The notes under the pieces are model-generated. The model saw only the letters and a program-made list of their open reading frames with translations. It was not told where the DNA came from and ran no database searches. A stretch of 64,000 nucleotides of DNA from assembly GCF_018309085.1 (NCBI RefSeq), contig NZ_CP070502.1:1116001-1180000 (forward strand), written 5' to 3'. The DNA comes from Sporosarcina sp. Marseille-Q4063 (lineage in GTDB: Bacteria; Bacillota; Bacilli; Bacillales_A; Planococcaceae). The position numbers and the translations under genes are program-made. Of the stretch, positions 1-64,000 are shown in pieces. Position 1 is the stretch's first letter; each line of letters starts with the position of its first letter.

Positions 1-5
1 GCCAA

Positions 6-1766
6 TCACTTATAATTCAAAGCATCTACTATAAATTTGTAAATTGGAAATTTCTTAAAATTATCCTTATCCTCATTACTTAACTGATTAAAGTAATAGT
101 CAAACTCAGTAATATTTCCTAGGATGGCTAAATAACCACAAATAACAAACGGATCAGTTGCTTTGTTTTTTCTATCGATAATTTTCTCTATCTCTTCACC
201 ATTAAAACTTCTTTGTCGCCTTATAATTTGCATTATGTTTAGGAAATAAGTTTCGTCATTGTCTTCTTCAAATTTTGTAAGGTGTTCATATACTTTTTTT
301 GTAAAGTCCAAGAACTCAAGATTTTGATCCACTTCATCATAATATTTGACAATATCCAATAAGTAGTAATTTACGTACTGTCTCGCAGGATCGGTATCAT
401 AATCAATTTCCAGAAATGACTTTTCCAGCTCTCCTAGGTTAAAATTAGCCATTTTAAATAATTGTTTTACTTCTACAATCATATACGAACTAATTTCAAA
501 ACCAGGTCCAGACTTGTCCTCGGAAGCGAGTATTCGGAATATCTTATCGGATTCAAACGCGTTCACAACGAGCCATTCATCATTCTTTTTCGTAGTAGCG
601 AGTAGTATAGTGAAACTACCAATTTTCAATTTCAAAAAACTAGATTGTTTTAAGTCTGTGGTAATATCGCTGTAATCTTGATGGAGTATAATATCTTTTA
701 GTGTCTCCATATTTCTGAAGTCTTTTTCTTTTAGGCTGTCAAAGCTTTGATTGAACGTAACGTTTAACTCATCAAAAACTCCATCCAATTCTTCAAGATC
801 TTTAACGAGATCACGCAACTCCTTCATTAAACCCTGGTCGGAGGTTTCTATCGGAATTTGATGCCCCATAACTTCGATGTGTTCTGCGGTTAAAACAGCT
901 ATCATAAAATTCGTGTCTTTTATTCTTTCTTTGAGAGGCCCTGTGCGATCAAGGTTTAATTTTAAATTACTTAGATCACTATCTGCTTCGCTTTGAACAA
1001 ATATCGTAAAATCACCACCAAATAGAATAATTGTTTTATCTTTTTCCATCCGTTTAGTTGCGTTTGGGTAATAGATTTCGCCATTTATACCGATTTGCAA
1101 GTTCGTCTCTTGTACAATTTCTAAAACTTGTATTCTTTCCATCGGAATTTCTAAATTATAATGTTCTTCTTTGGAATATAAGTATGTTGGATAATTAAAA
1201 AAGGTGGATAAGTTGGGACCCACAGAAGGAATCACAAGCGTTCTATTTTTATTTATGTCGGAAGCGTTTATACTTAAAACATTTTGGGTCTGTTTTCTTG
1301 AATTTAATATAAAATTTCTGCAGATAATATCCAACGCGTTATTCTCTGAAGGTAGTGTTCCAAATTCGTGGTTAATACTGGCTTGATCCTTCATTTCTTC
1401 AATAATCATTTTAAGATCAATAGGTAGCAAAGCGTCGTAATAAACTTTTTTATGGAAAGCATCGATAAATTCCACAACAAAGAACAAAACACCACCGTCG
1501 TGGTAGTAATTTCGAAGATCATTTTTATTTAATCTATGTTTAATTTTGTCCCCACTTAAATATTCTACTTCGTGAGCTTTAACTTGAACAGGCACCCTTC
1601 CATATAAACTTGATTTATTATGGTTTTTTTCGTTATATACCTGTATTTCTCCGTCCCAAGAAACAGTTTTATCGTTTGTAGGGATTTCCCCTTTTAATAA
1701 TGTATTTCTTGTTAACTCCATTGTAACGGCAGTGACCCCGATCACTTCTTTTATTGAATTATTCAA
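6..1766 (-). CDS. DUF4365-like protein, possible defence nuclease
   Basis: A 586-residue protein of unknown function. The N-terminal ~130 residues resemble DUF4365-type domains: a SWDGEIQVY segment (about residues 36-44), then GRVPVQVKA (about 56-64), then GGVLFFVVEF. An Asp followed by a Q-x-K motif is the usual core of PD-(D/E)XK-like nuclease folds, so a nuclease is possible but not shown. The remaining ~450 residues match nothing I recognise. The start is TTG, with GGGGGG six bases before it. It is transcribed in the same direction as the type I restriction operon about 1.25 kb upstream, from which decayed DNA separates it. That context supports a defence role by inference only. Confidence 0.65.
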   Translation of the reverse strand: MNNSIKEVIGVTAVTMELTRNTLLKGEIPTNDKTVSWDGEIQVYNEKNHNKSSLYGRVPVQVKAHEVEYLSGDKIKHRLNKNDLRNYYHDGGVLFFVVEFIDAFHKKVYYDALLPIDLKMIIEEMKDQASINHEFGTLPSENNALDIICRNFILNSRKQTQNVLSINASDINKNRTLVIPSVGPNLSTFFNYPTYLYSKEEHYNLEIPMERIQVLEIVQETNLQIGINGEIYYPNATKRMEKDKTIILFGGDFTIFVQSEADSDLSNLKLNLDRTGPLKERIKDTNFMIAVLTAEHIEVMGHQIPIETSDQGLMKELRDLVKDLEELDGVFDELNVTFNQSFDSLKEKDFRNMETLKDIILHQDYSDITTDLKQSSFLKLKIGSFTILLATTKKNDEWLVVNAFESDKIFRILASEDKSGPGFEISSYMIVEVKQLFKMANFNLGELEKSFLEIDYDTDPARQYVNYYLLDIVKYYDEVDQNLEFLDFTKKVYEHLTKFEEDNDETYFLNIMQIIRRQRSFNGEEIEKIIDRKNKATDPFVICGYLAILGNITEFDYYFNQLSNEDKDNFKKFPIYKFIVDALNYK

Positions 1767-2565
1767 TTGGAACCCCCCATTATCCCTAAATAATTAATTA
1801 CTACTATTTTACCATTATCGGGAACAAATGTCGGCTGAAGTTATGAAATTGAAGTTTTATTGGCGAACAAAAAACTATATTTGATTAAATTGGAATCTGT
1901 ATACCCCCTTTACCGTGGATGAGATATTTTTTGAAACGGTTCAGACTGAATTCACGAAGCAATTTCTGGCTCCAGACACTTTGTTGTTGAATCGGAAACA
2001 TTAAACCATTATAAAGAGGCTCATCGCAAAACTAATCTAGAACTTGCAGTCAGTGAGGTTTGGGCGTAGAGTCACGAAGTCAAAGCGATGTTCGGTAAAT
2101 CGGAAGAAAAGGCGACGCTTTTTGAATCAACTGCGCCGTATACGTCTCAACAAGAGTAGTCGAACCATGGCCAGCACAGGTCCTGGCACTAGAAGCACTT
2201 CACCAAATACGTGATGAAGAATATTGAGTATTGCGGACAGATTGTGCAAGTATATGCGGAAAGGAGAGCCATCAATATTTGGCCGTAACACTGCTGGTTC
2301 TGTCGTCCGCCACCATTGACTGTAACTATTGTCCGCGTTGTGAAACCATCGCAAATATTGCAAAATAATCCCTAAAATGCACATCTGCTCAAACATAATA
2401 ACACGGACAAATCGATTCTAAACATTCGCTGGCGGTGCGCCCTTCCAGCAAATGCAATGAATCGGGCTTTACCGTCAATGGCAAGCAGCTTCGCAAATGA
2501 TGGCTCTTTTCTCCGCAATAGATGACTCAAAACGTCGCATGAGTGGCTCAATTTCTATGCAATAA
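1767..2565. other. Gene-free stretch with decayed coding traces
   Basis: No intact gene is visible. On the plus strand, around 1895-2155, short open blocks broken by stops and frame changes read like old coding sequence (for example FTVDEIFFETVQTEF, then LNHYKEAHRKTNLELAVSEVW), but I cannot assign a family. An 89-codon minus-strand reading frame at 2127-2396 has no ribosome site and no recognisable features, so I do not call it a gene. The stretch lies between a DUF4365-like gene and a BrxL-like remnant, which suggests an eroded defence locus. Confidence 0.4.
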
Positions 2566-2775
2566 TCAAAGACTCTCTCTTGCTTCTCGGCTAGATCCCA
2601 CACCCGATTTATCAAACTTTCAAGTACCACTCACAACTTCATTTTCAAGTTTATAAATACCAATCATGCCTGAATGACTCTGGACGGCTACATACACATG
2701 TCCTAGTCTTCCCGTACTTTCGGGAATTAACTTTCCGCCGCCCTGTTCAGGAACAGGTACATAATGCTCTTCCAT
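2566..2775 (-). pseudogene. Remnant resembling the C-terminal part of BrxL (BREX Lon-like protein)
   Basis: Reading the minus strand from 2775 gives a block starting EEHYVPVPEQGGGKLIPE, followed by LGHVYVAV, GIYKLENEVVSGT, an in-frame TGA (2620-2622), then KFDKSGVGSSREARESL and another stop. The order VPEQGGG-LIPE, YKLE, GS-GKF-SG-GS matches what I remember of the start of the Lon-like protease domain of BrxL, the BREX phage-exclusion protein. The rest of a ~680-residue protein is missing on both sides. The family call is from memory of the motif pattern and needs a profile search. Confidence 0.5.
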
Positions 2776-3025
2776 CGTTTTTTTATCAATTTTTTATCAA
2801 TATAAGAAAAAATCACATCGTAAAGTTTGATCGGATGCATTATTATATGCTAGGTTGGGTAATTCCCCAAATGCACCCAGACTTTTTTACATTTTCACAG
2901 TTAGATATTTGCAATATATCCACCTAGTTATTTTACTCTTAGCTTGGGCTTTATTCCTAAAGTAAAATAATATAGATTTAAACATCAATTCACAAATCTT
3001 ATTTCAATATTGAAATAAACCTAAA
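2776..3025. other. AT-rich spacer downstream of hsdR
   Basis: This 250-bp stretch lies between the hsdR stop and the BrxL-like remnant. It is very AT-rich and I see no gene in it. A short inverted repeat at about 2997-3021 (a TTTCAATATTGAAA core) sits just after the hsdR stop and could act as its terminator, though no clear T-tract follows it on the minus strand. Confidence 0.3.
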
Positions 3026-6000
3026 TCAATCATATTTCATCTTTATTTGTGGTATCACCTTAGGGAGTTCCTTTGTTAATTTCATACTATGCTCTAATTG
3101 GTTTTGTCCCAGAGGGTTTGTTGCTGCTGAAAATTCTAACGTTCTTGTTAAATCATGGATAAACGGTACATCGTCTGGTTTTCCCTTTGAATATGCTTCT
3201 ACAGACTTCTCGAAAATTGTTGAGTTAATGCCCCATTCTTGAGATAGTTCATAAATTGCTTCTTTCTTCTTGCCATTTTTCCATTCTTCAAATGCTTCAT
3301 CGAATCTAATATTCGTTTGTACATGGCCTGCTTCTAATTCGGTAACCACGAATTCTTTTATTAATTTTGCTTTCTCATGGTCTCCTAAGTTACTAAGCTC
3401 TTCAATTTGCTGATAAATGATACGTAATGTTTCCGCATCTACGTGTTGTTTTCCATTTGAGGACGTTGTTTTTTCGCCAATTAGCTCTAGAATATGACTA
3501 GCATCAATTACTTGAGTTCCCACTAATCTGGTTTTACCGAGAAGTGGTGTTGGTGTAGTAATATCATCTTCTGGTATTCCCTCTTCAAAAACCAGGTTTT
3601 TATACGCTCCTACATAATTTAACCATGTGTTTTCATCAATTCCAAAATCATTTTCGTTCCATTCAAATTGATAATACTGCTCTACTAATTGCATTTGTTT
3701 TGCGGCATCTTTACACGCTAAAATAAATGCTTCTTTTTTCTCATCATCATTGTGAATTTCTTGCCAGGTCGTAGGATCTTGTAATGTGGTTTTCATCTCA
3801 TTTATTTTAACTTCTAATTTCTCAACTGCTGTCTTATAGTCATCAACAATTGCATTACTGCTCGTTCCACCCGTTCCATAGAGTCTTAATGCATTGTCTA
3901 CTTTTTCCTCCGTAATTCTTGGATACTGGAAGTTAATGATGGAACCAAATTCTTTATCAGCACCATGAACTCGATTTGTTCGTGAATATGCTTGCACTAA
4001 TCCTTGTAATTCGAGAGAACGGTCTACATAAAGCGTATTTAACAGTTGAGAGTCATAACCTGTTAATAGTTGGTCCGCCACGATAACAAGGTCAATATTT
4101 CTAGGATTTCGACCACTTCCCCCACGAGTTGCACGTGAAACGACATCTTCATAATATGCCTTTTCACCTTGTTTTTGGTCTCCCGTTACAAATTCAATCC
4201 CAGTGAACTTTGCATAGTTTTTAAACATGTCTTCTACTACTTTTGGATCGGCTGGATCTCGTTCCTCATCGCCACCAAAACTAAACGTCATTGCAACGTT
4301 CAATGGTTTCTCAAGAGATGCCATTTGCTTTTTAAACTCTTCAAAATAAGCAATGACCCGTTTTTTTAACCTTACAGTTAAAATAGAGTTAAATTTTCTA
4401 TGTTGTGATTGTGACTCCCAGTTAGTAAGAATTTCTTCTACAACACGAGGAATATGTGTTTCATCATGGTATTGTAATATCCTTCTTTTACTCGCTTCCT
4501 TTTCAACTTGTAATTCTGACCATTCTTGCACAATACGCTCAATATCTCTCTCCGCTTTATCTGGATTTTTCATTTTTTCATCTTCAATAATTGTATCCCT
4601 TAAGTTTTCATAACTTTTAAATTCGCCTGTATTCAGATAATCAACGTGAAATCCTAACACGTTCCCATCAGATATCGCTTCATCGATTGTATACTTGTGT
4701 AATTCAGGTCCAAACAACTTTTCTGTCGTATCAATTAATTGACTATGTTCATCAATCATTCCTGTAGCTTTGTTCTCTTCAAATAATGGCGTACCTGTAT
4801 ATCCAAAAAATAAACCGTTTTTCTTAAAATAGTTTTTTATCGTTCCCATCATTCCACCCATCGTTGTACGGTGGGCTTCATCAATGATAAATACAATTTT
4901 TTTATCAGCCAATCTTGTATCTTGATTTTCTACTAATTCATTTACTAAATTATTGAGTTTATAAGTGGTGGTCACAACAATACCTCGAGTTGAAGATTGC
5001 ATGATTTTTCTAAGTTGATATGTATGTTGTGTGTCATCGACAGTAACTGGTTCATAAGCTGCATACGCCTTGAAGTTTGCACTCATTCGTTGGTCTAGTT
5101 CTGTTCTATCAACTAGGAAAACAACCTTATCAAATCCTCCGCGCGTCGATAAAAACAATGCTGTTTTAAAACTTGTGATTGTTTTTCCGGATCCAGTTGT
5201 ATGCCATACGTACCCACCATGTGGTATTTTGTCTGCGTTATCCCAACCAAAAGCAGCTGCTTCAACAGCCTGTAACGCATGTACTTGATAAGAACGCATT
5301 AACATATGACGTCGGTTCTCTTCTTCTAACGCTTCATCAATAACGAGGTAATCACCGACCATTTGATGTGCCATTGGAATCATTAAAAATTGACTGATGA
5401 CATCTTCCCAATCATTGACTGGTGTATTGTATTTATCTGCCCAATGAAAAACAAAACTTGGGTTAAAATCATGGATTGTTTTTGGTGTCGCAAAATAACG
5501 TGTCGCTACTTCAGAAATCATGACCATCATTTGTGAGAAAGCCATGAAATTATGTGTGTATTCACCGTCTTGATAATAGCGTCTAAATTGTCTGAACGCT
5601 TCATCTAACGTCTTATCTGAACGTTTTTGTTCGATGTTAATTAAAGGCAACCCATTGATAAGGAGAATTAAATCAAAACGATTTCCGTTTGGACTTTCAA
5701 CCTCTCTTGCGATTTTATAACTAGAGTCGCCTCCACTTACTTCTGCCTTTTTGAAAATAGTTAACGTAATTTGTTCTCTCGTTATACCTGCGCTTGGATC
5801 TCGATAAATCCCATCTATTTTCCCAGTAGAAGCTTCCATTGCCAGAAGTTTAGATGCTTCAAAACTATTTTCAATTTGGTTAACCTTTGCCATTACTTGT
5901 CCAAATTCATTATCAGTTAGAGGGACGCCCTCTAACTGATCCGCATTAATTCGGTTTAACTCTTGTCGCCAATGAATTATTAAATCATTAACAGTCACTT

Positions 6001-6112
6001 TTTGTTTGTTGCCATCTAGATTAGCAGGCGCATCCCATTTATAATTTTCTAATCTTTTTACAAAGTTATCTTGAAAATTTTGTTCTGAAGCATTTTTTGA
6101 AGTTCGCCTCAT
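3026..6112 (-). CDS. hsdR: Type I restriction endonuclease, R subunit (HsdR)
   Basis: The 1028-residue restriction and translocation subunit, of normal family length. The N-terminal nuclease domain shows RFDLIL (about 145-150) and IEQKR (160-164), the D...E-x-K core. The SF2 motor follows: Walker A TTGSGKT (305-311), Walker B DEAH (411-414), GYTGTP (437-442) and the motif VI block YSRTNR near residue 680. With HsdM and HsdS it forms the complex that cuts unmethylated DNA after ATP-driven translocation. It is the last gene of the hsdM-hsdS-hsdR operon, 13 bp after hsdS, with an AAGGGGTGG ribosome site before the ATG. All key motifs are intact, so it is probably functional. Confidence 0.95.
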   Translation of the reverse strand: MRRTSKNASEQNFQDNFVKRLENYKWDAPANLDGNKQKVTVNDLIIHWRQELNRINADQLEGVPLTDNEFGQVMAKVNQIENSFEASKLLAMEASTGKIDGIYRDPSAGITREQITLTIFKKAEVSGGDSSYKIAREVESPNGNRFDLILLINGLPLINIEQKRSDKTLDEAFRQFRRYYQDGEYTHNFMAFSQMMVMISEVATRYFATPKTIHDFNPSFVFHWADKYNTPVNDWEDVISQFLMIPMAHQMVGDYLVIDEALEEENRRHMLMRSYQVHALQAVEAAAFGWDNADKIPHGGYVWHTTGSGKTITSFKTALFLSTRGGFDKVVFLVDRTELDQRMSANFKAYAAYEPVTVDDTQHTYQLRKIMQSSTRGIVVTTTYKLNNLVNELVENQDTRLADKKIVFIIDEAHRTTMGGMMGTIKNYFKKNGLFFGYTGTPLFEENKATGMIDEHSQLIDTTEKLFGPELHKYTIDEAISDGNVLGFHVDYLNTGEFKSYENLRDTIIEDEKMKNPDKAERDIERIVQEWSELQVEKEASKRRILQYHDETHIPRVVEEILTNWESQSQHRKFNSILTVRLKKRVIAYFEEFKKQMASLEKPLNVAMTFSFGGDEERDPADPKVVEDMFKNYAKFTGIEFVTGDQKQGEKAYYEDVVSRATRGGSGRNPRNIDLVIVADQLLTGYDSQLLNTLYVDRSLELQGLVQAYSRTNRVHGADKEFGSIINFQYPRITEEKVDNALRLYGTGGTSSNAIVDDYKTAVEKLEVKINEMKTTLQDPTTWQEIHNDDEKKEAFILACKDAAKQMQLVEQYYQFEWNENDFGIDENTWLNYVGAYKNLVFEEGIPEDDITTPTPLLGKTRLVGTQVIDASHILELIGEKTTSSNGKQHVDAETLRIIYQQIEELSNLGDHEKAKLIKEFVVTELEAGHVQTNIRFDEAFEEWKNGKKKEAIYELSQEWGINSTIFEKSVEAYSKGKPDDVPFIHDLTRTLEFSAATNPLGQNQLEHSMKLTKELPKVIPQIKMKYD

Positions 6113-6125
6113 TCATGCCACCCCT

Positions 6126-7367
6126 TCACACAAACATTTCGTTCAAATACGCTTGTTTTGTTGCTTTTAGTTTTTCTAATTTTCGTTCATGGTTTGTAAT
6201 AATATCATCAAGATTTTTGAAGAATTTACCGATTTTCTTTTGCTCTTCACTACCAGGTAATAGAATTGCTATTTCCATAACTTTATTTTTGGAAATATTG
6301 TAACGAGATATACCTTGTGCTAATATTTCCATCTGTTTACGCATTATATTAGATCTAAACAAATACGCGATAAATAAATAATTAATACTTATATTAATTC
6401 TATAGCCAAAACAAAAACTATTTAAATATACATTAGGTCTGTTATCAAACCAAACAGAAGACATTCCTACTTCATGAGGAGTTTCTGAAGACGTTGTAAA
6501 TAATACGTCTCCGTACTTTACTTCATTTTGTTTTAAATCAATCTCAACATTTTCAGTTATATTGGTATTTGAAATAGGGTTATTAAAAACATTCAAATAT
6601 GTGACAAATTCAGCATCACCAATTCCAAAGTCTTTTTTTGTTTTTCCTGACAAACCATTAAATGTCTGACCAATTTCTCCTAGTTTTTTAATTTCCCATT
6701 CATCCGTAAAACCAGAAAACCTTCTTTTCGGTACGCGTTCACCTTCAGCAGGGAACATTTCGGCAAGATAAGCCGACTTTAATGCTTTTGTTTTATCAAT
6801 TTTTCTTTGATGAAGAGCAATCATGTCATCAAGATGTTTAAAGAATTGACCTAATTTTTGTTGTTCGCTATTATATTTAGGAGCCATAAATGTATATTCT
6901 GCTATTTGTTTTAAAGAAATGTGCTTTATAGCATTGCCAACTGATAGTTTATTCATTTCAGTCAAGAATTTATTATTACTAGTTATTTGATATATAAATT
7001 CAATTTGTTCTGAATTAACTCTACCTACTCGCTGTGCTAAAACCCCTTCATTATTACTATATTTACCAACCTTACCTATGTTAACACCATCCATTGTAAC
7101 CAGTATATTTTCTCCTGTTAGTAAATAGTTCCTTAGAATACTTTCGTCAGAAATATTAATTCTATCTCCCTTTGATTCTATTTTATACATTTGATCTTGT
7201 ATATTTTTATTAGTAACTACTAAATATTCTCCGTTTCTTTTGAAATTTGTACTTTTAAATGCCTTTCCTGTTCTTATTTCTGACAAATCTTCTAATTTAT
7301 ATACTTCCCAATTATCAAAATACCCTTTGAATCTTTTTTTTGGTATTAATTTCTTTTGACTCATCAT
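6126..7367 (-). CDS. hsdS: Type I restriction-modification specificity subunit (HsdS)
   Basis: A 413-residue DNA-recognition subunit with the usual two-fold design. Target-recognition domain 1 covers about residues 15-150, and its spacer helix contains FFKHLDDMIALHQRKIDK (about 170-190). Target-recognition domain 2 covers about 215-360, and a near copy of the helix, FFKNLDDIITNHERKLEK, lies near the C-terminus. Both helices are followed by a similar AYLxEMF ending. The internal duplication shows an intact two-half-site subunit. The recognised sequence cannot be read from the protein. Its start overlaps the hsdM stop by 4 bp, which implies translational coupling. Confidence 0.95.
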   Translation of the reverse strand: MMSQKKLIPKKRFKGYFDNWEVYKLEDLSEIRTGKAFKSTNFKRNGEYLVVTNKNIQDQMYKIESKGDRINISDESILRNYLLTGENILVTMDGVNIGKVGKYSNNEGVLAQRVGRVNSEQIEFIYQITSNNKFLTEMNKLSVGNAIKHISLKQIAEYTFMAPKYNSEQQKLGQFFKHLDDMIALHQRKIDKTKALKSAYLAEMFPAEGERVPKRRFSGFTDEWEIKKLGEIGQTFNGLSGKTKKDFGIGDAEFVTYLNVFNNPISNTNITENVEIDLKQNEVKYGDVLFTTSSETPHEVGMSSVWFDNRPNVYLNSFCFGYRINISINYLFIAYLFRSNIMRKQMEILAQGISRYNISKNKVMEIAILLPGSEEQKKIGKFFKNLDDIITNHERKLEKLKATKQAYLNEMFV

Positions 7368-9928
7368 TCACTCACCACCAATTGTTCCATCATTTCGTCA
7401 AGCTCTTTCTCTAACTTTTCGCTTTCTTCTTCCAACGTTTCTAACGTGTCTGAATAACGATTTTGTAGTTGTTCAAGCACTGCTAATTCTTCAGTTAATG
7501 GATTTTCAAGTAAACGGTTAACTTTTGAAATGACTGACCCAAACCATTTTTCGTACATTAGCTTGTTAATTTCTTCATCAGTTAATGTTTCAATGCGGTC
7601 TTCAGCCATTGCTTTTAATTCAGTTTCTAATTTTTTAATATCACGATTTAACTTTGTTCTCTCATTTAATAATGATTCAACAATTTTTAATAACGTATAG
7701 TCTGTACTATCTTTCTCTGCTGCTTTTAATTCAGATCTGACGGAACCAACTAAGAAGGCATCTTCTCTTTCATTAAGTGCGTCCCCTAAAGCAACTTCTT
7801 CATCGCTTTCCTCTACTTTTGCAGCTTCTACTAGCTCGGTTAGTTCTGCTTCAACTTCTTGTAACCTAGACTCTTTTGTTTCGATTTCGGTTAGTTCAGA
7901 TTTATATAGCTTAAATTTAATCAAATCATTCGGAACAAGACTTCCTATCCAGCCATCTTGTTCTTCACGTTTATTATTTCCAGATCCTTTTGTAACCATT
8001 AATGGTACTCGATTACGAGCTTCCGTATAAAAATCGCTTAAGGCGATTACTTCCGTGTCCTCAGTTAATTTATTTTCCCAAATATCTGCTATAATCTGAT
8101 AACCATCGTATTCATCAATATGATTGAACGCTAATAAAATATCTTTGATGCCCGCAAGCATACTTTCTCTTATGTCTCGAATGTTATTCACGTCATCAAC
8201 AGATTTAAGTAAATCCCAATATTTATTTTGGAAAGCTAGTAATTCTTCTTCTACTGCTTTTGATTTATCTAAAACATATGCATCATTTAACACTTCATTC
8301 GTTATTTCATTAATTGATTTCTTTAAGGTAACATAATCTTCTCTAATTTCTTCGATGGAATCTTCAATTATATGTGGCACTGTCTCTTGTAACACATGAA
8401 GATTCTTAATGTTTCTATAAGGAATGCCGCCATATAAATGTGCGTCTACATCTTCTGGAATATCTTCATCAATCGACTCAATATAACGAGTGATATTTAA
8501 GTTATATTCATTTTCAATGATTTCTTCCCTTGTGGCTAAATGACTGTATCCTTTTTCTTCGTTACGCATTTCGTATGTGTCGACAAGCTTTGCAATGTCT
8601 TTTTCTCGTAAGACGTTTTGTTTACCTTCTTTAGTAAATGTGTGTGAAGCGTCTATCATTAAAACTGGATCATTTAGTTTACGATTTTTCTTTAAAATCA
8701 CTACCGTTACAGGGATACCTGTATTAGAAAACAATTTATCAGGTAAACCAATAACCGTATCGATATAGTTCTTGTCTAAAAGTCTTTGACGAATTTGACC
8801 TTCTGCGCCACCTCTGAATAGCACGCCGTGTGGTAAAACAATGGCCATTGTTCCTTGTTGGCCTAAGTGATATAAGCCATGTAATAAAAAGGAATAATCC
8901 CCTTTTGAATTGGGCGGTAAAACACCCGCAATTTCGAATCTGGGATCACTTACTTTTAAGTCAGATTGATTCCAATTTTTCACAGAATAGGGCGGGTTCA
9001 TAACAACTGCATCAAACTGAACACCTTCACTCGAGCGTTCTGGATCTTCTGGCCAGTCTTCTGCTAAAGTGTCGCCATTTCGTATCGTCATTCGCTCTGG
9101 TCTAACACCGTGCAGCAATAAGTTCATTCGCGTTAAATTATATGTTGCAGTATTTTTTTCTTGCCCAAAGTAATTTAATGTCTTTTGTGCGTCTCCCTTC
9201 AGGTGATTTCTAACAGTTAATAATAAGGAACCTGAACCTACTGTCGGGTCATAGATTGAGTTAATATTAGAAGATTTAGCTACAATTTGAGCCATTACTT
9301 CACTTACTTGTCTAGGCGTATAGAACTCTCCCGCTTTCTTACCAGACTCCATTGCAAATTGACCAATTAAGTACTCGTATGCATCTCCTAATACATCGCC
9401 TTTTTGTAACGCAACCATGTTTAAGTCTGCAAAAAGTAAAATCAAATTTCTTATGTTTCTGCTTCGTTCATTTAAGTTATTCCCAAGTGCTGTATTCGTT
9501 AAGTCGAGTGTTGAACTTGAGAAAAGGCCTTTAAAATCATCGGAATCACCAGTAACTGCAATTGTGCGTTCAAAATTATTTAAGCTATCTATTACTTTTT
9601 GAACTTCAAACTCTCCACTATTTATATCGCTTAACCATGTTTGGTAAAGATATTCAGGTAATACGTAATACCCTAATACATTTCGAATCATACTAGATAA
9701 TTGATCGCCGTATTGTTCATGCGCTTCATAGTAAGCTACTACTAATTTAGTTTCATTTGTTTCATTGACCCCACTTGTTACTTTAAATGTCTCTAGTGTT
9801 TGATCACTCAAAAATTTATAGAACATTAATCCAAGCATATAATCTTTATATCGACTTGCATCCATAGAACCTCTTAATTCATTGGCGCCATCCCAAAGTC
9901 TTCTTTTAATTTCTTCTGATGTAATCAT
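7364..9928 (-). CDS. hsdM: Type I N6-adenine DNA methyltransferase (HsdM) with long C-terminal extension
   Basis: The modification subunit. An N-terminal HsdM helical domain is followed by the SAM-binding motif I DPTVGSGS (227-234) and the catalytic motif IV NPPY (311-314), so adenine methylation is expected. At 854 residues it is about 300 longer than a typical ~520-residue HsdM. The extra part, from about residue 520, is highly charged and rich in Glu, Leu and Lys heptads (a clear coiled-coil character near 665-850). Extended HsdMs of this kind occur in other Bacillales, but the role of the tail is not known to me. First gene of the operon, with AAAAGGAG before the ATG. Confidence 0.95.
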   Translation of the reverse strand: MITSEEIKRRLWDGANELRGSMDASRYKDYMLGLMFYKFLSDQTLETFKVTSGVNETNETKLVVAYYEAHEQYGDQLSSMIRNVLGYYVLPEYLYQTWLSDINSGEFEVQKVIDSLNNFERTIAVTGDSDDFKGLFSSSTLDLTNTALGNNLNERSRNIRNLILLFADLNMVALQKGDVLGDAYEYLIGQFAMESGKKAGEFYTPRQVSEVMAQIVAKSSNINSIYDPTVGSGSLLLTVRNHLKGDAQKTLNYFGQEKNTATYNLTRMNLLLHGVRPERMTIRNGDTLAEDWPEDPERSSEGVQFDAVVMNPPYSVKNWNQSDLKVSDPRFEIAGVLPPNSKGDYSFLLHGLYHLGQQGTMAIVLPHGVLFRGGAEGQIRQRLLDKNYIDTVIGLPDKLFSNTGIPVTVVILKKNRKLNDPVLMIDASHTFTKEGKQNVLREKDIAKLVDTYEMRNEEKGYSHLATREEIIENEYNLNITRYIESIDEDIPEDVDAHLYGGIPYRNIKNLHVLQETVPHIIEDSIEEIREDYVTLKKSINEITNEVLNDAYVLDKSKAVEEELLAFQNKYWDLLKSVDDVNNIRDIRESMLAGIKDILLAFNHIDEYDGYQIIADIWENKLTEDTEVIALSDFYTEARNRVPLMVTKGSGNNKREEQDGWIGSLVPNDLIKFKLYKSELTEIETKESRLQEVEAELTELVEAAKVEESDEEVALGDALNEREDAFLVGSVRSELKAAEKDSTDYTLLKIVESLLNERTKLNRDIKKLETELKAMAEDRIETLTDEEINKLMYEKWFGSVISKVNRLLENPLTEELAVLEQLQNRYSDTLETLEEESEKLEKELDEMMEQLVVSE

Positions 9929-10227
9929 AACTTTTCTCCTTTTAAAAACAGTTTTTCTTACAATGATGAACCTCTATTATACTTGTTTATTTTCTTTCTA
10001 GCCATGAAAGCAGGATAATCGTATTAACGCCACGCATAGATATAAAGGATGAAAACACACCCGGTGTCTGTCACTGACACTTTTCGCTTTCTTCCGCGAA
10101 TTGAGGCAGTGATAGGTATCGGAAAAAAATTTAGGTTCTAAAACAATTCGAAATCGTATTGATCCTGGCACCAAAATTCAGAACCCATCTTGGCTTGCCC
10201 TTAGACATCAATAGTTTCCGATTTCAT
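9929..10227. other. Upstream region of hsdM
   Basis: 299 bp without a gene. On the minus strand a TATAAT hexamer at about 9975-9980 lies ~45 bp before the hsdM start and could be the -10 of the operon promoter, but I see no good -35. A GTGTC...GACAC hairpin at 10064-10080, followed by TTTT, resembles a weak terminator on the plus strand. Nothing else stands out. Confidence 0.35.
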
Positions 10228-10713
10228 TTATCGTGATTTGATGATATCCATCCTCGGAATAAATGCCTGATTCCTAGCAACCCCTCTCCCATAAACCCGT
10301 AATTGACAATACTTTTCTTTCAAGATACTAATATATGGATTTTCACTATTCCACCCATCCCCGATACATATCAGAAAGTCTTCTTTACCAAGAATCACTA
10401 GCTCTCCACCTTTAGTATTCCCATTCCCAGAAATTAGAGCGACCTTTGAGTTTTTGAATTCTTTCATATGGCCTTTTATTTTTTCTATCTCATCATCCGT
10501 AAATGAATAAGACCAAGTAGAAGATTTCTTTCCCTTTTTTGATGTTGGTTTTGAAGCATATTTCGAGTAGATTATAAATTCATCTTTACCTAGCGTCACT
10601 TTATAACTTCTTCTTGTTTCATGTGTTTCCCATAAGATTAAATTATATCCGTTATTTACAAGTACCGCAGTTAGTGCGCCGTGATGGTAATCTGTCTCTT
10701 TAATTTTAACCAA
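10228..10713 (-). CDS. Hypothetical protein in the restriction island
   Basis: 161 residues, not recognised. It has no signal peptide or membrane segment, so it is probably cytoplasmic, and it is basic, with a Lys/Ser-rich stretch near residues 55-66. It starts at TTG with GGGGGAG eight bases upstream. It follows the 85-residue gene 10772-11029 in the same direction with a 58-bp gap. Its place between two DNA-methyltransferase loci suggests an accessory role in defence, but nothing in the sequence shows one. Confidence 0.6.
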   Translation of the reverse strand: MVKIKETDYHHGALTAVLVNNGYNLILWETHETRRSYKVTLGKDEFIIYSKYASKPTSKKGKKSSTWSYSFTDDEIEKIKGHMKEFKNSKVALISGNGNTKGGELVILGKEDFLICIGDGWNSENPYISILKEKYCQLRVYGRGVARNQAFIPRMDIIKSR

Positions 10714-10771
10714 TTAAAACTCCCCCTTTTTACAATTAGTTTCCTGCCAAACTAAAATTGCAACTATTTCC

Positions 10772-11029
10772 CTAAGCAGCTAACTGAAACAAGTTTTGCA
10801 AGTAGAAGTTATCTTTCTCTCCTTCAATTCCCTGCAAAAATTCCTCTTCTGTAACTTCATAAATAGACTGAATACAATTATTCTTCGTTCCTGGCATTAA
10901 ATGAATTTCTTTAATCACCTCATAGATAAGGGTATCTTTGGGAAACATTAAATGCCTTGCCACACTCACTTCATTTCTACGCCCTACATGCCCATATCGA
11001 ATCACTGCCTTCCAATACATCATTTCCAT
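10772..11029 (-). CDS. Small hypothetical protein behind a perfect inverted repeat
   Basis: 85 residues, no recognised domain, no membrane segment. The ribosome site GGGGGAG lies just before the ATG. About 25 bp further upstream is a perfect 19-bp inverted repeat (11055-11106), which is either the end of the methylase transcript or a control element for this gene. It probably shares a transcript with 10228-10713. Confidence 0.6.
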   Translation of the reverse strand: MEMMYWKAVIRYGHVGRRNEVSVARHLMFPKDTLIYEVIKEIHLMPGTKNNCIQSIYEVTEEEFLQGIEGEKDNFYLQNLFQLAA

Positions 11030-11054
11030 TTTGAATCTCCCCCTGGTTTTTGTT

Positions 11055-11106
11055 TGCTATATAAACAATCATGAACCATTTAGGGAACATGATTGTTTAT
11101 ATAGCA
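11055..11106. promoter_or_regulatory. Perfect 19-bp inverted repeat (terminator, attenuator or operator)
   Basis: The arms are 11055-11073 (TGCTATATAAACAATCATG) and 11088-11106 (its exact reverse complement), with a 14-bp loop. A TCTTTTTT tract follows on the plus strand only, although the genes on both sides are on the minus strand. On the minus strand no T-run follows, so a simple terminator for the methylase gene fits poorly. It lies directly upstream of the ribosome site of 10772-11029. Confidence 0.6.
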
Positions 11107-11122
11107 TCTTTTTTAATTGCTA

Positions 11123-13012
11123 CTATAAACTAAATACATCCTTAATCCCCATTTGCGTATAGGTTTGGATTTTCATCTCCATCAGTTCCGCTTTTAGCCG
11201 TTCAATTTCTTTCTCCACTTGCACTTCTTTCGCGATATATTGTTCCATCATTTGTTGTTGTTCTTCGATTGGCGGGAGCGGAATTTCTAATGTTTCTATA
11301 TCTTTTCTACTCAATGTAGGGATTGCGGTACCCGACATTTTGTTGGTCAATAAATATTGGCCAAGCGGGCTTTCTAAATAGACTTTTAGAAAATCAGGAT
11401 TCAGCCTGTTGTTGCACCGTATTCCCATAAAGTTTTGAGAAAGCAACAAATCCTCATCATCTGCTGGTACAACCGCCGCCTTTAACGAGTTTCCCCTGAT
11501 TGATAAGATGACATCGTCTTCTTGTAATTCATAAAAGTTTATTTTCGCGTTGTTTTCGATATGGTAACGTGATATGTTCTCCATCATTAACTTGCCATTT
11601 TGCACATCAGACAATCTTACAATTCTAAATTTACCGTCAGATCTTTCTTTATTTTTCGATCCGACATTGAATCCCCTAAACAGGGTAGCAACGTCCTTTA
11701 AGGAAATCGTAGTCACATCTTCGAAAGCGTCCATATTAAAACTCACCGGGCCGAATCCTTCCACTTCTACTTCATTCGGAAGTACGTATCTGTTTGTGTT
11801 GAGGTTGCCATCAACTAACTCGGAATGATGAACAAATGTACTAAACTCACTGATTTCTTTCCCATATTGAAAAGTATCCGTTATCTTCTGGATTGCTTCT
11901 TCAGAAAGAACTCTTTTCTTACGGCCTTTCTCAGTAAACAGATCGCTTGCTTGAATAAATAAAATCTTATTTTTTCTTGATTCATTTTTATTTTTATTAA
12001 ATACAAGCAAATTTACCGGGATACTTGTTCCGTCGTAAAGTCCAGATGGTAAAGAGATAACAGCTTCAATCATGTCCGATAAAATAATGTTCTTTCTAAT
12101 TCTTCCCTCGGCTGCTCCTCTAAACAAAGCACCTTCTGTTGTCACGACAATTGCCCTTCCATCCTCATTTAAAGAGGCAAGCGCATGAGAGATAAATGCA
12201 AAGTCACCGTTAGAACGTGAAGGCATACCATAGAAGAAGCGATTATATTGATCATTGGCTAAGCTATCATAGTTATTGATCGTCATTGAAAATGGAGCGT
12301 CCATATAAACAAAATCAAATTTTTTCAATGCATTCTCTTCTACAAATTCTGGCTGGTTTAATACATCCCCTTTTAGAATTTGATTTTCCTCATCCCCAGA
12401 TATAAATAGTCTAATTTTCGAAATCGCCCATGCTCTTACATCAATTTCTTGTCCGTATAATTTCAAAGAACTATTTTGTTTCCAGGCATTACGTTGCGCT
12501 TCCAATAAACCGCCACCATACCCTGCCACTCCATCATAAATGGAACCTTTCGTTGGATTTAGAATGGCTATTGCTAATTTATTTATGGATTCAGGAGTGA
12601 CGGATTCCCCTCCATTTCTACCGCTTTCTGCTGCAATCCTTTTTAATGCTTCGTCCAACCATTCAACTACTTCCATGTTTCCGTTCATGTTAATGGAACT
12701 TAACTCGTAAAAAAACCTCGTGATTTGGGTAGATTCTAGTTGTTTCAGTACGCTCATTTCGTCAAAAACGCCTTTAAAATAAGGAATTTCATTTTCGATA
12801 TTGTGAAGGGTTTGTTGCAATTTCTCTCGTGCATTTGCTTCTGCTCTCAACATCTTTTGTATATCTACAATTTTTTCATACCTGGAATCTTTACTTAGAT
12901 ATACAAGCAAACCTCCTACCGAAAATAATTCAGCGTAATCTGAGATAGGAAGTTCCCCTCTTAAAGTATCCGCCATTTTCCATATTTGATTATTCATTTT
13001 AATGTTATTCAT
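11123..13012 (-). CDS. N6 DNA methyltransferase fused to a single specificity domain
   Basis: 629 residues. The N-terminal two-thirds are an HsdM-like adenine methyltransferase, with SAM-binding loop DGVAGYGGG (160-168) and catalytic motif DAPF (238-241). From about residue 425 to the end is one HsdS-type recognition domain plus a spacer helix ending in a long charged coil (about 580-615). No R subunit of its own is adjacent. The motif IV DAPF departs from the usual NPPY/NPPF of type I enzymes but keeps the D-x-P-F frame. It could be a solitary modification enzyme, half of an abandoned restriction system, or a partner of the two downstream unknown genes. A consensus promoter lies about 70 bp upstream. 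Confidence 0.85.
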   Translation of the reverse strand: MNNIKMNNQIWKMADTLRGELPISDYAELFSVGGLLVYLSKDSRYEKIVDIQKMLRAEANAREKLQQTLHNIENEIPYFKGVFDEMSVLKQLESTQITRFFYELSSINMNGNMEVVEWLDEALKRIAAESGRNGGESVTPESINKLAIAILNPTKGSIYDGVAGYGGGLLEAQRNAWKQNSSLKLYGQEIDVRAWAISKIRLFISGDEENQILKGDVLNQPEFVEENALKKFDFVYMDAPFSMTINNYDSLANDQYNRFFYGMPSRSNGDFAFISHALASLNEDGRAIVVTTEGALFRGAAEGRIRKNIILSDMIEAVISLPSGLYDGTSIPVNLLVFNKNKNESRKNKILFIQASDLFTEKGRKKRVLSEEAIQKITDTFQYGKEISEFSTFVHHSELVDGNLNTNRYVLPNEVEVEGFGPVSFNMDAFEDVTTISLKDVATLFRGFNVGSKNKERSDGKFRIVRLSDVQNGKLMMENISRYHIENNAKINFYELQEDDVILSIRGNSLKAAVVPADDEDLLLSQNFMGIRCNNRLNPDFLKVYLESPLGQYLLTNKMSGTAIPTLSRKDIETLEIPLPPIEEQQQMMEQYIAKEVQVEKEIERLKAELMEMKIQTYTQMGIKDVFSL

Positions 13013-13081
13013 CTCCCTTTCGTTAGTTAGTATGCGATTACTAAATACGAATGTTTATAGTAATTCCCTTTACTTGATATT

Positions 13082-13110
13082 AATATACGTCATTAAAAAC
13101 TTATTGTCAA
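13082..13110 (-). promoter_or_regulatory. Sigma-A-type promoter for the methylase-specificity fusion
   Basis: On the minus strand: TTGACA (13105-13110), a spacer of exactly 17 bp, then TATATT (13082-13087). The -35 is perfect and the -10 differs from consensus at one position. It lies ~70 bp upstream of the ATG at 13012 and points into that gene. Confidence 0.7.
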
Positions 13111-13304
13111 CTAAATAACTGAATAAATTAAAGTTAGTAATGTAGTACTAATAATAAATTACGTAAAAACTGATTATTATTGTATTGGATTTCGAGATCA
13201 CCTTCTTATGGAGGACATTTAAAATACAACCTTAATCGGACATATATAACGTTAATGAATCAAAACTGGATTATGTATCGTTAGGGTATTGCACTCATAA
13301 AATA

Positions 13305-13402
13305 TAGTAGACTCTCATATGGGCAAACTTATCGAAAGTTAAGTACGCAAAGTCAAGGGCCTAATACATTTATTTGTAACGGCAGCCGTTTACCGAGTGA
13401 TG
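13305..13402 (+). ncRNA. Cyclic-di-GMP-I (GEMM-I) riboswitch aptamer
   Basis: The plus strand carries the conserved GEMM-I elements in order: GGGCAAAC (13321-13328), a small hairpin (ACTTA/TAAGT) closed by a GAAA loop (13334-13337), ACGCAAAG (13345-13352), GGGCCTAA (13357-13364, the tetraloop receptor), then GGCAGCCG (13381-13388) and TTACCG (13390-13395). This matches the Vibrio Vc2-type aptamer in sequence and spacing. GEMM-I RNAs bind c-di-GMP and control the next gene. Here no plus-strand gene follows: the DNA immediately downstream is the antisense of a helicase pseudogene. It therefore looks like an aptamer cut from its target by a deletion. Confidence 0.82.
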
Positions 13403-14336
13403 AATTTGATTGATCAGCGCCAAGGCTTGAATCATTTTCCCCAACCCCATTTCATCGCCGAGTAAAGTGCGTTTATAATGCAAGGCATATTACGCTCCGA
13501 ACGTTTGGTAATGCCGCAAATCTACTTTCAGCCCCGTTGTATCTAAAGGAAACGCTTGGATTTCCTCGATAATTTCATTCGACAAATCTTCTGCTATTGC
13601 AGTAGCGTCATAACCAATTACATATTCAATTTCAGTATAATAGGCAGCATTTTTTTCGATGAAATGCTTCTTTAGTTGTTCTGAGTTGACTGTAAATTGA
13701 TGAATCTGCTCAAACTGTTTTTTCGCTTGCTTGATGCGCTCCTTGATTTAATGCCTTAAACGCCAATTCCACTTGCTCTTTCTCGGCTTTTGATTGGAAA
13801 AGGCTTCCTAAAAAACCTCTTTTCCGCTTCGCTATTTCAATTTCAGTTCCAACCTGTTGACTTAACGTCCCAATCGCTTCTCTCAAAGCTTGTACTGCAT
13901 CAGTGAGCTTCCATTTTCGATAAATGCTGTCCAATAGTGCTACATCATCTGTTGATAAATGATCGGGGTTCATTTTGGGTGTCGCTTCTTCATAGACAGA
14001 GGTGATGATTTTTGATGCCGCTTCAAAAATTGCCCGTGCGCTTATCTAGCCAATACCATCTATCCTCCTCAAATCTTCTATACTTTCATTTCTAATATCA
14101 TAAATCGTCTTGAATCCGTGATGGACTAAACTATTAATCGGCATGCCTTTTTCCAATGTCGAAATCGTGTCGACCGGCCTTGTTTTTAAGCGTTCTTTTG
14201 CGGCAATAAACTTTAACGGTTCCCAACTTTCTTTGATTTTTTCATTGAAACGATTTTCAGTAAAATTTTCAAGTCCTTTTTGGATTCCTTTCAATTCACC
14301 TTCAAATCGCAAGACATCTTTTTTTGTTTGAATCAT
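13396..14336 (-). pseudogene. SNF2-family helicase, decayed N-terminal fragment
   Basis: The ATG at 14336 (site GGGAAGG) opens a frame containing GFKTIYDIRNESIEDLRRID, a helix-hairpin-helix-like block. A TAG at 14046-14048 interrupts it. The same frame continues through MNPDHLSTDDVALLDSIY to about 13745, where a frameshift is needed to continue as IKQAKKQFEQIHQF and LKVDLRHYQTFGA. A TAA follows, then YALHYKRTLLGDEMGLGKM. The last block is the SNF2 Walker A region (DEMGLGKT in intact proteins; the Thr is Met here). Homology ends at about 13400 against the riboswitch, so the rest of the motor is deleted. Two nonsense changes, one frameshift and a truncation make it certainly inactive. Confidence 0.82.
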
Positions 14337-14393
14337 ATGGCACCTTCCCTTCAAACGTTTGATTTTTATCGGTATTCCCATATTCTTGAGTCT

Positions 14394-14451
14394 ATTGTAG
14401 CATAACGTCAAATTTTCAAAGCATTCACTCATCATCTTGCATAACCTATAG
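14394..14451 (-). promoter_or_regulatory. Repeated ~58-bp promoter-like module, copy 1
   Basis: This block is nearly identical to 27084-27141; both share TCAAAGCATTCACTCATCA on the plus strand. On the minus strand it holds TGCTACAAT, an extended -10, ~65 bp before the start of the helicase pseudogene. Two copies in front of two unrelated minus-strand genes suggest a mobile or duplicated promoter. Confidence 0.45.
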
Positions 14452-14489
14452 AAGTATAGGTTTCATTTACAAAGGAGGCAATAAATAAC

Positions 14490-14981
14490 ATGGTGAATTT
14501 TCTATCTTTCAGCGGCACGGTAACCGCGATCAATGATTTTCCAACCAGCCCAAATGATCTGGACGGCGGTTGTTATCAATTATTTTCGGTTGAAAATGGG
14601 CGTGGGGATTTGGTGAATTTCGTAGTCGCGCCTGACACTTATTTTGTCGATCATCGAATTGTAAGAGTTGGCGACCGGGTGACGGGGTTTTACGACGGAG
14701 ACGCGCCTGTTCCGCTCATCTTCCCGCCGCAATATGCAGCGATCGTGATAGCGAAAGACGCACCTGGACAAAATGTGACAGTGGACTTTTTTGACCGTCA
14801 GTTGGTTAGTAGCGATGGAAGTTTAAGATTGAATATTTCTCCAGATACCCGGATTTTATTGGAAAATGGGCAGCTATTTAATCGTAACCCTGCCAATCGT
14901 TACTTGATCGTTGTTTACGGGGCTACTACTCGAAGTATTCCAGCGCAGACGACGCCTTCACAAATTATTGTCTTGTGTTAG
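14490..14981 (+). CDS. Hypothetical beta-rich protein
   Basis: 163 residues, not recognised. It has no signal peptide or membrane segment. The sequence alternates hydrophobic and polar residues with many Gly, Pro and Val (for example GDRVTGFYDGDAPVPLIFPP), which suggests an all-beta fold. It has a strong AAAGGAGG site before the ATG and its own terminator 40 bp after the stop, so it is a single-gene unit. The G+C content looks a little higher than in the neighbouring defence genes. Confidence 0.75.
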   Translation: MVNFLSFSGTVTAINDFPTSPNDLDGGCYQLFSVENGRGDLVNFVVAPDTYFVDHRIVRVGDRVTGFYDGDAPVPLIFPPQYAAIVIAKDAPGQNVTVDFFDRQLVSSDGSLRLNISPDTRILLENGQLFNRNPANRYLIVVYGATTRSIPAQTTPSQIIVLC

Positions 14982-15020
14982 GTTTATTCCGTGAAAATTG
15001 CGCGGACCGATTTTTAGAGG

Positions 15021-15051
15021 GGACTGATAGTAACATTTCAGTCCTTTTTTT
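15021..15051 (+). terminator. Rho-independent terminator
   Basis: The stem GGACTGA / TCAGTCC (15021-15027 and 15038-15044) is followed by seven T. It lies 40 bp after the stop of the gene ending at 14981. Confidence 0.85.
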
Positions 15052-15208
15052 ATGCCTTTTTATGAAATAGAAGCATATAAATTCAAAGGTCCTACTAGTA
15101 GCTTAACGACTATATTGAGTTAATTGACAGAAAGGAATTCTAAAAGCGTGATATTATGTATTTATTGTAGATACTTTTTAATAAAACTAGAGAGTAGTTG
15201 TAAATAAT

Positions 15209-15430
15209 ATGAAAAAAGGATTTCTGATTATATTTAGCGTAATATGGATACTAGTGTCGGCTTATCTTATAATTAGCGGCTATTTGAAAGAAGTACCAAT
15301 TGCCACACATGTGATCATGTTGATAGGTTATTTGTTGGTTTTATATTTAGCTTGTGGAAAAGATGAGGTTTTTGATTTTGTAAAAAAAGACTCTGAATCT
15401 ACTAAGGTCAAGGAGAAGAAAAGCAAATAA
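15209..15430 (+). CDS. Small two-helix membrane protein
   Basis: 73 residues with two hydrophobic helices (about 5-24 and 33-49) and a Lys/Glu-rich cytoplasmic tail. Function unknown. The upstream ribosome site is weak (GAGAGTAG). A strong hairpin terminator follows directly, shared with the convergent AraC-type gene. Confidence 0.6.
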   Translation: MKKGFLIIFSVIWILVSAYLIISGYLKEVPIATHVIMLIGYLLVLYLACGKDEVFDFVKKDSESTKVKEKKSK

Positions 15431-15451
15431 CGATTGGTTTAGGCTACTATA

Positions 15452-15484
15452 AGAAAAGGCTGCCAGGTAAAGGCAACCTTTTCT
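15452..15484. terminator. Bidirectional terminator
   Basis: The arms AGAAAAGG and CCTTTTCT (15452-15459 and 15477-15484), with an inner TGCC/GGCA stem, give a long A/T-flanked hairpin. It lies between two convergent genes and can serve both. Confidence 0.75.
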
Positions 15485-15495
15485 AAAATCCAAAT

Positions 15496-16368
15496 TTATT
15501 TTCTCGCCACCGGAATCCAAATTTCACTTTTTACTGATGGTGAAGTTAAATCTTTACTTTTAATCGACAAGATTTCAGGCCCTTCTACTACCTGATAGCT
15601 AGAAGATGGAAACCACTCAGCATATATCCTCCCCCACGTTTCCTGTAGTGTACTAGGAAATGGCCCAATTGAATCGAATACAGCCCATGTTGAAGCAGGT
15701 ACTACAAGTTTTGAGAAGTTTTCAGGGCATTCTTGTGTTGTTGCCACGCCTATATATTGATCTAGTTCTCCTTTTTCTTCCATGCGTCCTTCAGAAAAGT
15801 TTGTAGATGCTTGAATCATTCCTTTAGGTTCGACATTAGAAAGCTCTTTTAATTGATCTATTTTTTCCATCGTCAAAGATTGCCACATCGCTGTGATTTC
15901 CGGGTTTTCCCCCTCAAAAATAACGGGGACTATTTTCATCAACCCAACGATGTTAAATGCCTCTTTTTCTTCAATTCGATAATTCATTTCATTTCCTCCT
16001 CTAATTGATAACCTGAAGGTCATGAGTGGATAGGCTTTTAATGGCTGTCCAATGTTTCTTGCCTCGGATGGTGTTACTCCGTGTAAATTTTGAAAAGCTC
16101 TGGTAAAAGAGTCCGGTGAATTGTATCCATATTTCATCGCAATATCAATTACTTTAACGTCACTATTATAAAGCTCAAATGCTGCCAAACTAAGTCGTCT
16201 GCGGCGAATGTATTCGGATAACGGAATTCCTGCAAGGAAAGAAAACATTCTTTTAAAATGATATTCGGAACATTGCGCTAACCTTGCCACCATTTTGAAG
16301 TCTATTTTATTCGTAAGGTTCTCCTCGATATACTTCATTGAATCATTCATATTTTTCAGCGAATCCAT
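15496..16368 (-). CDS. AraC-family regulator with GyrI-like effector domain
   Basis: 290 residues. An N-terminal double helix-turn-helix of AraC type spans about residues 8-105: helix 1 around [17 protein letters not shown], and the second-HTH signature near [18 protein letters not shown] with the usual GVTPSEAR ending. Residues ~130-288 form a GyrI/SOUL-like small-molecule-binding domain. The layout matches Rob/BmrR-like transcription factors that sense drugs or metabolites. The ATG follows GAAGGAGG. It stands alone, convergent with 15209-15430. Its target is not evident; the nearest export gene is the MATE pump at 21.3 kb. Confidence 0.88.
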
Positions 16369-16557
16369 TATATGACCTCCTTCATCAATAGAATAGCAAG
16401 CATCGAAGATAGACGTCCGACAATTTGTGCACCGTTTTGTAGGATTGATTCTTTATTTTCACTATAATGCCCCGCTCATGGAGGTAGTTAACTCCGTTAC
16501 TCAATTAAAACGGTTGCGTAACACCAAAATAACATGCCTCGTAAGTTTAATAAAATT
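16369..16557. other. Upstream region of the AraC-type gene
   Basis: About 190 bp with no gene on either strand. It should contain the promoter of the AraC-type gene, but I see no consensus -35/-10 pair. Confidence 0.3.
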
Positions 16558-16562
16558 CAATA

Positions 16563-16602
16563 AAGAAAAAGAGCCGCAAATGCAGCCCAAGTGATCTTAA
16601 AG
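16563..16602 (-). terminator. Repeated terminator element, copy 1
   Basis: On the minus strand a GGGCTGCATTTGCGGCTC hairpin is followed by TTTTTCTTT. It closes the small gene 16659-16826. Almost the same ~40 bp recur at 24245-24286 and 24827-24866, also on the minus strand and also behind small or broken genes. This copy is the most diverged. Confidence 0.7.
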
Positions 16603-16658
16603 TAAAGCACCTTTAGTGAAAGAAGAAAAAAGTGACGCATATTAAACAAGCGCGCCCG

Positions 16659-16826
16659 TTAATGTAACAAACTATCCCTCTTCTTAACGCCAATAGCCGT
16701 CATTGCAACTCCTATCCAAAGGACAATAAAACCCGGGATAAAAAAACCCTCTTCTAAGTACAAACCTATCAAAAGCAAGCAATGACTTATAAGAAATATA
16801 GCTAGACCAATCTCAATATACCTCAC
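16659..16826 (-). CDS. Small membrane protein (55 aa, GTG start)
   Basis: A 55-codon frame starts at GTG with AAGGAGAG nine bases before it. Two hydrophobic helices (about 5-21 and 28-46) are separated by a short acidic turn (LEEG), and the tail is KKRDSLLH. The good ribosome site, the two-helix design and a dedicated terminator support a real gene that is too short for usual cut-offs. Function unknown. Confidence 0.6.
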   Translation of the reverse strand: MRYIEIGLAIFLISHCLLLIGLYLEEGFFIPGFIVLWIGVAMTAIGVKKRDSLLH

Positions 16827-16916
16827 TTAAATTACTCTCCTTCTTGTGAAACCTTAAATCGTTCATTCCGCATAACTCCCTTGTAAAAGCAGATAATATG
16901 ATGAGGTGATTAGCGT

Positions 16917-17696
16917 ATGTTAAAAACGAGGATTGGCTTTATAATATGTTTTTTAATTATTTTGAGCTTAATTGTTTACAGTCAGTCGCTACATACAAAA
17001 TTAAGGGAGTTATCTTCCTCACAACCAAAAAGCGATAAAAATGTAAATGAACGAATTCACGAATTGGAACAACGGTTAGATAACCTCGAACCACCCGAAC
17101 CTACCACTATTCTAGATTCACCTTTCCCATTTGAAAAAGGAATGGAGGTGCATTTCCCTACCGATGTCATCCCTATTTCAGAAGTATTAAAAGAAGGAAG
17201 AAAAATTCCTTTCAAAGTAATAAAAAGTGAACTGAACTATAGTAGACCAATCTATGAAGAACACTGGCATAGCACGACTGGAAGATGGAGTTATATGCCT
17301 ACTCGAATTCACTATTCTCTCCACCGCATATTCCCTTTTTATGCTATTGGAATTTCAGCCGAATTAGATTTCACACAGAATGTAGGTATTGCTTTTCCTA
17401 CTGCTATGAATGAAAATGATCTTGACTTGTATATAGTTGTGTTTCAAACAAATATCACAGATGTTTACACAAAAGGAAATCAAGTTGTCATTGTTGGAAC
17501 ACCTAAACGAACAGGCGTAGAGGTTATCAACATTAAAACAGCAGATATAACTCCTAGTAATCAGGAGAAATTTTTGTTGGTTCAATTAGCAACTAATGAC
17601 GCTGAATTGGATTATGCTTTAATTAATTATGAAGCACCCGATTATTGGTTAAAGCAAAAAGAAAGAAATGAACGTGAAAAATCTGAGAAAGACTAA
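16917..17696 (+). CDS. Hypothetical membrane-anchored extracytoplasmic protein
   Basis: 259 residues. One N-terminal membrane helix (about 5-23), then a coiled-coil-like linker (NERIHELEQRLDNLEPPEP, about 43-61), then a ~190-residue domain with many aromatic and beta-type stretches. It is probably exposed outside the membrane. I do not recognise the family. It has GAGGTGAT before the ATG. A CAGGAAAATG...CATTTTCCTG inverted repeat (17702-17741) follows the stop and may end the transcript. Confidence 0.65.
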   Translation: MLKTRIGFIICFLIILSLIVYSQSLHTKLRELSSSQPKSDKNVNERIHELEQRLDNLEPPEPTTILDSPFPFEKGMEVHFPTDVIPISEVLKEGRKIPFKVIKSELNYSRPIYEEHWHSTTGRWSYMPTRIHYSLHRIFPFYAIGISAELDFTQNVGIAFPTAMNENDLDLYIVVFQTNITDVYTKGNQVVIVGTPKRTGVEVINIKTADITPSNQEKFLLVQLATNDAELDYALINYEAPDYWLKQKERNEREKSEKD

Positions 17697-17767
17697 TTGG
17701 GCAGGAAAATGCGGAGTTACAACGCTAAACCCATTTTCCTGACGGTACGCCTTTATGCAGTTTTAAT

Positions 17768-18475
17768 TTAATCAAATTCAACAGATTTTTGAAATCTTAT
17801 TCTATCCTTATTTGTTGGAATCCCATTATTTACCTTTTCCCATATGCCATTTTTAAATAATTCGTATTTTTCGAAAGCAAAAGGCAATCCGTTTGCAGTA
17901 GCTATGTCACTACTATCCATAAGTTGAAAATGTAAATGCGGAGCAAAGGAGTTACCGGAATGACCAACTCTACCAATTACTTCACCTTTTTTTACACGCT
18001 GACCAACTGAAACCTGAATTGACCCTGTTTGAAGATGGACTAATCCAGCATATACATTGTCGCTACATTTTATAATGATGTAGTTGCCAGCAACTGATTG
18101 AATGTCATCTTTCTTCGGGTCGAAATAATGAGCATTTTTATAAGCGTTAGACATATCTGACAGCAATTTCGTTCTTGTTCGTTCTTTATAACCATCCTCT
18201 GCTTGGACAATGATCCCATCGCAAGGAGCATATATGTCTTGCCCCCAACAATAAAATTCATCTAAGGGAACCCCAAAAAGTAGATATTGCGCCAAACTAA
18301 CACGATAGGCGGGCCAGCCTTTTCTTTCCCAATCCACTTGTATAAAGTCATAAGCATATCTTAATCCTAATTTATTTGTGCCGTGACTCGGAATTTTTGT
18401 ACCTGGTGTGTTAGGAGAGTGCCATTCTCCTCTCAATGGAAACTCTACAATTAGCGGCTCACACGCATCAATCAT
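17768..18475 (-). CDS. M23 (LytM-type) peptidase domain protein
   Basis: 235 residues with the M23 fold: YAYDF (the metal-binding Asp region, about 40-44), the APCDGIIVQAEDG strand, GHSGNSFAPHLHFQLMD (about 171-187) with the HLH catalytic pair, and the G-x-V-x(n)-G-x-x-V-G-R-V-G-H-S-G run typical of lysostaphin-like enzymes. No signal peptide or membrane helix is visible, so it may act inside the cell or have a non-peptidoglycan substrate. It is a clear relative of the membrane-linked M23 protein at 32040-32939 (shared PCDGI and HLH blocks). The ribosome site is GGAGGGAT. Confidence 0.85.
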   Translation of the reverse strand: MIDACEPLIVEFPLRGEWHSPNTPGTKIPSHGTNKLGLRYAYDFIQVDWERKGWPAYRVSLAQYLLFGVPLDEFYCWGQDIYAPCDGIIVQAEDGYKERTRTKLLSDMSNAYKNAHYFDPKKDDIQSVAGNYIIIKCSDNVYAGLVHLQTGSIQVSVGQRVKKGEVIGRVGHSGNSFAPHLHFQLMDSSDIATANGLPFAFEKYELFKNGIWEKVNNGIPTNKDRIRFQKSVEFD

Positions 18476-18543
18476 CTCATATCCCTCCTCCGCCGATTAT
18501 ATACCTTATTTATTGCATTACCCCCATAATTTTTCAGAGGTAA

Positions 18544-19212
18544 CTAATTATTATGTCGTTTGTTAACTTCAATCGTAATGAACTCCGGCAAATAGCTGGG
18601 CGTGCATCCTTTTGCTACTTTTTCGTCTTTGTAAAGACCCGTTTTCTCACCAAGTTTAATACAACGTGCACGATTTTTTTCATCATAAACGCCTATCCAG
18701 CCTGCGGTGAAATTCATAGCCCATTGAACTTCCGGTTCTTCCTGCGCAATATTAGCTTCTATTGCAGATAGCAAGTCTGCGGTGTTATCAGGCGGTGTTT
18801 GTCCAGTCCATCTCAATCTCCCTTGATAATACCAGAAAGTTCGCCTTTGAAGAGCAGAAGGACTCTTTTCCCATGACTCCATCAATGCAATTTTCTTCTT
18901 GTCTTTGGTGAGCTGATTAGCCATTAACCAATCCATTAAGTTATTCCGCTCATCAAAAGTGTGCGTCTGCATATCCTTATCAAGATTATTTAGCACATCT
19001 TGTGAAAGAAGTTTTTTGTCCATGATTAAGATTGCTAATAGTCTGGGCAAAAACGCTTCGGTTGACCAAAGTTCCATAGCTAGTTCATGATCTCTTTTAA
19101 TGTCCTTCGCAATTTTTCGTAAGTCGCCTAGCTTAGTGTTACTATTGATCTGAAGTAGAATGTTTTCTGCTTTTGAAGAGCGTTTTATTTCAGTACCTTT
19201 ATTTTCATCCAT
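18544..19212 (-). CDS. DNA alkylation repair protein, AlkD-like HEAT-repeat family
   Basis: About 222 residues from the ATG at 19212, which has AAGGAG nine bases upstream (an in-frame TTG lies further out). It is all-helical with repeated W- and L-rich helices. QWAMNFTAGWIGVYDE followed by LGEKTGLYKDEKVAKGC matches the C-terminal signature of the DNA-alkylation-repair/AlkD-like family, which removes or binds bulky alkylated bases without base flipping. The catalytic residues were not checked one by one. It stands 20 bp downstream of the unknown gene 19231-19635 in the same direction and may share its transcript. Confidence 0.78.
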   Translation of the reverse strand: MDENKGTEIKRSSKAENILLQINSNTKLGDLRKIAKDIKRDHELAMELWSTEAFLPRLLAILIMDKKLLSQDVLNNLDKDMQTHTFDERNNLMDWLMANQLTKDKKKIALMESWEKSPSALQRRTFWYYQGRLRWTGQTPPDNTADLLSAIEANIAQEEPEVQWAMNFTAGWIGVYDEKNRARCIKLGEKTGLYKDEKVAKGCTPSYLPEFITIEVNKRHNN

Positions 19213-19230
19213 TTTATACAACTCCTTGAT

Positions 19231-19635
19231 TCATTTCTTATACTCACTTATTATTTCGGACAGGTACTTGTTGAAATCATTTACTTCGCTATGAAATTCA
19301 TAGATGATAAACATATCTTCTATCACATATAAATTGTGGGCAACCATATCCATCGATTCTGTTTTCTTAATAAAAGTATCTTTTGCCATTTGAGCTAGGC
19401 TTTTACTCGGATACTTATAGATATGCAGGAAATCTTCACTTGAAATTTCAAGGTGATGAGGTTCCTTTCCGAGCAATCTTTTATCAAATATAGACTTATG
19501 GGTAATTGATACTTCATTAACTTCAATGCTTTCTTCGCTTAAGTATCCTTTAAACCCATCGATACTACCTTTGTAAAAAAAACCTGCAATAAATAAACAA
19601 AGGAGAATAAGGAGAATAGAGATAAATTTCTTCAT
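19231..19635 (-). CDS. Hypothetical membrane-anchored protein
   Basis: 134 residues from the ATG with GGGGTG six bases upstream (an in-frame GTG starts three codons earlier). One N-terminal hydrophobic helix (about 3-20) is followed by an extracytoplasmic domain. No lipobox Cys is well placed, so it is probably a membrane anchor or uncleaved signal. Family not recognised. Confidence 0.6.
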   Translation of the reverse strand: MKKFISILLILLCLFIAGFFYKGSIDGFKGYLSEESIEVNEVSITHKSIFDKRLLGKEPHHLEISSEDFLHIYKYPSKSLAQMAKDTFIKKTESMDMVAHNLYVIEDMFIIYEFHSEVNDFNKYLSEIISEYKK

Positions 19636-19783
19636 TTCGAGCACCCCTATATCAGAAGTAAATTAAAAAAGCATCGTATCTGAAGAACATCATTTCTAAC
19701 TAGTGGCGACTTTATTTCTTAATCATTTGTTCATTGAGGATTTCTTGACTATAAGCTGAAACAAATAATAGACCAACAAGTAT

Positions 19784-20068
19784 TTACTTTTTATTTTTCA
19801 TCTCTAAAAATATAGGCGTTATATTTAATAAAATCGATATAATCGTCAAACCCCAAAACGCTTTTTCCATCGTAGGCACTACATCTAATAAAGCGGACCA
19901 ATCTTCCGCCTCTACCCAGTCGGACACCATACTGTATGCTGCAACGAGTGTTAGTGCTGTAAATGATATTCCCATAGCCATTGCCAATTTATAATCTTTG
20001 CCTACACCATACATATAAAGATTAATAAAAGTTGCTGTCATAGCAATAAGTCCTAATATTAGCCACAT
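19784..20068 (-). CDS. Small integral membrane protein
   Basis: 94 residues with three predicted helices (about 1-19, 28-47, 66-86) and a short amphipathic acidic segment (WVEAEDWSALLD) between the second and third. Proteins of this look are common in Bacillales, but I know of no function. GGAGGT precedes the ATG. Confidence 0.65.
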   Translation of the reverse strand: MWLILGLIAMTATFINLYMYGVGKDYKLAMAMGISFTALTLVAAYSMVSDWVEAEDWSALLDVVPTMEKAFWGLTIISILLNITPIFLEMKNKK

Positions 20069-20125
20069 AATTATACCTCCATGATACCTTTCTTCCTTAG
20101 CAACATTACTTTCTACAATCTATCT

Positions 20126-20548
20126 TTATTCTTTCGTATAACGATTCTGATATATTTCCACTGTATGTTTTATTAAATTCTTTAAAACATTGGTATCGAT
20201 ATCAGCTAATTTATTCACATAAATACAAGACTTGCTCTTCGTGTGTTTACCAAAACCTTCTAATAATTCATCTCTTTCCTCACTCTCATAGGTCAAATAA
20301 AGACTAACCTTTGCCTTTCTTGGTGAAAAAGCCACTAAAGGCGCATCCCCTTCACGTCCTGATGCATACTTATAGTGATAGCTACCAAAGCCTATAATAC
20401 TCGGTCCCCACATTTTCCCATCATAACCAGTTACCTCTTCAAAAATTTCCAATAACTGATACGCATCTGCCTTCTTTTTCTCACTTTCAACCCTTTCAAT
20501 AAATTCAATTACACTATTGTTGTTTTCTTTCATCTTCGATTCATTCAT
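20126..20548 (-). CDS. DUF1801 family protein
   Basis: 140 residues from the ATG that best fits the AGGAG site (an in-frame GTG nine bases upstream is too close to it). The order YDGKMWGPSIIGFGSYHYKY (about 45-64), then VAFSPRKAKVSLYL, then CIYVNKLADID, is the DUF1801/YdhG-like fold, cytoplasmic and of unknown biochemical role. It stands alone, with no clear operon partner. Confidence 0.8.
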   Translation of the reverse strand: MNESKMKENNNSVIEFIERVESEKKKADAYQLLEIFEEVTGYDGKMWGPSIIGFGSYHYKYASGREGDAPLVAFSPRKAKVSLYLTYESEERDELLEGFGKHTKSKSCIYVNKLADIDTNVLKNLIKHTVEIYQNRYTKE

Positions 20549-20632
20549 AAATGCCACACTCCTATTCTCTGCTTAAAGTCTATTTTACATTGTTTTTATA
20601 ACTACTCCATTCTGGATTGCGAGTCCAATTTC

Positions 20633-20684
20633 CTTCAAAAAAAAGAAGATATCGACTTTCAGAGCATTTTGTCGATTTCTTCTT
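20633..20684 (-). terminator. Rho-independent terminator of the Rrf2 gene
   Basis: On the minus strand AGAAGAAATCGAC pairs with GTCGATATCTTCT across a 14-base loop, with one mismatch, followed by eight T. It starts just after the Rrf2 stop at 20691. Confidence 0.85.
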
Positions 20685-20690
20685 GTATGA

Positions 20691-21170
20691 TCATGATTGT
20701 ACTGTACTATCTTGGTGATGACAGTTTTTACTTGCCTTATCTAGAATAGATTGTATGGTTTGACTTTCTAAAAATTGGTTTAAGGTGCTTTCGGCGTTAT
20801 CCATGACCTCTTTGATTCTACAAACGCGTTGATTTTTCTTTAATTCATTGCTTTCATCAGTCAATGACGTATGTTGTCTAGAATCTGAATTCGAACAATT
20901 AAACATTTCTTGTCTGCCTTCAGTAGACAAAATAACATCTAAAAATGTGATCTGGCTAGCTGGTCGTGATAGTTCATATCCACCTTTCACACCAGGGACG
21001 GCTCTTACAAGCCCATCTTTTCGTAACTGAGTCATTATTTTAGACAAATAACTTTCCGATACATTGAGCATTTCGGCTAATTCTTTTATCCCTATTTTGT
21101 CTTCGTGCTCTGGATTCGCCAAGTGAACTAAGGCATGTAGCGCATAATCAGTACTTTTTGCAAACTGCAT
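20691..21170 (-). CDS. Rrf2-family transcriptional regulator
   Basis: 159 residues. The N-terminal winged helix shows KSTDYALHALVHLA (5-18), then VSESYLSKIMTQLRKDGLV, then GVKGGYELSRP (60-70), all standard for Rrf2. Iron-sulfur members use three closely spaced Cys near 92-107. Here Cys lie at about 92, 117 and 150, so a classical cluster is doubtful. It may sense something else or act like the cluster-free members. It lies just downstream of the MATE pump and methyltransferase, but a promoter of its own is likely. Confidence 0.88.
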   Translation of the reverse strand: MQFAKSTDYALHALVHLANPEHEDKIGIKELAEMLNVSESYLSKIMTQLRKDGLVRAVPGVKGGYELSRPASQITFLDVILSTEGRQEMFNCSNSDSRQHTSLTDESNELKKNQRVCRIKEVMDNAESTLNQFLESQTIQSILDKASKNCHHQDSTVQS

Positions 21171-21265
21171 TTTTTCAACCCCATTTATTATATTACATTA
21201 AAGTCTATCCGTAATATCTATAATATACAATTGAAAACCCACAGACAATCTTTTGAATGTATTCT

Positions 21266-22639
21266 TTATTCGTTTACGCCTTTAACAAGGATTGTATCTC
21301 TATCCCGGTACAGCATAGAACTTGCTAGAATAAATGTTAATAGATCAGCGATAGGGAATGCAATAAACACCCCGTACACACCGAAGTAAATAGGTAAGAT
21401 TATCACTAATGGCACCAAGAAAAACACTTGTCTGGATAGAGAAAGAATTAAGGCCTGCCTAGGTTTCCCTAAAGCCTGAAAAATCCCTCCGGCAATAATT
21501 TGTACGCCAACGACAAAATAAAGAGAAAAAATGATTTTCATTGCAGTTGATCCTATTTCTATAAACTCTGGATTACTTGTGAAGATACTCATGGCATACT
21601 CGGGGAATAATTGAACGAGAAGAACGACTACTATAGAGGTAATTGAAACATATCTAAACGATAACCATATCGTCTTTCTCATTCTTTCATATAGTTGTGC
21701 ACCGTAGTTATACCCTACAATTGGTAACATTCCTTGCATGACCCCATTAATAGGTATGATCGCAAAGGCAATGACACGTTGTGCGACACCATAAGCAGCC
21801 AAATGCATATCTCCTCCGTATTTTATCAACATCGTGTTAATCAATATAGCGATTATGCTAAATGATGCAGTGTGCATAAATGTTGGAAATCCGATTGCGA
21901 CAATCTCTTTTATAGTAGAAATCCTCATTCTTATATTTTGAAGATAAATGGTAAGAGCGCTATAACCTTTATGATAATAGATCAAAATGATTATACTCAT
22001 TATCCCTTGTGAGATTACCGTTGCTATACCAGCACCCATAACGCCTAACCCAAAACCAAAATCGAATATAAGGATAGGATCAATGATAATGTTAATGATT
22101 GCAGGGGTAATCGTTGCATACATGGCAAATTTCGCATTTCCCTCTGCCCGTATCACAATATTTGTGGCCATTGAAAAACTAACGAAAAAGAAACCCAATA
22201 AGATTGGTAACATATACGCAGAAGCAAATCCGATAATATTTTCTGTTGCCCCAAATAAAATCAAAAGATTATCCAATAGAAAAATACCAACTAGTATACT
22301 TACTACACTAATGAGCAGGATTAAAAATATAAAAGTCCCGAAAATCTTGTTGGATTCGTCAACTCGTTCTTCCCCCAATCGTCTGGCGATGACTGAAGAC
22401 GTACCTACACCTACTGCAGCTGCTAAAGTCATCACAATCATCATCACAGGGAAAGAAACAGTTAATCCTGCAACTGCATCGACACCTTCTGCAAGTGAAA
22501 TGTAGAACATATCAACGAGATTATATAGAGCCATAACGAATATGCCCACCATTGCTGGTACAGATAAATTCACTATTAATGTAGAAGGTTTTTCAGTTCT
22601 AAGTTTTTCACTAGCATTCAGCTTTTCTTTTGTACTCAT
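21266..22639 (-). CDS. MATE-family multidrug/sodium antiporter
   Basis: 457 residues, twelve hydrophobic helices in two similar halves. The first half opens with NLSVPAMVGIFVMALYNLVDMFYI, the usual MATE entry. It exports cationic drugs or metabolites in exchange for Na+ or H+. I place the start at the ATG at 22639 (AAAGGAGC before it). The longer in-frame ATG at 22699 lies inside the stem of an upstream terminator and has no ribosome site. It follows a SAM-dependent methyltransferase gene. Confidence 0.9.
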   Translation of the reverse strand: MSTKEKLNASEKLRTEKPSTLIVNLSVPAMVGIFVMALYNLVDMFYISLAEGVDAVAGLTVSFPVMMIVMTLAAAVGVGTSSVIARRLGEERVDESNKIFGTFIFLILLISVVSILVGIFLLDNLLILFGATENIIGFASAYMLPILLGFFFVSFSMATNIVIRAEGNAKFAMYATITPAIINIIIDPILIFDFGFGLGVMGAGIATVISQGIMSIIILIYYHKGYSALTIYLQNIRMRISTIKEIVAIGFPTFMHTASFSIIAILINTMLIKYGGDMHLAAYGVAQRVIAFAIIPINGVMQGMLPIVGYNYGAQLYERMRKTIWLSFRYVSITSIVVVLLVQLFPEYAMSIFTSNPEFIEIGSTAMKIIFSLYFVVGVQIIAGGIFQALGKPRQALILSLSRQVFFLVPLVIILPIYFGVYGVFIAFPIADLLTFILASSMLYRDRDTILVKGVNE

Positions 22640-22671
22640 TTTAATGCTCCTTTTTTCTAGGTAAAAGATAA

Positions 22672-22705
22672 AACTAGTTGTTAAGTTTGATTTTAACAAC
22701 TAGTT
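22672..22705 (-). terminator. Terminator between methyltransferase and MATE genes
   Basis: A perfect 13-bp stem (AACTAGTTGTTAA, 22672-22684 with 22693-22705) and an 8-base loop, followed on the minus strand by TTTATCTTTT. It would separate or attenuate transcription from the methyltransferase into the pump gene. Confidence 0.8.
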
Positions 22706-22715
22706 CAATACCTTA

Positions 22716-23276
22716 TTATTTATTTTTTTGTGCAACAATTATATAAACAGCCTCATTAACCATTTTCATTTGAGGATAAAAAATCTCGACGTTATCAAAG
22801 CCAGCATTTATAACTTCTTCTTTCATATCTTTTGATGAAACTCTCGGACCAGTTGATAACGCCGACTTCTCTAATTCAATACAAAGAAACACGCCTTTAT
22901 CTTTTAAAACTCTATATATTTCGCCTAATGCAAGCGAAAGTGGTTGAACTTCATGAAGTGATATTGAAGCAACAGCCTTATCAACTTCTCCGTTACCCAG
23001 TTGTATATCTTTGAAATCTGATACAAGCGTTTTAATATTGGTCATTCCATTTTCCTCAGCTTTTGTTTCCAAGTACTTTAAAACATCTTCATCAAAATCC
23101 AGTGCAATTACTTCATCGACATACTTGGAAAATGGAAGACTTATATAGCCAACGCCTGCTCCAAGATCTAATAATTTATCCTCCTTATTTAGGGATACGA
23201 ACTGAAATAACTCCTCGGCCGGGAATCGATTGATACTCTCCAAGTTGTTTATTTTCCTCATTAATTTTTGATTCAT
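22716..23276 (-). CDS. Class I SAM-dependent methyltransferase
   Basis: 186 residues with the methyltransferase-11 layout: DLGAGVGYISLPFS (motif I, about 37-50), VIALDFDEDVL (acidic end of strand 2), a DFKDIQLGNGEVDKAVA strand-4 block and the SLHEV post-motif. The substrate is unknown. AAGGAG precedes the ATG. Nearness to a MATE pump hints at detoxification, which is only a suggestion. Confidence 0.85.
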   Translation of the reverse strand: MNQKLMRKINNLESINRFPAEELFQFVSLNKEDKLLDLGAGVGYISLPFSKYVDEVIALDFDEDVLKYLETKAEENGMTNIKTLVSDFKDIQLGNGEVDKAVASISLHEVQPLSLALGEIYRVLKDKGVFLCIELEKSALSTGPRVSSKDMKEEVINAGFDNVEIFYPQMKMVNEAVYIIVAQKNK

Positions 23277-23397
23277 TTAAACGCTCCTTTTCAATTGCAG
23301 ATATTTTGACTCTACAATGACTATAATTGATATATTATTATTTGTAAACACTTTTGTTTCAAAAGTTTTAAGGTTTTTTAAAGAAGGAATTCGAAAA

Positions 23398-23425
23398 GGA
23401 CCTTTGCTTGTTTCTGCAAAGGTCC
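23398..23425 (-). terminator. Rho-independent terminator
   Basis: The perfect 10-bp stem GGACCTTTGC / GCAAAGGTCC with an 8-base loop is followed on the minus strand by TTTTCGAATT. It lies about 155 bp after the stop of 23579-24199. The rest of the 300-bp gap 23277-23578 shows no gene. Confidence 0.65.
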
Positions 23426-23578
23426 GGTCTATTATATTTAATAATCATTTAATAATCATACAAAAACTACCTACGATTATTTCCAACAATTATTCGTAGC
23501 CGCAACGGTTTGATATTGTGTTGCGATAACTTATGATGCTAGTGTTAGGTTTTCAGCTTAATAGAGTACCTGGAAAAA

Positions 23579-24199
23579 TTAGTAGGCAATACCAACACGT
23601 GATTTTACATATTTGTCGCTGTTAATCTGCTTATATGTAAATTCTGCTGTATCCGGTACATGTATTTTAACGCCATCAACCGGCAATACATCCCGTTCCA
23701 CACGATATTCGCCTACTCTATCCCCATCCGGTAAATATGTTGGACATACAATCGTCCATTGGCGTGATGATTGGTTAAGCAGATCATAAGCTTTATGATG
23801 ATCTTCGGCTGCACGGGTTAATTTACGCTTTGATTCACTTGATTGATAACGCAGCAAATGTGGAGTCGTCCTACTTTGCAGGATACCTGCTGTTCCTACA
23901 GTAATAATCCGTTGAATACCTTCGTTTTCCATTGCTTCAATAATGTGCGGCATACTTTCTGACAAAGTTGTTGCCCCATCAGTATTAAGCGCACTAATCA
24001 CTACATCGACCCCATGCATTGCTCGTTCGACATCCTCTATATTTAAAACATTACCTTCTATAATCGTTAACTGTTCATGATTTAGTTGAATCTTCTCAGG
24101 CGAACGAACCAATACAGTCACATGATGGTTGTCCCGAAGGGCATAATCAACTAGATGACCGCCAACTCGTCCAGTTGCACCTAAAATTAAAATATTCAT
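23579..24199 (-). CDS. NAD(P)-binding oxidoreductase, NmrA/SDR-atypical type
   Basis: 206 residues. It begins with the Rossmann loop GATGRVGGHLV (7-17), followed by VTVLVRSPEK (NADP-type second strand), VDVVISAL and GTAGIL. It is a short, single-domain NAD(P)H-binding protein that may reduce or sense flavin, quinone or similar. It lacks the YxxxK of classical SDRs. AAAAAGGAGG precedes the ATG. Monocistronic. Confidence 0.85.
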   Translation of the reverse strand: MNILILGATGRVGGHLVDYALRDNHHVTVLVRSPEKIQLNHEQLTIIEGNVLNIEDVERAMHGVDVVISALNTDGATTLSESMPHIIEAMENEGIQRIITVGTAGILQSRTTPHLLRYQSSESKRKLTRAAEDHHKAYDLLNQSSRQWTIVCPTYLPDGDRVGEYRVERDVLPVDGVKIHVPDTAEFTYKQINSDKYVKSRVGIAY

Positions 24200-24244
24200 A
24201 ACGAAATCCTCCTTTTTAGCTTTAAGTATATATATTTAACACCT

Positions 24245-24286
24245 GAAAGAAAAAGAGCCACATATGCAGCTCAGGTGATCTTCAAG
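24245..24286 (-). terminator. Repeated terminator element, copy 2
   Basis: On the minus strand GAGCTGCATATGTGGCTC folds into a 7-8 bp hairpin followed by TTTTTCTTT. It ends the 52-codon gene 24288-24446. Copy 3 (24827-24866) differs at only a few positions. Confidence 0.75.
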
Positions 24287-24287
24287 T

Positions 24288-24446
24288 TTATCTTGTAAAA
24301 GCATAATAGATTACATAAAACCAACTAAAAAAACCATGAATACATGCCCATAAAATTGATTTGTGTAAACTCCAAGATATTGCGATTGCCAACGCTGAAC
24401 CGAATGTAATACCCGTTCTAGCTACTGATTTACCTGTATCGTTCAT
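24288..24446 (-). CDS. Small membrane protein (52 aa)
   Basis: A 52-codon frame starting at ATG. After a short hydrophilic start (NDTGKSVARTG) come two hydrophobic stretches (about 13-26 and 31-49) containing GSALAIAISWSLHKSILWA and SWFYVIYY. The ribosome site is weak (AAGGG further upstream). A terminator follows immediately. The sequence pattern looks like a small membrane family seen in Bacillus, but I cannot name it. Confidence 0.6.
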   Translation of the reverse strand: MNDTGKSVARTGITFGSALAIAISWSLHKSILWACIHGFFSWFYVIYYAFTR

Positions 24447-24545
24447 TTTCTTTTCAACCCTTTCGTTACCGTCGCATTTTGTGTCAAATGCGACACAAAA
24501 ACTCCCATTTTATGCTTCAACTAAAGCCCGTTAATTAAATAAGAT

Positions 24546-24779
24546 TTAGTCGCTAAACTCCTTAAAAAGAGTTTCCAATTCATTCACATCGTACATATCT
24601 TTATCACTAATAAATTTTTCAATGTCAATTGTACCATCTTCCAAAAACTCGATTTCCCATCGTTGCCCTGGAACAGCCACCTCTACCATAATAGCTTCAT
24701 TTCTAATTTTATTTAGCTTATAAAAAACACTATTTTCCTCTAACTTATTTAGAAAGGTAATAAATTCTTTTAATTCCAT
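24546..24779 (-). CDS. Small acidic hypothetical protein
   Basis: 77 residues from the ATG at 24779 (GGAG about 12 bases upstream); a longer frame would run into the repeated terminator. It is acidic, with ELKEFITFLNKLEE at the start and a VPGQRWEIEFLEDGTIDIE core. The size and the W-E-I-E-F pattern resemble small immunity-type proteins of polymorphic toxin systems, but no toxin gene is near, so the function stays open. Confidence 0.6.
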   Translation of the reverse strand: MELKEFITFLNKLEENSVFYKLNKIRNEAIMVEVAVPGQRWEIEFLEDGTIDIEKFISDKDMYDVNELETLFKEFSD

Positions 24780-24826
24780 AAAAACAACCCTACTCCTTTT
24801 TCTATTTTGCCCCGCTAGTTTAATAA

Positions 24827-24866
24827 AGAAAAAGAGCCACATACGCAGCTCAGGTGATCTTCAAGT
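24827..24866 (-). terminator. Repeated terminator element, copy 3
   Basis: Same hairpin and T-tract as copies 1 and 2 on the minus strand. It ends the hydrolase pseudogene at 24861. Confidence 0.72.
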
Positions 24867-25229
24867 AATAAATTTCTTTAATAGCTTATTAAACTTGTCA
24901 CGTTCTTCCCAGAAAAGCCCATGACCGCTGTAATGAAACGGAACAATCTGCGAAGTTTTTATTTGCTGATTTAGTTCGTGAGCTTGTGCAAATGGGATCA
25001 CTTTGTCGTGAACACCATGAACGATTAGGGTAGGGACAAGTATTTTTGGCAAATCTGCATAAAACTTTTCATCTCTTAGTGTAATTATGATCGCTGCCGT
25101 TTACCAACCTGCCGCTTGTAAGCCCAATTGAAGAAACCACTCAGAGAAATTGGCAGATTCCTTGTTTCCGCTCTCTTCATGTCTACCTGATAGGCTTCAC
25201 TAGCCAGTATTTTAAAGTCTTGTTCAGGT
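24861..25229 (-). pseudogene. Alpha/beta hydrolase, truncated and disrupted
   Basis: The intact end reads LPKILVPTLIVHGVHDKVIPF, then FHYSGHGLFWEE: the Asp and His of an alpha/beta-hydrolase triad in the chloroperoxidase/BioH branch. Upstream the frame carries FSEWFLQLGLQAAGW, then a TAA, then TAAIIITLRDEKFYADLPK. Further upstream, DFKILASEAYQVDMKRAE lies in another frame. The N-terminal half with the nucleophile Ser is missing, so it is inactive. Confidence 0.8.
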
Positions 25230-25233
25230 ATCA

Positions 25234-25644
25234 TTACTCGCCATTCCAATAGATTATTTCAACCCCATCTAGGCTTTCGGTTAACTCTTCCTCTTTATTG
25301 TTCAAACTGAATGTTTTAGGGTTTTGCCTGACAGTAGCATCTTCTATTTTAGATAAATCAGTCATTGAAAAACTAATCGTAGTATCCTCGTTTACATCAA
25401 CGGAAACACTCCATGAAGTATTTCCAACCCCTTTTATTTCATTAAATTTATGAAACTCAATCTTTTTTACATCTACATAATTTCGAACTAAATATAATGC
25501 TATTTCCTCTTGCGCTATGTGCATTTTCACATTTTCCTCATTGACTTCATTTTTCCCCTTTTGAATATCCATAAATACTTTCCCACCAATTACAATCATT
25601 AATAATAAGCCTATTACCATCAACAGCCATATTTTTCTCTTCAT
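25234..25644 (-). CDS. Membrane-anchored paralog family, member 1 (subgroup A)
   Basis: 136 residues: a short basic start (MKRK), one hydrophobic helix (about 5-25, ending GGKVFMD), then an extracytoplasmic domain with ALYLVRNYVDVKKIEF (about 50-65) and a SLDGVEIIYWNGE end. It shares layout and motifs with four other genes nearby (25760, 26235, 28574, 29025) and is closest to 25760-26170. Function unknown. The ribosome site is AAAGGGGAGG. It ends 5 bp before the start of the hydrolase remnant. Confidence 0.75.
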   Translation of the reverse strand: MKRKIWLLMVIGLLLMIVIGGKVFMDIQKGKNEVNEENVKMHIAQEEIALYLVRNYVDVKKIEFHKFNEIKGVGNTSWSVSVDVNEDTTISFSMTDLSKIEDATVRQNPKTFSLNNKEEELTESLDGVEIIYWNGE

Positions 25645-25759
25645 CTATTTAGTCCTCCCCTTTAAGGATTTTAAAGTTATGTCCATCCCCAAGAGCGATT
25701 CCCTACGAATTTGCTATCAGTCGCATAAGCTTATATCTGATAAAATTTTAAAGTCGTCA

Positions 25760-26170
25760 TTATCGCGAATCATTGTCTTCCTCTAAGTAAATTACTTTTA
25801 TTTTTGATAAATCTGCATCATCGGGTTCGATTTTTTCAATAAGCTGAAAATCATCTGGATTATAACCAATCCTTGGATTTCTAGGGGAGCGAGACTCTTC
25901 TAAAGTAATTTTTAATATATTACTTTTATTGATGATTGCGGATACGTGCCATGTTCCAGTTTTTTTAACTTCATACGCATTTTCAAACTCAATTTCTTTT
26001 ACACGCTCATAATTTCGAGCAATATATAAAGCAAGTTGTTCTTGTTTTATTAATAAATTTTGATTCGATTTCATATTTACGCTTTCGTTTTTATCCATAT
26101 AAACTCTCGTTCCAATTGCAATCACTAATAATAAACCTATTACAATAAACAACCATATTATTTTCTTCAT
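25760..26170 (-). CDS. Membrane-anchored paralog family, member 2 (subgroup A)
   Basis: 136 residues, same design: MKKIIWLFIVIGLLLVIAIG anchor, then LALYIARNYERVKEIEFENAY and a beta-rich domain ending LSKIKVIYLEED. Identity with member 1 is clear in the anchor and in the A-L-Y-(L/I)-x-R-N-Y motif, which subgroup B replaces with ALKxTFA. GGAAGGAT precedes the ATG. Confidence 0.75.
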   Translation of the reverse strand: MKKIIWLFIVIGLLLVIAIGTRVYMDKNESVNMKSNQNLLIKQEQLALYIARNYERVKEIEFENAYEVKKTGTWHVSAIINKSNILKITLEESRSPRNPRIGYNPDDFQLIEKIEPDDADLSKIKVIYLEEDNDSR

Positions 26171-26234
26171 ATATTAATCCTTCCTGTGACTCATTTACAA
26201 GATAGAAAAAATGAACCTATCAGGGTTGTTAAGT

Positions 26235-26642
26235 TTAGACTTCTCCTTCAACTTTATTAGAGAAGATTACTTTGACTGTATTTGTTGTTACACCTTCAAC
26301 TTGTACCTCTTCGTCTACCACTACATAACCACCTGTTTCACTATGGGATTCCTTCGAAAAACTAAACGAAAAATTTACAGATTCATTTTTTTGATTTGTC
26401 ATTTTAACAAACATTCTATATGAGCCTGTCATAGTATTATATGCAGTCTTTTCAAATTCTACGGATTGTATATCTGCAAAAGTATTTTTCAGTGCAATGA
26501 CGGAAAGCCTCTCCGCCTCTATTTTTTGTTCTTCAACTCTTACTTCATGTTTTTCATTTTGTAGGTCAATATATACTTTTCCACTAATTGCAATGATTAA
26601 CACCACACCTATTACGATAAACACCTTCACTTTTTTCTTCAT
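26235..26642 (-). CDS. Membrane-anchored paralog family, member 3 (subgroup B)
   Basis: 135 residues: anchor helix (KVFIVIGVVLIIAISGKVYID), a charged linker rich in Glu, then SVIALKNTFADIQSVEFEKT and TGSYRMFVKMTNQ, ending VKVIFSNKVEGEV. Closest to members 4 and 5. AAAGGAT precedes the ATG. Confidence 0.75.
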   Translation of the reverse strand: MKKKVKVFIVIGVVLIIAISGKVYIDLQNEKHEVRVEEQKIEAERLSVIALKNTFADIQSVEFEKTAYNTMTGSYRMFVKMTNQKNESVNFSFSFSKESHSETGGYVVVDEEVQVEGVTTNTVKVIFSNKVEGEV

Positions 26643-26701
26643 GGATATGATCCTTTCTGAAAATATTTATTCGACAACAAAAACTTATGCGACAACTTTG
26701 C

Positions 26702-27010
26702 TCATCTGTAATCGTTTAAATAAAAATCTAGACGACCAGTTATCGCTAAGTAAATCAATATCCATAATATAAACAAAGAACATGATAGGATTAAAGAAAT
26801 AAAAGGAATTATGCTTTTTTCTGTTCTTTTAAACAGTCCGATAAAAGACAATAGGATACCTACACCCGTCAAGAAGAACATTATGTTATTTCCAATTACA
26901 CTTCCATATATAGGCTTCACAAAAACAATAATAAAACAAGAAATTCCTATAATGAGAGAAATATAACTAATTGGACCATATTTTTTTGAGACACTGACCT
27001 TATTCTTCAA
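26702..27010 (-). CDS. Three-helix membrane protein
   Basis: 102 residues starting at TTG with GGGGGAT upstream. Hydrophobic helices lie at about 14-35, 40-60 and 72-92. Not recognised. It sits inside the paralog cluster and is preceded by copy 2 of the repeated promoter-like module, so it may head a short operon with 26235-26642, 59 bp downstream. Confidence 0.6.
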   Translation of the reverse strand: MKNKVSVSKKYGPISYISLIIGISCFIIVFVKPIYGSVIGNNIMFFLTGVGILLSFIGLFKRTEKSIIPFISLILSCSLFILWILIYLAITGRLDFYLNDYR

Positions 27011-27324
27011 CTAAATCCCCCCATTGATTGCCATGAAAAATGAATGCTGTTAAAATCGAATGTGTTCATTTTTCGTTTCCAGTTTATTGTAACACATCAT
27101 CAAAATCTCAAAGCATTCACTCATCACCTTGCTAAATCTATATCTTGGAATTGGAAGAAGCAGCATTTACCAAACCGTTTATTCAATTCCATTTCTCCTA
27201 AAAAGTAATATTAAAGGGATTAATGCCGACTTAATAGAATTATAGACATAAGGAGTGTTTTTACTAACGGGGCAGGTTAGCTCAACAAAACATATGGGTT
27301 ATCATGGTAATAAGGGGTGTCTAA
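27011..27324. other. Intergenic stretch with the second promoter-like module
   Basis: 314 bp with no gene. At 27084-27141 it holds a block nearly identical to 14394-14451 (shared TCAAAGCATTCACTCATCA). On the minus strand it ends in GTTACAAT, a -10-like hexamer ~75 bp before the TTG start of 26702-27010. The remainder (27142-27324) shows only short AT-rich sequence leading to the broken gene at 27325. Confidence 0.45.
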
Positions 27325-27596
27325 ATGAGGTTGGTTCTTCAAGCATTTATCGGTTCAATTGTAATTCATGTAGTCTATTTTGTCGGTATGATGTTAGTCG
27401 GTTATATAAAAACCAGAAATTATAAACCAGAAATTATAAACCAGATATTGCAAGCGCATGGGATAATGTAGAGACACTTCAAAGTGAAGTAGTTTTTAGT
27501 ATGGTTAATTCTCCTTTTTTCTACTTTTTCACATTTGTAGGAGTAGCTGTAATTTGCGGAATTATAATGTTTTCATATAAAAAACTCTTAAACTAA
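27325..27596 (+). pseudogene. Small membrane protein gene broken by a 14-bp tandem duplication
   Basis: The ATG (site AAGGGGTG) starts MRLVLQAFIGSIVIHVVYFV, then GMMLVGYIKTRNYKP. Two back-to-back copies of CCAGAAATTATAAA (27413-27426 and 27427-27440) then shift the frame to a stop at 27470. Removing one copy restores an open frame to 27596 that continues YKPDIASAWDNVETLQSEV and a second membrane helix (FFYFFTFVGVAVICGIIMF), ending KKLLN: an ~85-residue two-helix protein. The fresh, exact duplication suggests recent or reversible loss. Confidence 0.8.
27413..27440 (+). repeat. 14-bp exact tandem duplication
   Basis: Two adjacent copies of CCAGAAATTATAAA. A third partial match (CCAGATATT) follows. 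14 is not a multiple of three, so the copy number sets the reading frame of 27325-27596. Confidence 0.92.
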
Positions 27597-27664
27597 CGGG
27601 CAGGTTAGTTTAAGAAGAAGTACATATTTATGGTAGTATTTATATAAAAAGTAAGGAGGATATT

Positions 27665-28138
27665 ATGAGTAATTCCATTAATTATAAAATGTGGACTGTT
27701 TGTATGATTCAAAGTGAAGAGAAGGTTTTACTTCTGGATAGACAACACGACAATTTCAAAGGATTTATTCCCCCTGGTGGTAAAGTTGAGTTTCCTGAAA
27801 GTATTGTAGAGAGTGCTATCAGAGAAGTAAAAGAAGAAACAGGGTTAGAAGTCAGAAACCTTATTTATAAAGGGCTTTATGAATATGTTAATCCAGTAGC
27901 AAAAGATAGATATATGATATTTAATTACATAACAAAGGAATTCGAGGGTAAACTCTTGGAAGATGCCCCAGAAGGGAAAGCAGTTTGGATAGATATAGAG
28001 AAAGCATATAAACTTCCTATGCAGACATCAATTCAGAGAAGATTTCCTTTGTTTTTCAAAGACGGAACATTCGAAATTCAAGTTGAGTGGAATCACGAAG
28101 AAAATAAAGAAGAGAAAGTTACTATACGAAACACATAA
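27665..28138 (+). CDS. Nudix hydrolase (MutT/8-oxo-dGTPase-like)
   Basis: 157 residues. The Nudix box is complete: G39-x5-E45-x7-R53-E-V-x-E57-E58-x-G60. It hydrolyses nucleoside-diphosphate derivatives. The FIPPGGK entry and the short length place it with the MutT/YtkD-like clean-up enzymes, but the substrate is unknown. Strong AAGGAGG site. It is a single plus-strand gene among minus-strand ones. Confidence 0.92.
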   Translation: MSNSINYKMWTVCMIQSEEKVLLLDRQHDNFKGFIPPGGKVEFPESIVESAIREVKEETGLEVRNLIYKGLYEYVNPVAKDRYMIFNYITKEFEGKLLEDAPEGKAVWIDIEKAYKLPMQTSIQRRFPLFFKDGTFEIQVEWNHEENKEEKVTIRNT

Positions 28139-28234
28139 AACTTCTTATTCAACTAACGTCGTGCTTTAGTTGAAGATTAGGCTACCTGTCCATGGCAGCT
28201 TTTTCTTATTGGCTCGATCAAGCTGTATGCTTCC

Positions 28235-28552
28235 GTCATTTTCTTGTTGGGTGGCAATATTCTTAATCTAAATGCTTTTTTGATGGAATATGAATTATCG
28301 GATTCGATTAAAAAAGCAGCGCCGTTGTGAAAGGAGCAAGCGCTGGTGCAATCAACATATCCGCTAAGTTATGCTCGAAAAACTTTGGAGGTGAAGTTGA
28401 AATGAGCTCTGTTTACGACGGAATCAGTCTTGACAATTTTTCCGTCCTGTCTCATTTTGATCTTGAAAATAACATTGCACTGGTTCAAAGCGAACTATCT
28501 CAGATCCAGAAATTGGATGAGACGCTCTAGTTGTAGTGAATGGCTATGGTTA
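28235..28552 (+). pseudogene. Peptidase S51-like (dipeptidase E-type) fragment
   Basis: VIFLLGGNILNLNAFLMEYEL is followed by a frameshift near 28320, then VVKGASAGAINISAKL (the S51 nucleophile elbow G-A-S-A-G), VYDGISLDNFSVLSHFDL and, after another frameshift near 28525, ALVVVNGYG. The N-terminus is missing. The motif order is that of S51 peptidases or type 1 glutamine-amidotransferase-like proteins. It is inactive by truncation and frameshifts. Confidence 0.75.
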
Positions 28553-28573
28553 GTATTTTGGAGAAGTTGGTCA

Positions 28574-28990
28574 TTATATTTCTCCTTTAGATCCATTAGA
28601 ATAAATCACGCTAACTTTACCAGTGGTCTTCCCTTCCTTTTGAACTCCAATTTCATCAACAACTTTATAACTAGTAATTTCTGTAATACCTTCAGAAAAT
28701 GAGTAGTCAAACTCTGCTGACTTTCCTTCCAGGTTACTCATTTCAATTTCCATCCCGTATGTACCAGTCACTGCATTAAAATCGGTATATTTAAATTTTA
28801 TAGACTTTATATCTGCAAATGTATTTTTCAGCGCAAGTACCGACATTCTCTCTGCTTCAATTTTATCTCCTTCAACTTCTTGCTCTCTTGTTACTTTCCT
28901 ATCCTTTTGGTTATCCACAAACACTTTCCCGCTTATTCCAATCACTATTATTAAACCTATTACAATTAACAACCATACTTTTTTATTCAT
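28574..28990 (-). CDS. Membrane-anchored paralog family, member 4 (subgroup B)
   Basis: 138 residues: anchor (VWLLIVIGLIIVIGISGKVF), Lys/Glu linker, SVLALKNTFADIKSIKF, TGTYGMEIEMSN, end KVSVIYSNGSKGEI. Close to members 3 and 5. The spacing to member 5 (34 bp) suggests a two-gene transcript. GGAAGGAT precedes the ATG. Confidence 0.75.
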   Translation of the reverse strand: MNKKVWLLIVIGLIIVIGISGKVFVDNQKDRKVTREQEVEGDKIEAERMSVLALKNTFADIKSIKFKYTDFNAVTGTYGMEIEMSNLEGKSAEFDYSFSEGITEITSYKVVDEIGVQKEGKTTGKVSVIYSNGSKGEI

Positions 28991-29024
28991 GCATTCGATC
29001 CTTCCTGTAACCTATTTACAGTCA

Positions 29025-29444
29025 TTATATTTCTTCCACATTTCCGTTAGTGTAAATAACATTTACTTTGCTTTTGGTTTCTCCTCTAATTTGAACTTTC
29101 TCTTTATTTATAACTCCCCAACCTTCAATGTCATTGGGTCTGGTAGTAATGAACATGAAATCAAATACTACGAATTCTTCGTCGGCGTTTGTCATTTTAA
29201 CAATCATTGAATAAAAACCTGTCATCTCATTATAATGAATTTGTTCGAATTCTATAGATTTTATATTTGCAAAAGTTTTCTTCAGTGCTACTACAGACAT
29301 TCTCTCTACTTCAATTATCTCCGCTTCTACTTTTTGCTCTCTTGTTACTTCTCTATCTTCCTGATTATCCAAAAACACTTTCCCTGCCATTCCAACTACA
29401 AATAATAAGCCTATTACAATAAATAACCGCACTTTTTTCTTCAT
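29025..29444 (-). CDS. Membrane-anchored paralog family, member 5 (subgroup B)
   Basis: 139 residues: anchor (VRLFIVIGLLFVVGMAGKVF), linker with EVTREQKVEAE (also in member 4), SVVALKKTFANIKSIEFEQ, TGFYSMIVKMTNADE, end KVNVIYTNGNVEEI. Probably the first gene of the pair 29025-28574. Function unknown. Confidence 0.75.
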   Translation of the reverse strand: MKKKVRLFIVIGLLFVVGMAGKVFLDNQEDREVTREQKVEAEIIEVERMSVVALKKTFANIKSIEFEQIHYNEMTGFYSMIVKMTNADEEFVVFDFMFITTRPNDIEGWGVINKEKVQIRGETKSKVNVIYTNGNVEEI

Positions 29445-29564
29445 GCATTTAATCCTTTCTGTGATTTATTTACAAGATAAGATGAGCTTACCACTATGCG
29501 TAGACAATCAGTCTTTTGAACTTGCAGTATTATGTAGATGGAAGTTATTCAAGATAAATATATA

Positions 29565-29610
29565 AAGCCTAATTTCTCCTCATTTAATAGGGAAATTAGG
29601 CTTTTATTAT
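29565..29610 (-). terminator. Terminator of the toxin-antitoxin operon
   Basis: The perfect 12-bp stem AAGCCTAATTTC / GAAATTAGGCTT (29565-29576, 29592-29603) has T-rich flanks on both strands. It lies 35 bp after the toxin stop. Confidence 0.85.
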
Positions 29611-29636
29611 TCAAAAATCACCCGATGGTTGTAGAC

Positions 29637-29912
29637 TCACCTGTCCTTGCTTGAATGTTTGAAATACTCTACATAGCAAATTTCTAGATCCTCAGAGAAT
29701 GAATAGTAAACTATAAATTTATCAATGATAATTTTATAACTGCCATTCCATTCCTCTTTTTTTACTGGAATACTTATACCTAGAAGAATAATTTTTTCCT
29801 GAATATTTTCGAGCAAGCGCTTTTTATATTCAGCAGTCTCATACGGCGTATAATAATGGCTACGTATATTTCGAAAACCTTCTAATGCTTGCTCTGTCCA
29901 CTCAAACTTCAT
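29637..29912 (-). CDS. RelE/ParE-type toxin
   Basis: 91 residues with the RelE/ParE plan: WTEQALEGFRNIRSHYYT (helix 1), YKKRLLENIQEKIILLG (helix 2), then beta strands EWNGSYKIIIDKFIVYYSF and a C-terminal ICYVEYFKHSSKDR strand typical of ribosome-dependent RNases or gyrase poisons. It begins one base after the antitoxin stop, so the two are co-translated. Confidence 0.85.
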   Translation of the reverse strand: MKFEWTEQALEGFRNIRSHYYTPYETAEYKKRLLENIQEKIILLGISIPVKKEEWNGSYKIIIDKFIVYYSFSEDLEICYVEYFKHSSKDR

Positions 29913-30164
29913 TTATAGTTCCCCTTGATCTATCATGTCAACTACTTCCTTTGTTGTGTAGGTTCTTCCATTCAATATATCCCTTTTTGCTTGAAGTAAT
30001 TTTTGTTTTAACTCGTAATCGGCTTCCACATCTTCAGCAACCGTTGTTTCCGGTTTTTCAATCAAAGATAGATAATACTGTTTTCCATCTATTTCAACAA
30101 CCGAATCGCCATCAGAAATAATTTCCTTCATCACTTCTGCAATATGACCTTCAATCTTCTTCAT
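29913..30164 (-). CDS. Antitoxin of the RelE/ParE pair
   Basis: 83 residues, acidic. The N-terminal part (KKIEGHIAEVMKEIISDGDSVVEIDGKQYYLSL) looks like a Phd/YefM-related beta-alpha DNA-binding start, and the tail (EAKRD/TTKEVVDMIDQGEL) is a helix of the toxin-binding type seen in this family. Strong GGAGGAG site. It precedes the toxin, as usual, and probably represses the operon. Confidence 0.8.
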   Translation of the reverse strand: MKKIEGHIAEVMKEIISDGDSVVEIDGKQYYLSLIEKPETTVAEDVEADYELKQKLLQAKRDILNGRTYTTKEVVDMIDQGEL

Positions 30165-30237
30165 ATATAAACTCCTCCTTGGAGATTATTCGAACTAGAA
30201 TCTTATCTTTATTATACAACATAGGAAGCAACTAATT

Positions 30238-31095
30238 CTAATTGGATGTAATGTATTTCAAATCATATGACTCTTTATTTCCGACAGTCGCCTTATATAA
30301 ACTTATACTTCCTGTTGGCGGCACTGATGCGTTTGAATACAATTCGAAATCCTCATTCAATGCAATCGTCCAAATCGCTTGATCATCTCGTTCCAAAACA
30401 ATGGCAAGCGTTCCAAACTGATGAACATTATCCCATTCAAAAAATTCGTCATGGTTATTTTCCATCACATGGATTCCATCAGGTTTGCTGACTACTTTAA
30501 TATTCCCGTTCTGCCAAACACCTTGCATTTCCATGCCGACATAATAGTAGGATCCGCCAGGTTTACGGTCTCCGTATGTCCCTACAAAGGTCTGTACTTT
30601 GTTATCGTTTGTCTGATAGGTAAAGACTGCTACATCATTTGCTAACCATTCCACATGATATTCACCAGTGATTGGATATGGCAATGTAGCTTTTGGACGG
30701 GCTAAGATTCCATAATATGACCGATAATAAATATCCTCGCCTAGTTGCGTTTTTTTAACAGAAAAAACATTGTTAGCATCCGGCGATATGCTGATGATGT
30801 TTTTAATTTCTTTATTGCTTTGGACGAGAAGAAAAAGACTTATAATGATAAATACCCCAGCGTAGCCTGTTGCGATTGCTTTAAATCTTCTTGTGAAATT
30901 AAATAGAATGATTGCACCGTATAAACAGACGACAATGGAAATGTTGATCAAATAAAATAAACGATTATCTATATACTCCATTTGGAATTTATGTTGAAGA
31001 AGTAAATAGCCTATTTGTAAAACGAATAGACCAATAGCTACTAAAAATAATAACCATCCCAGTATGGAGAGTAATTTATTCGCGTTCTGCTTCAT
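30238..31095 (-). CDS. Hypothetical membrane protein, four helices plus exposed domain
   Basis: 285 residues. Three or four hydrophobic helices lie in the first ~115 residues (about 11-31, 45-64, 74-110), followed by a ~170-residue soluble beta-rich domain (EWLANDVAVFTYQTND, then YYYVGMEMQGVW). Not recognised. The start overlaps the end of the upstream BNR-repeat gene by 20 bp, so the two are coupled. GGAGGTGGAG precedes the ATG. Confidence 0.65.
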   Translation of the reverse strand: MKQNANKLLSILGWLLFLVAIGLFVLQIGYLLLQHKFQMEYIDNRLFYLINISIVVCLYGAIILFNFTRRFKAIATGYAGVFIIISLFLLVQSNKEIKNIISISPDANNVFSVKKTQLGEDIYYRSYYGILARPKATLPYPITGEYHVEWLANDVAVFTYQTNDNKVQTFVGTYGDRKPGGSYYYVGMEMQGVWQNGNIKVVSKPDGIHVMENNHDEFFEWDNVHQFGTLAIVLERDDQAIWTIALNEDFELYSNASVPPTGSISLYKATVGNKESYDLKYITSN

Positions 31096-31984
31096 CAGGC
31101 TCCACCTCCAACAGGAATTTCCATGTTACTCCATTATCTTCTGAAATGAACTTACCCTTTACTTTTCCACCCGCATAATCTCCATTGGGGCCTTGATTGA
31201 CAAGGACTGATAAATAATCTTTCTCCTTTATCGGTTCTTCTGCTTGAACGAAAATACGGTCGTAATTTCCCGGTATGTCAAATTGGGCTTGAGTCCAAGT
31301 GTCTCCTCCGTTTTGCGTCATATAAACATCAGGTTCTTCGGGATTAATCGTTCCGTAAGATAGAAATCCAGTCTGTTCATCTACAAAACTTCCAAAGGCG
31401 ATTAATCTAGTTGATGGTAATTCAGCAGTCTTTTCCCAAGTCTCTCCGCCGTCATGGGTTAGAAAAACGGTGGAATACTCCTGCGACATCGTCCGGTCAC
31501 CAGACAAAATTGCATAACCAAACGACTCATTCAAGAAATCCACTTTTTTGAAACGCATCGGCGGGAAAGAATCTGTAATGATACTTTCCTGCCAAGTGTT
31601 GCCTTGGTCGTGCGAATACTTCAATAAAACACTTGTTGCCTCTGCATATAAAAATGCAGCCATATCCTCGGTCAGTACATAACTGTCTTCGATCAGTTCT
31701 GTTTGATTCCCTCGATACTCCCCTTGAAACAGTGATTCAGTATCGATCGGGACCTTCATCCAATCATTACCTTCGTTATAAGTAATGTTCAGTTCATTTT
31801 TTTGCAATGTATAACTGATTGTTTCATTTGTTGTTGGTTTCAAAGATTCGGGTTGTTGCTCCAACGGATTTGTCGGCTGAATTGGTTGTGGAAGTGAAAT
31901 GGGATCTTGTTTTTCATAGATGTAAGTGCTAATAATTAAAACAATAAACATTAACGTTGATAGCATTACCGTAATGCTTCTCAT
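31076..31984 (-). CDS. Exported sialidase/BNR-repeat-like protein
   Basis: 302 residues. N-terminal signal anchor (about 4-17), a Pro/Gln/Asn linker, then a beta-propeller-type region with several Asp-box-like motifs: SHDQGNTWQ, THDGGETWE, TQNGGDTWT and SEDNGVTWK. These repeats occur in sialidase-fold and YCF48-like proteins, but catalytic residues of a sialidase are not visible. Probably an extracytoplasmic binding or assembly protein working with the membrane protein encoded by the overlapping downstream gene. Confidence 0.75.
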   Translation of the reverse strand: MRSITVMLSTLMFIVLIISTYIYEKQDPISLPQPIQPTNPLEQQPESLKPTTNETISYTLQKNELNITYNEGNDWMKVPIDTESLFQGEYRGNQTELIEDSYVLTEDMAAFLYAEATSVLLKYSHDQGNTWQESIITDSFPPMRFKKVDFLNESFGYAILSGDRTMSQEYSTVFLTHDGGETWEKTAELPSTRLIAFGSFVDEQTGFLSYGTINPEEPDVYMTQNGGDTWTQAQFDIPGNYDRIFVQAEEPIKEKDYLSVLVNQGPNGDYAGGKVKGKFISEDNGVTWKFLLEVEPDEAERE

Positions 31985-32039
31985 AATAAGACTCCTTTTT
32001 TGCGACTGACTTGCTGCGGGTATCCCCGCACTATCGGTT

Positions 32040-32939
32040 TTAACGTACGATACTATTTCTCACAAGAAATTTCCCATCAAACGTAATCGGCACCCCTACG
32101 CCATCCAGTTCCGCATGGATATGCAAATGAGGTTCCAACGTATTGCCTGAATTCCCGACCTTGCCAAGTAATTGACCCGTTGTTACTTCTTCCCCATCAG
32201 TTACAGAAACAGTATCATTTTGCATATGTGATAAATAAATAATGGCGTCGTGACCAATACATGATAAAGCGACAAAATTCCCCAGTGTATTTTCCGAATC
32301 CATTTCAGGTGGCGTCATATCAGGTAAGTCATTTCTTGTTTCAAGAACAATCCCATCACATGGGCTATACAATTTTTGTTCATAGATTTCATACTTTTCA
32401 AGGTCTTTTGGGTATAGACCTGTTGCTCGTGTTCCGAGTTTATTTAACCCAAGAATATCTAATGCATATTTTTGCGGTGGATGTGCTTGATGATAATTCA
32501 TTTGCACATGATTTCCCCCGTGCGCTACATAATAAGTCCCGTCCTTAAGAGGAAGCGCTAAGTCGATTGCTTGTTCTTTGACTGAATAGCTTGTAAAAAT
32601 TAATCCGTTATATGCACCAAACACTATTATCAGCAGGGTATTTATGGCGATTGACACTTTTTGACTTCCTTTATAGTTGATTCGCCAAGGTAGGTCTCGT
32701 ACTTTTTTCCAAGAAGTAGCGATTACAATGACAAGTAAGACAATCCACAGGTAGCGCCAATACGAACCAATCCAACTCCAATTTGCTGATTGAAAGATAT
32801 AGGCGATTAATGCTGTGCTTGCCAATACATCTAGCATCCATTCCAATTTACTTTTAAAAGCGGCCCGCCATATAACAAAAAGTAGCCCTGCCGGTAAAAC
32901 AATTAAAAGCCCCAATGAAATTACCATTAGAAAAATCAT
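32040..32939 (-). CDS. Membrane-anchored M23 (LytM-type) peptidase
   Basis: 299 residues: four hydrophobic segments (about 3-25, 38-52, 60-78, 92-110), then an M23 domain with YYVAHGGNHVQ, YALDILG (metal Asp), SPCDGIVLETRND, and GNSGNTLEPHLHIHAELDG (HLH pair). Predicted to act on peptidoglycan cross-links outside the membrane. The domain is a relative of 17768-18475 at this locus. The direction and the short gap suggest it heads an operon with the two downstream membrane genes. Confidence 0.85.
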   Translation of the reverse strand: MIFLMVISLGLLIVLPAGLLFVIWRAAFKSKLEWMLDVLASTALIAYIFQSANWSWIGSYWRYLWIVLLVIVIATSWKKVRDLPWRINYKGSQKVSIAINTLLIIVFGAYNGLIFTSYSVKEQAIDLALPLKDGTYYVAHGGNHVQMNYHQAHPPQKYALDILGLNKLGTRATGLYPKDLEKYEIYEQKLYSPCDGIVLETRNDLPDMTPPEMDSENTLGNFVALSCIGHDAIIYLSHMQNDTVSVTDGEEVTTGQLLGKVGNSGNTLEPHLHIHAELDGVGVPITFDGKFLVRNSIVR

Positions 32940-33119
32940 TAGACATCCCCCTTATTTTTAACGCCTATTTTGATTACGAAGTGTCTATGTAAATAGTTTC
33001 ATATTTCATGCAATAGGTCCCTTTATACCTTTTTAAAGCTAAAAATATCAACGAAGGATAACTTCTTGTTGAAAACCAACACGCCTCTTTTGCGACGCAT
33101 AACTTAATGAGCGTAAGAA

Positions 33120-33148
33120 TTCTGCCTTCGTTTAACAACTGTTATAAT
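33120..33148 (+). promoter_or_regulatory. Extended -10 promoter for the cytosine-deaminase-like gene
   Basis: TGTTATAAT (33140-33148) is an extended -10 with a perfect TATAAT. A weak -35 (TTCTGC) sits 17 bp upstream. The coding start is ~50 bp downstream. Confidence 0.6.
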
Positions 33149-33199
33149 AGTGATTTAATCATGATATATTTGAGAATGGGTAAAGGAGTCATGTATTGT

Positions 33200-34450
33200 A
33201 TGAAGAAATTTATTAATGCGAACATCTATGGGGAGCCAGAGTCCCGTGAAATTTTAGTGGAAAACGGTCAGTTTAAAGCGATAGGTAATGATTTAAACAA
33301 CGCAGATGAAGTGATCGATTTAGAAGGTCGTTTAGTATTACCCCCTTATGTTGACCCTCATTTACACTTAGATTATATCTTTTCAGGTCTAGGCGAAGGT
33401 AATGCGAATGTATCAGGTACGTTATTTGAAGGAATTCAGCGTTGGAGTGATAATAAAAAATCCTTGACTGAAGAAATGGTTCGCGAGCGTGCGATTAAAG
33501 GAATTCAAAAAGAATTGAGCAAAGGTGTTCAATTTATCCGCACACATGTTGATATTACGGATCCTAACTTAACCGGGATGAAAGCATTAATAAAACTGCG
33601 CGAAGAATTAAAAGATATCGTGACACTACAACTTGTTGCATTTCCTCAAGAAGGGTTCTTCCGGTATAAAGGTGCAGAAGCTTTAATGGAAGAAGCACTT
33701 AAAATGGGTGCAGACGTGGCAGGAGGTATTCCTCACTTTGAAATTTCATATGAACATGGTGTTGAATCCTTGAAACGTATTGTGAACATGGCGATAAAAT
33801 ATAACGTGATGATTGATATTCACTGTGATGAAAACGACGATCCAAATAGTCGATTTTTAGAAGTGTTAAATGCGCTTGTTATGGAAGAAAACTATGGACC
33901 ATATACAACTGCAAGTCATACTACTAGCTTTGGTTCTGTAGAAAATAGTTATGCCAATAAGATGTTAGGTCTATTTAAAGAATCAAAAATTAACTTTATT
34001 TCTTGTCCAACTGAAAACGCACATTTGCAAGGACGTGGCGATAGTTATCCGAAACGTCGTGGCTTAACACGCGTGAAAGAGTTGTTGGAAAATGGAAATA
34101 CTGTTGCCTTTGCACAAGATTCTATTGCGGATTACTGGTATCCACTCGGCAACGGAAATATGATGAACATTTTAGACAATGGTATCCATTTAGCGCACTA
34201 TACACACATCGATGAAATCAATAAAGCGTTGGACCTGATTACATACCACGGTGCAAACCTGATGAGAGTTAACGATGAGTATGGCATTGAAGCGGGAAAA
34301 CCAGCTAACTTTATCGTTTTATATGCACAAGATCCTTACGAAGCCATTCGTGAGCGTGCTGAAGTACTGATGTCAGTTAGACATGGTAATTATTTATTTA
34401 AACGTGAACCACGGAAAAATGAAGTAGAAATTGATTTCTTAAAACAATAA
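33200..34450 (+). CDS. Cytosine-deaminase-type amidohydrolase
   Basis: 416 residues from the ATG of MKKFINANIYG (in-frame ATGs further up are less likely). Metal ligands as in CodA: H54-L-H56 in VDPHLHLDY, H208 and E211 in DIHCDENDDPNSRF, H240, and D307 in AQDSIADYWYPLG. The family deaminates cytosine or related ring compounds to the oxo form plus ammonia; isocytosine, creatinine or N-substituted triazine use cannot be excluded. No permease or urea-cycle partner is adjacent. It is flanked by an extended -10 promoter and stands alone. Confidence 0.85.
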   Translation: MKKFINANIYGEPESREILVENGQFKAIGNDLNNADEVIDLEGRLVLPPYVDPHLHLDYIFSGLGEGNANVSGTLFEGIQRWSDNKKSLTEEMVRERAIKGIQKELSKGVQFIRTHVDITDPNLTGMKALIKLREELKDIVTLQLVAFPQEGFFRYKGAEALMEEALKMGADVAGGIPHFEISYEHGVESLKRIVNMAIKYNVMIDIHCDENDDPNSRFLEVLNALVMEENYGPYTTASHTTSFGSVENSYANKMLGLFKESKINFISCPTENAHLQGRGDSYPKRRGLTRVKELLENGNTVAFAQDSIADYWYPLGNGNMMNILDNGIHLAHYTHIDEINKALDLITYHGANLMRVNDEYGIEAGKPANFIVLYAQDPYEAIRERAEVLMSVRHGNYLFKREPRKNEVEIDFLKQ

Positions 34451-34587
34451 TAAGGTTCCATCATCATCCTTAAAGCGATTATTCTCCTCGACACATTCTG
34501 AGGGCTTACTAGGAAAAATCACTCGTAATGTTATACTTGTTTTACAGTTTTGATTAATTTTCAATTAAATCAAAGCGAGGGAGTAAA

Positions 34588-34947
34588 ATGACGAATTATT
34601 ATTATTTAGCATCAGACCAGAAATTAGGATTAGGTAATGCTTCGCTTGATTTTGTAGAGACAGAACCGTGGATGATTCCAGGGTTCGATTATCCAGTTCA
34701 GAGAGAGATTTTTAATGGTGTAGAAAAAGAGTGGGAGCTACGTGAATTACTACAATATATTCGTAATTACACCGCACCTCATAAAGTTTGTTCAGTGCAA
34801 GTAGCTCATTTAATAAATTCGAATCTAGTTGAACTAAGCGTACAGAAAAAGTCTAGCTTACAATTACATGAGATCGTTGACCCTAAGCAACTTATGCTGC
34901 AAGAAGGACATATGTTGACTATTAATAAAGTTCCAATCTCTCAGTAA
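34588..34947 (+). CDS. Hypothetical protein
   Basis: 119 residues, cytoplasmic. It starts with NYYYLASDQKLGLGNASLDF and has a helical mid part (WELRELLQYIRNYTAPHKVC). I do not recognise the family. Strong GAGGGAG site and its own terminator 27 bp after the stop, so it is a single-gene unit. Confidence 0.7.
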   Translation: MTNYYYLASDQKLGLGNASLDFVETEPWMIPGFDYPVQREIFNGVEKEWELRELLQYIRNYTAPHKVCSVQVAHLINSNLVELSVQKKSSLQLHEIVDPKQLMLQEGHMLTINKVPISQ

Positions 34948-34973
34948 TTCCTTGTGTACCCAAATACAAATAT

Positions 34974-35010
34974 AGGCCAATCAAACATTGATTTGATTGG
35001 CCTTTTAATT
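34974..35010 (+). terminator. Rho-independent terminator
   Basis: The stem AGGCCAATCAAA / TTTGATTGGCCT (34974-34985, 34992-35003) is perfect over 12 bp, with TTTTAATTTT after it. Confidence 0.9.
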
Positions 35011-35086
35011 TTCTATATACAGTTGTAGTTTATTGTCTGAATAGTGTCTTGCCAGGTACCCAAAATTTAGGGGTTTTTACATTCTA

Positions 35087-37126
35087 TTAAGCTACAGCAA
35101 CATTCTCGCTGTCGTCATCTTTCTTTCGTGTCATCAACTGCAATGCAACCATAGCAACAAACAGAACCAGTCCGATAATGTCGGTAATGGTTTCTGGGTA
35201 AATGAGAAGCATTCCCGTCGCTATAGCGAACAAGCGCTCAAACCAGTTACATTTTCGATACCAAAAACCAATCATGCCTGCACCAATCGCAATCATCCCT
35301 ATAATGGCGGTGAAAACGACCCATAAAATCTCTGGGATAGAAGCACCCATCATGAGCATCGCTGGGTTAAATACGAACATGTACGGAATGATAAATGCCG
35401 CAATAGCGAGCTTAGCAGAGGTGACACCTGTTTTAATCGGATCTCCACCAGAAATACCAGCTGCCGCAAATGCTGCAAGTGCAACAGGTGGTGTAATATC
35501 TGCAATAATACCAAAATAGAAAACAAATAGATGCGCTGATACAGCCACAACGATTGGAACTGTCGCGTCAGGAGTATCAAGCATAAGAAGCGTGATAATC
35601 GCAGGAGCGGCAATTGTTGACGTTATGACATAGTTCGCTGTTGTCGGTGAACCCATGCCTAAAACGATTGCAGCTAACATTGTAAAGAACAGCGTAAGGA
35701 GTATGTTCCCACCCGCCGCAGAAATTAACCCAGTCGCAAGGCTCAAGCCTAAACCAGTCTTCACAACAACCCCTACAATAATACCGGCACATGCTGTTGC
35801 TGCCGCGACGCCAAGCGCTGTACGTGCACCATCAACTAGCGCTTCAATCATGTCATTGAATCCAAGACGCGTTGACTTATCGAATGAGCTGACGATAATC
35901 GTTAAGACGATTCCCAGCAGTGCCGCTTTCATCGTAGGAATACCAATAAATAAGAAGACGATAATCCCGATAATCGGTAACAGTAAATAGACCTTCTTTA
36001 GTGTCTTTTTACGATCAGGAATCTGATCTTCAGTCATTCCTTTTAGACCTACACGCTTCGCTTCAAAGTGTGTCATAATCCAAACTCCTGTGAAATAAAG
36101 GAGCGCTGGAATCGCAGCAGCTTTAGCAATTTGCCAGTACGTAATACCGCCTATGAATTCAACCATAAGGAATGCTGCCGCTCCCATAATCGGAGGCATA
36201 ATTTGTCCGCCTGTCGAGGCTGCTGCCTCAACACCGCCTGCAAAATCTTTTTTATAACCGAGCTTTTTCATCATCGGGATGGTATATGAACCTGATCCAA
36301 CAACGTTTGCAACCGAACTGCCCGAAATAGTACCTTGTAATGCACTTGAGAAGATGGCAACTTTTGCCGGCCCCCCAACTAAACGTCCTGCTAAAACAAC
36401 TGCAAGATCATTGAAATATGCACCAACACCGGTTTTCACAAGGAATGATCCGAATAACAAGAATACAAAGATGAACGTTGCAGATACACTAATTGGTGTA
36501 CCTAAAATTCCATCTGTTGTGAAAAACATCAACTGAACGACACTTTTCAAATCTTGTCCACGGTGTGCAAGAAATCCTGGGAAATGCTGTCCGTAAAATG
36601 CATAAACCAAAAATGTAGCTGAGATAATTGTAATAGGCAATCCGACTGCACGTCTTGCCGCTTCCATGGTCAGGAGAATAGCTAAGACGCCAACAATCAT
36701 ATCAAGCGGCGATACGCGACCGACCCGCAAGACTAAATCGCCAATTAGAAGAGGCCAATAAAGCCCTACTCCAATTGAAAGGAGCGATAAAATGATATCG
36801 TAAAAAGGGACTTTATTTCGTTGACCTTTAATTTTTTTCCTTGCAGGAAACAGGAGAAAAATCAGGGACAATGCAAATCCTAAGTGAATGGATCGTTGGA
36901 TATACGCGGTATAAGGAGTCCCAATTGCTGTATACAATTGAAATATAGAAAATGCAAGTAGTCCGAAGAACACAATTTTCTTGAATATACCACTTACATT
37001 ACGTGTATTCGATTCAGGGTCATATTTCTGCAAAATTTCCAACTGCTCTTCTTCTGACAACATTTTAAACTCTTCTGTTTCCAAATCAAGCTCTATTTCT
37101 TCATTCAGCTTTGTTTTCTTTTTCAT
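35087..37126 (-). CDS. TAXI-type TRAP transporter permease, fused small and large subunits
   Basis: 679 residues: a hydrophilic N-terminus, about four helices (the DctQ part, ~45-160), then about twelve helices of a DctM-type subunit. Signatures include GAAAFLMVEFIGG, TTACAGIIVG-like glycine-rich helices and GMGSPTTANYVI. Fused permeases pair with TAXI binding proteins for Na+- or H+-driven uptake of dicarboxylates, glutamate or similar. The gene order TAXI-DUF1850-permease is typical. It overlaps DUF1850 by 26 bp. Confidence 0.93.
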   Translation of the reverse strand: MKKKTKLNEEIELDLETEEFKMLSEEEQLEILQKYDPESNTRNVSGIFKKIVFFGLLAFSIFQLYTAIGTPYTAYIQRSIHLGFALSLIFLLFPARKKIKGQRNKVPFYDIILSLLSIGVGLYWPLLIGDLVLRVGRVSPLDMIVGVLAILLTMEAARRAVGLPITIISATFLVYAFYGQHFPGFLAHRGQDLKSVVQLMFFTTDGILGTPISVSATFIFVFLLFGSFLVKTGVGAYFNDLAVVLAGRLVGGPAKVAIFSSALQGTISGSSVANVVGSGSYTIPMMKKLGYKKDFAGGVEAAASTGGQIMPPIMGAAAFLMVEFIGGITYWQIAKAAAIPALLYFTGVWIMTHFEAKRVGLKGMTEDQIPDRKKTLKKVYLLLPIIGIIVFLFIGIPTMKAALLGIVLTIIVSSFDKSTRLGFNDMIEALVDGARTALGVAAATACAGIIVGVVVKTGLGLSLATGLISAAGGNILLTLFFTMLAAIVLGMGSPTTANYVITSTIAAPAIITLLMLDTPDATVPIVVAVSAHLFVFYFGIIADITPPVALAAFAAAGISGGDPIKTGVTSAKLAIAAFIIPYMFVFNPAMLMMGASIPEILWVVFTAIIGMIAIGAGMIGFWYRKCNWFERLFAIATGMLLIYPETITDIIGLVLFVAMVALQLMTRKKDDDSENVAVA

Positions 37127-37637
37127 TCAAATTGACTCCTTTCAGCATTTGATATAGAGATAGTTTCATAACACGGAATGAATACGATTTCCCTCTTACC
37201 AATTGTTTTTTCAAGTTTAATTCAGTGCCTAAATAACCAAAAGCTAATTCTGCATCGACATCGCCTATTAACATGACGAATGAATCGATAACATTATCAT
37301 CGTATGTAAGCGTATATACGCCGTCCTGGACAGTAAAGGTTTCTCCTTCTTCTGCGTAGCCCGGTAAACCAATTGCAAGATTCTCATATTGCATCGATAA
37401 AAGACTTATTTCTTCATCAACAGTCACTTCATAAGATTCAATCACATCTGTTAAATGAATAGAATGAACGTACCTGATTTGAAATTTGTTATCTTCTTTT
37501 AAAGGGACATAGTAGACCTCAGGATTTTCCACCCGATGCTCAGTGAACGTAAATGCTAGTTTAATCGGTATAATAAAAATGAAAAGAACTAGTAAAGTAA
37601 CAAAAAGAATAAGCAGACCTAATTTCTTTTTGTTCAT
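37101..37637 (-). CDS. DUF1850 protein of the TAXI-TRAP operon
   Basis: 178 residues with one N-terminal membrane helix (about 7-29) and an extracytoplasmic beta-rich domain (FQIRYVHSIHLTDVIESYEV, then LLSMQYENLAIGLPGYAEEG) matching DUF1850. This gene is regularly found between the TAXI binding protein and its permease. Its role is unknown, probably accessory in uptake. RGKSYSFRV near the end is normal for the family. Confidence 0.88.
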   Translation of the reverse strand: MNKKKLGLLILFVTLLVLFIFIIPIKLAFTFTEHRVENPEVYYVPLKEDNKFQIRYVHSIHLTDVIESYEVTVDEEISLLSMQYENLAIGLPGYAEEGETFTVQDGVYTLTYDDNVIDSFVMLIGDVDAELAFGYLGTELNLKKQLVRGKSYSFRVMKLSLYQMLKGVNLNEKENKAE

Positions 37638-37710
37638 CCACCTCTTCCTTTCTATTTAAAGAACAGGACGGCTGAAGCTAAACGCTTCGCCGCCCCGCTT
37701 AATTCACATT

Positions 37711-38691
37711 TTATTTTTTGTTAACTTCGTCAAAGTATTTCTGTGCGCCTGGGTGAACCGGAATTCCAATTCCATCAAGGCCTTTTTCGGCTTTGATTAA
37801 TTTCCCTTTTGCGTGTTGCAGTTTAGACGCATTGTCATAAATTGCTTTTGTAATATCATAGCCTAGGTCTTCGGGAACATCATTTTGGATAACAAGCATC
37901 GCACCAACGGAAACTGCTGATGTTTCGTTCGCCATTCCATATGTGCCTGCAGGGATCACTTCTTTAGCATAGTATGGATACTTTTCGATCAATTCATCTG
38001 CTTTTGCATCTTCAACTGGTACAACAAATACAGATGCAACTGCGTTCAAGCCTTCAACCGCTCCTGTAGGCGTTCCCGCTGTGATGAATGCAGCGTCAAT
38101 TTGACCTGCTTGCAAACTTTCTTGTGATTCACCAAAGTCAAGACTTTGTGGTTTGATATCATCCATTGTTAGTCCATGGATTTCTAGAAGTTGTTCAGCG
38201 TTCGCGTATGTACCAGAACCTGGTGCGCCAACGGATACTTTCTTCCCTTTCAAATCTGCATACGTTTTAATACCGTTCTTTTCAAGTGTTATCAATTGAA
38301 CAGTTTCAGGATACAATGAACCAATAGCCGAAACGTTGTCAATTACTTCGCCGGCAAACATAAGCTCACCTTTTGAAGCATAGTAAGCGATATCTGTTTG
38401 AACGAATGCGATATCAGCTTCACCATCTTGAAGCGCAGTCATATTTGCAGCCGATGCTTGTGAAACCTCTGCAGTTGTCTTAACACCTGTTGCTTCTGTG
38501 ATGTAGTCAGCAAACGATCCCCCAAGTGGATAGTATGTACCTTGAGTTCCCCCCGTTAAAATACTAAGAAACTTATAATCTTCCTCTGTTTTCCCAGTAT
38601 CTTTTCCTGCACTGTCTGAATTGCATGCCGACAATACTAGTAATGCAATCATTGCGATAAATGCAAACAAACGTAATTGTTTTTTCTTCAT
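37711..38691 (-). CDS. TAXI-family TRAP substrate-binding lipoprotein
   Basis: 326 residues from the ATG with GGGGGAG nine bases upstream. The signal peptide ends in LVLSAC (lipobox, Cys about 23), so it is a lipoprotein facing outside. The fold marker TGGTQGTYYPLGGSFA and ADIAFVQTDI are the TAXI signatures. The ligand is not known; glutamate or C4-dicarboxylates are the usual ones. First gene of the operon, behind a cre box and a putative promoter. Confidence 0.93.
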   Translation of the reverse strand: MKKKQLRLFAFIAMIALLVLSACNSDSAGKDTGKTEEDYKFLSILTGGTQGTYYPLGGSFADYITEATGVKTTAEVSQASAANMTALQDGEADIAFVQTDIAYYASKGELMFAGEVIDNVSAIGSLYPETVQLITLEKNGIKTYADLKGKKVSVGAPGSGTYANAEQLLEIHGLTMDDIKPQSLDFGESQESLQAGQIDAAFITAGTPTGAVEGLNAVASVFVVPVEDAKADELIEKYPYYAKEVIPAGTYGMANETSAVSVGAMLVIQNDVPEDLGYDITKAIYDNASKLQHAKGKLIKAEKGLDGIGIPVHPGAQKYFDEVNKK

Positions 38692-38798
38692 TTGAAATTT
38701 CTCCCCCATATAATTTAATAATTAACCATATTGCTAAAATACATCTTACCATGAAATCTCTCTTTTTTGTCAATCTATTTAATAAATTATACGACACT

Positions 38799-38812
38799 TG
38801 GAAGCGTTTACA
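38799..38812 (-). promoter_or_regulatory. CcpA cre site in the TAXI-TRAP promoter region
   Basis: TGGAAGCGTTTACA matches the cre pattern TGNAANCGNWNNCW at every fixed position. It lies 108-121 bp before the TAXI start. On the minus strand a TATAAT follows it within 20 bp and a TTGACA/TAAGAT pair lies further down. CcpA binding here would repress uptake when glucose is present. Confidence 0.65.
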
Positions 38813-38969
38813 CAAATTCGGATATCTCTACTATATGATAAATAAAAAAAGAACAGCCGTATTCAGCCATTCTTCTCTGCAACCGTCTGAAAATGTGTTG
38901 CGATGACTAGATGACTTTGTTAGGCTATTGGCATTATTTGCATACGCATCCCTTAGCTGAAATATATAT

Positions 38970-39431
38970 TTATTGCTTTACTACTATTTTTTTAGCCTTA
39001 GCTCTTTCAGGAAAAGTTTCAATTATATACCCATCGGTCCAAACTTCCACCTCATCACCTTTATTAAATTCATTTTCATTCTCATAAATCAAATCAATTA
39101 ATCCGAGATTTTCTCTTTCTCCTCCTACATACTCGTTATGCAATTTCGTAACTGATTCGTTTTTGATTTTCTCGTATTCATTAGGAGAAAGGTTTCTTGC
39201 AAGTTTAAATCCATGTTCACCTATATCCAGCACAATACCTTCCATATCAGCCTTACCCTCACCATATCTTGCGATTAATTCAATTTCATTAGTATTATCA
39301 TTATTAGGTTTACTCTCACTATACTCCCCAATTGATTCAATTCCATCAGTATCATAATTGCTAGTAGAACTACACGCGGATAATAACCCAATAAATATGA
39401 CTACGAAAAAAATAGTACATTTTCTGTTCAA
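38970..39431 (-). CDS. DUF3221-type lipoprotein
   Basis: 153 residues from a TTG that has GAGGTGGAG just upstream (an ATG eight codons earlier has no site). The signal ends GLLSAC (lipobox), followed by a Ser/Asn linker. The C-terminal KGDEVEVWTDGYIIETFPERA matches the end of DUF3221 (YobA-like). Anchored outside the membrane, function unknown. Confidence 0.75.
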   Translation of the reverse strand: MNRKCTIFFVVIFIGLLSACSSTSNYDTDGIESIGEYSESKPNNDNTNEIELIARYGEGKADMEGIVLDIGEHGFKLARNLSPNEYEKIKNESVTKLHNEYVGGERENLGLIDLIYENENEFNKGDEVEVWTDGYIIETFPERAKAKKIVVKQ

Positions 39432-39573
39432 GATGACTCCACCTCTCTGCGACATTCTGGTCCGTTTGTGTCACATATCTACATGTTCCTCAATAGCGCA
39501 TAATTCGTTATGCAAATATGCTTTAATCGGTTTATCGTATAATTTCATCTAGCTTACCGTCCTTTGCAGATCA

Positions 39574-39975
39574 TTAACCTTCTACCAGTGCAAGGTACTT
39601 CAAGATTTTGCCTTCTGATTCTACTAGTAAAATAGGACCTTCTTTTTCTATAATTGAAAAAATCTTTGCGCCAACAGGCAACTTATTCGACATTTCGTTT
39701 TCAAAGTTTGTATCTGTATCACTTCTTGTTTTAATTTCCCCTACTTGCTCGTCTTGAGTTAAAATTAGTTCGTCAACCCAATCAATTCCAGTCTGATAAA
39801 TCACGCTATCAAATTGAAATATATCAGCCTCAGGATCCAATGTTAAAATCTCTTTTGCATCAGGATTTTCAGTTTCATGAACTACTATTTTACCTGTATT
39901 CGATGAATTAGAACATCCACCAGCAAATAATAAAACGGAAATAGTCAAACTGAAAAATAATCTTGGTACTTTCAC
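39574..39975 (-). CDS. Hypothetical lipoprotein
   Basis: 133 residues from a GTG with GAGGAGGG six bases upstream. The signal ends LLFAGGC (lipobox), then a soluble domain with many Asp/Glu residues. Family not recognised. It lies 30 bp downstream of another lipoprotein gene (40006-40524) in the same direction. Confidence 0.65.
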   Translation of the reverse strand: MKVPRLFFSLTISVLLFAGGCSNSSNTGKIVVHETENPDAKEILTLDPEADIFQFDSVIYQTGIDWVDELILTQDEQVGEIKTRSDTDTNFENEMSNKLPVGAKIFSIIEKEGPILLVESEGKILKYLALVEG

Positions 39976-40005
39976 GTTATCCCTCCTCATAATTTTTCCC
40001 GGAAT

Positions 40006-40524
40006 CTATTCAACATTTAAAGAAAAGACATAAACCGCGGTACCTTGTTTCCAGTGGGCTAACACTTCATAAATGATTTTCCCTTTACCAGAAAGAACAA
40101 CTTTATCCGAGGCGCTTATAACATGGTTGTCGTCATCCCATATCCTCACACTATAACCATCTGGTTGTATCTCGAAGTTCAGTTCAACTTTCGTATCTAC
40201 TGTTACTTGTAACGGTTTATTATTTTTAACCAATTCTGAGGGCGCTAACGAATCTGACTCTACTGCAGTTTCTGTCCCGTCTTCGTTTTCAAAACGCCAA
40301 CTGTAAGTGCCAAGTGTTGGCCAAACAGTCTCTTCCCCGACATAAATGGTTAAAGTCGGTGGTTCGAGGATTATTTCACCTGAAGAATCTTCCAAAATCT
40401 CACCACTTTCCACAAATGGACGATCATTACCAGGCTTTTCATTCGTAACATTGTTGCCGGAACAACCCATCATTGATAAAAGTAATATAAGCATTAAAGT
40501 GAATAATGAAAATTTTAAATTCAT
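40006..40524 (-). CDS. Hypothetical lipoprotein
   Basis: 172 residues. The signal ends LLSMMGC (lipobox), followed by a Ser/Gly/Asn linker and a beta-rich domain (LTIYVGEETVWPTLGTYSWRF). Proteins of this pattern are common in Bacillales, but I cannot name the family. AGGAGGG precedes the ATG. Probably co-transcribed with 39574-39975. Confidence 0.65.
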   Translation of the reverse strand: MNLKFSLFTLMLILLLSMMGCSGNNVTNEKPGNDRPFVESGEILEDSSGEIILEPPTLTIYVGEETVWPTLGTYSWRFENEDGTETAVESDSLAPSELVKNNKPLQVTVDTKVELNFEIQPDGYSVRIWDDDNHVISASDKVVLSGKGKIIYEVLAHWKQGTAVYVFSLNVE

Positions 40525-40756
40525 CTAATCCCTCCTAATGGCTTAGACGCTAAATGCATAAGAAAGTTACAGTACATCTCACCGATTGATGAAGGATATT
40601 TCAAGATTCATTTGATACCTTTTTACTCTGCAAATAAAGTTTAGTCGATTTATAACCGAAGAATAAATATAAAATTTTCGTAAGCGCTATAAATGACCAA
40701 GCGAGCCCCCGCATGAATGCAAATGCACTGGACCCTTAAAATTGGACACTATTTTT

Positions 40757-41569
40757 CTAAGCAGCGAGTTCGTATTTTTTCCGATAGCCCATTGGGCTTT
40801 TCCGCTCTAATCTGGACTTGATTCTTAAATGATTATAATAATAGATATACTGTTCTAGTTCCTCTTTAAAGTGTTCAAGATCATCGAACTCCTGCAGGAA
40901 CAGGAATTCATATTTAAGGATTCCGAAAAAGTTCTCGATGACGGCATTGTCGTAACAGTTTCCTTTTCGCGACATGCTCTGTGTGATGTTGTATTCCTTT
41001 AGTATCTGACAATATTGTGGCATTCGATAATGCCAGCCTTGATCTGAGTGGATCAAGAGCTCATCGTCTTCTTTTACGTATTCAAGTGACTGCTTTAACA
41101 TTGTTTCCACTAAATCAAACGTAGGCCTCGATTGAAGCGTATAGGTAATGATTTCGCCGTTGAACAGGTCTAAAATAGGAGAGAGATATAATTTCTGTCC
41201 AAATAATTTAAATTCTGTAACGTCTGTAACCCATTTTTCGTTGGGTTTTTCCGCTTTGAAATTGCGGTTCAAGATATTTGGGGCTGCTTTCCCGAATGCA
41301 CCTTTATAGGATTTGTACTTCTTCATTCGGACAATACATTGAAGCCCCAGGTCTCGCATAATCCGAAGAACTTTCTTCTTGTTTATCGTGTGTCCTTTTT
41401 CGTTCAGGACGTCGGTGATGCGTCGATACCCAAGGCGCCCTTTGTGTCGGTGGTAGATGAAGTTGATTCTTCTCTTCCACTTCCGGTCGGGGTCTGGCTG
41501 CTTGAAACTATTTACGATGTTGTAGTAGGTGCTTCTTGCAATACCGGCTATCTTTACCATCTTGTTCAC
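40757..41569 (-). CDS. IS3-family transposase OrfB (DDE integrase domain)
   Basis: 270 residues as an open frame. It contains an HTH_21-like start, then the integrase core: KWVTDVTEF (first Asp), LLIHSDQGWHY (second Asp) and CYDNAVIENFFGILKYE (Glu). The frame is open further upstream in -1 relation to OrfA. The active OrfAB product therefore probably comes from slippage at CAAAAAG (about 41612-41618), and the ATG here may not be used. Confidence 0.93.
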   Translation of the reverse strand: MNKMVKIAGIARSTYYNIVNSFKQPDPDRKWKRRINFIYHRHKGRLGYRRITDVLNEKGHTINKKKVLRIMRDLGLQCIVRMKKYKSYKGAFGKAAPNILNRNFKAEKPNEKWVTDVTEFKLFGQKLYLSPILDLFNGEIITYTLQSRPTFDLVETMLKQSLEYVKEDDELLIHSDQGWHYRMPQYCQILKEYNITQSMSRKGNCYDNAVIENFFGILKYEFLFLQEFDDLEHFKEELEQYIYYYNHLRIKSRLERKSPMGYRKKYELAA

Positions 41570-41595
41570 TGGGAATTCATGCCTTAGTAGAAATA

Positions 41596-42114
41596 TTACT
41601 TTCGTTTTAATCTTTTTGGTGATCTTTCTTCCTGAACTAAGGCTTCCAGCTTTTTTAGATAGGCATTCTCCATACGAAGATATTCGAGTTCTTTTTCCAT
41701 GGCTTCTCTTGATTGGTCGACAAGATCTTTGGAAGTGCTTTTCTTTTGATTGCGAGATTTCATTGTAGAAGGCCCCTTTTCTTTTATTTCAAGGGCACCT
41801 TCACCAGCTGTCTCCCACCTTTTCTTCCACCTACGAACCATACTAGGATCCGGGATATGGAAAATAGCCGATGCCTCTCGAATAGAGTAATCCGTTTCAT
41901 TGATAAATTGAATTACCCTTAGTTTAAAGGCTCCTGGATAGTTTGTATAGGGAAAATCGAATGCATTATCACCATGATGTCGAAACAGTAGCACCCAGTA
42001 ACGAATTACAGAGTTGTCGACTCCGACCTTTTCTGCCAGGTCTCGGTAACTAATATTTTCATGTTCATAACGCTTGGCTACTAGAAGTTTAAATTCTTTT
42101 GTATACTTGGACAT
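41596..42114 (-). CDS. IS3-family transposase OrfA (DNA-binding)
   Basis: 172 residues with two helix-turn-helix blocks (YRDLAEKVGVDNSVIRYWV, then SIREASAIFHIPDPSMVRRW) and a C-terminal leucine-rich helix (MEKELEYLRMENAYLKKLEA). The latter mediates pairing with OrfAB. It ends KRLKRK just past the slippery A-run. Confidence 0.92.
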   Translation of the reverse strand: MSKYTKEFKLLVAKRYEHENISYRDLAEKVGVDNSVIRYWVLLFRHHGDNAFDFPYTNYPGAFKLRVIQFINETDYSIREASAIFHIPDPSMVRRWKKRWETAGEGALEIKEKGPSTMKSRNQKKSTSKDLVDQSREAMEKELEYLRMENAYLKKLEALVQEERSPKRLKRK

Positions 42115-42340
42115 TCTTTTTGGGCCTCCTAATATTAGATGGCGTGTCCAATATTAGGGGGGCAGCGCAAAATGGGGTTTCAAACTATATATAATGCAAC
42201 TGTATACGTCAATAAAAAAAGACCATTTCATTTTCTGAAAATGAAATGGATCTTATGTTCACCTGCTTAATATTTTATAAATCTGAGCCGCTAACAAATC
42301 ATGAAAGTGTAAACATTTACGATTGTTACTAGCAGAAAAA

Positions 42341-43423
42341 CTATTTTTCAATTTCAATGACGATGTCCTCTAACTGGAACTTCTCCTCTGCAGCATTGCT
42401 GCCTTCATTTCGGTAGATAGAACCGTTTGCAGCTGTGCCATCCGCTTCCAACAGCTGTACGACTGGCGTGACGATTAGCTTTGTTGCTTCAGGATTCAAC
42501 TTTTCAAATGTATTGGTATGGTGTAGTTGTGTGAACGAATCGCTGTATCCACCATTATGTTTGTTCGTATACACATTGCCCAAATCGTCTTTTACAATAA
42601 TATCGACTCTTACAAAATCCCACTTTTGCATTAAATCATTTGATAGTTCCTCATCGTAATGGAGTAGAAATGACATCGGGGTATAGACGACTTTCTTGAC
42701 TATCACATCAACACCATTACTATCAGCACTTAAATCGACTATCTGCTCTATGTTATCTGTGGCACTCAGTTCAAAATTGAACGCCCAATTTCCCTTTATT
42801 TCTTCGGTACCTACTGCTGAATCTGGTACAATGCTTTCAATCGTAAATTCAAATTTACCGTTATCCACTTGATCCTCAGTTAATAGGTCAGCAATCGTCA
42901 TGCCAACATACTTGTTTTCACCGCTTTTCAAAAGTTCATGTCGAGTTGAATAAATCATTGAAGGTGAATCAAGAATAGTGGGTATGCCAGTCAATTCAGG
43001 AGACTCCCCGAGATCCACTTCACTCTCAATTGTATACGTCATGTATAAAGCTTTTCCGTCGAATATGACTTCATTCATCGTTACGTTGATACCTTTATCC
43101 TCTTTTGCAATCGCAAGGGATTCGGAATTTTCCTCGTAACTTCCATAAAGTCCATCACCATTAAATAATTGAAACAAGTTGCCTAGTAGAGGAATTTCCT
43201 GGGCAAATGAGGTGTAAGATAATCCGAATAAAGAGGCTGCAGATATTCCGATGGAAATAGATGCCGCCACAGCCATCTTCCTCCACTTGACAGGCTTTGG
43301 CTTTCTGATTTTTCCTTTCAAGTCCATCTTCACTTTTTCTCTTTCCGCTTCACTGACTTCCACTTCTTCAAATTGACTGACACCCATATCGATATCGTTT
43401 AAGTGTTCATATACGTCCTTCAT
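42341..43423 (-). CDS. DUF4179 membrane protein, likely anti-sigma partner
   Basis: 360 residues from the ATG with GGGAGG seven bases upstream. The N-terminal cytoplasmic ~60 residues precede one membrane helix (about 49-68, MAVAASISIGISAASLFGLS) and a large extracytoplasmic DUF4179 domain. The start overlaps the end of the sigma-factor gene by 17 bp. This pairing is standard for ECF sigma factors with a membrane anti-sigma factor, so it probably holds the sigma factor until an outside signal arrives. The signal is unknown. Confidence 0.85.
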   Translation of the reverse strand: MKDVYEHLNDIDMGVSQFEEVEVSEAEREKVKMDLKGKIRKPKPVKWRKMAVAASISIGISAASLFGLSYTSFAQEIPLLGNLFQLFNGDGLYGSYEENSESLAIAKEDKGINVTMNEVIFDGKALYMTYTIESEVDLGESPELTGIPTILDSPSMIYSTRHELLKSGENKYVGMTIADLLTEDQVDNGKFEFTIESIVPDSAVGTEEIKGNWAFNFELSATDNIEQIVDLSADSNGVDVIVKKVVYTPMSFLLHYDEELSNDLMQKWDFVRVDIIVKDDLGNVYTNKHNGGYSDSFTQLHHTNTFEKLNPEATKLIVTPVVQLLEADGTAANGSIYRNEGSNAAEEKFQLEDIVIEIEK

Positions 43424-43958
43424 ACAAAACCCTCCCATTATGACGAAGCTTCTTTTTACCACGGTAAATCCGATTATCGATAGCGGATTTGCTTAAACTC
43501 AGCTGTTCCGCAGTTTCCTCGGATGAAAAGCCTAAAAGGTATTTCATGATGAAAATCTTTCGATCGATTGGATCTAATTGATTGAGCAGGTCATTGACGG
43601 TGTCTCCCACATCTACTTCCATCGATTCCGAAATGGAGCGGTTTTCCAAAAACTCGGAAGCGAATTCATGATTTTTTACTTCTTTTCTGTAATAATCGAT
43701 CGCCTTGTATTTTGCTACGGCACAAATCCAGTTCTTAAAACCATTTTCATCCCCACCGCGAAACTTTTTTGCGTTCTGCCAAACTGATAGAAAAACATCA
43801 TTCACGCACTCCCCGACTAATTCTTCTCGTTGAATGGGTCGTAGAACTTGTTGAACAACACTTTTAATGAGTGGTAAATACCGGTCAACAATATAGTCTA
43901 AGGCATCTTCCTTTCCCGATTGGAGACGTTTGATAAAATTTGATTCATTTGACTTCAT
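43407..43958 (-). CDS. ECF-type sigma-70 family sigma factor
   Basis: 183 residues from the ATG with AGAGGCG upstream. Region 2: PLIKSVVQQVL, then ELVGECVNDVFLSVWQNAKKF, then NWICAVAKYKAIDYYRK. Region 4: LDPIDRKIFIMKYLLGFSSEETAEQLSLSKSAIDNRIYRGKKKL. The lack of a region 3 marks it as group IV (ECF). It directs RNA polymerase to a small regulon, probably including its own operon. Coupled to the DUF4179 gene. Confidence 0.9.
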   Translation of the reverse strand: MKSNESNFIKRLQSGKEDALDYIVDRYLPLIKSVVQQVLRPIQREELVGECVNDVFLSVWQNAKKFRGGDENGFKNWICAVAKYKAIDYYRKEVKNHEFASEFLENRSISESMEVDVGDTVNDLLNQLDPIDRKIFIMKYLLGFSSEETAEQLSLSKSAIDNRIYRGKKKLRHNGRVLYEGRI

Positions 43959-44061
43959 AGTTTTCGCCTCTTTTTCTTTGTAAAAGCTTCTACACCCTAT
44001 ATAACGAAAAGAAAATAGCTTTATTCGCAACTATCATAAAGTATTTATAATTCTATATGTA

Positions 44062-44095
44062 AAGGGGGAAACCATATTCTCATGGCTTCCCCCTT
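44062..44095. terminator. Terminator after rocB
   Basis: The stem AAGGGGGAA-CCAT / ATGG-TTCCCCCTT (44062-44075, 44082-44095) has one internal mismatch. It lies just past the rocB stop. Confidence 0.7.
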
Positions 44096-44120
44096 ATCAA
44101 ACCGCATGTGCCCTATGCTC

Positions 44121-45734
44121 TTACTTAATTTCAACCTTTTTCACAAACATACTCTCCACAATCACCTTCAAAGCAAACGGCGTCTGCACAAACGCGCTTT
44201 TCTTATGCAACCGCTCCGTCAATTTATGCGCATCCTTGCCAAATGGACCGATATTCAATACCGGTGCCTGCAATTGCTGCATTTCTTCGAATGGGATACT
44301 ATAAACATCCCCCCACAACGGTGTATTGTTTTTATAAGCTTTCCATCCTGTATCATTTTCATCGTAATTGACGTAACTCAAATCTGAAATTCCATTGAAG
44401 TAATGAACTTGTTTTGCATCCACATCAAAGTCTTCTTTCAATATTTGTTGTGTAAGCTCGATTTTTTCTTTAACCAATTCATTTTCTGATGAATTGATCG
44501 CCGGATAATATGGCGGTGCATAAAACAGTATCGTTGCTGGTGCTAGCTCCTGGCAGTTTATCATGAGTTGGTCGCTAATTTGGATTGACATATCGCGTTC
44601 GTCTAGTGTTTCATCTGACATCACGACACTTTTTATTTCCACGACTTTTGCAATGCCTAGTTTTTCCTCTGCATACTCCAGTAAGTCGCAGTATTCCATT
44701 ACTTTAATTTTCCCGATTGGATTGACGCCTTCGCGTTTGCAAATCGCTTCGTAATCGTTTTCGCATTCATTCATTGCTGCGAGTGCTGTTTTTTTAAATG
44801 TATTCATAATGTCTGTTGCGTTTTGTCGCATTAAAAAAACATTATATAACGCGGCGCTATGATGAGATGTTTGTGTTGAGTAGTTTTCTTTCAAATCATC
44901 AACTTTCAAACAAATCGGTAATGGTGTTTTTTCATTGTAAACTTCTTCGACGAAATCTGCGTTGAATTCCATCGCCTTCGTTAAATACGATGCCATATAA
45001 TGCCCCGTGATGCCGTTTAACGGTTCGCCTGCATGCGTTTCTCTTCCGTAAAACAAAGCGGACGGCATGATTTTCCCGATGCTTCCAGAATAAATATAGT
45101 AATTTTCGTCTTTCGGTTTTTGGGAGAATGATGGTTCACTGTTTAAAAACAATGCATATTCTAACCCGTACTCGTCTTGAATATCAATTAACCCGCTGAC
45201 AGCCGCTCTCATCCCAGATGAATTCACTTCTTCATCTGGCACGGTTAGTAAAATGAGGTTGATTGGCCATTTTTCAATGGTCGCCTTTTCGAGTAAATGC
45301 ATGTGCAAAGCAATTCCCATTTTCATGTCCATCGTTCCGCGTCCAAATATATAATCATCCGATTTCAAGTCGACTTGAACCTCATCAGACAATTCATCGA
45401 TTCGGTTTTTAAATGCCTCGGTTAATGCTCTTGGTTGAAATGCGAGCGCTTCCAAATTCCCGAATTCTTCAGTATGTACGGTGTCAAAATGACTCATGAG
45501 CACAATCGTTTTGGCTGTCACGCCGCTATTATAAAAAGCAGTTACCGCGTTTCGTCCTTTTCCTGAATCATGGGATTGGAGATTCCAACGATTTTTCTCG
45601 AAATAATTAAGTTCTAGTAATTTATCTTTAATTTTACCGGAAAATTCGATTTCCCCTGCTGTGCCAGTCCGGCTATCCCAGCTGACGAGTTCGCATAGCA
45701 ATCCTTCTAGTTGTTCGGGTGTATGCCATTTCAT
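44121..45734 (-). CDS. rocB: M20-family peptidase, RocB-like arginine utilisation protein
   Basis: 537 residues from the ATG that has GGTAGGGGACG upstream. Zinc ligands and catalytic residues of M20 enzymes are in place: SHFDTVH (H82, D84), GRGTMDMKMG (D136), PDEEVNSSGMR (E168, E169). The length (B. subtilis RocB is ~566) and the C-terminal half (ILFYAPPYYPAINSSEN) fit RocB rather than shorter dipeptidases. RocB belongs to arginine/ornithine catabolism, but its reaction is not settled. No other roc gene is nearby. Confidence 0.85.
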   Translation of the reverse strand: MKWHTPEQLEGLLCELVSWDSRTGTAGEIEFSGKIKDKLLELNYFEKNRWNLQSHDSGKGRNAVTAFYNSGVTAKTIVLMSHFDTVHTEEFGNLEALAFQPRALTEAFKNRIDELSDEVQVDLKSDDYIFGRGTMDMKMGIALHMHLLEKATIEKWPINLILLTVPDEEVNSSGMRAAVSGLIDIQDEYGLEYALFLNSEPSFSQKPKDENYYIYSGSIGKIMPSALFYGRETHAGEPLNGITGHYMASYLTKAMEFNADFVEEVYNEKTPLPICLKVDDLKENYSTQTSHHSAALYNVFLMRQNATDIMNTFKKTALAAMNECENDYEAICKREGVNPIGKIKVMEYCDLLEYAEEKLGIAKVVEIKSVVMSDETLDERDMSIQISDQLMINCQELAPATILFYAPPYYPAINSSENELVKEKIELTQQILKEDFDVDAKQVHYFNGISDLSYVNYDENDTGWKAYKNNTPLWGDVYSIPFEEMQQLQAPVLNIGPFGKDAHKLTERLHKKSAFVQTPFALKVIVESMFVKKVEIK

Positions 45735-45907
45735 GGGACGTCCCCTACCTTTCTGTCTAGCCTTCCATATACTGCTATTATCTTCTTTAACTTTCAAACT
45801 ATCAAACAAAAAAGGTTATTTGACTTAGGGATTATTTGGCATAAAAAAGACCTGTGCAGATGAGTGCAAAGGGCTGTTGGTTGGAATTTTAATTATTTTT
45901 TGGGCTA

Positions 45908-46210
45908 TTAAATATTCATTTTAACAATGCTTAGAATTTCTTCCTCTGTGAATCCCGTCAATTTGACGATTGTTTTTATTGGAAATTCTTCTTTGTACAT
46001 TTCTATAACTATTTCTGTCTTTCCTTCCTTAATGCCTTCTTGCTTACCTTCTCTCTTACCACTTTTCCATCCATCGGCTTCAGCATCTAGTTCCCTTTGA
46101 ATTTGATCATTCAAATGAATTTCACGAGCAATGGCTGCTTTACGCGTTTCCATGTCACCACTTAAACGTTGAATTTCGCTATAGGCTTCTTTCATAGTTG
46201 AACTTTCCAT
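45908..46210 (-). CDS. Predicted intragenic RpnS-like product of locus 1
   Basis: An in-phase frame starting at the ATG at 46210 behind AAAGGAGG (46219-46226), giving 100 residues. Its start MESSTMKEAYSEIQRLSGD corresponds to MESPTMREAFEEIDRLSQN in locus 2. The position relative to the nuclease core is the same. Confidence 0.55.
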   Translation of the reverse strand: MESSTMKEAYSEIQRLSGDMETRKAAIAREIHLNDQIQRELDAEADGWKSGKREGKQEGIKEGKTEIVIEMYKEEFPIKTIVKLTGFTEEEILSIVKMNI

Positions 46211-46804
46211 CGCTAATGCCTCCTTTGTTTCTTGGTCGCCTTTCATAAAAAGTAACCATTTTTCAAGTTTGGTCGCATCCTGAAGAATTAAGTTCTTCAC
46301 CTTTGATAATTCAAGCACATGGATTTCCATGTGAGATGAAAATAATGCACCATTTTCCGGGTCAATTAATTGAAACATACTTTGATAATGCGGTTTTCTT
46401 AGCATATTAAAATTGGTGATAACGATTTGAATCGCCTTATTAAGTTCTACGTACGACTTACCTTCTTTACCTTGAACTCCATACATTTTTGCCCAATAGA
46501 TGAGCATTCTTTCAGTGAAAGCCCTATGTCCTTTCAACTGCATCTCAACATTGATTTGTTCTCCAATATCCGTTAATATACGTAAATCCATTTCCGATTT
46601 TTTGTCATTGGCATGGGAAGGTTCGACATATGGGCTCGTCAACTTTACAGAAATAATTTGTTCTCCCAAAATGGCTCTTATGAAATCGAGTAGCAATTTA
46701 TTGTTCCGTTTATCGCCGAAAAAAGCTTTAAAAACAAAGTCATTTCGCAAATCCAGTAAGTCCAAACCATATTTACTTTCATTTTCTCGGAGTAGTAAAA
46801 CCAC
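45908..46804 (-). CDS. Rpn-family PD-(D/E)XK nuclease with internal C-terminal start (locus 1)
   Basis: 298 residues. The Rpn core is intact: LLDLRNDFVFKAFFGDKRN (about 15-33), SEMDLRI with the metal Asp, INVEMQLKGHRAFTERMLIYWAKMYG with E-x-Q. Rpn nucleases cleave DNA and act in recombination and phage defence. At residue 199 an internal ATG (46210) follows AAAGGAGG (46219-46226) at ideal spacing. This would give a 100-residue C-terminal product, as described for RpnS inside E. coli rpn genes. The C-terminus ends in a short helix-turn-helix-like IKTIVKLTGFTEEEILSIV. Confidence 0.88.
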   Translation of the reverse strand: MVLLLRENESKYGLDLLDLRNDFVFKAFFGDKRNNKLLLDFIRAILGEQIISVKLTSPYVEPSHANDKKSEMDLRILTDIGEQINVEMQLKGHRAFTERMLIYWAKMYGVQGKEGKSYVELNKAIQIVITNFNMLRKPHYQSMFQLIDPENGALFSSHMEIHVLELSKVKNLILQDATKLEKWLLFMKGDQETKEALAMESSTMKEAYSEIQRLSGDMETRKAAIAREIHLNDQIQRELDAEADGWKSGKREGKQEGIKEGKTEIVIEMYKEEFPIKTIVKLTGFTEEEILSIVKMNI

Positions 46805-46917
46805 GGCCTCATCTCAATTCTTTACATCTATTTTAAAACAAATGTTCTTGTAAGTCAATCCGGAAGTCTGAATACTCTTTAACTTCATCAGTCATGAGTA
46901 TTGATTTATAGAGTGAA

Positions 46918-47273
46918 TACGAGAATAACGGCATGCGCAACGAGAGCAACGAGAATAACGGCACACGATACGAGAGCAACGCAACTCAATACGAGCATAA
47001 AAACACCGCAAAACCCGGTCCGAGAATAAACCTAAGAGCAACGAGAATAACGGCATGCGCAACGAGAGCAATGGAGCTCGATACGAGAATAAAAACACCA
47101 CGAAACCCGTTGCGAGAACAAACCTATGAGCAACGAGAATAACAGCACGCGATACGAGAGCAACGTAGCTCGATACGAGAATAAAAACACCACGAAACCC
47201 GTTGCGAGAACAAACCTATGAGCAACGAGAATAACGGCACGCGATACGAGAGCAACGTAGCTCGATACGAGAA
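46918..47273. repeat. Tandem repeat, 92-bp unit, about 3.8 copies
   Basis: Units start at 46944, 47036, 47128 and 47220 (the last is partial), each opening GAGCAACGAGAATAAC. A partial copy precedes the first. The later units are almost identical. The core CGAGA recurs within each unit at positions about 7, 28, 49 and 78, so a 21-bp sub-period is visible. 92 is not a multiple of three and frames are open in several directions by composition, so it is not coding. It lies between two minus-strand genes (Rpn nuclease and DASS transporter). Confidence 0.92.
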
Positions 47274-47293
47274 TGTTAATTCAAAATACAAAA

Positions 47294-47326
47294 TGCCTGA
47301 CACCCACATCATGTAGGTATCAGGCA
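47294..47326 (-). terminator. Terminator of the DASS transporter gene
   Basis: TGCCTGA-ACC / GGT-TCAGGCA (47294-47304, 47316-47326) form an 11-bp stem with one mismatch, followed on the minus strand by TTTTGTATTTTG. It starts 8 bp past the transporter stop. Confidence 0.8.
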
Positions 47327-47333
47327 TTATATT

Positions 47334-49004
47334 TTATTTGCCGAAGAATTCAGCAGGTACATTATGCAAATCGACGCCCCATGCAATTGGCATCAGGAAG
47401 TAGATGACCAATACGATTAAAAATAGGGCAAACGCGTTGATGAAGAAGCCGACGCGAACCATTTCGACGATTCTTATTTTTCCGGTTCCGAAAATAATCG
47501 CGTTTGGCGGTGTTCCAACTGGCAACATGAACGCGCAGTTAGCCGCCATTGCCGCTGGTACCATCAATGCGAACGGGTGAATTTGCAGTGCTAGCGCTAA
47601 TGATGCTAGTACTGGTAGAATCATTGTCGCTGTTGCCGTATTCGATGTAATCTCAGTCAATCCTAGAACGAGTAATGTCGAAAGCGTGATGATGATAATG
47701 ATATTGAAACCTTCTAGAACAGTTAGTTGCGTTCCGATCCATTCGGAAAGACCCGTTTGACGGAAGCCCGCAGCGATTGCAAGACCGCCACCGAATAAGA
47801 GTAGAATGCCCCACGGAATTTCCTTGGAATCTTTCCATTCAAGAACACGGCTGCCGTATTTTTTCGAAGTCGGAATCGCGAATAAAAGACCTGTTGCCAA
47901 AACAGCAATCATCCCATCTTTTAATTCAGGTATGATTCCCAACCAAAGAAATTCTCTTGTGATCCACATGAAAGCTGCAAAAACAAATACAGCTGCGACT
48001 ACTTTTTCTTCAAAAATCATCTTGCCAAGTTCTTTACGTTCATTTTGAATAACTTCTTTTCCACCAGGAAGTCCTTTAATGCTCATTTTAAAAGCAAATC
48101 TTCCTAAGTAAAGCCAAGTTGTAATCGTAAGAATCACGACAATCGGTACTGCGATTAGCATCCAGCCTGCAAATGAAATCTCCACATCGAAAAGCTCTTT
48201 CACCTGGGCAGCAAGAATGATATTCGGTGGTGTACCGATGAGCGTACCGAGTCCACCGATTGTTCCCGCATAACCAATTCCAAAAATTAATGCTTTCTCG
48301 AATTTCGGTAATTCCTTTTCCTCAGGTCGCCCCTTTAAAGCGGATGCGACTTGCGCAGTGATTGCTAACCCCATTGGGATCATCATCATAACAGCAGCGG
48401 TATTGGAAACCCACATCGATAGAAACGCTGTTGCTACCATGAATCCGAGTAGGATTCGTTGCGTGCTCGTCCCGATGAATGCGATGATTGCTAATGCCAT
48501 TCTCTTATGAAGATTCCATTTTTCCATCGCAAGCGCAATGAAGAATCCACCTAAGAATAAGTAAATAATATCGTTACCGTATGCTGCCGTAACCGTGCCA
48601 CTATCCAATGCACCGGTTACTGGTAATAGGAATATTGGTAATAAGGATGTTACCGGAATCGGAATCGCCTCGGTGATCCACCAAGTCGCGATCCATAAAG
48701 TTACGGCAAGAACCGCCTTTGCTTCAGGGGACAATCCTTCTGGCGAAAAGAAAAGCATCGTCAAAAGAAATAATAGTGGTCCGAGTATCAATCCCACAAT
48801 TTGTGCGGTTGAATAGGATTTTCTATTGTATTCATTGTCCGGGTCTTGTGATGGTCCGCCGGTATTTGCCACTTGTTTCGATTGTTCATTTTTCTGTTTT
48901 GCTTTTTCTATATCTTTTTTATACGAAAAAAAGTTCAGTAGATTTTTGGTCTGGTCATGTGAACGCCATAGTCCTTGCCAGACATTTGATACCATTGCTT
49001 TCAA
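47334..49004 (-). CDS. DASS-family sodium/dicarboxylate (anion) symporter
   Basis: 556 residues starting at TTG with AGGAGGG nine bases upstream. A ~70-residue hydrophilic N-terminal extension precedes about twelve membrane helices. The SNT motifs of the family are present: WVSNTAAVMMMIP and EITSNTATATMILP. GTPPNAIIF and GTPPNIILA, the paired loops that bind the carboxylate and Na+, are also present. It imports di- or tricarboxylates such as malate, succinate or citrate. A cre box overlaps the leader, and a CitA/DcuS-type two-component system is divergently close but on the same strand upstream. Confidence 0.93.
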   Translation of the reverse strand: MKAMVSNVWQGLWRSHDQTKNLLNFFSYKKDIEKAKQKNEQSKQVANTGGPSQDPDNEYNRKSYSTAQIVGLILGPLLFLLTMLFFSPEGLSPEAKAVLAVTLWIATWWITEAIPIPVTSLLPIFLLPVTGALDSGTVTAAYGNDIIYLFLGGFFIALAMEKWNLHKRMALAIIAFIGTSTQRILLGFMVATAFLSMWVSNTAAVMMMIPMGLAITAQVASALKGRPEEKELPKFEKALIFGIGYAGTIGGLGTLIGTPPNIILAAQVKELFDVEISFAGWMLIAVPIVVILTITTWLYLGRFAFKMSIKGLPGGKEVIQNERKELGKMIFEEKVVAAVFVFAAFMWITREFLWLGIIPELKDGMIAVLATGLLFAIPTSKKYGSRVLEWKDSKEIPWGILLLFGGGLAIAAGFRQTGLSEWIGTQLTVLEGFNIIIIITLSTLLVLGLTEITSNTATATMILPVLASLALALQIHPFALMVPAAMAANCAFMLPVGTPPNAIIFGTGKIRIVEMVRVGFFINAFALFLIVLVIYFLMPIAWGVDLHNVPAEFFGK

Positions 49005-49019
49005 AATTATTCCCTCCTG

Positions 49020-49034
49020 TGTAAACGCTTACTA
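49020..49034 (-). promoter_or_regulatory. CcpA cre site in the leader of the DASS transporter gene
   Basis: TGTAAACGCTTACTA matches the cre consensus TGNAANCGNWNNCW at all fixed positions and is nearly palindromic (GTAAACGCTTAC). It ends 16 bp before the TTG start, where CcpA would block early elongation or initiation. Carbon catabolite repression of carboxylate uptake is the expected effect. Confidence 0.75.
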
Positions 49035-49151
49035 TTTGAAAGTTAACTATAAAGGCAACTTTATGTTTAAAATAGCTTACGTAACTAAGCAAACACTTTT
49101 GTAACTAAAAAAAGAAAACCACAGTTGAACAAATTGTGACTTTCTATATGG

Positions 49152-49868
49152 TTATTCGCGGCTTATTGTTTGAAGAATATCGATTTTTTCAGGTTTTAAG
49201 AGGAATCGATTTAATGGTCGACCCGTTTCTTGATACACGATATCGACAGTTAACATGTCTATTTCGACTAAATGATTTAAGTATTTTCGAACGGAGACGC
49301 GTGAAATTCCCGTTTCCTCTGCCAAATCAGCAGCTGAAAATGCATCCCTTTGACGATTAATAATTTGCCTAACAATCGTTGAAAACGTTCGAACCGTAAG
49401 TCCCTTTGGTAGTTCAAAGTCAGCGGATTGTGGTTTTTCCGACTTCAGAAGAAATGAATCGATTTCTTCTTGGCTAACATGTTCAGTATCTCTCAACACT
49501 TGATGCTTCTGTGCATATTGAAGAAGCGCTTCTTGAAATCGTTCAAAGCTGAAAGGCTTAATGAGATAATCGACCGCCCCGTAACGTAGCGCGGTTTGAA
49601 CGGATTGTTTATCATTTGCTGCTGTAATGATAATGACATCCACGGGGTCATCCGCTTTTCGAAAATCACTTAGTAGTTCAAGTCCAGTCTTTTTCCCCAT
49701 ATGCACATCGAGTAAGATGAGATCGACTTTAGTTGATTGGTAAAATGTCCATCCTTCTTCGGCATTTTCAGCGATTCCAGCGAGGGTAAATCCCGAAATG
49801 CTTTCCAGATAAATCGCATTGAATTTCGCGACCATTGGATCGTCTTCAATTATTAATACGTTAATCAT
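49152..49868 (-). CDS. CitB/DcuR-type response regulator
   Basis: 238 residues. The receiver domain has ED-D (D9, D10), the phospho-acceptor D54 in LLDVHMGKK and K107 in IKPF. The C-terminal part has a helix-turn-helix (FSAADLAEETGISRVSVRKYLNHLVE) as in CitT/DctR/MalR regulators. It overlaps the kinase gene by 8 bp. It most likely activates the adjacent DASS transporter gene when its carboxylate is outside. Confidence 0.92.
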   Translation of the reverse strand: MINVLIIEDDPMVAKFNAIYLESISGFTLAGIAENAEEGWTFYQSTKVDLILLDVHMGKKTGLELLSDFRKADDPVDVIIITAANDKQSVQTALRYGAVDYLIKPFSFERFQEALLQYAQKHQVLRDTEHVSQEEIDSFLLKSEKPQSADFELPKGLTVRTFSTIVRQIINRQRDAFSAADLAEETGISRVSVRKYLNHLVEIDMLTVDIVYQETGRPLNRFLLKPEKIDILQTISRE

Positions 49869-51459
49869 TCGTTTCCCCCTCGTATGGAATCATCACATGA
49901 AACTGGGTACCCGCTCTATTTTCCGAAGAAATTTGTAACTTGCCGCCTAGTTCAGTGAGCGCTTTATTGACCAAATAAAGGCCGTACCCGCGATTTTCAC
50001 CTTTTGTCGATAAGCCTATCTGCGAAGTCTTCTCAAAATCCGCCGCACTAATACCCGGACCGTTATCTCCAATATCAAAATAGAAATGCTTGTCCTTATA
50101 ATTTATGGTGATTTCAATTTGAGCGTTTTTCTGATCCCTGACCGCTTCGACCGCATTATCGAATAAATTCCCTAGAATTGTAATGATTTTATCCATATGC
50201 TCAATTTTCTTCAACCAGGGGAGTGGCTTCTCCCCTGTTAGTTCGACATGAATACCGGTTTCACGGGCTTTGCTTAACTTGTTTACCAAATATCCGGAAA
50301 TGACGGGATCCTTAATGAGACGAGAAACGGCACCCACTTCTTTTTGATAAACATCTGAAAGGTAGGCTGTATACTCTTTTAGTTCGTCATATGATTTTGT
50401 GTGCACCATCGCTGTGATGACGTGCAGCTTATTCATAAATTCATGTGTTTGCGTCCTTAGGGTTTCGGCAAAAGCCTTAGCTCCTGAAAGTTGTTCCACT
50501 AAGGAAGTCAATTCGGTTTTATCTCGAAATGTCGCTAGTGCGCCGACGATTTTTCCGCTTAAAATGACCGGGACCCGGTTGACGACGATATCGATTCCAT
50601 TCAATTTTTGTTCTTGGTTGAATGACGGTTCGCCTGTATCTACTACTTGTTTTAAAAGCGAACCGGGTAAATATGCTTCTACTTGTTTTCCTATTGGGTT
50701 TTCCATTACACCTGCTTGGTAAAATAGTTGACTTGCGGCTTGATTGGCAACAACTATTTCCCCTTTATCATCGATGGCTATAATTCCTTCTTTGACAGAT
50801 TCCAGCATGGCATCTCGTTCACTTAGAAGTTTAGCTATTTCCTCAGGTTCAAGACCATATAGGGTTCGCTTTACTTGCCTCGCCAAAATAAAAGCTCCAA
50901 CTACGCCTATGAGTAACCCGATGCCGATTCCTATGTAACTTGTGCGCAGGGTTTGGAAGATCGCGGCTTGTATATTTTTCGATAAAATACCGACTGAGAC
51001 GACGCCTACTAATTCATTTTCAGCGTAGATAGGCACGAAAGCCCGCAATGATTCACCAAGCGTTCCTTGGGCTAAGGATGTGTAGCTTTCCCCCTCGTAC
51101 GCACGGTCCTCGTCGCCGCCTACGAAGTATTCCCCGATCCGTTCTTCCACTGGATGCGACTGGCGAATATGATTTTTATTTAGTACGACGATATACTGCA
51201 CACTTGTATTTTTCTGAACTTCGCTCGTGAATGACTGTATGGCTTCTACGGGTCCGTTTCCGGTTAACCCGTCTTTGATCAACTTCGTGTGACTGATTGT
51301 GGTCGCTATGTCCATTACTTTATTTTCTTGAAAAGCCCTCGAATTTTCAACGGCTTTGCTGCCAATTAAATAAGCTGTTACTAATAATGAAACGAGGACT
51401 ACTGTACAGACTAAAATTGTTAACTTTGTTTGGAGTCGAATTTTATTTTTATTGATCAT
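49861..51459 (-). CDS. CitA/DcuS-type sensor histidine kinase
   Basis: 532 residues. Membrane helix 1 (about 13-33), an outside single-Cache sensor domain (about 40-170), helix 2 (175-193), a PAS domain (about 213-320), then a SpoOB-type H-box (H339 in TQTHEFMNKLH) and an HATPase domain with LGNLFDNAVEAV and DNGPGIS. This is the layout of carboxylate sensors (citrate, fumarate, malate). Paired with the response regulator by overlap. Confidence 0.93.
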   Translation of the reverse strand: MINKNKIRLQTKLTILVCTVVLVSLLVTAYLIGSKAVENSRAFQENKVMDIATTISHTKLIKDGLTGNGPVEAIQSFTSEVQKNTSVQYIVVLNKNHIRQSHPVEERIGEYFVGGDEDRAYEGESYTSLAQGTLGESLRAFVPIYAENELVGVVSVGILSKNIQAAIFQTLRTSYIGIGIGLLIGVVGAFILARQVKRTLYGLEPEEIAKLLSERDAMLESVKEGIIAIDDKGEIVVANQAASQLFYQAGVMENPIGKQVEAYLPGSLLKQVVDTGEPSFNQEQKLNGIDIVVNRVPVILSGKIVGALATFRDKTELTSLVEQLSGAKAFAETLRTQTHEFMNKLHVITAMVHTKSYDELKEYTAYLSDVYQKEVGAVSRLIKDPVISGYLVNKLSKARETGIHVELTGEKPLPWLKKIEHMDKIITILGNLFDNAVEAVRDQKNAQIEITINYKDKHFYFDIGDNGPGISAADFEKTSQIGLSTKGENRGYGLYLVNKALTELGGKLQISSENRAGTQFHVMIPYEGETND

Positions 51460-51559
51460 TTCACATTTGGCCTCTATTCAACAATGACTATAAAGTTTCA
51501 TAAATTTTGCGCTTGCATATACTACTTAATAGCAAATTATACAGTAAAGGAATGATGAT

Positions 51560-51889
51560 TTGAAATTCAATAACCAATTTAATGGAGATGAATTTCAAAA
51601 CAACGACAGTTCCCCTATCGGCCCGAAAATAGCTTTTTTCGGTTCTATATTAACAGTATTGGGCGATACGCTTGGAGTCATTGGCGGAGCCATCAGCTTA
51701 GAAGAAGACAAGATTGCCGATCAACAGCAACAACAGGCAATGGCGGATCTTCAGCGTCAGATTGATGATTTACAACAAAATAATGGAATGAATATAGATG
51801 TTGATACGTTTAATAATGTACTGGAGAAAATACTTGATAAACTGGAGAGCATGGATAATTATAAGATGGAAAATAAGCCAAAAAATTAA
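51560..51889 (+). CDS. Small membrane-linked protein with glutamine-rich coil
   Basis: 109 residues starting at TTG with AAAGGA nine bases upstream. A hydrophobic stretch (about 22-44, PKIAFFGSILTVLGDTLGVIGG) is followed by a Gln-rich coiled coil (ADQQQQQAMADLQRQIDDLQQ) and a C-terminal amphipathic helix. Not recognised. Probably a membrane-associated oligomer. Confidence 0.6.
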   Translation: MKFNNQFNGDEFQNNDSSPIGPKIAFFGSILTVLGDTLGVIGGAISLEEDKIADQQQQQAMADLQRQIDDLQQNNGMNIDVDTFNNVLEKILDKLESMDNYKMENKPKN

Positions 51890-51951
51890 TAAGGGAATTA
51901 ACTTGAGCTATACTAATTGTATACTAAAATATTTTTAAGGTCGTGTTCTTG

Positions 51952-52299
51952 ATGAAATGGTTCGGAGGAATTCTGGTTAATGCACTATTATTTCTATTTC
52001 TTTCATGGTTGATTCCTAGTTTTATTGTAGAAAGCATTGGAACTGCAATTCTCGCAAGTATCGTACTAGCGATTATCAATATGCTCGTTCGACCGATTTT
52101 AATATTATTTACGCTGCCGGCGACAATTGGGACGCTTGGATTGTTTTTATTTGTTGTGAACGCGCTTATGCTTTTATTGACCAATAAAGTAATGGGCGAT
52201 GGATTTATCATCGGAAGCTTTGGAACGGCATTGTTGATTGCAGTATTCATGTCGATATTAAATCTATTTCTTAGTCCTGCTAAGAAGAAGATAAGATGA
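51952..52299 (+). CDS. YvlD-like membrane protein (phage holin superfamily)
   Basis: 115 residues from the ATG (in-frame GTG and TTG lie up to nine bases earlier; AAGG is ~11 bases upstream). Four hydrophobic helices with NALLFLFLSWLIPSFIV, NMLVRPILILFTLPATIGTLGLFLFVVNAL and a C-terminal KKKIR. It matches the YvlD/'phage holin family' proteins, which in Bacillus are linked to envelope stress. No prophage genes are near. Confidence 0.85.
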   Translation: MKWFGGILVNALLFLFLSWLIPSFIVESIGTAILASIVLAIINMLVRPILILFTLPATIGTLGLFLFVVNALMLLLTNKVMGDGFIIGSFGTALLIAVFMSILNLFLSPAKKKIR

Positions 52300-52305
52300 A
52301 TTTAT

Positions 52306-52340
52306 AAAAACTCAGCCATTTTTATTTGGCTGAGTTTTTT
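52306..52340 (+). terminator. Bidirectional terminator
   Basis: The perfect stem AAAAACTCAGCCA / TGGCTGAGTTTTT (52306-52318, 52327-52339) lies between convergent genes. A similar ACTCAGCC hairpin stands at about 56650-56682. Confidence 0.9.
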
Positions 52341-52358
52341 ATTTCCCAAATCCAAGCC

Positions 52359-53957
52359 TTAATCTTCGCTTCTACGTTTCTTTTTTGTCATACGGTTCTT
52401 TTCTTCTCGTCGATTAATATGAATCATAGGGGAATCATAATCTTTTGACGCCAAAATATCTTCACTCGAAGCTTTCATAAATGACCAAGCAAGTAAAATC
52501 ATTATGAAAACAACAGGAAAACCTGCAACAATACTTGCCGTTTGGAGCGTTTCAAGTCCCCCGATAAACATCAACACAAGTGGAAGTACTGTTAACGCGA
52601 ATGCCCAGAATAACCGATTCCATCTAAGTGGATCAGAATCCACTTCTTTCTGCACAACCGCTGCCAAAATAAATGATGCGGAATCGAAAGTCGTCGAAAG
52701 GAAAATAATTGCTAGGATTGTGAACAATGGTACAATAATTTTTGCGATTGGAAGCTGATGTAAAATGGCGATGATTGTCGCCGGTGCTCCTGCTTCATTC
52801 ATGAATCCGATTACATCAAAAGTGCCGCTTAATTGCAGATAAAGTCCGAAGTTCCCAAGAATTCCAAAGAACAACATACTGCCAACAGTTCCGTAAATCA
52901 TTGTACCGAGAATCATTTCCTGAATCGTTCTACCACGAGATATGCGGGCAACAAATAAACCGACGAATGGTGCGTACACTACCCACCAAGCCCAATAAAA
53001 AATAGTCCATTTCTGGGGAAAGTCTGTTTTATCAAAACCCTCTAAATTTCCGAATGGTTCAAGCCACGTCGCCATTGTAAAGAAATTATCAATAATAATA
53101 CCGAAACTTGTAAACGCTGTATTGCTAATGAATAATGTCGGTCCCATTATAAAAACAAAAGCGAGAATAAAAACCGCTAACCAAAGGTTGACATCACTAA
53201 GTATTTTTATTCCTTTTTTGAGTCCGAAATAGGAACTTGTTGCAAAAATAGCTGTACAAAGCATCATAATAACAACTTGCATACCGAGGGTAACCGGAAT
53301 GCCTGTAATATCAGCAACGCCGGCCGCAATCATCGGTGTACCGAGTGCCAGTGTCGTGCCTGCACCGCCCATTAAACCGAACATGAATAGGACATCGATA
53401 ATAACTCCGATTGGCGTGTCAACGAGTTTTCCGAGAACAGGTCTTACTGCCTCGCTAATTTTCAATACGCGCTTTTTTCGAACGTAGTAAAAATAAGCAA
53501 TTGGAAGAGCCGGTAATGTATAAATTGCCCAAGCTATCGGTCCCCAGTGGAAAATACCGTAAGCGGTAGACCATGAAATCGCTTCATTGGATTCTGGCGC
53601 AAGACCAAATGGCGGTGCTTGATAATAATAAGCCCACTCGATCATGCCCCAATAGAGAATACTCGAACCAATTCCCGCAGAGAACATCATCGCTGCCCAG
53701 GAAAATGTATTGAACTCCTTCCGTTCTCCTCTATCGCCCAGCTTTACTTTTCCATTTTTACTAAAAGCGACATACATAAGAAATACAAATGCTGCTAACC
53801 CAACAAATAAATAAACGACGCCAAATGTTTCCGTCATAAATTCATTTGCCATATTGACAATTACTTCACCGGCTTCAGGAAATAGCATCAGCGGAATAGA
53901 AACCGCGAGTATTAAAATTAAAGCGCCTATAAAAGTAGGCCAATCAATAATTTTCAT
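52359..53957 (-). CDS. BCCT-family transporter (glycine betaine/choline type)
   Basis: 532 residues, twelve helices. The BCCT signature is clear: AAMMFSAGIGSSILYWGMIEWAYYY (glycine stretch plus tryptophans), HWGPIAWAIYTLPALP, and WTIFYWAWWVVYAPFVGLFVARISRGRTI. It imports betaine, choline, carnitine or similar osmolytes with Na+ or H+. The C-terminus is basic (REEKNRMTKKKRRSED), as in osmo-regulated members. The exact ligand cannot be read. AAAGGAT precedes the ATG. Confidence 0.93.
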   Translation of the reverse strand: MKIIDWPTFIGALILILAVSIPLMLFPEAGEVIVNMANEFMTETFGVVYLFVGLAAFVFLMYVAFSKNGKVKLGDRGERKEFNTFSWAAMMFSAGIGSSILYWGMIEWAYYYQAPPFGLAPESNEAISWSTAYGIFHWGPIAWAIYTLPALPIAYFYYVRKKRVLKISEAVRPVLGKLVDTPIGVIIDVLFMFGLMGGAGTTLALGTPMIAAGVADITGIPVTLGMQVVIMMLCTAIFATSSYFGLKKGIKILSDVNLWLAVFILAFVFIMGPTLFISNTAFTSFGIIIDNFFTMATWLEPFGNLEGFDKTDFPQKWTIFYWAWWVVYAPFVGLFVARISRGRTIQEMILGTMIYGTVGSMLFFGILGNFGLYLQLSGTFDVIGFMNEAGAPATIIAILHQLPIAKIIVPLFTILAIIFLSTTFDSASFILAAVVQKEVDSDPLRWNRLFWAFALTVLPLVLMFIGGLETLQTASIVAGFPVVFIMILLAWSFMKASSEDILASKDYDSPMIHINRREEKNRMTKKKRRSED

Positions 53958-54171
53958 CGGACGAATCCTTTCACCGTATGTTTTGATTTAATTGGAAATG
54001 CTTTACTGAAAAAGTTTTTGAATACAAAAGATATGATTCATATTCAATAGCTTGTCATTTAAAAAACTGTTTATACTTTCGATTGAAAATATACATAATG
54101 ATTAAACGACAACTGAATAAAAAAATGTAACTTTTACCAGCAAGTAGCGTCTATACACATGAGGTGATGTT
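53958..54171. other. Divergent upstream region
   Basis: 214 AT-rich bp between the BCCT gene and a lipoprotein gene reading the other way. It should hold both promoters, but no pair reaches consensus and no operator stands out. Confidence 0.3.
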
Positions 54172-54618
54172 ATGAAAAGACTTATTATTTTGTTTATCAT
54201 AACTGGACTTGTATTAGTTGGGTGTCATCAAGCTGCATCAAAAGGTAAAGTCCAAAAAACCGATTCAACAAAACAAAGAGTCTATAGCGGTTCATGGGAT
54301 GATAACCCCATTATTATTGAACAAAGAAATAACAAAGATTACGAAACAGTGAATGAGCTAACAAATCCCGATGATGTGAAAACACTGATAAAGGCTTTGG
54401 GAAATGCAGACTGGGAGGAGAATGTCAAAGTGGATATTGGGTCACCAGACTATCGTTTCTCTTGGAATTCATTTAATCACAGCATTTGGATCAATCAAGA
54501 ATACGAAAGATTGGAACTGTTAGTTGAAGGCCAATCAAATTATGGGAGTTTGTCTAAGGATTCATCTCATATTGTATTTGAAATATTGACAGGAAAAAAA
54601 CTTGAAAATTACAAGTAA
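54172..54618 (+). CDS. Hypothetical lipoprotein
   Basis: 148 residues. The signal ends LVLVGC (lipobox, Cys at about 18), followed by a ~120-residue domain with many Asp and Trp residues. Family not recognised. GAGGTGAT precedes the ATG. It is followed after 35 bp by another unknown gene in the same direction. Confidence 0.7.
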   Translation: MKRLIILFIITGLVLVGCHQAASKGKVQKTDSTKQRVYSGSWDDNPIIIEQRNNKDYETVNELTNPDDVKTLIKALGNADWEENVKVDIGSPDYRFSWNSFNHSIWINQEYERLELLVEGQSNYGSLSKDSSHIVFEILTGKKLENYK

Positions 54619-54653
54619 TTAAGCGTTGAAATACACAGTAAGGGAATGAAAAA

Positions 54654-55139
54654 ATGAAAACAGAATGGCAAAGTCTTAAGCAAGTACGGGGATGTTTATT
54701 GACTGGCATATATGCAAATCAACTTCATGTTAGAGATGATTTGGTTCTTTTTTCTTCAGAATATATTTTAAAGATTAAAAACCCAGATACATTAAAGTCT
54801 TGGTATTGGAATGTAAATTGGTTTGAAGACGGGGATTCAGATGATTATCTTGTCATAAAAGAACAAGAAACCCCGGAACCGCTAAACTATTTGAATGAAC
54901 CTGACCTCTCTCCACACCAAAAACATTTCATTATTAGTTCTCTGTTTTCTTTTGAAGATAACTTAATTAAAACAGCAAGCGGATACGGATTTAAAAATAA
55001 GAACATCGAAATCTTAAGCACACTTGTATTTGAATTTGAGGAGTCATACCTTTTAATAAAAACGGGACCTGTGATTGAGGCCAGAATTACGAAAATGAAA
55101 CCGAATAATTTAGGAGCTTTCATTTTTTCTTGTGACTAA
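54654..55139 (+). CDS. Hypothetical protein
   Basis: 161 residues without signal peptide or membrane helix. Rich in aromatic residues (SWYWNVNWFEDGDSDDY) and probably an alpha/beta fold. Not recognised. AAGGGAAT precedes the ATG. It may form a two-gene unit with the lipoprotein upstream, an arrangement that occurs with toxin-immunity or stress pairs, though nothing here proves it. Confidence 0.65.
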   Translation: MKTEWQSLKQVRGCLLTGIYANQLHVRDDLVLFSSEYILKIKNPDTLKSWYWNVNWFEDGDSDDYLVIKEQETPEPLNYLNEPDLSPHQKHFIISSLFSFEDNLIKTASGYGFKNKNIEILSTLVFEFEESYLLIKTGPVIEARITKMKPNNLGAFIFSCD

Positions 55140-55168
55140 TATTCTTATATGTACTTCAACTACTGGTC

Positions 55169-55249
55169 GATATTCCGCAATCTAGCGCGATTGCGGAATA
55201 TCCTCAGTCTTCTTGAGGCACCAGTATTTACGTTTGTTCGAACAAACGT
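55169..55249. repeat. Stacked palindromes between convergent genes
   Basis: First, a perfect 14-bp stem GATATTCCGCAATC / GATTGCGGAATATC (55169-55182, 55189-55202) with a 6-base loop. Then the uninterrupted 20-bp palindrome ACGTTTGTTCGAACAAACGT (55230-55249). A smaller one, TGTTTAAACA, follows at about 55254-55263. Neither of the first two has a clear T-tract. They may be terminators, processing sites or protein-binding sites. Confidence 0.75.
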
Positions 55250-55292
55250 GAATGTTTAAACAAACACGATAGTTTTATGCACAGGTATCTTT

Positions 55293-56507
55293 TCAAGTGA
55301 GCCCCATTTTTACTTCACTAGGCAATTCAAAGAAAGGTTGAATATCTTGGACATATTCCAGAACACCTAAAAATTCCCCTTTGTCATTGAATATAGCTTT
55401 ATAAGTAAGATGAATGTATTGATTTTTCCTTTTAAACCACATGCTTTCAGAAGTTCGTTTTCCTGTTTTAAGATCGCGCATTAATGTCATAACCTTCATC
55501 AAACTTTTAGGTGGGTGACAATTTGCTACATTGCGCCCTATCGAAATGGGGGTCCGCACTAGCATCATTTCCGATGCTTCGGTTATTTCGTTAAAGTATT
55601 TGAACATATCGTTTTTATCAACAAATGTTATTTCAAGCGGTAAATTATTCAAAATGAGTTCTGCTTCTTCTGTCGTTAAGTAACCCCCGCCGCCAAGAAC
55701 TATGTTTTGGGTTGTTGGTGAGTCAGCTATTTCTTTATTTTCGTCCACATTTTTACGTTTAGGTAGCCATGGTTCCCCTGGAGCTTCGATAATCGCATAG
55801 CCAAATGCTTCACTTTCATTTGCGATCGCTAACCAATCATCTTCGCTGAATATGGATTGAAGGATTGGCAAAATAATTGCTTCTTCTTGATAGATCATTT
55901 CTTTAAATTCATTTTCAAATGTGTCATACCTTTTTCGAATACGTGTAATGTCCGAATCATATCGCGGGTCAATTTGTCTTTTTAAAGCCTGATATCGGGC
56001 ACGTATTCGAATATCTGCCCGCCACACCGTCCTTGTGGGCGCATAGTGGCCGTAACGTTCCATAATCGGGAAAAAGATCTTTTCTTTACGATTGTAATGG
56101 TTATGAAATTCTTCTAATTGAAATATAAATTGCTTTAATTTATCATTTTGATGCGTTTGGTTTTGATCCTCTTCCAGCGATTCCATAATTTGATTGATTT
56201 GATTCATAACAACTTGAAATGCAGCATTTTCTTCTTTAAAAATTTGGACTGGATGACTTGGATGATAGATGGTGGAGTTTCCGGATAAATCGGACTCGAT
56301 ACTAGAAAACCTTTTAACATCTTCAATCGTAATCCCATGGTCGCCGTTAATTAATTCTAGTTGCATTAACAATAGGTTAACAACACTGATACTTTTTAAT
56401 TGATTGACATCTGATTTAATTGATTCCAAAGAACCTTCGTGACGTAAATGAAGTAAAATTTCTTTTAACAGGTTTATTCTTTTTATATCAAATTGCATAT
56501 TCAACAT
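55293..56507 (-). CDS. DUF438-hemerythrin-PAS protein, possible O2/NO sensor
   Basis: 404 residues from the ATG with GAGGTG six bases upstream (a GTG three codons earlier is also in frame). DUF438 at about 10-75, a hemerythrin-like helical bundle at about 82-240 (HPVQIF, EEFHNHYNRKEKIFFPIMERYGHY, YQEEAIILPIL, the iron-binding H/E pattern), and a PAS domain at about 270-395. The layout is that of DUF438 regulators of anaerobic or nitrosative stress. The Fnr-like promoter upstream fits an oxygen-linked role. Confidence 0.88.
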   Translation of the reverse strand: MLNMQFDIKRINLLKEILLHLRHEGSLESIKSDVNQLKSISVVNLLLMQLELINGDHGITIEDVKRFSSIESDLSGNSTIYHPSHPVQIFKEENAAFQVVMNQINQIMESLEEDQNQTHQNDKLKQFIFQLEEFHNHYNRKEKIFFPIMERYGHYAPTRTVWRADIRIRARYQALKRQIDPRYDSDITRIRKRYDTFENEFKEMIYQEEAIILPILQSIFSEDDWLAIANESEAFGYAIIEAPGEPWLPKRKNVDENKEIADSPTTQNIVLGGGGYLTTEEAELILNNLPLEITFVDKNDMFKYFNEITEASEMMLVRTPISIGRNVANCHPPKSLMKVMTLMRDLKTGKRTSESMWFKRKNQYIHLTYKAIFNDKGEFLGVLEYVQDIQPFFELPSEVKMGLT

Positions 56508-56584
56508 ATTTTTCACCTCATGTCATTTTTTGATGCGAAGATGCTATAGGGTCTTAACCGTTTAGAGACGAAGTATATATATTT

Positions 56585-56627
56585 AGTATAATGTACTAAG
56601 GGGATTTGCTTTGTGATATTTATCACC
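56585..56627 (-). promoter_or_regulatory. Fnr-type box in a class II promoter
   Basis: TGTGATATTTATCACC (56612-56627) is the Fnr/CRP-type palindrome TGTGA-N6-TCAC with one outer mismatch. On the minus strand TATACT (56585-56590) is a good -10. A transcript starting ~7 bases further would put the box centre at -41.5, the exact class II position. No -35 is needed there. The gene served is 55293-56507, starting ~70 bp downstream. Confidence 0.7.
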
Positions 56628-56647
56628 AAAGGTCTTTGATAAGTCAT

Positions 56648-56684
56648 CAAAAAAACTCAGCCATTTATGGGCTGAGTTTTATTT
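56648..56684. terminator. Terminator after the Rpn array
   Basis: AAAACTCAGCC / GGCTGAGTTTT with a short loop, T-rich on both sides. It closes the last orphan cassette (ends 56700) on the minus strand. Confidence 0.8.
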
Positions 56685-56699
56685 CGATAAATTACGTAA

Positions 56700-56969
56700 T
56701 TACTTTTCGATTGATTTTATAATTTCAGAGACATAGTCAGTTGGAAGCCCTACGTATTCCGCAACTTTTTCAGGAGCGATTCCAGCGGCATTCATACGAA
56801 AAACCACGTCCCGTTTCAATTTCTTCCTACCTTGAGCGACTCCATCCTCAAATCGTTGCAAAATATCTATTAACTCTTGTTTCCTGAAGTCTGCAAGTCG
56901 ACGCGTTTCTGGATTTTGGCTTAAACGTTCGATTTCTTCGAATGCTTCCTTCGTCGTTGGACTTTCCAT
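56700..56969 (-). CDS. Orphan Rpn C-terminal cassette 3 (RpnS-like)
   Basis: 89 residues from the ATG at 56969, with AAAGGAGG (56978-56985) nine bases away. It starts MESPTTKEAFEEIERLSQNPETRRLADF, as the C-terminal part of the full gene 57740-58648 does. From about residue 50 it diverges completely: RKKLKRDVVFRMNAAGIAPEKVAEYVGLPTDYVSEIIKSIEK, ending in a helix-turn-helix-like unit. The nuclease domain is absent. A short upstream remnant, FLKSDEKTKEALV, still matches the parent. Likely a stand-alone small protein, not debris. Confidence 0.75.
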   Translation of the reverse strand: MESPTTKEAFEEIERLSQNPETRRLADFRKQELIDILQRFEDGVAQGRKKLKRDVVFRMNAAGIAPEKVAEYVGLPTDYVSEIIKSIEK

Positions 56970-57005
56970 CACCAACGCCTCCTTTGTTTTTTCATCGCTT
57001 TTTAA

Positions 57006-57043
57006 AAAATCGTCTTCCCTCATTAATGGAAAGACGATTTATA
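57006..57043 (-). terminator. Hairpin between Rpn cassettes 2 and 3
   Basis: The minus strand shows AAATCGTCTTTCC / GG-AAGACGATTT followed by TTT: a terminator-like stem of ~11 bp. A close copy stands at 57373-57408 and a degenerate one at about 57672-57705, always in front of a cassette. Each seems to be the end of the previous unit, duplicated with it. Confidence 0.7.
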
Positions 57044-57068
57044 GGTATTTCTTTTAATTATAATATGT

Positions 57069-57338
57069 TTATTTTTCAATTGACTTAATAATATCCATGA
57101 CCTTTTCAGATGTAATTCTAGCGTATTTCGCAATGTATTCCATGGACATTCCATCTGTGTACATACTGTTTACCATCTCTCTTTTTTCCTGTTCGATTCC
57201 CTTTTTCCTTGCATCTTCTTCCCGTTGCAAAATATCTTTCAACTCTTGTTCCCTAAAATCCGCTAGACGACGCGTTTCCGGATTTCGGCTGAGACGGTCG
57301 ATTTCTTCGAATGCTTCCCTCATCGTAGGACTTTCCAT
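57069..57338 (-). CDS. Orphan Rpn C-terminal cassette 2 (RpnS-like)
   Basis: 89 residues from the ATG at 57338 (AAAGGAGG at 57347-57354). The first ~48 residues (MESPTMREAFEEIDRLSRNPETRR, then ADFREQELKDILQREEDARKKG) are almost identical to the parent gene. The tail differs: IEQEKREMVNSMYTDGMSMEYIAKYARITSEKVMDIIKSIEK. A longer frame upstream (to 57422) is the leftover parent sequence FKNGDKTKEALA and the hairpin. No nuclease domain. Confidence 0.75.
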   Translation of the reverse strand: MESPTMREAFEEIDRLSRNPETRRLADFREQELKDILQREEDARKKGIEQEKREMVNSMYTDGMSMEYIAKYARITSEKVMDIIKSIEK

Positions 57339-57372
57339 CGCCAACGCCTCCTTTGTTTTATCACCGTTTTTG

Positions 57373-57408
57373 AAAAATCGTCTTCCCTTATTGGAAAGAC
57401 GATTTATG
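57373..57408 (-). terminator. Hairpin between Rpn cassettes 1 and 2
   Basis: The arms AAATCGTCTT-CC / GG-AAGACGATTT, with a TTTTT run after them on the minus strand, copy the element at 57006-57043. Confidence 0.7.
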
Positions 57409-57411
57409 TGT

Positions 57412-57654
57412 TTATTCTTCAATTGACTTAATAATATTCATGGCCTTTTCTGGTGAAATTCTAACATTTTTTGCAATGTCTACTATTGACATACCATAAT
57501 GATAAAGGCTTATTACCGTCTTTCGTTTTTCCTGTTCAATGGCATCTGCTTCCCGTTGCAAAATATCTTTCAATTCTTGTTCCCTAAAATCCGCAAGATG
57601 ACGCGTTTCCGGATTTTGGCTTAAACGATCAATCTCTTCAAACGTTTCCTTCAT
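57412..57654 (-). CDS. Orphan Rpn C-terminal cassette 1 (RpnS-like)
   Basis: 80 residues from the ATG at 57654 with AAGGAGG (57663-57669) at the same nine-base distance. It lacks the first five residues of the other cassettes (starts MKETFEEIDRLSQNPETRH). Shared helix to about residue 40, then its own tail: AIEQEKRKTVISLYHYGMSIVDIAKNVRISPEKAMNIIKSIEE. An in-frame TTG two codons upstream is possible. It lies closest to the parent gene. Confidence 0.72.
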   Translation of the reverse strand: MKETFEEIDRLSQNPETRHLADFREQELKDILQREADAIEQEKRKTVISLYHYGMSIVDIAKNVRISPEKAMNIIKSIEE

Positions 57655-57739
57655 CGCCAACGCCTCCTTATAAAGGTAGAGTCGTCAACCCTCATTAAAT
57701 ATGGAAAGATGATTCTAATTATTATTTCTAATGATTTCT

Positions 57740-58021
57740 TTATTGTTTGAGTGACTTAACTATTTCTATAACCTTTTCCAAAGGGATTCGTACATTTATC
57801 GCAATGTCTTTTGGTGACATTCCAAAATTATTAAGACTAATTACTGTATCTCTTTTCTCTTTTTCAATCCCCATTTCCATGCCCTTTTCCCGTGCATCTT
57901 CTTCCCGTTGCAATATATCTTTCAACTCTTGTTCTCTAAAATCCGCAAGCCGACGCGTTTCTGGATTTTGGCTGAGACGGTCGATTTCCTCAAATGCTTC
58001 CCTCATCGTTGGACTTTCCAT
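57740..58021 (-). CDS. Predicted intragenic RpnS-like product of locus 2
   Basis: A frame inside and in phase with 57740-58648. It begins at the ATG 58019-58021 behind a perfect AAAGGAGG. The ribosome site is conserved, base for base, in the paralog and in three orphan copies, more than the protein code requires (KTKEALA could be written in other ways). In E. coli Rpn, such internal products bind and block the nuclease. Here that is inference. Confidence 0.6.
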   Translation of the reverse strand: MESPTMREAFEEIDRLSQNPETRRLADFREQELKDILQREEDAREKGMEMGIEKEKRDTVISLNNFGMSPKDIAINVRIPLEKVIEIVKSLKQ

Positions 58022-58648
58022 CGCCAACGCCTCCTTTGTTTTATCATCACTTTTCATAAATAATAGCCACCGTTCGAGTTCGCTTGCATCCATTATATTT
58101 TCAATTCGCAGTTTCGGCAACTCCAGTACATGAATCTCCAGGTGATCCGATAATAGTAAGTTGCTCTTTTTGTTGGCTATCTGAAAAAGATTATGATAAT
58201 CTTTCTCTTTTAATAAATTAAAATCAGTAATAATAATTTGAATTGCTTTCCTCAGCTGAGTGTATGGCCTGCTTTTATTGTCTTGACTTCCATACATTTT
58301 AGCCCAATAGATTAACATTCGTTCCGGAAAGGCTTGATGGTTTCCCAACTGCATTTCTATATTTATTTGTTCGCCTTGTTCCGTTCGAACTCGTACATCC
58401 ATGACAGAACTTTTATCTCCGGCATGTGTGTATTCTAGATGCGGATCTACTAATTCTATCGATGTAACCTGTACATCCAAAATTGAATTTAGAAACTGCA
58501 ACAATAAGTTTGAATTCCTTTTATCCCCGAAGAATGATTTGAAGACAAAATCATTGCGCAAGTCGAGCAAATCATATACACCGCGCCGTTCTTTCACGAA
58601 CATTGCCAAGACGAACACCACCGTTTCTTTTCTTTCATTATCGAACAA
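57740..58648 (-). CDS. Rpn-family PD-(D/E)XK nuclease, parent of the cassette array (locus 2)
   Basis: 302 residues. Core: DLLDLRNDFVFKSFFGDKRN (about 20-39), SSVMDVRVRTEQGEQINIEMQLGNHQAFPERMLIYWAKMYG with the D...E-x-Q set, then a helical middle part and the C-terminal segment MESPTMREAFEEI that starts at internal residue 210. An AAAGGAGG (58030-58037) sits nine bases before that ATG (58019-58021), giving a 93-residue internal product. About half the sequence matches the gene at 45908-46804, so the two are paralogs. Both strands of evidence support a functional nuclease with a built-in small product. Confidence 0.88.
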   Translation of the reverse strand: MFDNERKETVVFVLAMFVKERRGVYDLLDLRNDFVFKSFFGDKRNSNLLLQFLNSILDVQVTSIELVDPHLEYTHAGDKSSVMDVRVRTEQGEQINIEMQLGNHQAFPERMLIYWAKMYGSQDNKSRPYTQLRKAIQIIITDFNLLKEKDYHNLFQIANKKSNLLLSDHLEIHVLELPKLRIENIMDASELERWLLFMKSDDKTKEALAMESPTMREAFEEIDRLSQNPETRRLADFREQELKDILQREEDAREKGMEMGIEKEKRDTVISLNNFGMSPKDIAINVRIPLEKVIEIVKSLKQ

Positions 58649-58707
58649 ACGCTCTAAAATGACAAGTTTAATGATTTTGATTATTCTTTACCCTTGAAAT
58701 GAAAACA

Positions 58708-58724
58708 GCCCTAGAGTTCTTCTA
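58708..58724. terminator. Short hairpin between Rpn and acyl-CoA dehydrogenase genes
   Basis: CCTAGA / TCTAGG with a 5-base loop just downstream of the dehydrogenase stop. The T-tract is weak, so its function is uncertain. Confidence 0.4.
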
Positions 58725-58744
58725 GGACCGTATCAAATACCTAT

Positions 58745-60415
58745 TCAAATAATCTGTTCAAAGTATTTTACGCTTTTCTTCTCATCGCCAATTGCCCGTT
58801 CTATCCAATTCGTTTCAATAAATATCTCCATCATTTTTTCATAACGCCCGCCCTGTTGATTGGCCCATTCAAGAGCGACGACACCTTCATATGTAAGTGT
58901 CATATCTCTCATCAGTTTCTTAGCTTCAATCGTTTGTAGTTCAGGTTCTAACGAGGCAAAAGACTCCAAATCAGAAGTTACTTTTTTGAGTGCACTAGAC
59001 ATGTTTTCTTTCCAATTACTGTCCGGCACACCGTTTATCCGTTCCTTCATTTCCTCGATAAACAATGTGTGCGCATCGAATTTATTCACAAGCCTTACAA
59101 GTTCCATGCCTAAAATATTTGCGGTTCCTTCCCAAACCGTCAGCACTTGGGCATCTCGAAGCAGCCTTGGTGTGACGAAATCTTCGATGTACCCGTTTCC
59201 ACCGTGCATTTCAATGGCTTCGTGGGAAAAATGGATGGCTTGTTCTGCTGTTTCTTTTTTAAGGAGTGCTATTTTCAACCGATTCAATACAATTTCGTCG
59301 TTGGTTGCATTGCCTGAAGTCACTTTATCATAAAGCTTGATCATATCGAATGTCGTCGCCATTTCTACTTCGAGTTTCGCTTTCATGGTTGAGAGCGTTT
59401 CTTGTACCATCGGGAATTCGGTCAACTTTTTCCCGAAAGCGTTGCGCCTGTCTGCATAAGTCGTTGCTTCATTCAATGCGCGACGCATGATGCCCAACGA
59501 AGCTACCGCGTTGCATATCCGCGATAAGTTCAAGGCTTCCATCATATAATAGAATCCTTTTGTAGAGTCACCAATCAAATACGCGAGTGCTCCATCGAAT
59601 TCTACTTCGCCAGACGGTACTGCCCGTACCCCAAGTTTATCTTTCAATCGGCGGATTTGAATTCCGTTTAATGAACCGTCTTCTTGTCGCCACGGGACGG
59701 CGAATAAACTTAATCCGCGCGACCCTTCTACGGCACCTTCCATTCTCGCAAGGACCATCGCGACGCCGCACATCCCGACGTTTGAGGCGAAATATTTTTC
59801 GCCGTATAACCTGTACTGTTCACCATCCGCGACTGCTTTCACGATATTGGCCCCGACATCCGAACCGCCTTGTCTTTCCGTTAAAAACGTCGCGCCTTCA
59901 AATAGTTCCGTATCCACTGTGGCGCAAACATGCGGCGAGAACATATCTTTCACGTCATCGCTCGCATAGTGCTCAAGTAAATAGGCAGTTGCTTGCGTCA
60001 ACGTCACGGGACAATAAAATCCAGGCTCCGCTTGTGACAGCAAATAGCCTTGTGCGAAGCTATATAAATAGTTCCCTTTATGGCCTAGTTCAGGGATTTC
60101 TTTATGGACGTATCCGACAATCCCGGTTCGATAGGTTTCCTTCACCGTTTTCTTATACCCTTCATTCACCCAAATCTCGGAAACATCGTCGCCGTATTTA
60201 TTGAACTTTTGGAGTCGCGGTTGGCCATCACGGTCCGTATATTTGGCGCGTTCATCGATTTCATTGGCGACTAATGAACCGAATTTTGTTAATTCCTTAT
60301 GAGCGTACAAATAAAATTCCGGGGACAGTGACTCTTTTAATATTGTTTGGAGCGTCTTATCCTCTTCGTAAAAGTTCAATGGCTTTTTCACTTCAGACGC
60401 TTGTTGTAATACCAT
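58745..60415 (-). CDS. AidB-like acyl-CoA dehydrogenase
   Basis: 556 residues, longer than standard ~380-residue acyl-CoA dehydrogenases and in the AidB range. It has FLTERQGGSDVGAN (substrate/FAD loop), the mid-domain RRLKDKLGVRAVPSGEVEFDGA, and IEMHGGNGYIEDFVTPRLLRDAQVLTVWEGTANIL, all close to AidB patterns. The C-terminal extra ~110 residues form a helical bundle. It may be a flavoenzyme for an unusual acyl-CoA or part of an alkylation response. GGGAGAGG precedes the ATG. Confidence 0.88.
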   Translation of the reverse strand: MVLQQASEVKKPLNFYEEDKTLQTILKESLSPEFYLYAHKELTKFGSLVANEIDERAKYTDRDGQPRLQKFNKYGDDVSEIWVNEGYKKTVKETYRTGIVGYVHKEIPELGHKGNYLYSFAQGYLLSQAEPGFYCPVTLTQATAYLLEHYASDDVKDMFSPHVCATVDTELFEGATFLTERQGGSDVGANIVKAVADGEQYRLYGEKYFASNVGMCGVAMVLARMEGAVEGSRGLSLFAVPWRQEDGSLNGIQIRRLKDKLGVRAVPSGEVEFDGALAYLIGDSTKGFYYMMEALNLSRICNAVASLGIMRRALNEATTYADRRNAFGKKLTEFPMVQETLSTMKAKLEVEMATTFDMIKLYDKVTSGNATNDEIVLNRLKIALLKKETAEQAIHFSHEAIEMHGGNGYIEDFVTPRLLRDAQVLTVWEGTANILGMELVRLVNKFDAHTLFIEEMKERINGVPDSNWKENMSSALKKVTSDLESFASLEPELQTIEAKKLMRDMTLTYEGVVALEWANQQGGRYEKMMEIFIETNWIERAIGDEKKSVKYFEQII

Positions 60416-60417
60416 AC

Positions 60418-60519
60418 TTATTCCTCTCCCTCAGTGGTTGTTTCAGTATTTTTCCGGAAGTATTCCGGTTCCGTGGCAGCGTATCGACTCTCAGCAAACT
60501 CTTCTATTAAACTTCTCAT
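60418..60519 (-). CDS. Possible 33-residue leader ORF
   Basis: ATG to TAA, 33 codons (MRSLIEEFAESRYAATEPEY...), with GAGGAG only two bases before the ATG. It ends three bases before the acyl-CoA dehydrogenase start. It may be a short coupled leader or chance. Low confidence. Confidence 0.25.
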   Translation of the reverse strand: MRSLIEEFAESRYAATEPEYFRKNTETTTEGEE

Positions 60520-60664
60520 TCTCCTCTTGTTACCTCGAAATTAATTATATAGCGAAATGGAATTTCCCACTTATCTTTATTGCACAAAAAAAGAGTATGA
60601 TATATTAAGAACGTAAGTTCCAAGGCGTTCAATTAATTGGCGGGACAACAAGGGGGGAATGGGG

Positions 60665-61702
60665 ATGGATTTAACTATGAACAATAAAATTTTTCAGGAC
60701 ATTACATCATATACCGAGCAGGTAAAACAAGAGATGCATGCATCAGCTTCTGCGTTGATAATTATGAAAGACAATAAAATAGTACATGAATGGTATTCAG
60801 GTACTCATCACTTTGAAAAGGGAGCAAGAAAAATAGATAATTCTTCAAGGTTCAACGTCTATTCGACCAGAGTCACTTATGTTGGCCTCGCAATAGCATT
60901 AGCTGTATATGAAGGATTTTTAGGCTTGGATGATAGACTAAGCGATCATTTGAATGAATATGATAGAGAAATTCTTGGGGATACCACCATCAGACATTTA
61001 TTAACACGTTGTACTGGTTTAAAATTTGAAAATAAAAATGTTAACCGTGTCTTTGATGTAGCAACTAATATTGAAGGAAAAAGACCGGACATTCTAGCGA
61101 AAATCTTATACAAAGCTACGGGCAAGACAGTAAATGAAGTTCTATCAAATAGAGTTTTCAAGCCATTAAACTGGAAAAATACCGGGTGGGTCACTGAAGG
61201 TGATCATCATTTAGTCTGTGATATAAATTCGTCTGAGAGTTACCCGACATTAAGGATCGGCTCCAATATAGGTGATGAAAGAAATTTATATGTAAGTGCC
61301 AGAGAGTTAGCTTTATGGGGAAATTTACATTTATATAGTGGAATGTTTGAAGATAGTGAAATACTCCCTAAAGAAATTTTTGATCTAGCAACTTCAGTTC
61401 AAAGTCCGAATACTTTACCAAGCCAACTTCCAAAATTCGGTTTTCTATGGTGGATCAAAGATAGTGAAGTGTCTGTTGATTATAATGAATTAGGTTCAGA
61501 CTTACCTGATGGCTCATACCAAATACTAGGAGCATCTGGATGTTCCTGCACCGTTATTCCGGAATTCAATGCAGTAGCTGATAGAATGTACAATAGTTTA
61601 AATGCTTCTGAAAATCTAGGATTCGATTATGTAAGTGATATTCAAATGTTTGGAAACCTGGTTATTTCAAGTGTAGATAAAATGAAGTTTTATATTAAAT
61701 AG
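60665..61702 (+). CDS. Beta-lactamase-fold serine hydrolase, probably inactive
   Basis: About 345 residues; the ATG at 60665 has GGGGGG seven bases upstream (another ATG at 60659 is too close to it). It resembles class C beta-lactamase/esterase proteins: ASASALIIMKDNKIVHEWYSG, YVGLAIALAVYEGFLGLDD, HLLTRCTGL, YKATGKTVNEVLSNRVFKPLNW. The nucleophile motif reads S-T-R-V, where S-x-x-K is required, and the expected Tyr-x-Asn block between HLLT and KATGK is not there. A pseudoenzyme or decaying gene is likely. Confidence 0.75.
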   Translation: MDLTMNNKIFQDITSYTEQVKQEMHASASALIIMKDNKIVHEWYSGTHHFEKGARKIDNSSRFNVYSTRVTYVGLAIALAVYEGFLGLDDRLSDHLNEYDREILGDTTIRHLLTRCTGLKFENKNVNRVFDVATNIEGKRPDILAKILYKATGKTVNEVLSNRVFKPLNWKNTGWVTEGDHHLVCDINSSESYPTLRIGSNIGDERNLYVSARELALWGNLHLYSGMFEDSEILPKEIFDLATSVQSPNTLPSQLPKFGFLWWIKDSEVSVDYNELGSDLPDGSYQILGASGCSCTVIPEFNAVADRMYNSLNASENLGFDYVSDIQMFGNLVISSVDKMKFYIK

Positions 61703-61780
61703 GAACAGTTACAGGAGGTACTTCATGTATCTCCCCCTACTTTTCGTGAAATAGATTCTTCCCGAAGTGCAAAATTTATT

Positions 61781-61906
61781 ATATCCGCGCATTCGGTACG
61801 GATATCAGCAGAAATCCACATTATATCCGCACATTTGAACCGCATATCAGCAGCAATTCACCCTATATCAGCACATTTCACACTTATATCCGCAAAACAG
61901 GTCCTT
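61781..61906. repeat. Exact 21-bp-period tandem array, six units
   Basis: The core ATATC(C/A)GC starts at 61781, 61802, 61823, 61844, 61865 and 61886, exactly 21 bp apart. The rest of each unit varies around RCATTTSACMCT. The last unit is degraded. It lies between convergent genes and has no open frame of interest. 21 bp is two helical turns, so the cores face one side of the DNA. Confidence 0.88.
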
Positions 61907-61923
61907 TCTCCTAGATCCGAATG

Positions 61924-61953
61924 AAAAAAAGGAAGTACAGGATGTACTCCCCT
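61924..61953 (-). terminator. Terminator of the quinone oxidoreductase gene
   Basis: On the minus strand GGGGAGTAC / GTACTTCC with a 5-base loop, followed by TTTTTTT. It starts 8 bp past the stop at 61961. Confidence 0.8.
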
Positions 61954-61960
61954 AATTTCC

Positions 61961-62944
61961 TTATGGAATCAACACCAGTTTCCCCATAGTCTTCCTTCCC
62001 TGAAGGTCCCGGTGCGCTTCGGCTGCGTCTTCCAATTTATACGTGCCGCCGATTGTCAGTTCGAGTTCACCGCTGTCGATATAATGAAGCAACTCACTGA
62101 AACTTTTTAGATATAACTCTGGTTTATTCACGATTTGCGGCAAGAAGAAGCCAATCACTGATTGATTTTTACGCATCAGTTGCGCTGGATAAAATTGGGC
62201 TTGTTCCCCGCTGGCTGCGCCGAATATGACTAATCTGCCGAATGGAGCCAGGCATGTCACTGTTTTATCGAAGATGTCTCCGCCGACCATTTCAAGGGCA
62301 ACATCCACGCCTTTTCCATCTGTCAGCTGAAGAACTTGTTGTTCCCAATCTTCTTCTGTGTAGTTGACGAGATGATCTGCGCCTAACTTTTCGGCGTGCG
62401 CTAGTTTTTCATCACTGCTCGCTGTCGCAATAACTTTTCCGGCGCCAAAAATTTTAGCCAGCTGAACAGAAATTGCGCCTACACCGCCCGCTGCGGCATG
62501 AACAAGAACTGTTTCTCCTTTTTCCAGACGTCCCATCGTCTTCAGAATATGATAAGCAGTCTGCCCCTGCAGCGGAAGTGCGACCGCGTCGTTATAATCG
62601 ACACCATTGGGAATCAGTGCCAATCCCATTTCATGCACTTTCACAAATTCTGCATAAGCGCCCGATTCAATTAACGAAACAATACGCATGCCAGGTATGA
62701 AGTGCGTTACATTTTTACCTACTGCGACAATTTCACCTGCGATTTCAGCGCCTGGAATAAACGGCAATTCTGTCGGAACAACATATTTCCCTTCGCGCCG
62801 CGCAGTATCTGCATAGTTCACGCCGATTGCTTTCACACTGACCAATACTTCTTGATCACCTATTTCCGGGATTTCTACATCCATATACTTTAAAACTTCT
62901 GGTCCGCCGTATTCTTCAAATTGAATGGCTTTCATCATGTTCAC
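61961..62944 (-). CDS. Zinc-independent quinone oxidoreductase (MDR family)
   Basis: About 327 residues. I favour the GTG at 62944 (GGGGGA seven bases upstream) or the ATG at 62938; the longer frame overlaps the aldehyde dehydrogenase stop. It has MKAIQFEEYGGPEVL, GVNYADTARREGKY, PFIPGAEIAGEIVAVG, VHAAAGGVGAISVQLAK (NADPH loop) and a final YKLEDAAEAHRDLQGRKTMGKLVL. These mark an NADPH:quinone reductase of the MDR family without structural zinc Cys. It follows the aldehyde dehydrogenase gene directly, so both may clear reactive carbonyls. Confidence 0.9.
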   Translation of the reverse strand: MNMMKAIQFEEYGGPEVLKYMDVEIPEIGDQEVLVSVKAIGVNYADTARREGKYVVPTELPFIPGAEIAGEIVAVGKNVTHFIPGMRIVSLIESGAYAEFVKVHEMGLALIPNGVDYNDAVALPLQGQTAYHILKTMGRLEKGETVLVHAAAGGVGAISVQLAKIFGAGKVIATASSDEKLAHAEKLGADHLVNYTEEDWEQQVLQLTDGKGVDVALEMVGGDIFDKTVTCLAPFGRLVIFGAASGEQAQFYPAQLMRKNQSVIGFFLPQIVNKPELYLKSFSELLHYIDSGELELTIGGTYKLEDAAEAHRDLQGRKTMGKLVLIP

Positions 62945-62964
62945 TAAATTTCCCCCTTCTGATT

Positions 62965-64000
62965 TCACAATCCAACCGAAATATATTTAACTTCCAAATA
63001 CTCGTCCATTCCTTGATGCCCGCCTTCTCTTCCAAGTCCGCTTTGCTTGAATCCGCCGAATGGAGCTTGCGGCGTTGATGGGATGCCGTCGTTCAAGCCG
63101 ACAATTCCGTATTCTAGTTGTTCGGAAATGTGGATTCCTTTTGTGATGTTTTCTGTGAATACATAGGCTGCAAGGCCATAAATAGAATCATTCGCGCGGC
63201 TGATTGCTTCGTCTTCTGTTTTGAATGTTGTAATCGGTGTGACTGGACCGAAAGTTTCGTCTGTCATGCAGATCATATCATCCGATACGCCAGTTAAGAT
63301 CGTCGGTTCGAAGAAGAGGCCGCCTTTTGCGTTTCCGCCGAGTTCGATTCTCGCGCCTTTTTCTTTCGCATCGTCAACATGTTGCTGGACTTTTTCAATC
63401 GCCGCCTCGTCTATTAATGGACCAATGTCGGTACCGTCTTCCAAACCGTTGCCCACTTTTAATGCACTTGCTTTTTCAACGAGCTTCTTCGTAAAGGCAT
63501 CCGCTATTGATTCGTGAACGTAAACGCGGTTTACACAAACGCAAGTTTGTCCTGCGTTGCGGAATTTGGCTGCGAGCACGCCTTCTGCCGCTTTGTCTAA
63601 ATCACAGTCTTCGAGAACGATTGCTGGTGCATGGCCCCCGAGTTCGAGTGAAATCTTCTTAACCGTTTCGGCCGCGCCTTTCATGAGTTCTTTCCCGACT
63701 TCAGTGGATCCCGTAAATGTCAGTTTTCGTACACGCGTATCTGCGAGCCATGTTTCGCCGATTACTTTTGAATCGCCGGTTACGACATTCAACACGCCTT
63801 TTGGAATGCCCGCTTGTTCTGCTAGTTGAACGAGTTTAATAGCCGTTATCGGAGTTAAATTTGCCGGTTTAATGACAACCGTGCAACCTGCCGCAAGCGC
63901 CGGACCGACTTTTCTCGTGATCATTGCGGCCGGGAAATTCCACGGCGTGATGACCGCGGTTACGCCGACGGGTTGTTTGTTTACGAATAATCGTTTGTTT
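62965..64000 (-). CDS. Aldehyde dehydrogenase (succinate-semialdehyde type), 5' end outside the window
   Basis: 345 codons are visible and the frame runs off the right edge. Conserved blocks: [23 protein letters not shown] (cofactor and oxyanion Asn), [30 protein letters not shown] (general base Glu), [11 protein letters not shown] (nucleophile Cys) and [15 protein letters not shown]. The last motif and the CVCVNR pattern favour NAD(P)-dependent succinate-semialdehyde dehydrogenase. About 130 N-terminal residues lie beyond the window. Confidence 0.9.

Follow-up and report, generated by a model that had tools for sequence, protein, structure and literature searches.

Three stand-alone RpnS-type copies in tandem behind an rpn nuclease gene of Sporosarcina, with repeat lengths that differ from the neighboring nuclease

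In terms of described systems, the closest to the locus reported here are the rpn loci of E. coli. The available text of Zhong et al. 2023 (PMC10327210) reports that all five E. coli rpn genes yield internal products, as does an rpn gene of C. difficile when cloned in E. coli, and presents the C-terminal end of the nuclease as a built-in antitoxin in E. coli. Single stand-alone RpnS copies lie behind E. coli rpnE and rpnC, and the YpaA/RpnES protein is synthesized (PMC10327210). The legend of Fig. 4D of that paper states that RpnCL is blocked only by RpnCS with the same repeat number, a one-repeat mismatch having abolished RpnC neutralization; the rule, as given in the available text, was tested in RpnC only. 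The same source cites the 4-residue TAEL repeats of EcoR124 HsdS, and participation of the Rpn tail in DNA recognition is no more than a suggestion (Kingston 2017). Besides Zhong et al., no account of stand-alone RpnS was found among the literature matches listed.

The window, the whole stretch of 64,000 nucleotides that was analyzed, comes from a genome of 3.98 Mb in a single contig and contains the following features.

57740..58648, minus strand: rpnL, Rpn-family PD-(D/E)XK nuclease gene (open reading frame; PF12784; TIGR01784)
57740..58021, minus strand: internal rpnS within the parent, 93 aa (SD AAAGGAGG 58037-58030, ATG 58021)
57412..57654, minus strand: stand-alone RpnS copy 1, 80 aa (SD 57670-57663, ATG 57654)
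57069..57338, minus strand: stand-alone RpnS copy 2, 89 aa (SD 57354-57347, ATG 57338)
56700..56969, minus strand: stand-alone RpnS copy 3, 89 aa (SD 56985-56978, ATG 56969)

The E. coli rpnE-ypaA and rpnC-rpnCS loci and the window locus are alike in that a stand-alone RpnS lies directly downstream of, and is derived from, a parent rpn gene; the examples in PMC10327210 have one copy per locus, whereas the window has three with diverged tails. The sequence-only reading of this DNA had called the orphan versions new, which is too strong, as a downstream stand-alone RpnS was published in 2023 (PMC10327210). The stand-alone copy as a kind is known; what is new is the diversified three-copy array and the widespread uncoupling of repeat length.

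The parent is an Rpn nuclease by its PDDEXK_2/TIGR01784 domain, with matches to PF12784 (E 4.5e-52, 177.5 bits against a curated cut-off of 27.4) and TIGR01784 (E 1.1e-41, 143.5 bits against 52.1). Its product comprises 302 residues from a TTG start or 287 from the ATG at residue 16. D84, E98, Q100, and R110 were assigned by motif as candidate catalytic residues; their E-Q-R spacing equals that of RpnA (E82, Q84, R94), the D-E spacing being 14 versus 19 (RpnA D63), and by motif and spacing RpnL appears to have the catalytic residues of RpnA. The window parent thus shares with the Rpn (YhgA-like) nucleases, PF12784/TIGR01784, the domain, the candidate catalytic residues, the internal start, and a variable C-terminal tail with 4-residue repeats, the sole difference of the locus being the tail array.

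A 187-nt unit occurs four times in the array at spacings of 369, 331, and 352 (67-100% identity to the reference copy), which is far beyond chance. As first read, an in-frame SD and ATG stand at the border of the parent's C-terminal segment, and the three downstream frames begin at this same site; in all four cassettes (A/T)AAGGAGG is followed by 8 bases and then ATG, so the proposed "nine-base geometry" is correct in its identical spacing but one base too long. Copies 1, 2, and 3 are open frames of 80, 89, and 89 codons and are separate rpnS genes directly downstream of an rpn gene. Their start at the parent's internal SD/ATG and their common C-terminal domain suggest that they encode RpnS small proteins, as does the variation by 4-residue repeats in their predicted first long helix. 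The repeat helix is 8 residues shorter than the parent's in copy 1, which also lacks five residues near its start, and 4 residues shorter in copies 2 and 3, the tail of copy 3 being the most diverged of the array. The tails, first described as different in each copy, have diverged, but they align as homologs of one another rather than as unrelated modules, and for copies 2 and 3 there are further matches, below the cut-off, to the end of TIGR01784. A scrap of parental code, KTKEAL, had been described before each copy; it is whole for copies 2 and 3, but copy 1 has KEALA only. The AlphaFold2 model of copy 2 (pLDDT 91.4) is all-helical; a Foldseek search of the PDB found nothing at E <= 0.001, and 7TH0 (RpnAS three-helix dimer) was absent among the structure matches listed.

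The in-frame SD with an internal Met is a general feature of the rpn genes examined. The loci contain 38 distinct full-length rpn genes; the cassette begins with a Met in 36, and in 35 of those an SD of 5 bases or more lies at the proper distance, against 5.7 genes expected after synonymous recoding.

Stand-alone cassettes directly behind an rpn frame with a nuclease domain were found in at least 8 of 261 family genomes (G000, G041, G076, G111, G125, G134, G215, and G256, a lower bound), with a second stand-alone cassette in G111 (stop noted), G125, and G256 (degraded). Among these at least eight family loci examined, three copies were found in the window only. The order-level search covered 261 genomes, the same number as the family search, and yielded no additions; the class search of 398 genomes with the family-derived profile gave one further adjacent pair among the matches listed (G427). 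Twelve genus genomes (own included; 68 searched) contain the gene flanking the rpn locus, which we take to be a DUF438 gene, and in two of these twelve only, the window's own genome and G008, does an rpn match lie no more than 1.5 kb away from that gene. Three metagenome proteins of stand-alone size (P0006, P0014, and P0015) resemble copy 3 most closely in their tails. For P0009 as well as P0014 the contig is reported as 8,129 bases long, and from equal source and equal contig size we infer that such pairs share one contig.

We favor, with a confidence just short of even, the reading that the copies are re-specified RpnS paralogs that may also serve as tail donors. In 14 of 15 Bacilli parent-copy pairs (13 of 14 once L084, with an interrupted parent, is excluded), copy and neighbor differ in how long the hypervariable helix of 4-residue repeats is. 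The lengths, given as copy minus parent, are as follows.

Window: -8, -4, -4 (copies 1, 2, 3)
L079: -28; L080: -8; L096: -12 and -4 (or -8)
L097: -4 and +24; L098: -4; L099: +8 (net +4 by another alignment)
L100: +4; L084: -32; L149: -4; L076: equal

In L080, copy and parent agree at 99 of 102 aligned positions, yet two repeats are missing. The count retains L084, in which the parent nuclease domain and cassette lie in different frames, and leaves out the degraded L098 second copy and L101, the downstream copies with a partial nuclease domain (L102 and L103, differing by -4 and -24), L075 (two copies, 4 apart, without an adjacent parent), and L004 (in-frame stop in the parent). Three of four metagenome pairs differ as well (-8, +4, +12) and one is equal (P0047/P0018), with P0022 (57 aa, truncated), P0104/P0013 (not clearly one subfamily), and P0009/P0014 (no parent seen) excluded. 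In E. coli, rpnE and ypaA have equal lengths in 0 of 12 strains (8 distinct length pairs) and rpnC and its copy in 0 of 7, three of the seven rpnC differences not being multiples of 4 (-14, -10, -14). For rpnE, K-12 and 12 of the 40 rows listed were sampled, most of these rows showing two matching places, and a stand-alone copy was present in 12 of the 13 strains sampled; the rpnC sample comprised 8 of 50 listed rows, chosen for two matching places, with both genes in 7.

Together with the same-number rule of RpnC, these differences indicate that most copies should not neutralize the neighboring RpnL. In the window, 0 of 3 copies match the repeat number of RpnL, and under a rule shown for RpnC none would be its cognate antitoxin; the simple view of the copies as antitoxins for the parent is therefore disfavored. 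No statement on a repeat mismatch between parent and copy was found in the available text of Zhong et al. (PMC10327210). Random pairing of the E. coli lengths gives 0.5 expected matches, with a probability of 0.59 of finding none, so the zero matches equal the random expectation: they speak for decoupling of repeat number rather than for selection to differ, and anti-matching by selection was rejected. The K-12 annotation gives RpnE as inactive and lists ypaA among the pseudogenes. Of the ypaA/RpnCS entries fetched from other strains, some bear a pseudogene flag for a missing N-terminus and the others are mostly labeled hypothetical; relaxed selection could thus explain the E. coli mismatch.

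An explanation by antitoxin dose, in which the copies bind and restrain the neighboring RpnL despite their repeat length and so raise its activation threshold, would fit the retained RpnS start and core, the production of YpaA/RpnES in E. coli (PMC10327210), and the equal lengths of some pairs (L076; P0047/P0018). It is at odds with the differing lengths of 14 of 15 Bacilli pairs and of all 19 E. coli strain-locus cases compared, and with the loss of RpnC neutralization upon a one-repeat mismatch (PMC10327210), and we regard it as unlikely.

The view of the cassettes as duplicated and diversified RpnS-type units is borne out by their internal-site start, their intact frames, and pairwise dN/dS values well below 1. 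Nei-Gojobori estimates over the cassette are 0.14-0.27 for the six pairs among the four window cassettes, pairwise values from which the constrained branch is not assignable. They amount to 0.22 for copies 1 and 2, 0.17 for copies 1 and 3, 0.27 for copies 2 and 3, and 0.14-0.21 between parent and copies (0.15-0.22 with another alignment; in the first alignment the reading starts one codon ahead of the ATG for copies 2 and 3 and one codon past it for copy 1). The values are 0.02-0.20 over the cassette core in the window; the 14 parent-copy pairs of Caryophanaceae give 0.11-0.50, and 9 rpnE pairs of E. coli give 0.12-0.29. In a neutral simulation the cassette stays open in 35% of runs with 30 changes and in 26% with 40 changes, so that one open copy is weak evidence and three together are stronger. 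The comparison collections used for the strain-level question contain one genome per species.

These values bear on a second explanation, that the copies are decaying by-products of tandem duplication via short direct repeats (hairpin, LLFLK T-runs) that drift and get lost. Degraded copies elsewhere (L098 second copy, L101), the loss of part of the start region of copy 1, the lack of any copy at L003, the pseudogene annotation of K-12 ypaA, and the single matching place in 17 of 40 listed rpnE rows are as such decay would predict. Three open frames with SD sequences in the window, their low dN/dS, the joint openness of all three, and the synthesis of the E. coli YpaA protein (PMC10327210) argue against it, and we hold it to be rather improbable.

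How the units may have multiplied is suggested by hairpins in the intervals, in which "terminator-like" is an interpretation of a stem followed by T residues.

57680..57714, minus strand: degraded copy of the hairpin, parent/copy 1 interval (z -0.36)
57374..57404, minus strand: terminator-like hairpin, copies 1/2 interval (z -5.15)
57006..57039, minus strand: terminator-like hairpin, copies 2/3 interval, joined to the parental scrap ahead of copy 3 (z -2.65)
56645..56680, minus strand: strong terminator-like hairpin 3' of copy 3, of different sequence (z -6.86)

The "copied hairpin" proposed before each copy is present before copies 2 and 3 but degraded before copy 1, where it folds no better than shuffles; a consensus terminator scan listed none of the four array hairpins. 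The hairpin at 57374..57404 leads directly into copy 2's scrap of parental code and its SD, and copies 2 and 3 both start right behind a hairpin whose T-run is joined to the parental stretch, which reads FFKNGDKTKEAL or FLKSDEKTKEAL. As the L003 parental code at the corresponding point reads TTATTGTTTTTGAAAAGCGATG, the first duplication may plausibly have used the T-runs of the hairpin and of the LLFLK codons as short homology. The hairpins could also halt transcription ahead of copies 2 and 3, which counts against our preferred explanation.

The donor part of the preferred reading, the tail swap of the sequence-only reading, finds support in two natural cases. S. jiandibaonis has one rpn gene (L003) in the same downstream context and without stand-alone copies, the protein being 86% identical to the window protein and equal in repeat length to copies 2 and 3. 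At sites differing between the window parent and copy 1, its core is parent-like by 11:3 and its tail copy-1-like by 27:10 (Fisher p 0.0013); with copies 2 and 3 the mosaic test is not significant (p 0.25 and 1.0). Core and tail trees agree with the mosaic at modest support (0.80 and 0.76). Alternatively, the tail of the window parent could have diverged after duplication of an L003-type tail. The second case is E. coli ATCC 11303, in which RpnE ends in the ypaA tail and ypaA is missing from the strain; loss of a stand-alone copy through such fusion with the parent is described in the available text of Zhong et al. 2023 (PMC10327210). Eight of 75 full-length relatives have a tail score of at least 90 against any window tail, the nearest being copy 2 in 7, copy 1 in 1 (the L003 protein), and the parent in 0, from which it follows that copy-type tails terminate full-length nucleases elsewhere. 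In the full-length P0036, 80% identical overall, the tail is closest to that of the window parent (score 80, below the threshold of 90). Tails thus appear to pass between copy and nuclease.

On the preferred reading, the locus is an rpnL/rpnS toxin-antitoxin gene-within-a-gene with three further tandem copies of its RpnS unit (SD, internal ATG, C-terminal domain, and terminator-like hairpin). Each copy would be translated into a small dimerizing RpnS protein that, by its altered repeat-helix length and diverged tail, would stop pairing with the neighboring RpnL, whereas the internal RpnS would still pair with its own RpnL, and the copies would act as RpnS for other Rpn variants. A point against this reading is that every RpnL already has its own RpnS, so that added immunity would call for particular circumstances such as plasmid loss or unequal expression. 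As DNA, the copies may be donors in recombination at similar cores that joins the parent nuclease and core to a copy tail; a swap would alter the toxin and the built-in antitoxin jointly, and the new gene would stay self-consistent. The locus suggests a route by which a toxin with an internal antitoxin may change specificity without a lethal intermediate. A stand-alone RpnS resembles a second antitoxin copy, and if repeat length is uncoupled its role needs a direct test, to which the published RpnC assay, as described in the available text, is suited (PMC10327210).

In terms of better-known systems, the earlier comparison with orphan tips of polymorphic toxins is loose, as the copies carry the RpnS antitoxin/HTH part and no nuclease domain or toxin tip; this likeness and the claim of novelty are not supported as first put, whereas the RpnS-type duplication and the donor idea find support. 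Orphan antitoxins of type II systems serve as anti-addiction modules, a toxinless antitoxin being able to neutralize a foreign relative. The window copies are similar in being antitoxin genes without a toxin of their own that could neutralize a foreign relative, but differ in that the antitoxin lies inside the toxin's coding sequence and the copies adjoin a relative whose repeat number is different. Type I restriction HsdS systems keep spare specificity cassettes and share with the window locus a tail that varies, a helix with 4-residue repeats, additional tail copies beside the gene, and natural recombinants. Unlike an HsdS shufflon, the window units are direct repeats without flanking inverted repeats, the sole inverted pair reported (21 nt, 86%) having its arms in the parent/copy 1 interval and inside the parent.

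The HsdS analogy raises a third explanation, which we consider quite unlikely, that the array is a specificity-cassette store: the HTH would be the DNA-reading head of RpnL, the repeats would space the dimer heads, as the TAEL repeats do in EcoR124, and the downstream alternative heads, kept by selection as small proteins, would move into the parent through conserved-core recombination. If so, one swap would re-target the nuclease and re-key the antitoxin, both being the same DNA. That the copies are DNA-binding regulators that repress rpn promoters through the C-terminal helix-turn-helix is very unlikely.

PADLOC gave no match among the three proteins scanned. Two further features of the window are listed here.

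45908..46804, minus strand: second rpn gene (298 aa) at a separate locus (open reading frame, domain match)
58092..58120, minus strand: promoter-like site TTGCCG-17-TATAAT, 10/12 (consensus match only)

No stand-alone copies were found next to the second rpn gene. The promoter-like site lies within rpnL, about 70 nt 5' of the internal ATG, and the consensus scan of the region found 12 such sites versus 6.6 +/- 3.0 in shuffles.

In terms of phage-family matches, the parent rpnL nuclease gene (window 57743-58648) matches PHROG 3300 ('transposase', integration and excision) with an E value of 6.9e-18, and the stand-alone RpnS cassettes copy 2 (57072-57338; E 2.6e-05) and copy 3 (56703-56969; E 3.1e-05) match the same family; Rpn-type genes are therefore found in phages too.

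The window also contains a second rpn gene, which is separated from the next gene upstream by a tandem repeat array, and a further tandem repeat:
45908-46804, second rpn gene
46919-47274, array with 3.6 tandem copies of a 92-bp unit
61778-61894, tandem repeat, 42 bp, 2.4 copies

Among the compared loci, a solitary stand-alone RpnS cassette with a frame of 122 codons lies at L038/L094 (G041:C11, around 715047-715500), its SD starting about 20 bases past the second of two visible CRISPR repeats. The CRISPR repeat sequence is GTCGCACTCCTTGTGAGTGCGTGGATTGAAAT, of type I-C. The tail and repeat number of this cassette are almost the same as those of P0046, a full-length metagenome Rpn.

In a Sporosarcina MAG (L004:4010-5216), the rpn frame carries an in-frame TAG immediately before the cassette, which is intact after this codon and has its own start; next comes another stand-alone cassette, which starts at a TTG. 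The downstream copies at L102 and L103 (G118:C2) retain the cassette together with a portion of the nuclease domain and are thus duplicates of intermediate length, in which the repeat number again differs. In S. jiandibaonis, a short piece immediately past the hairpin of the rpn gene (L003:4951-5003) reads IELNNPHLEYT and looks, on visual inspection, similar to the N-terminal domain of rpn; it may be a remnant of a longer array or a second rpn copy.
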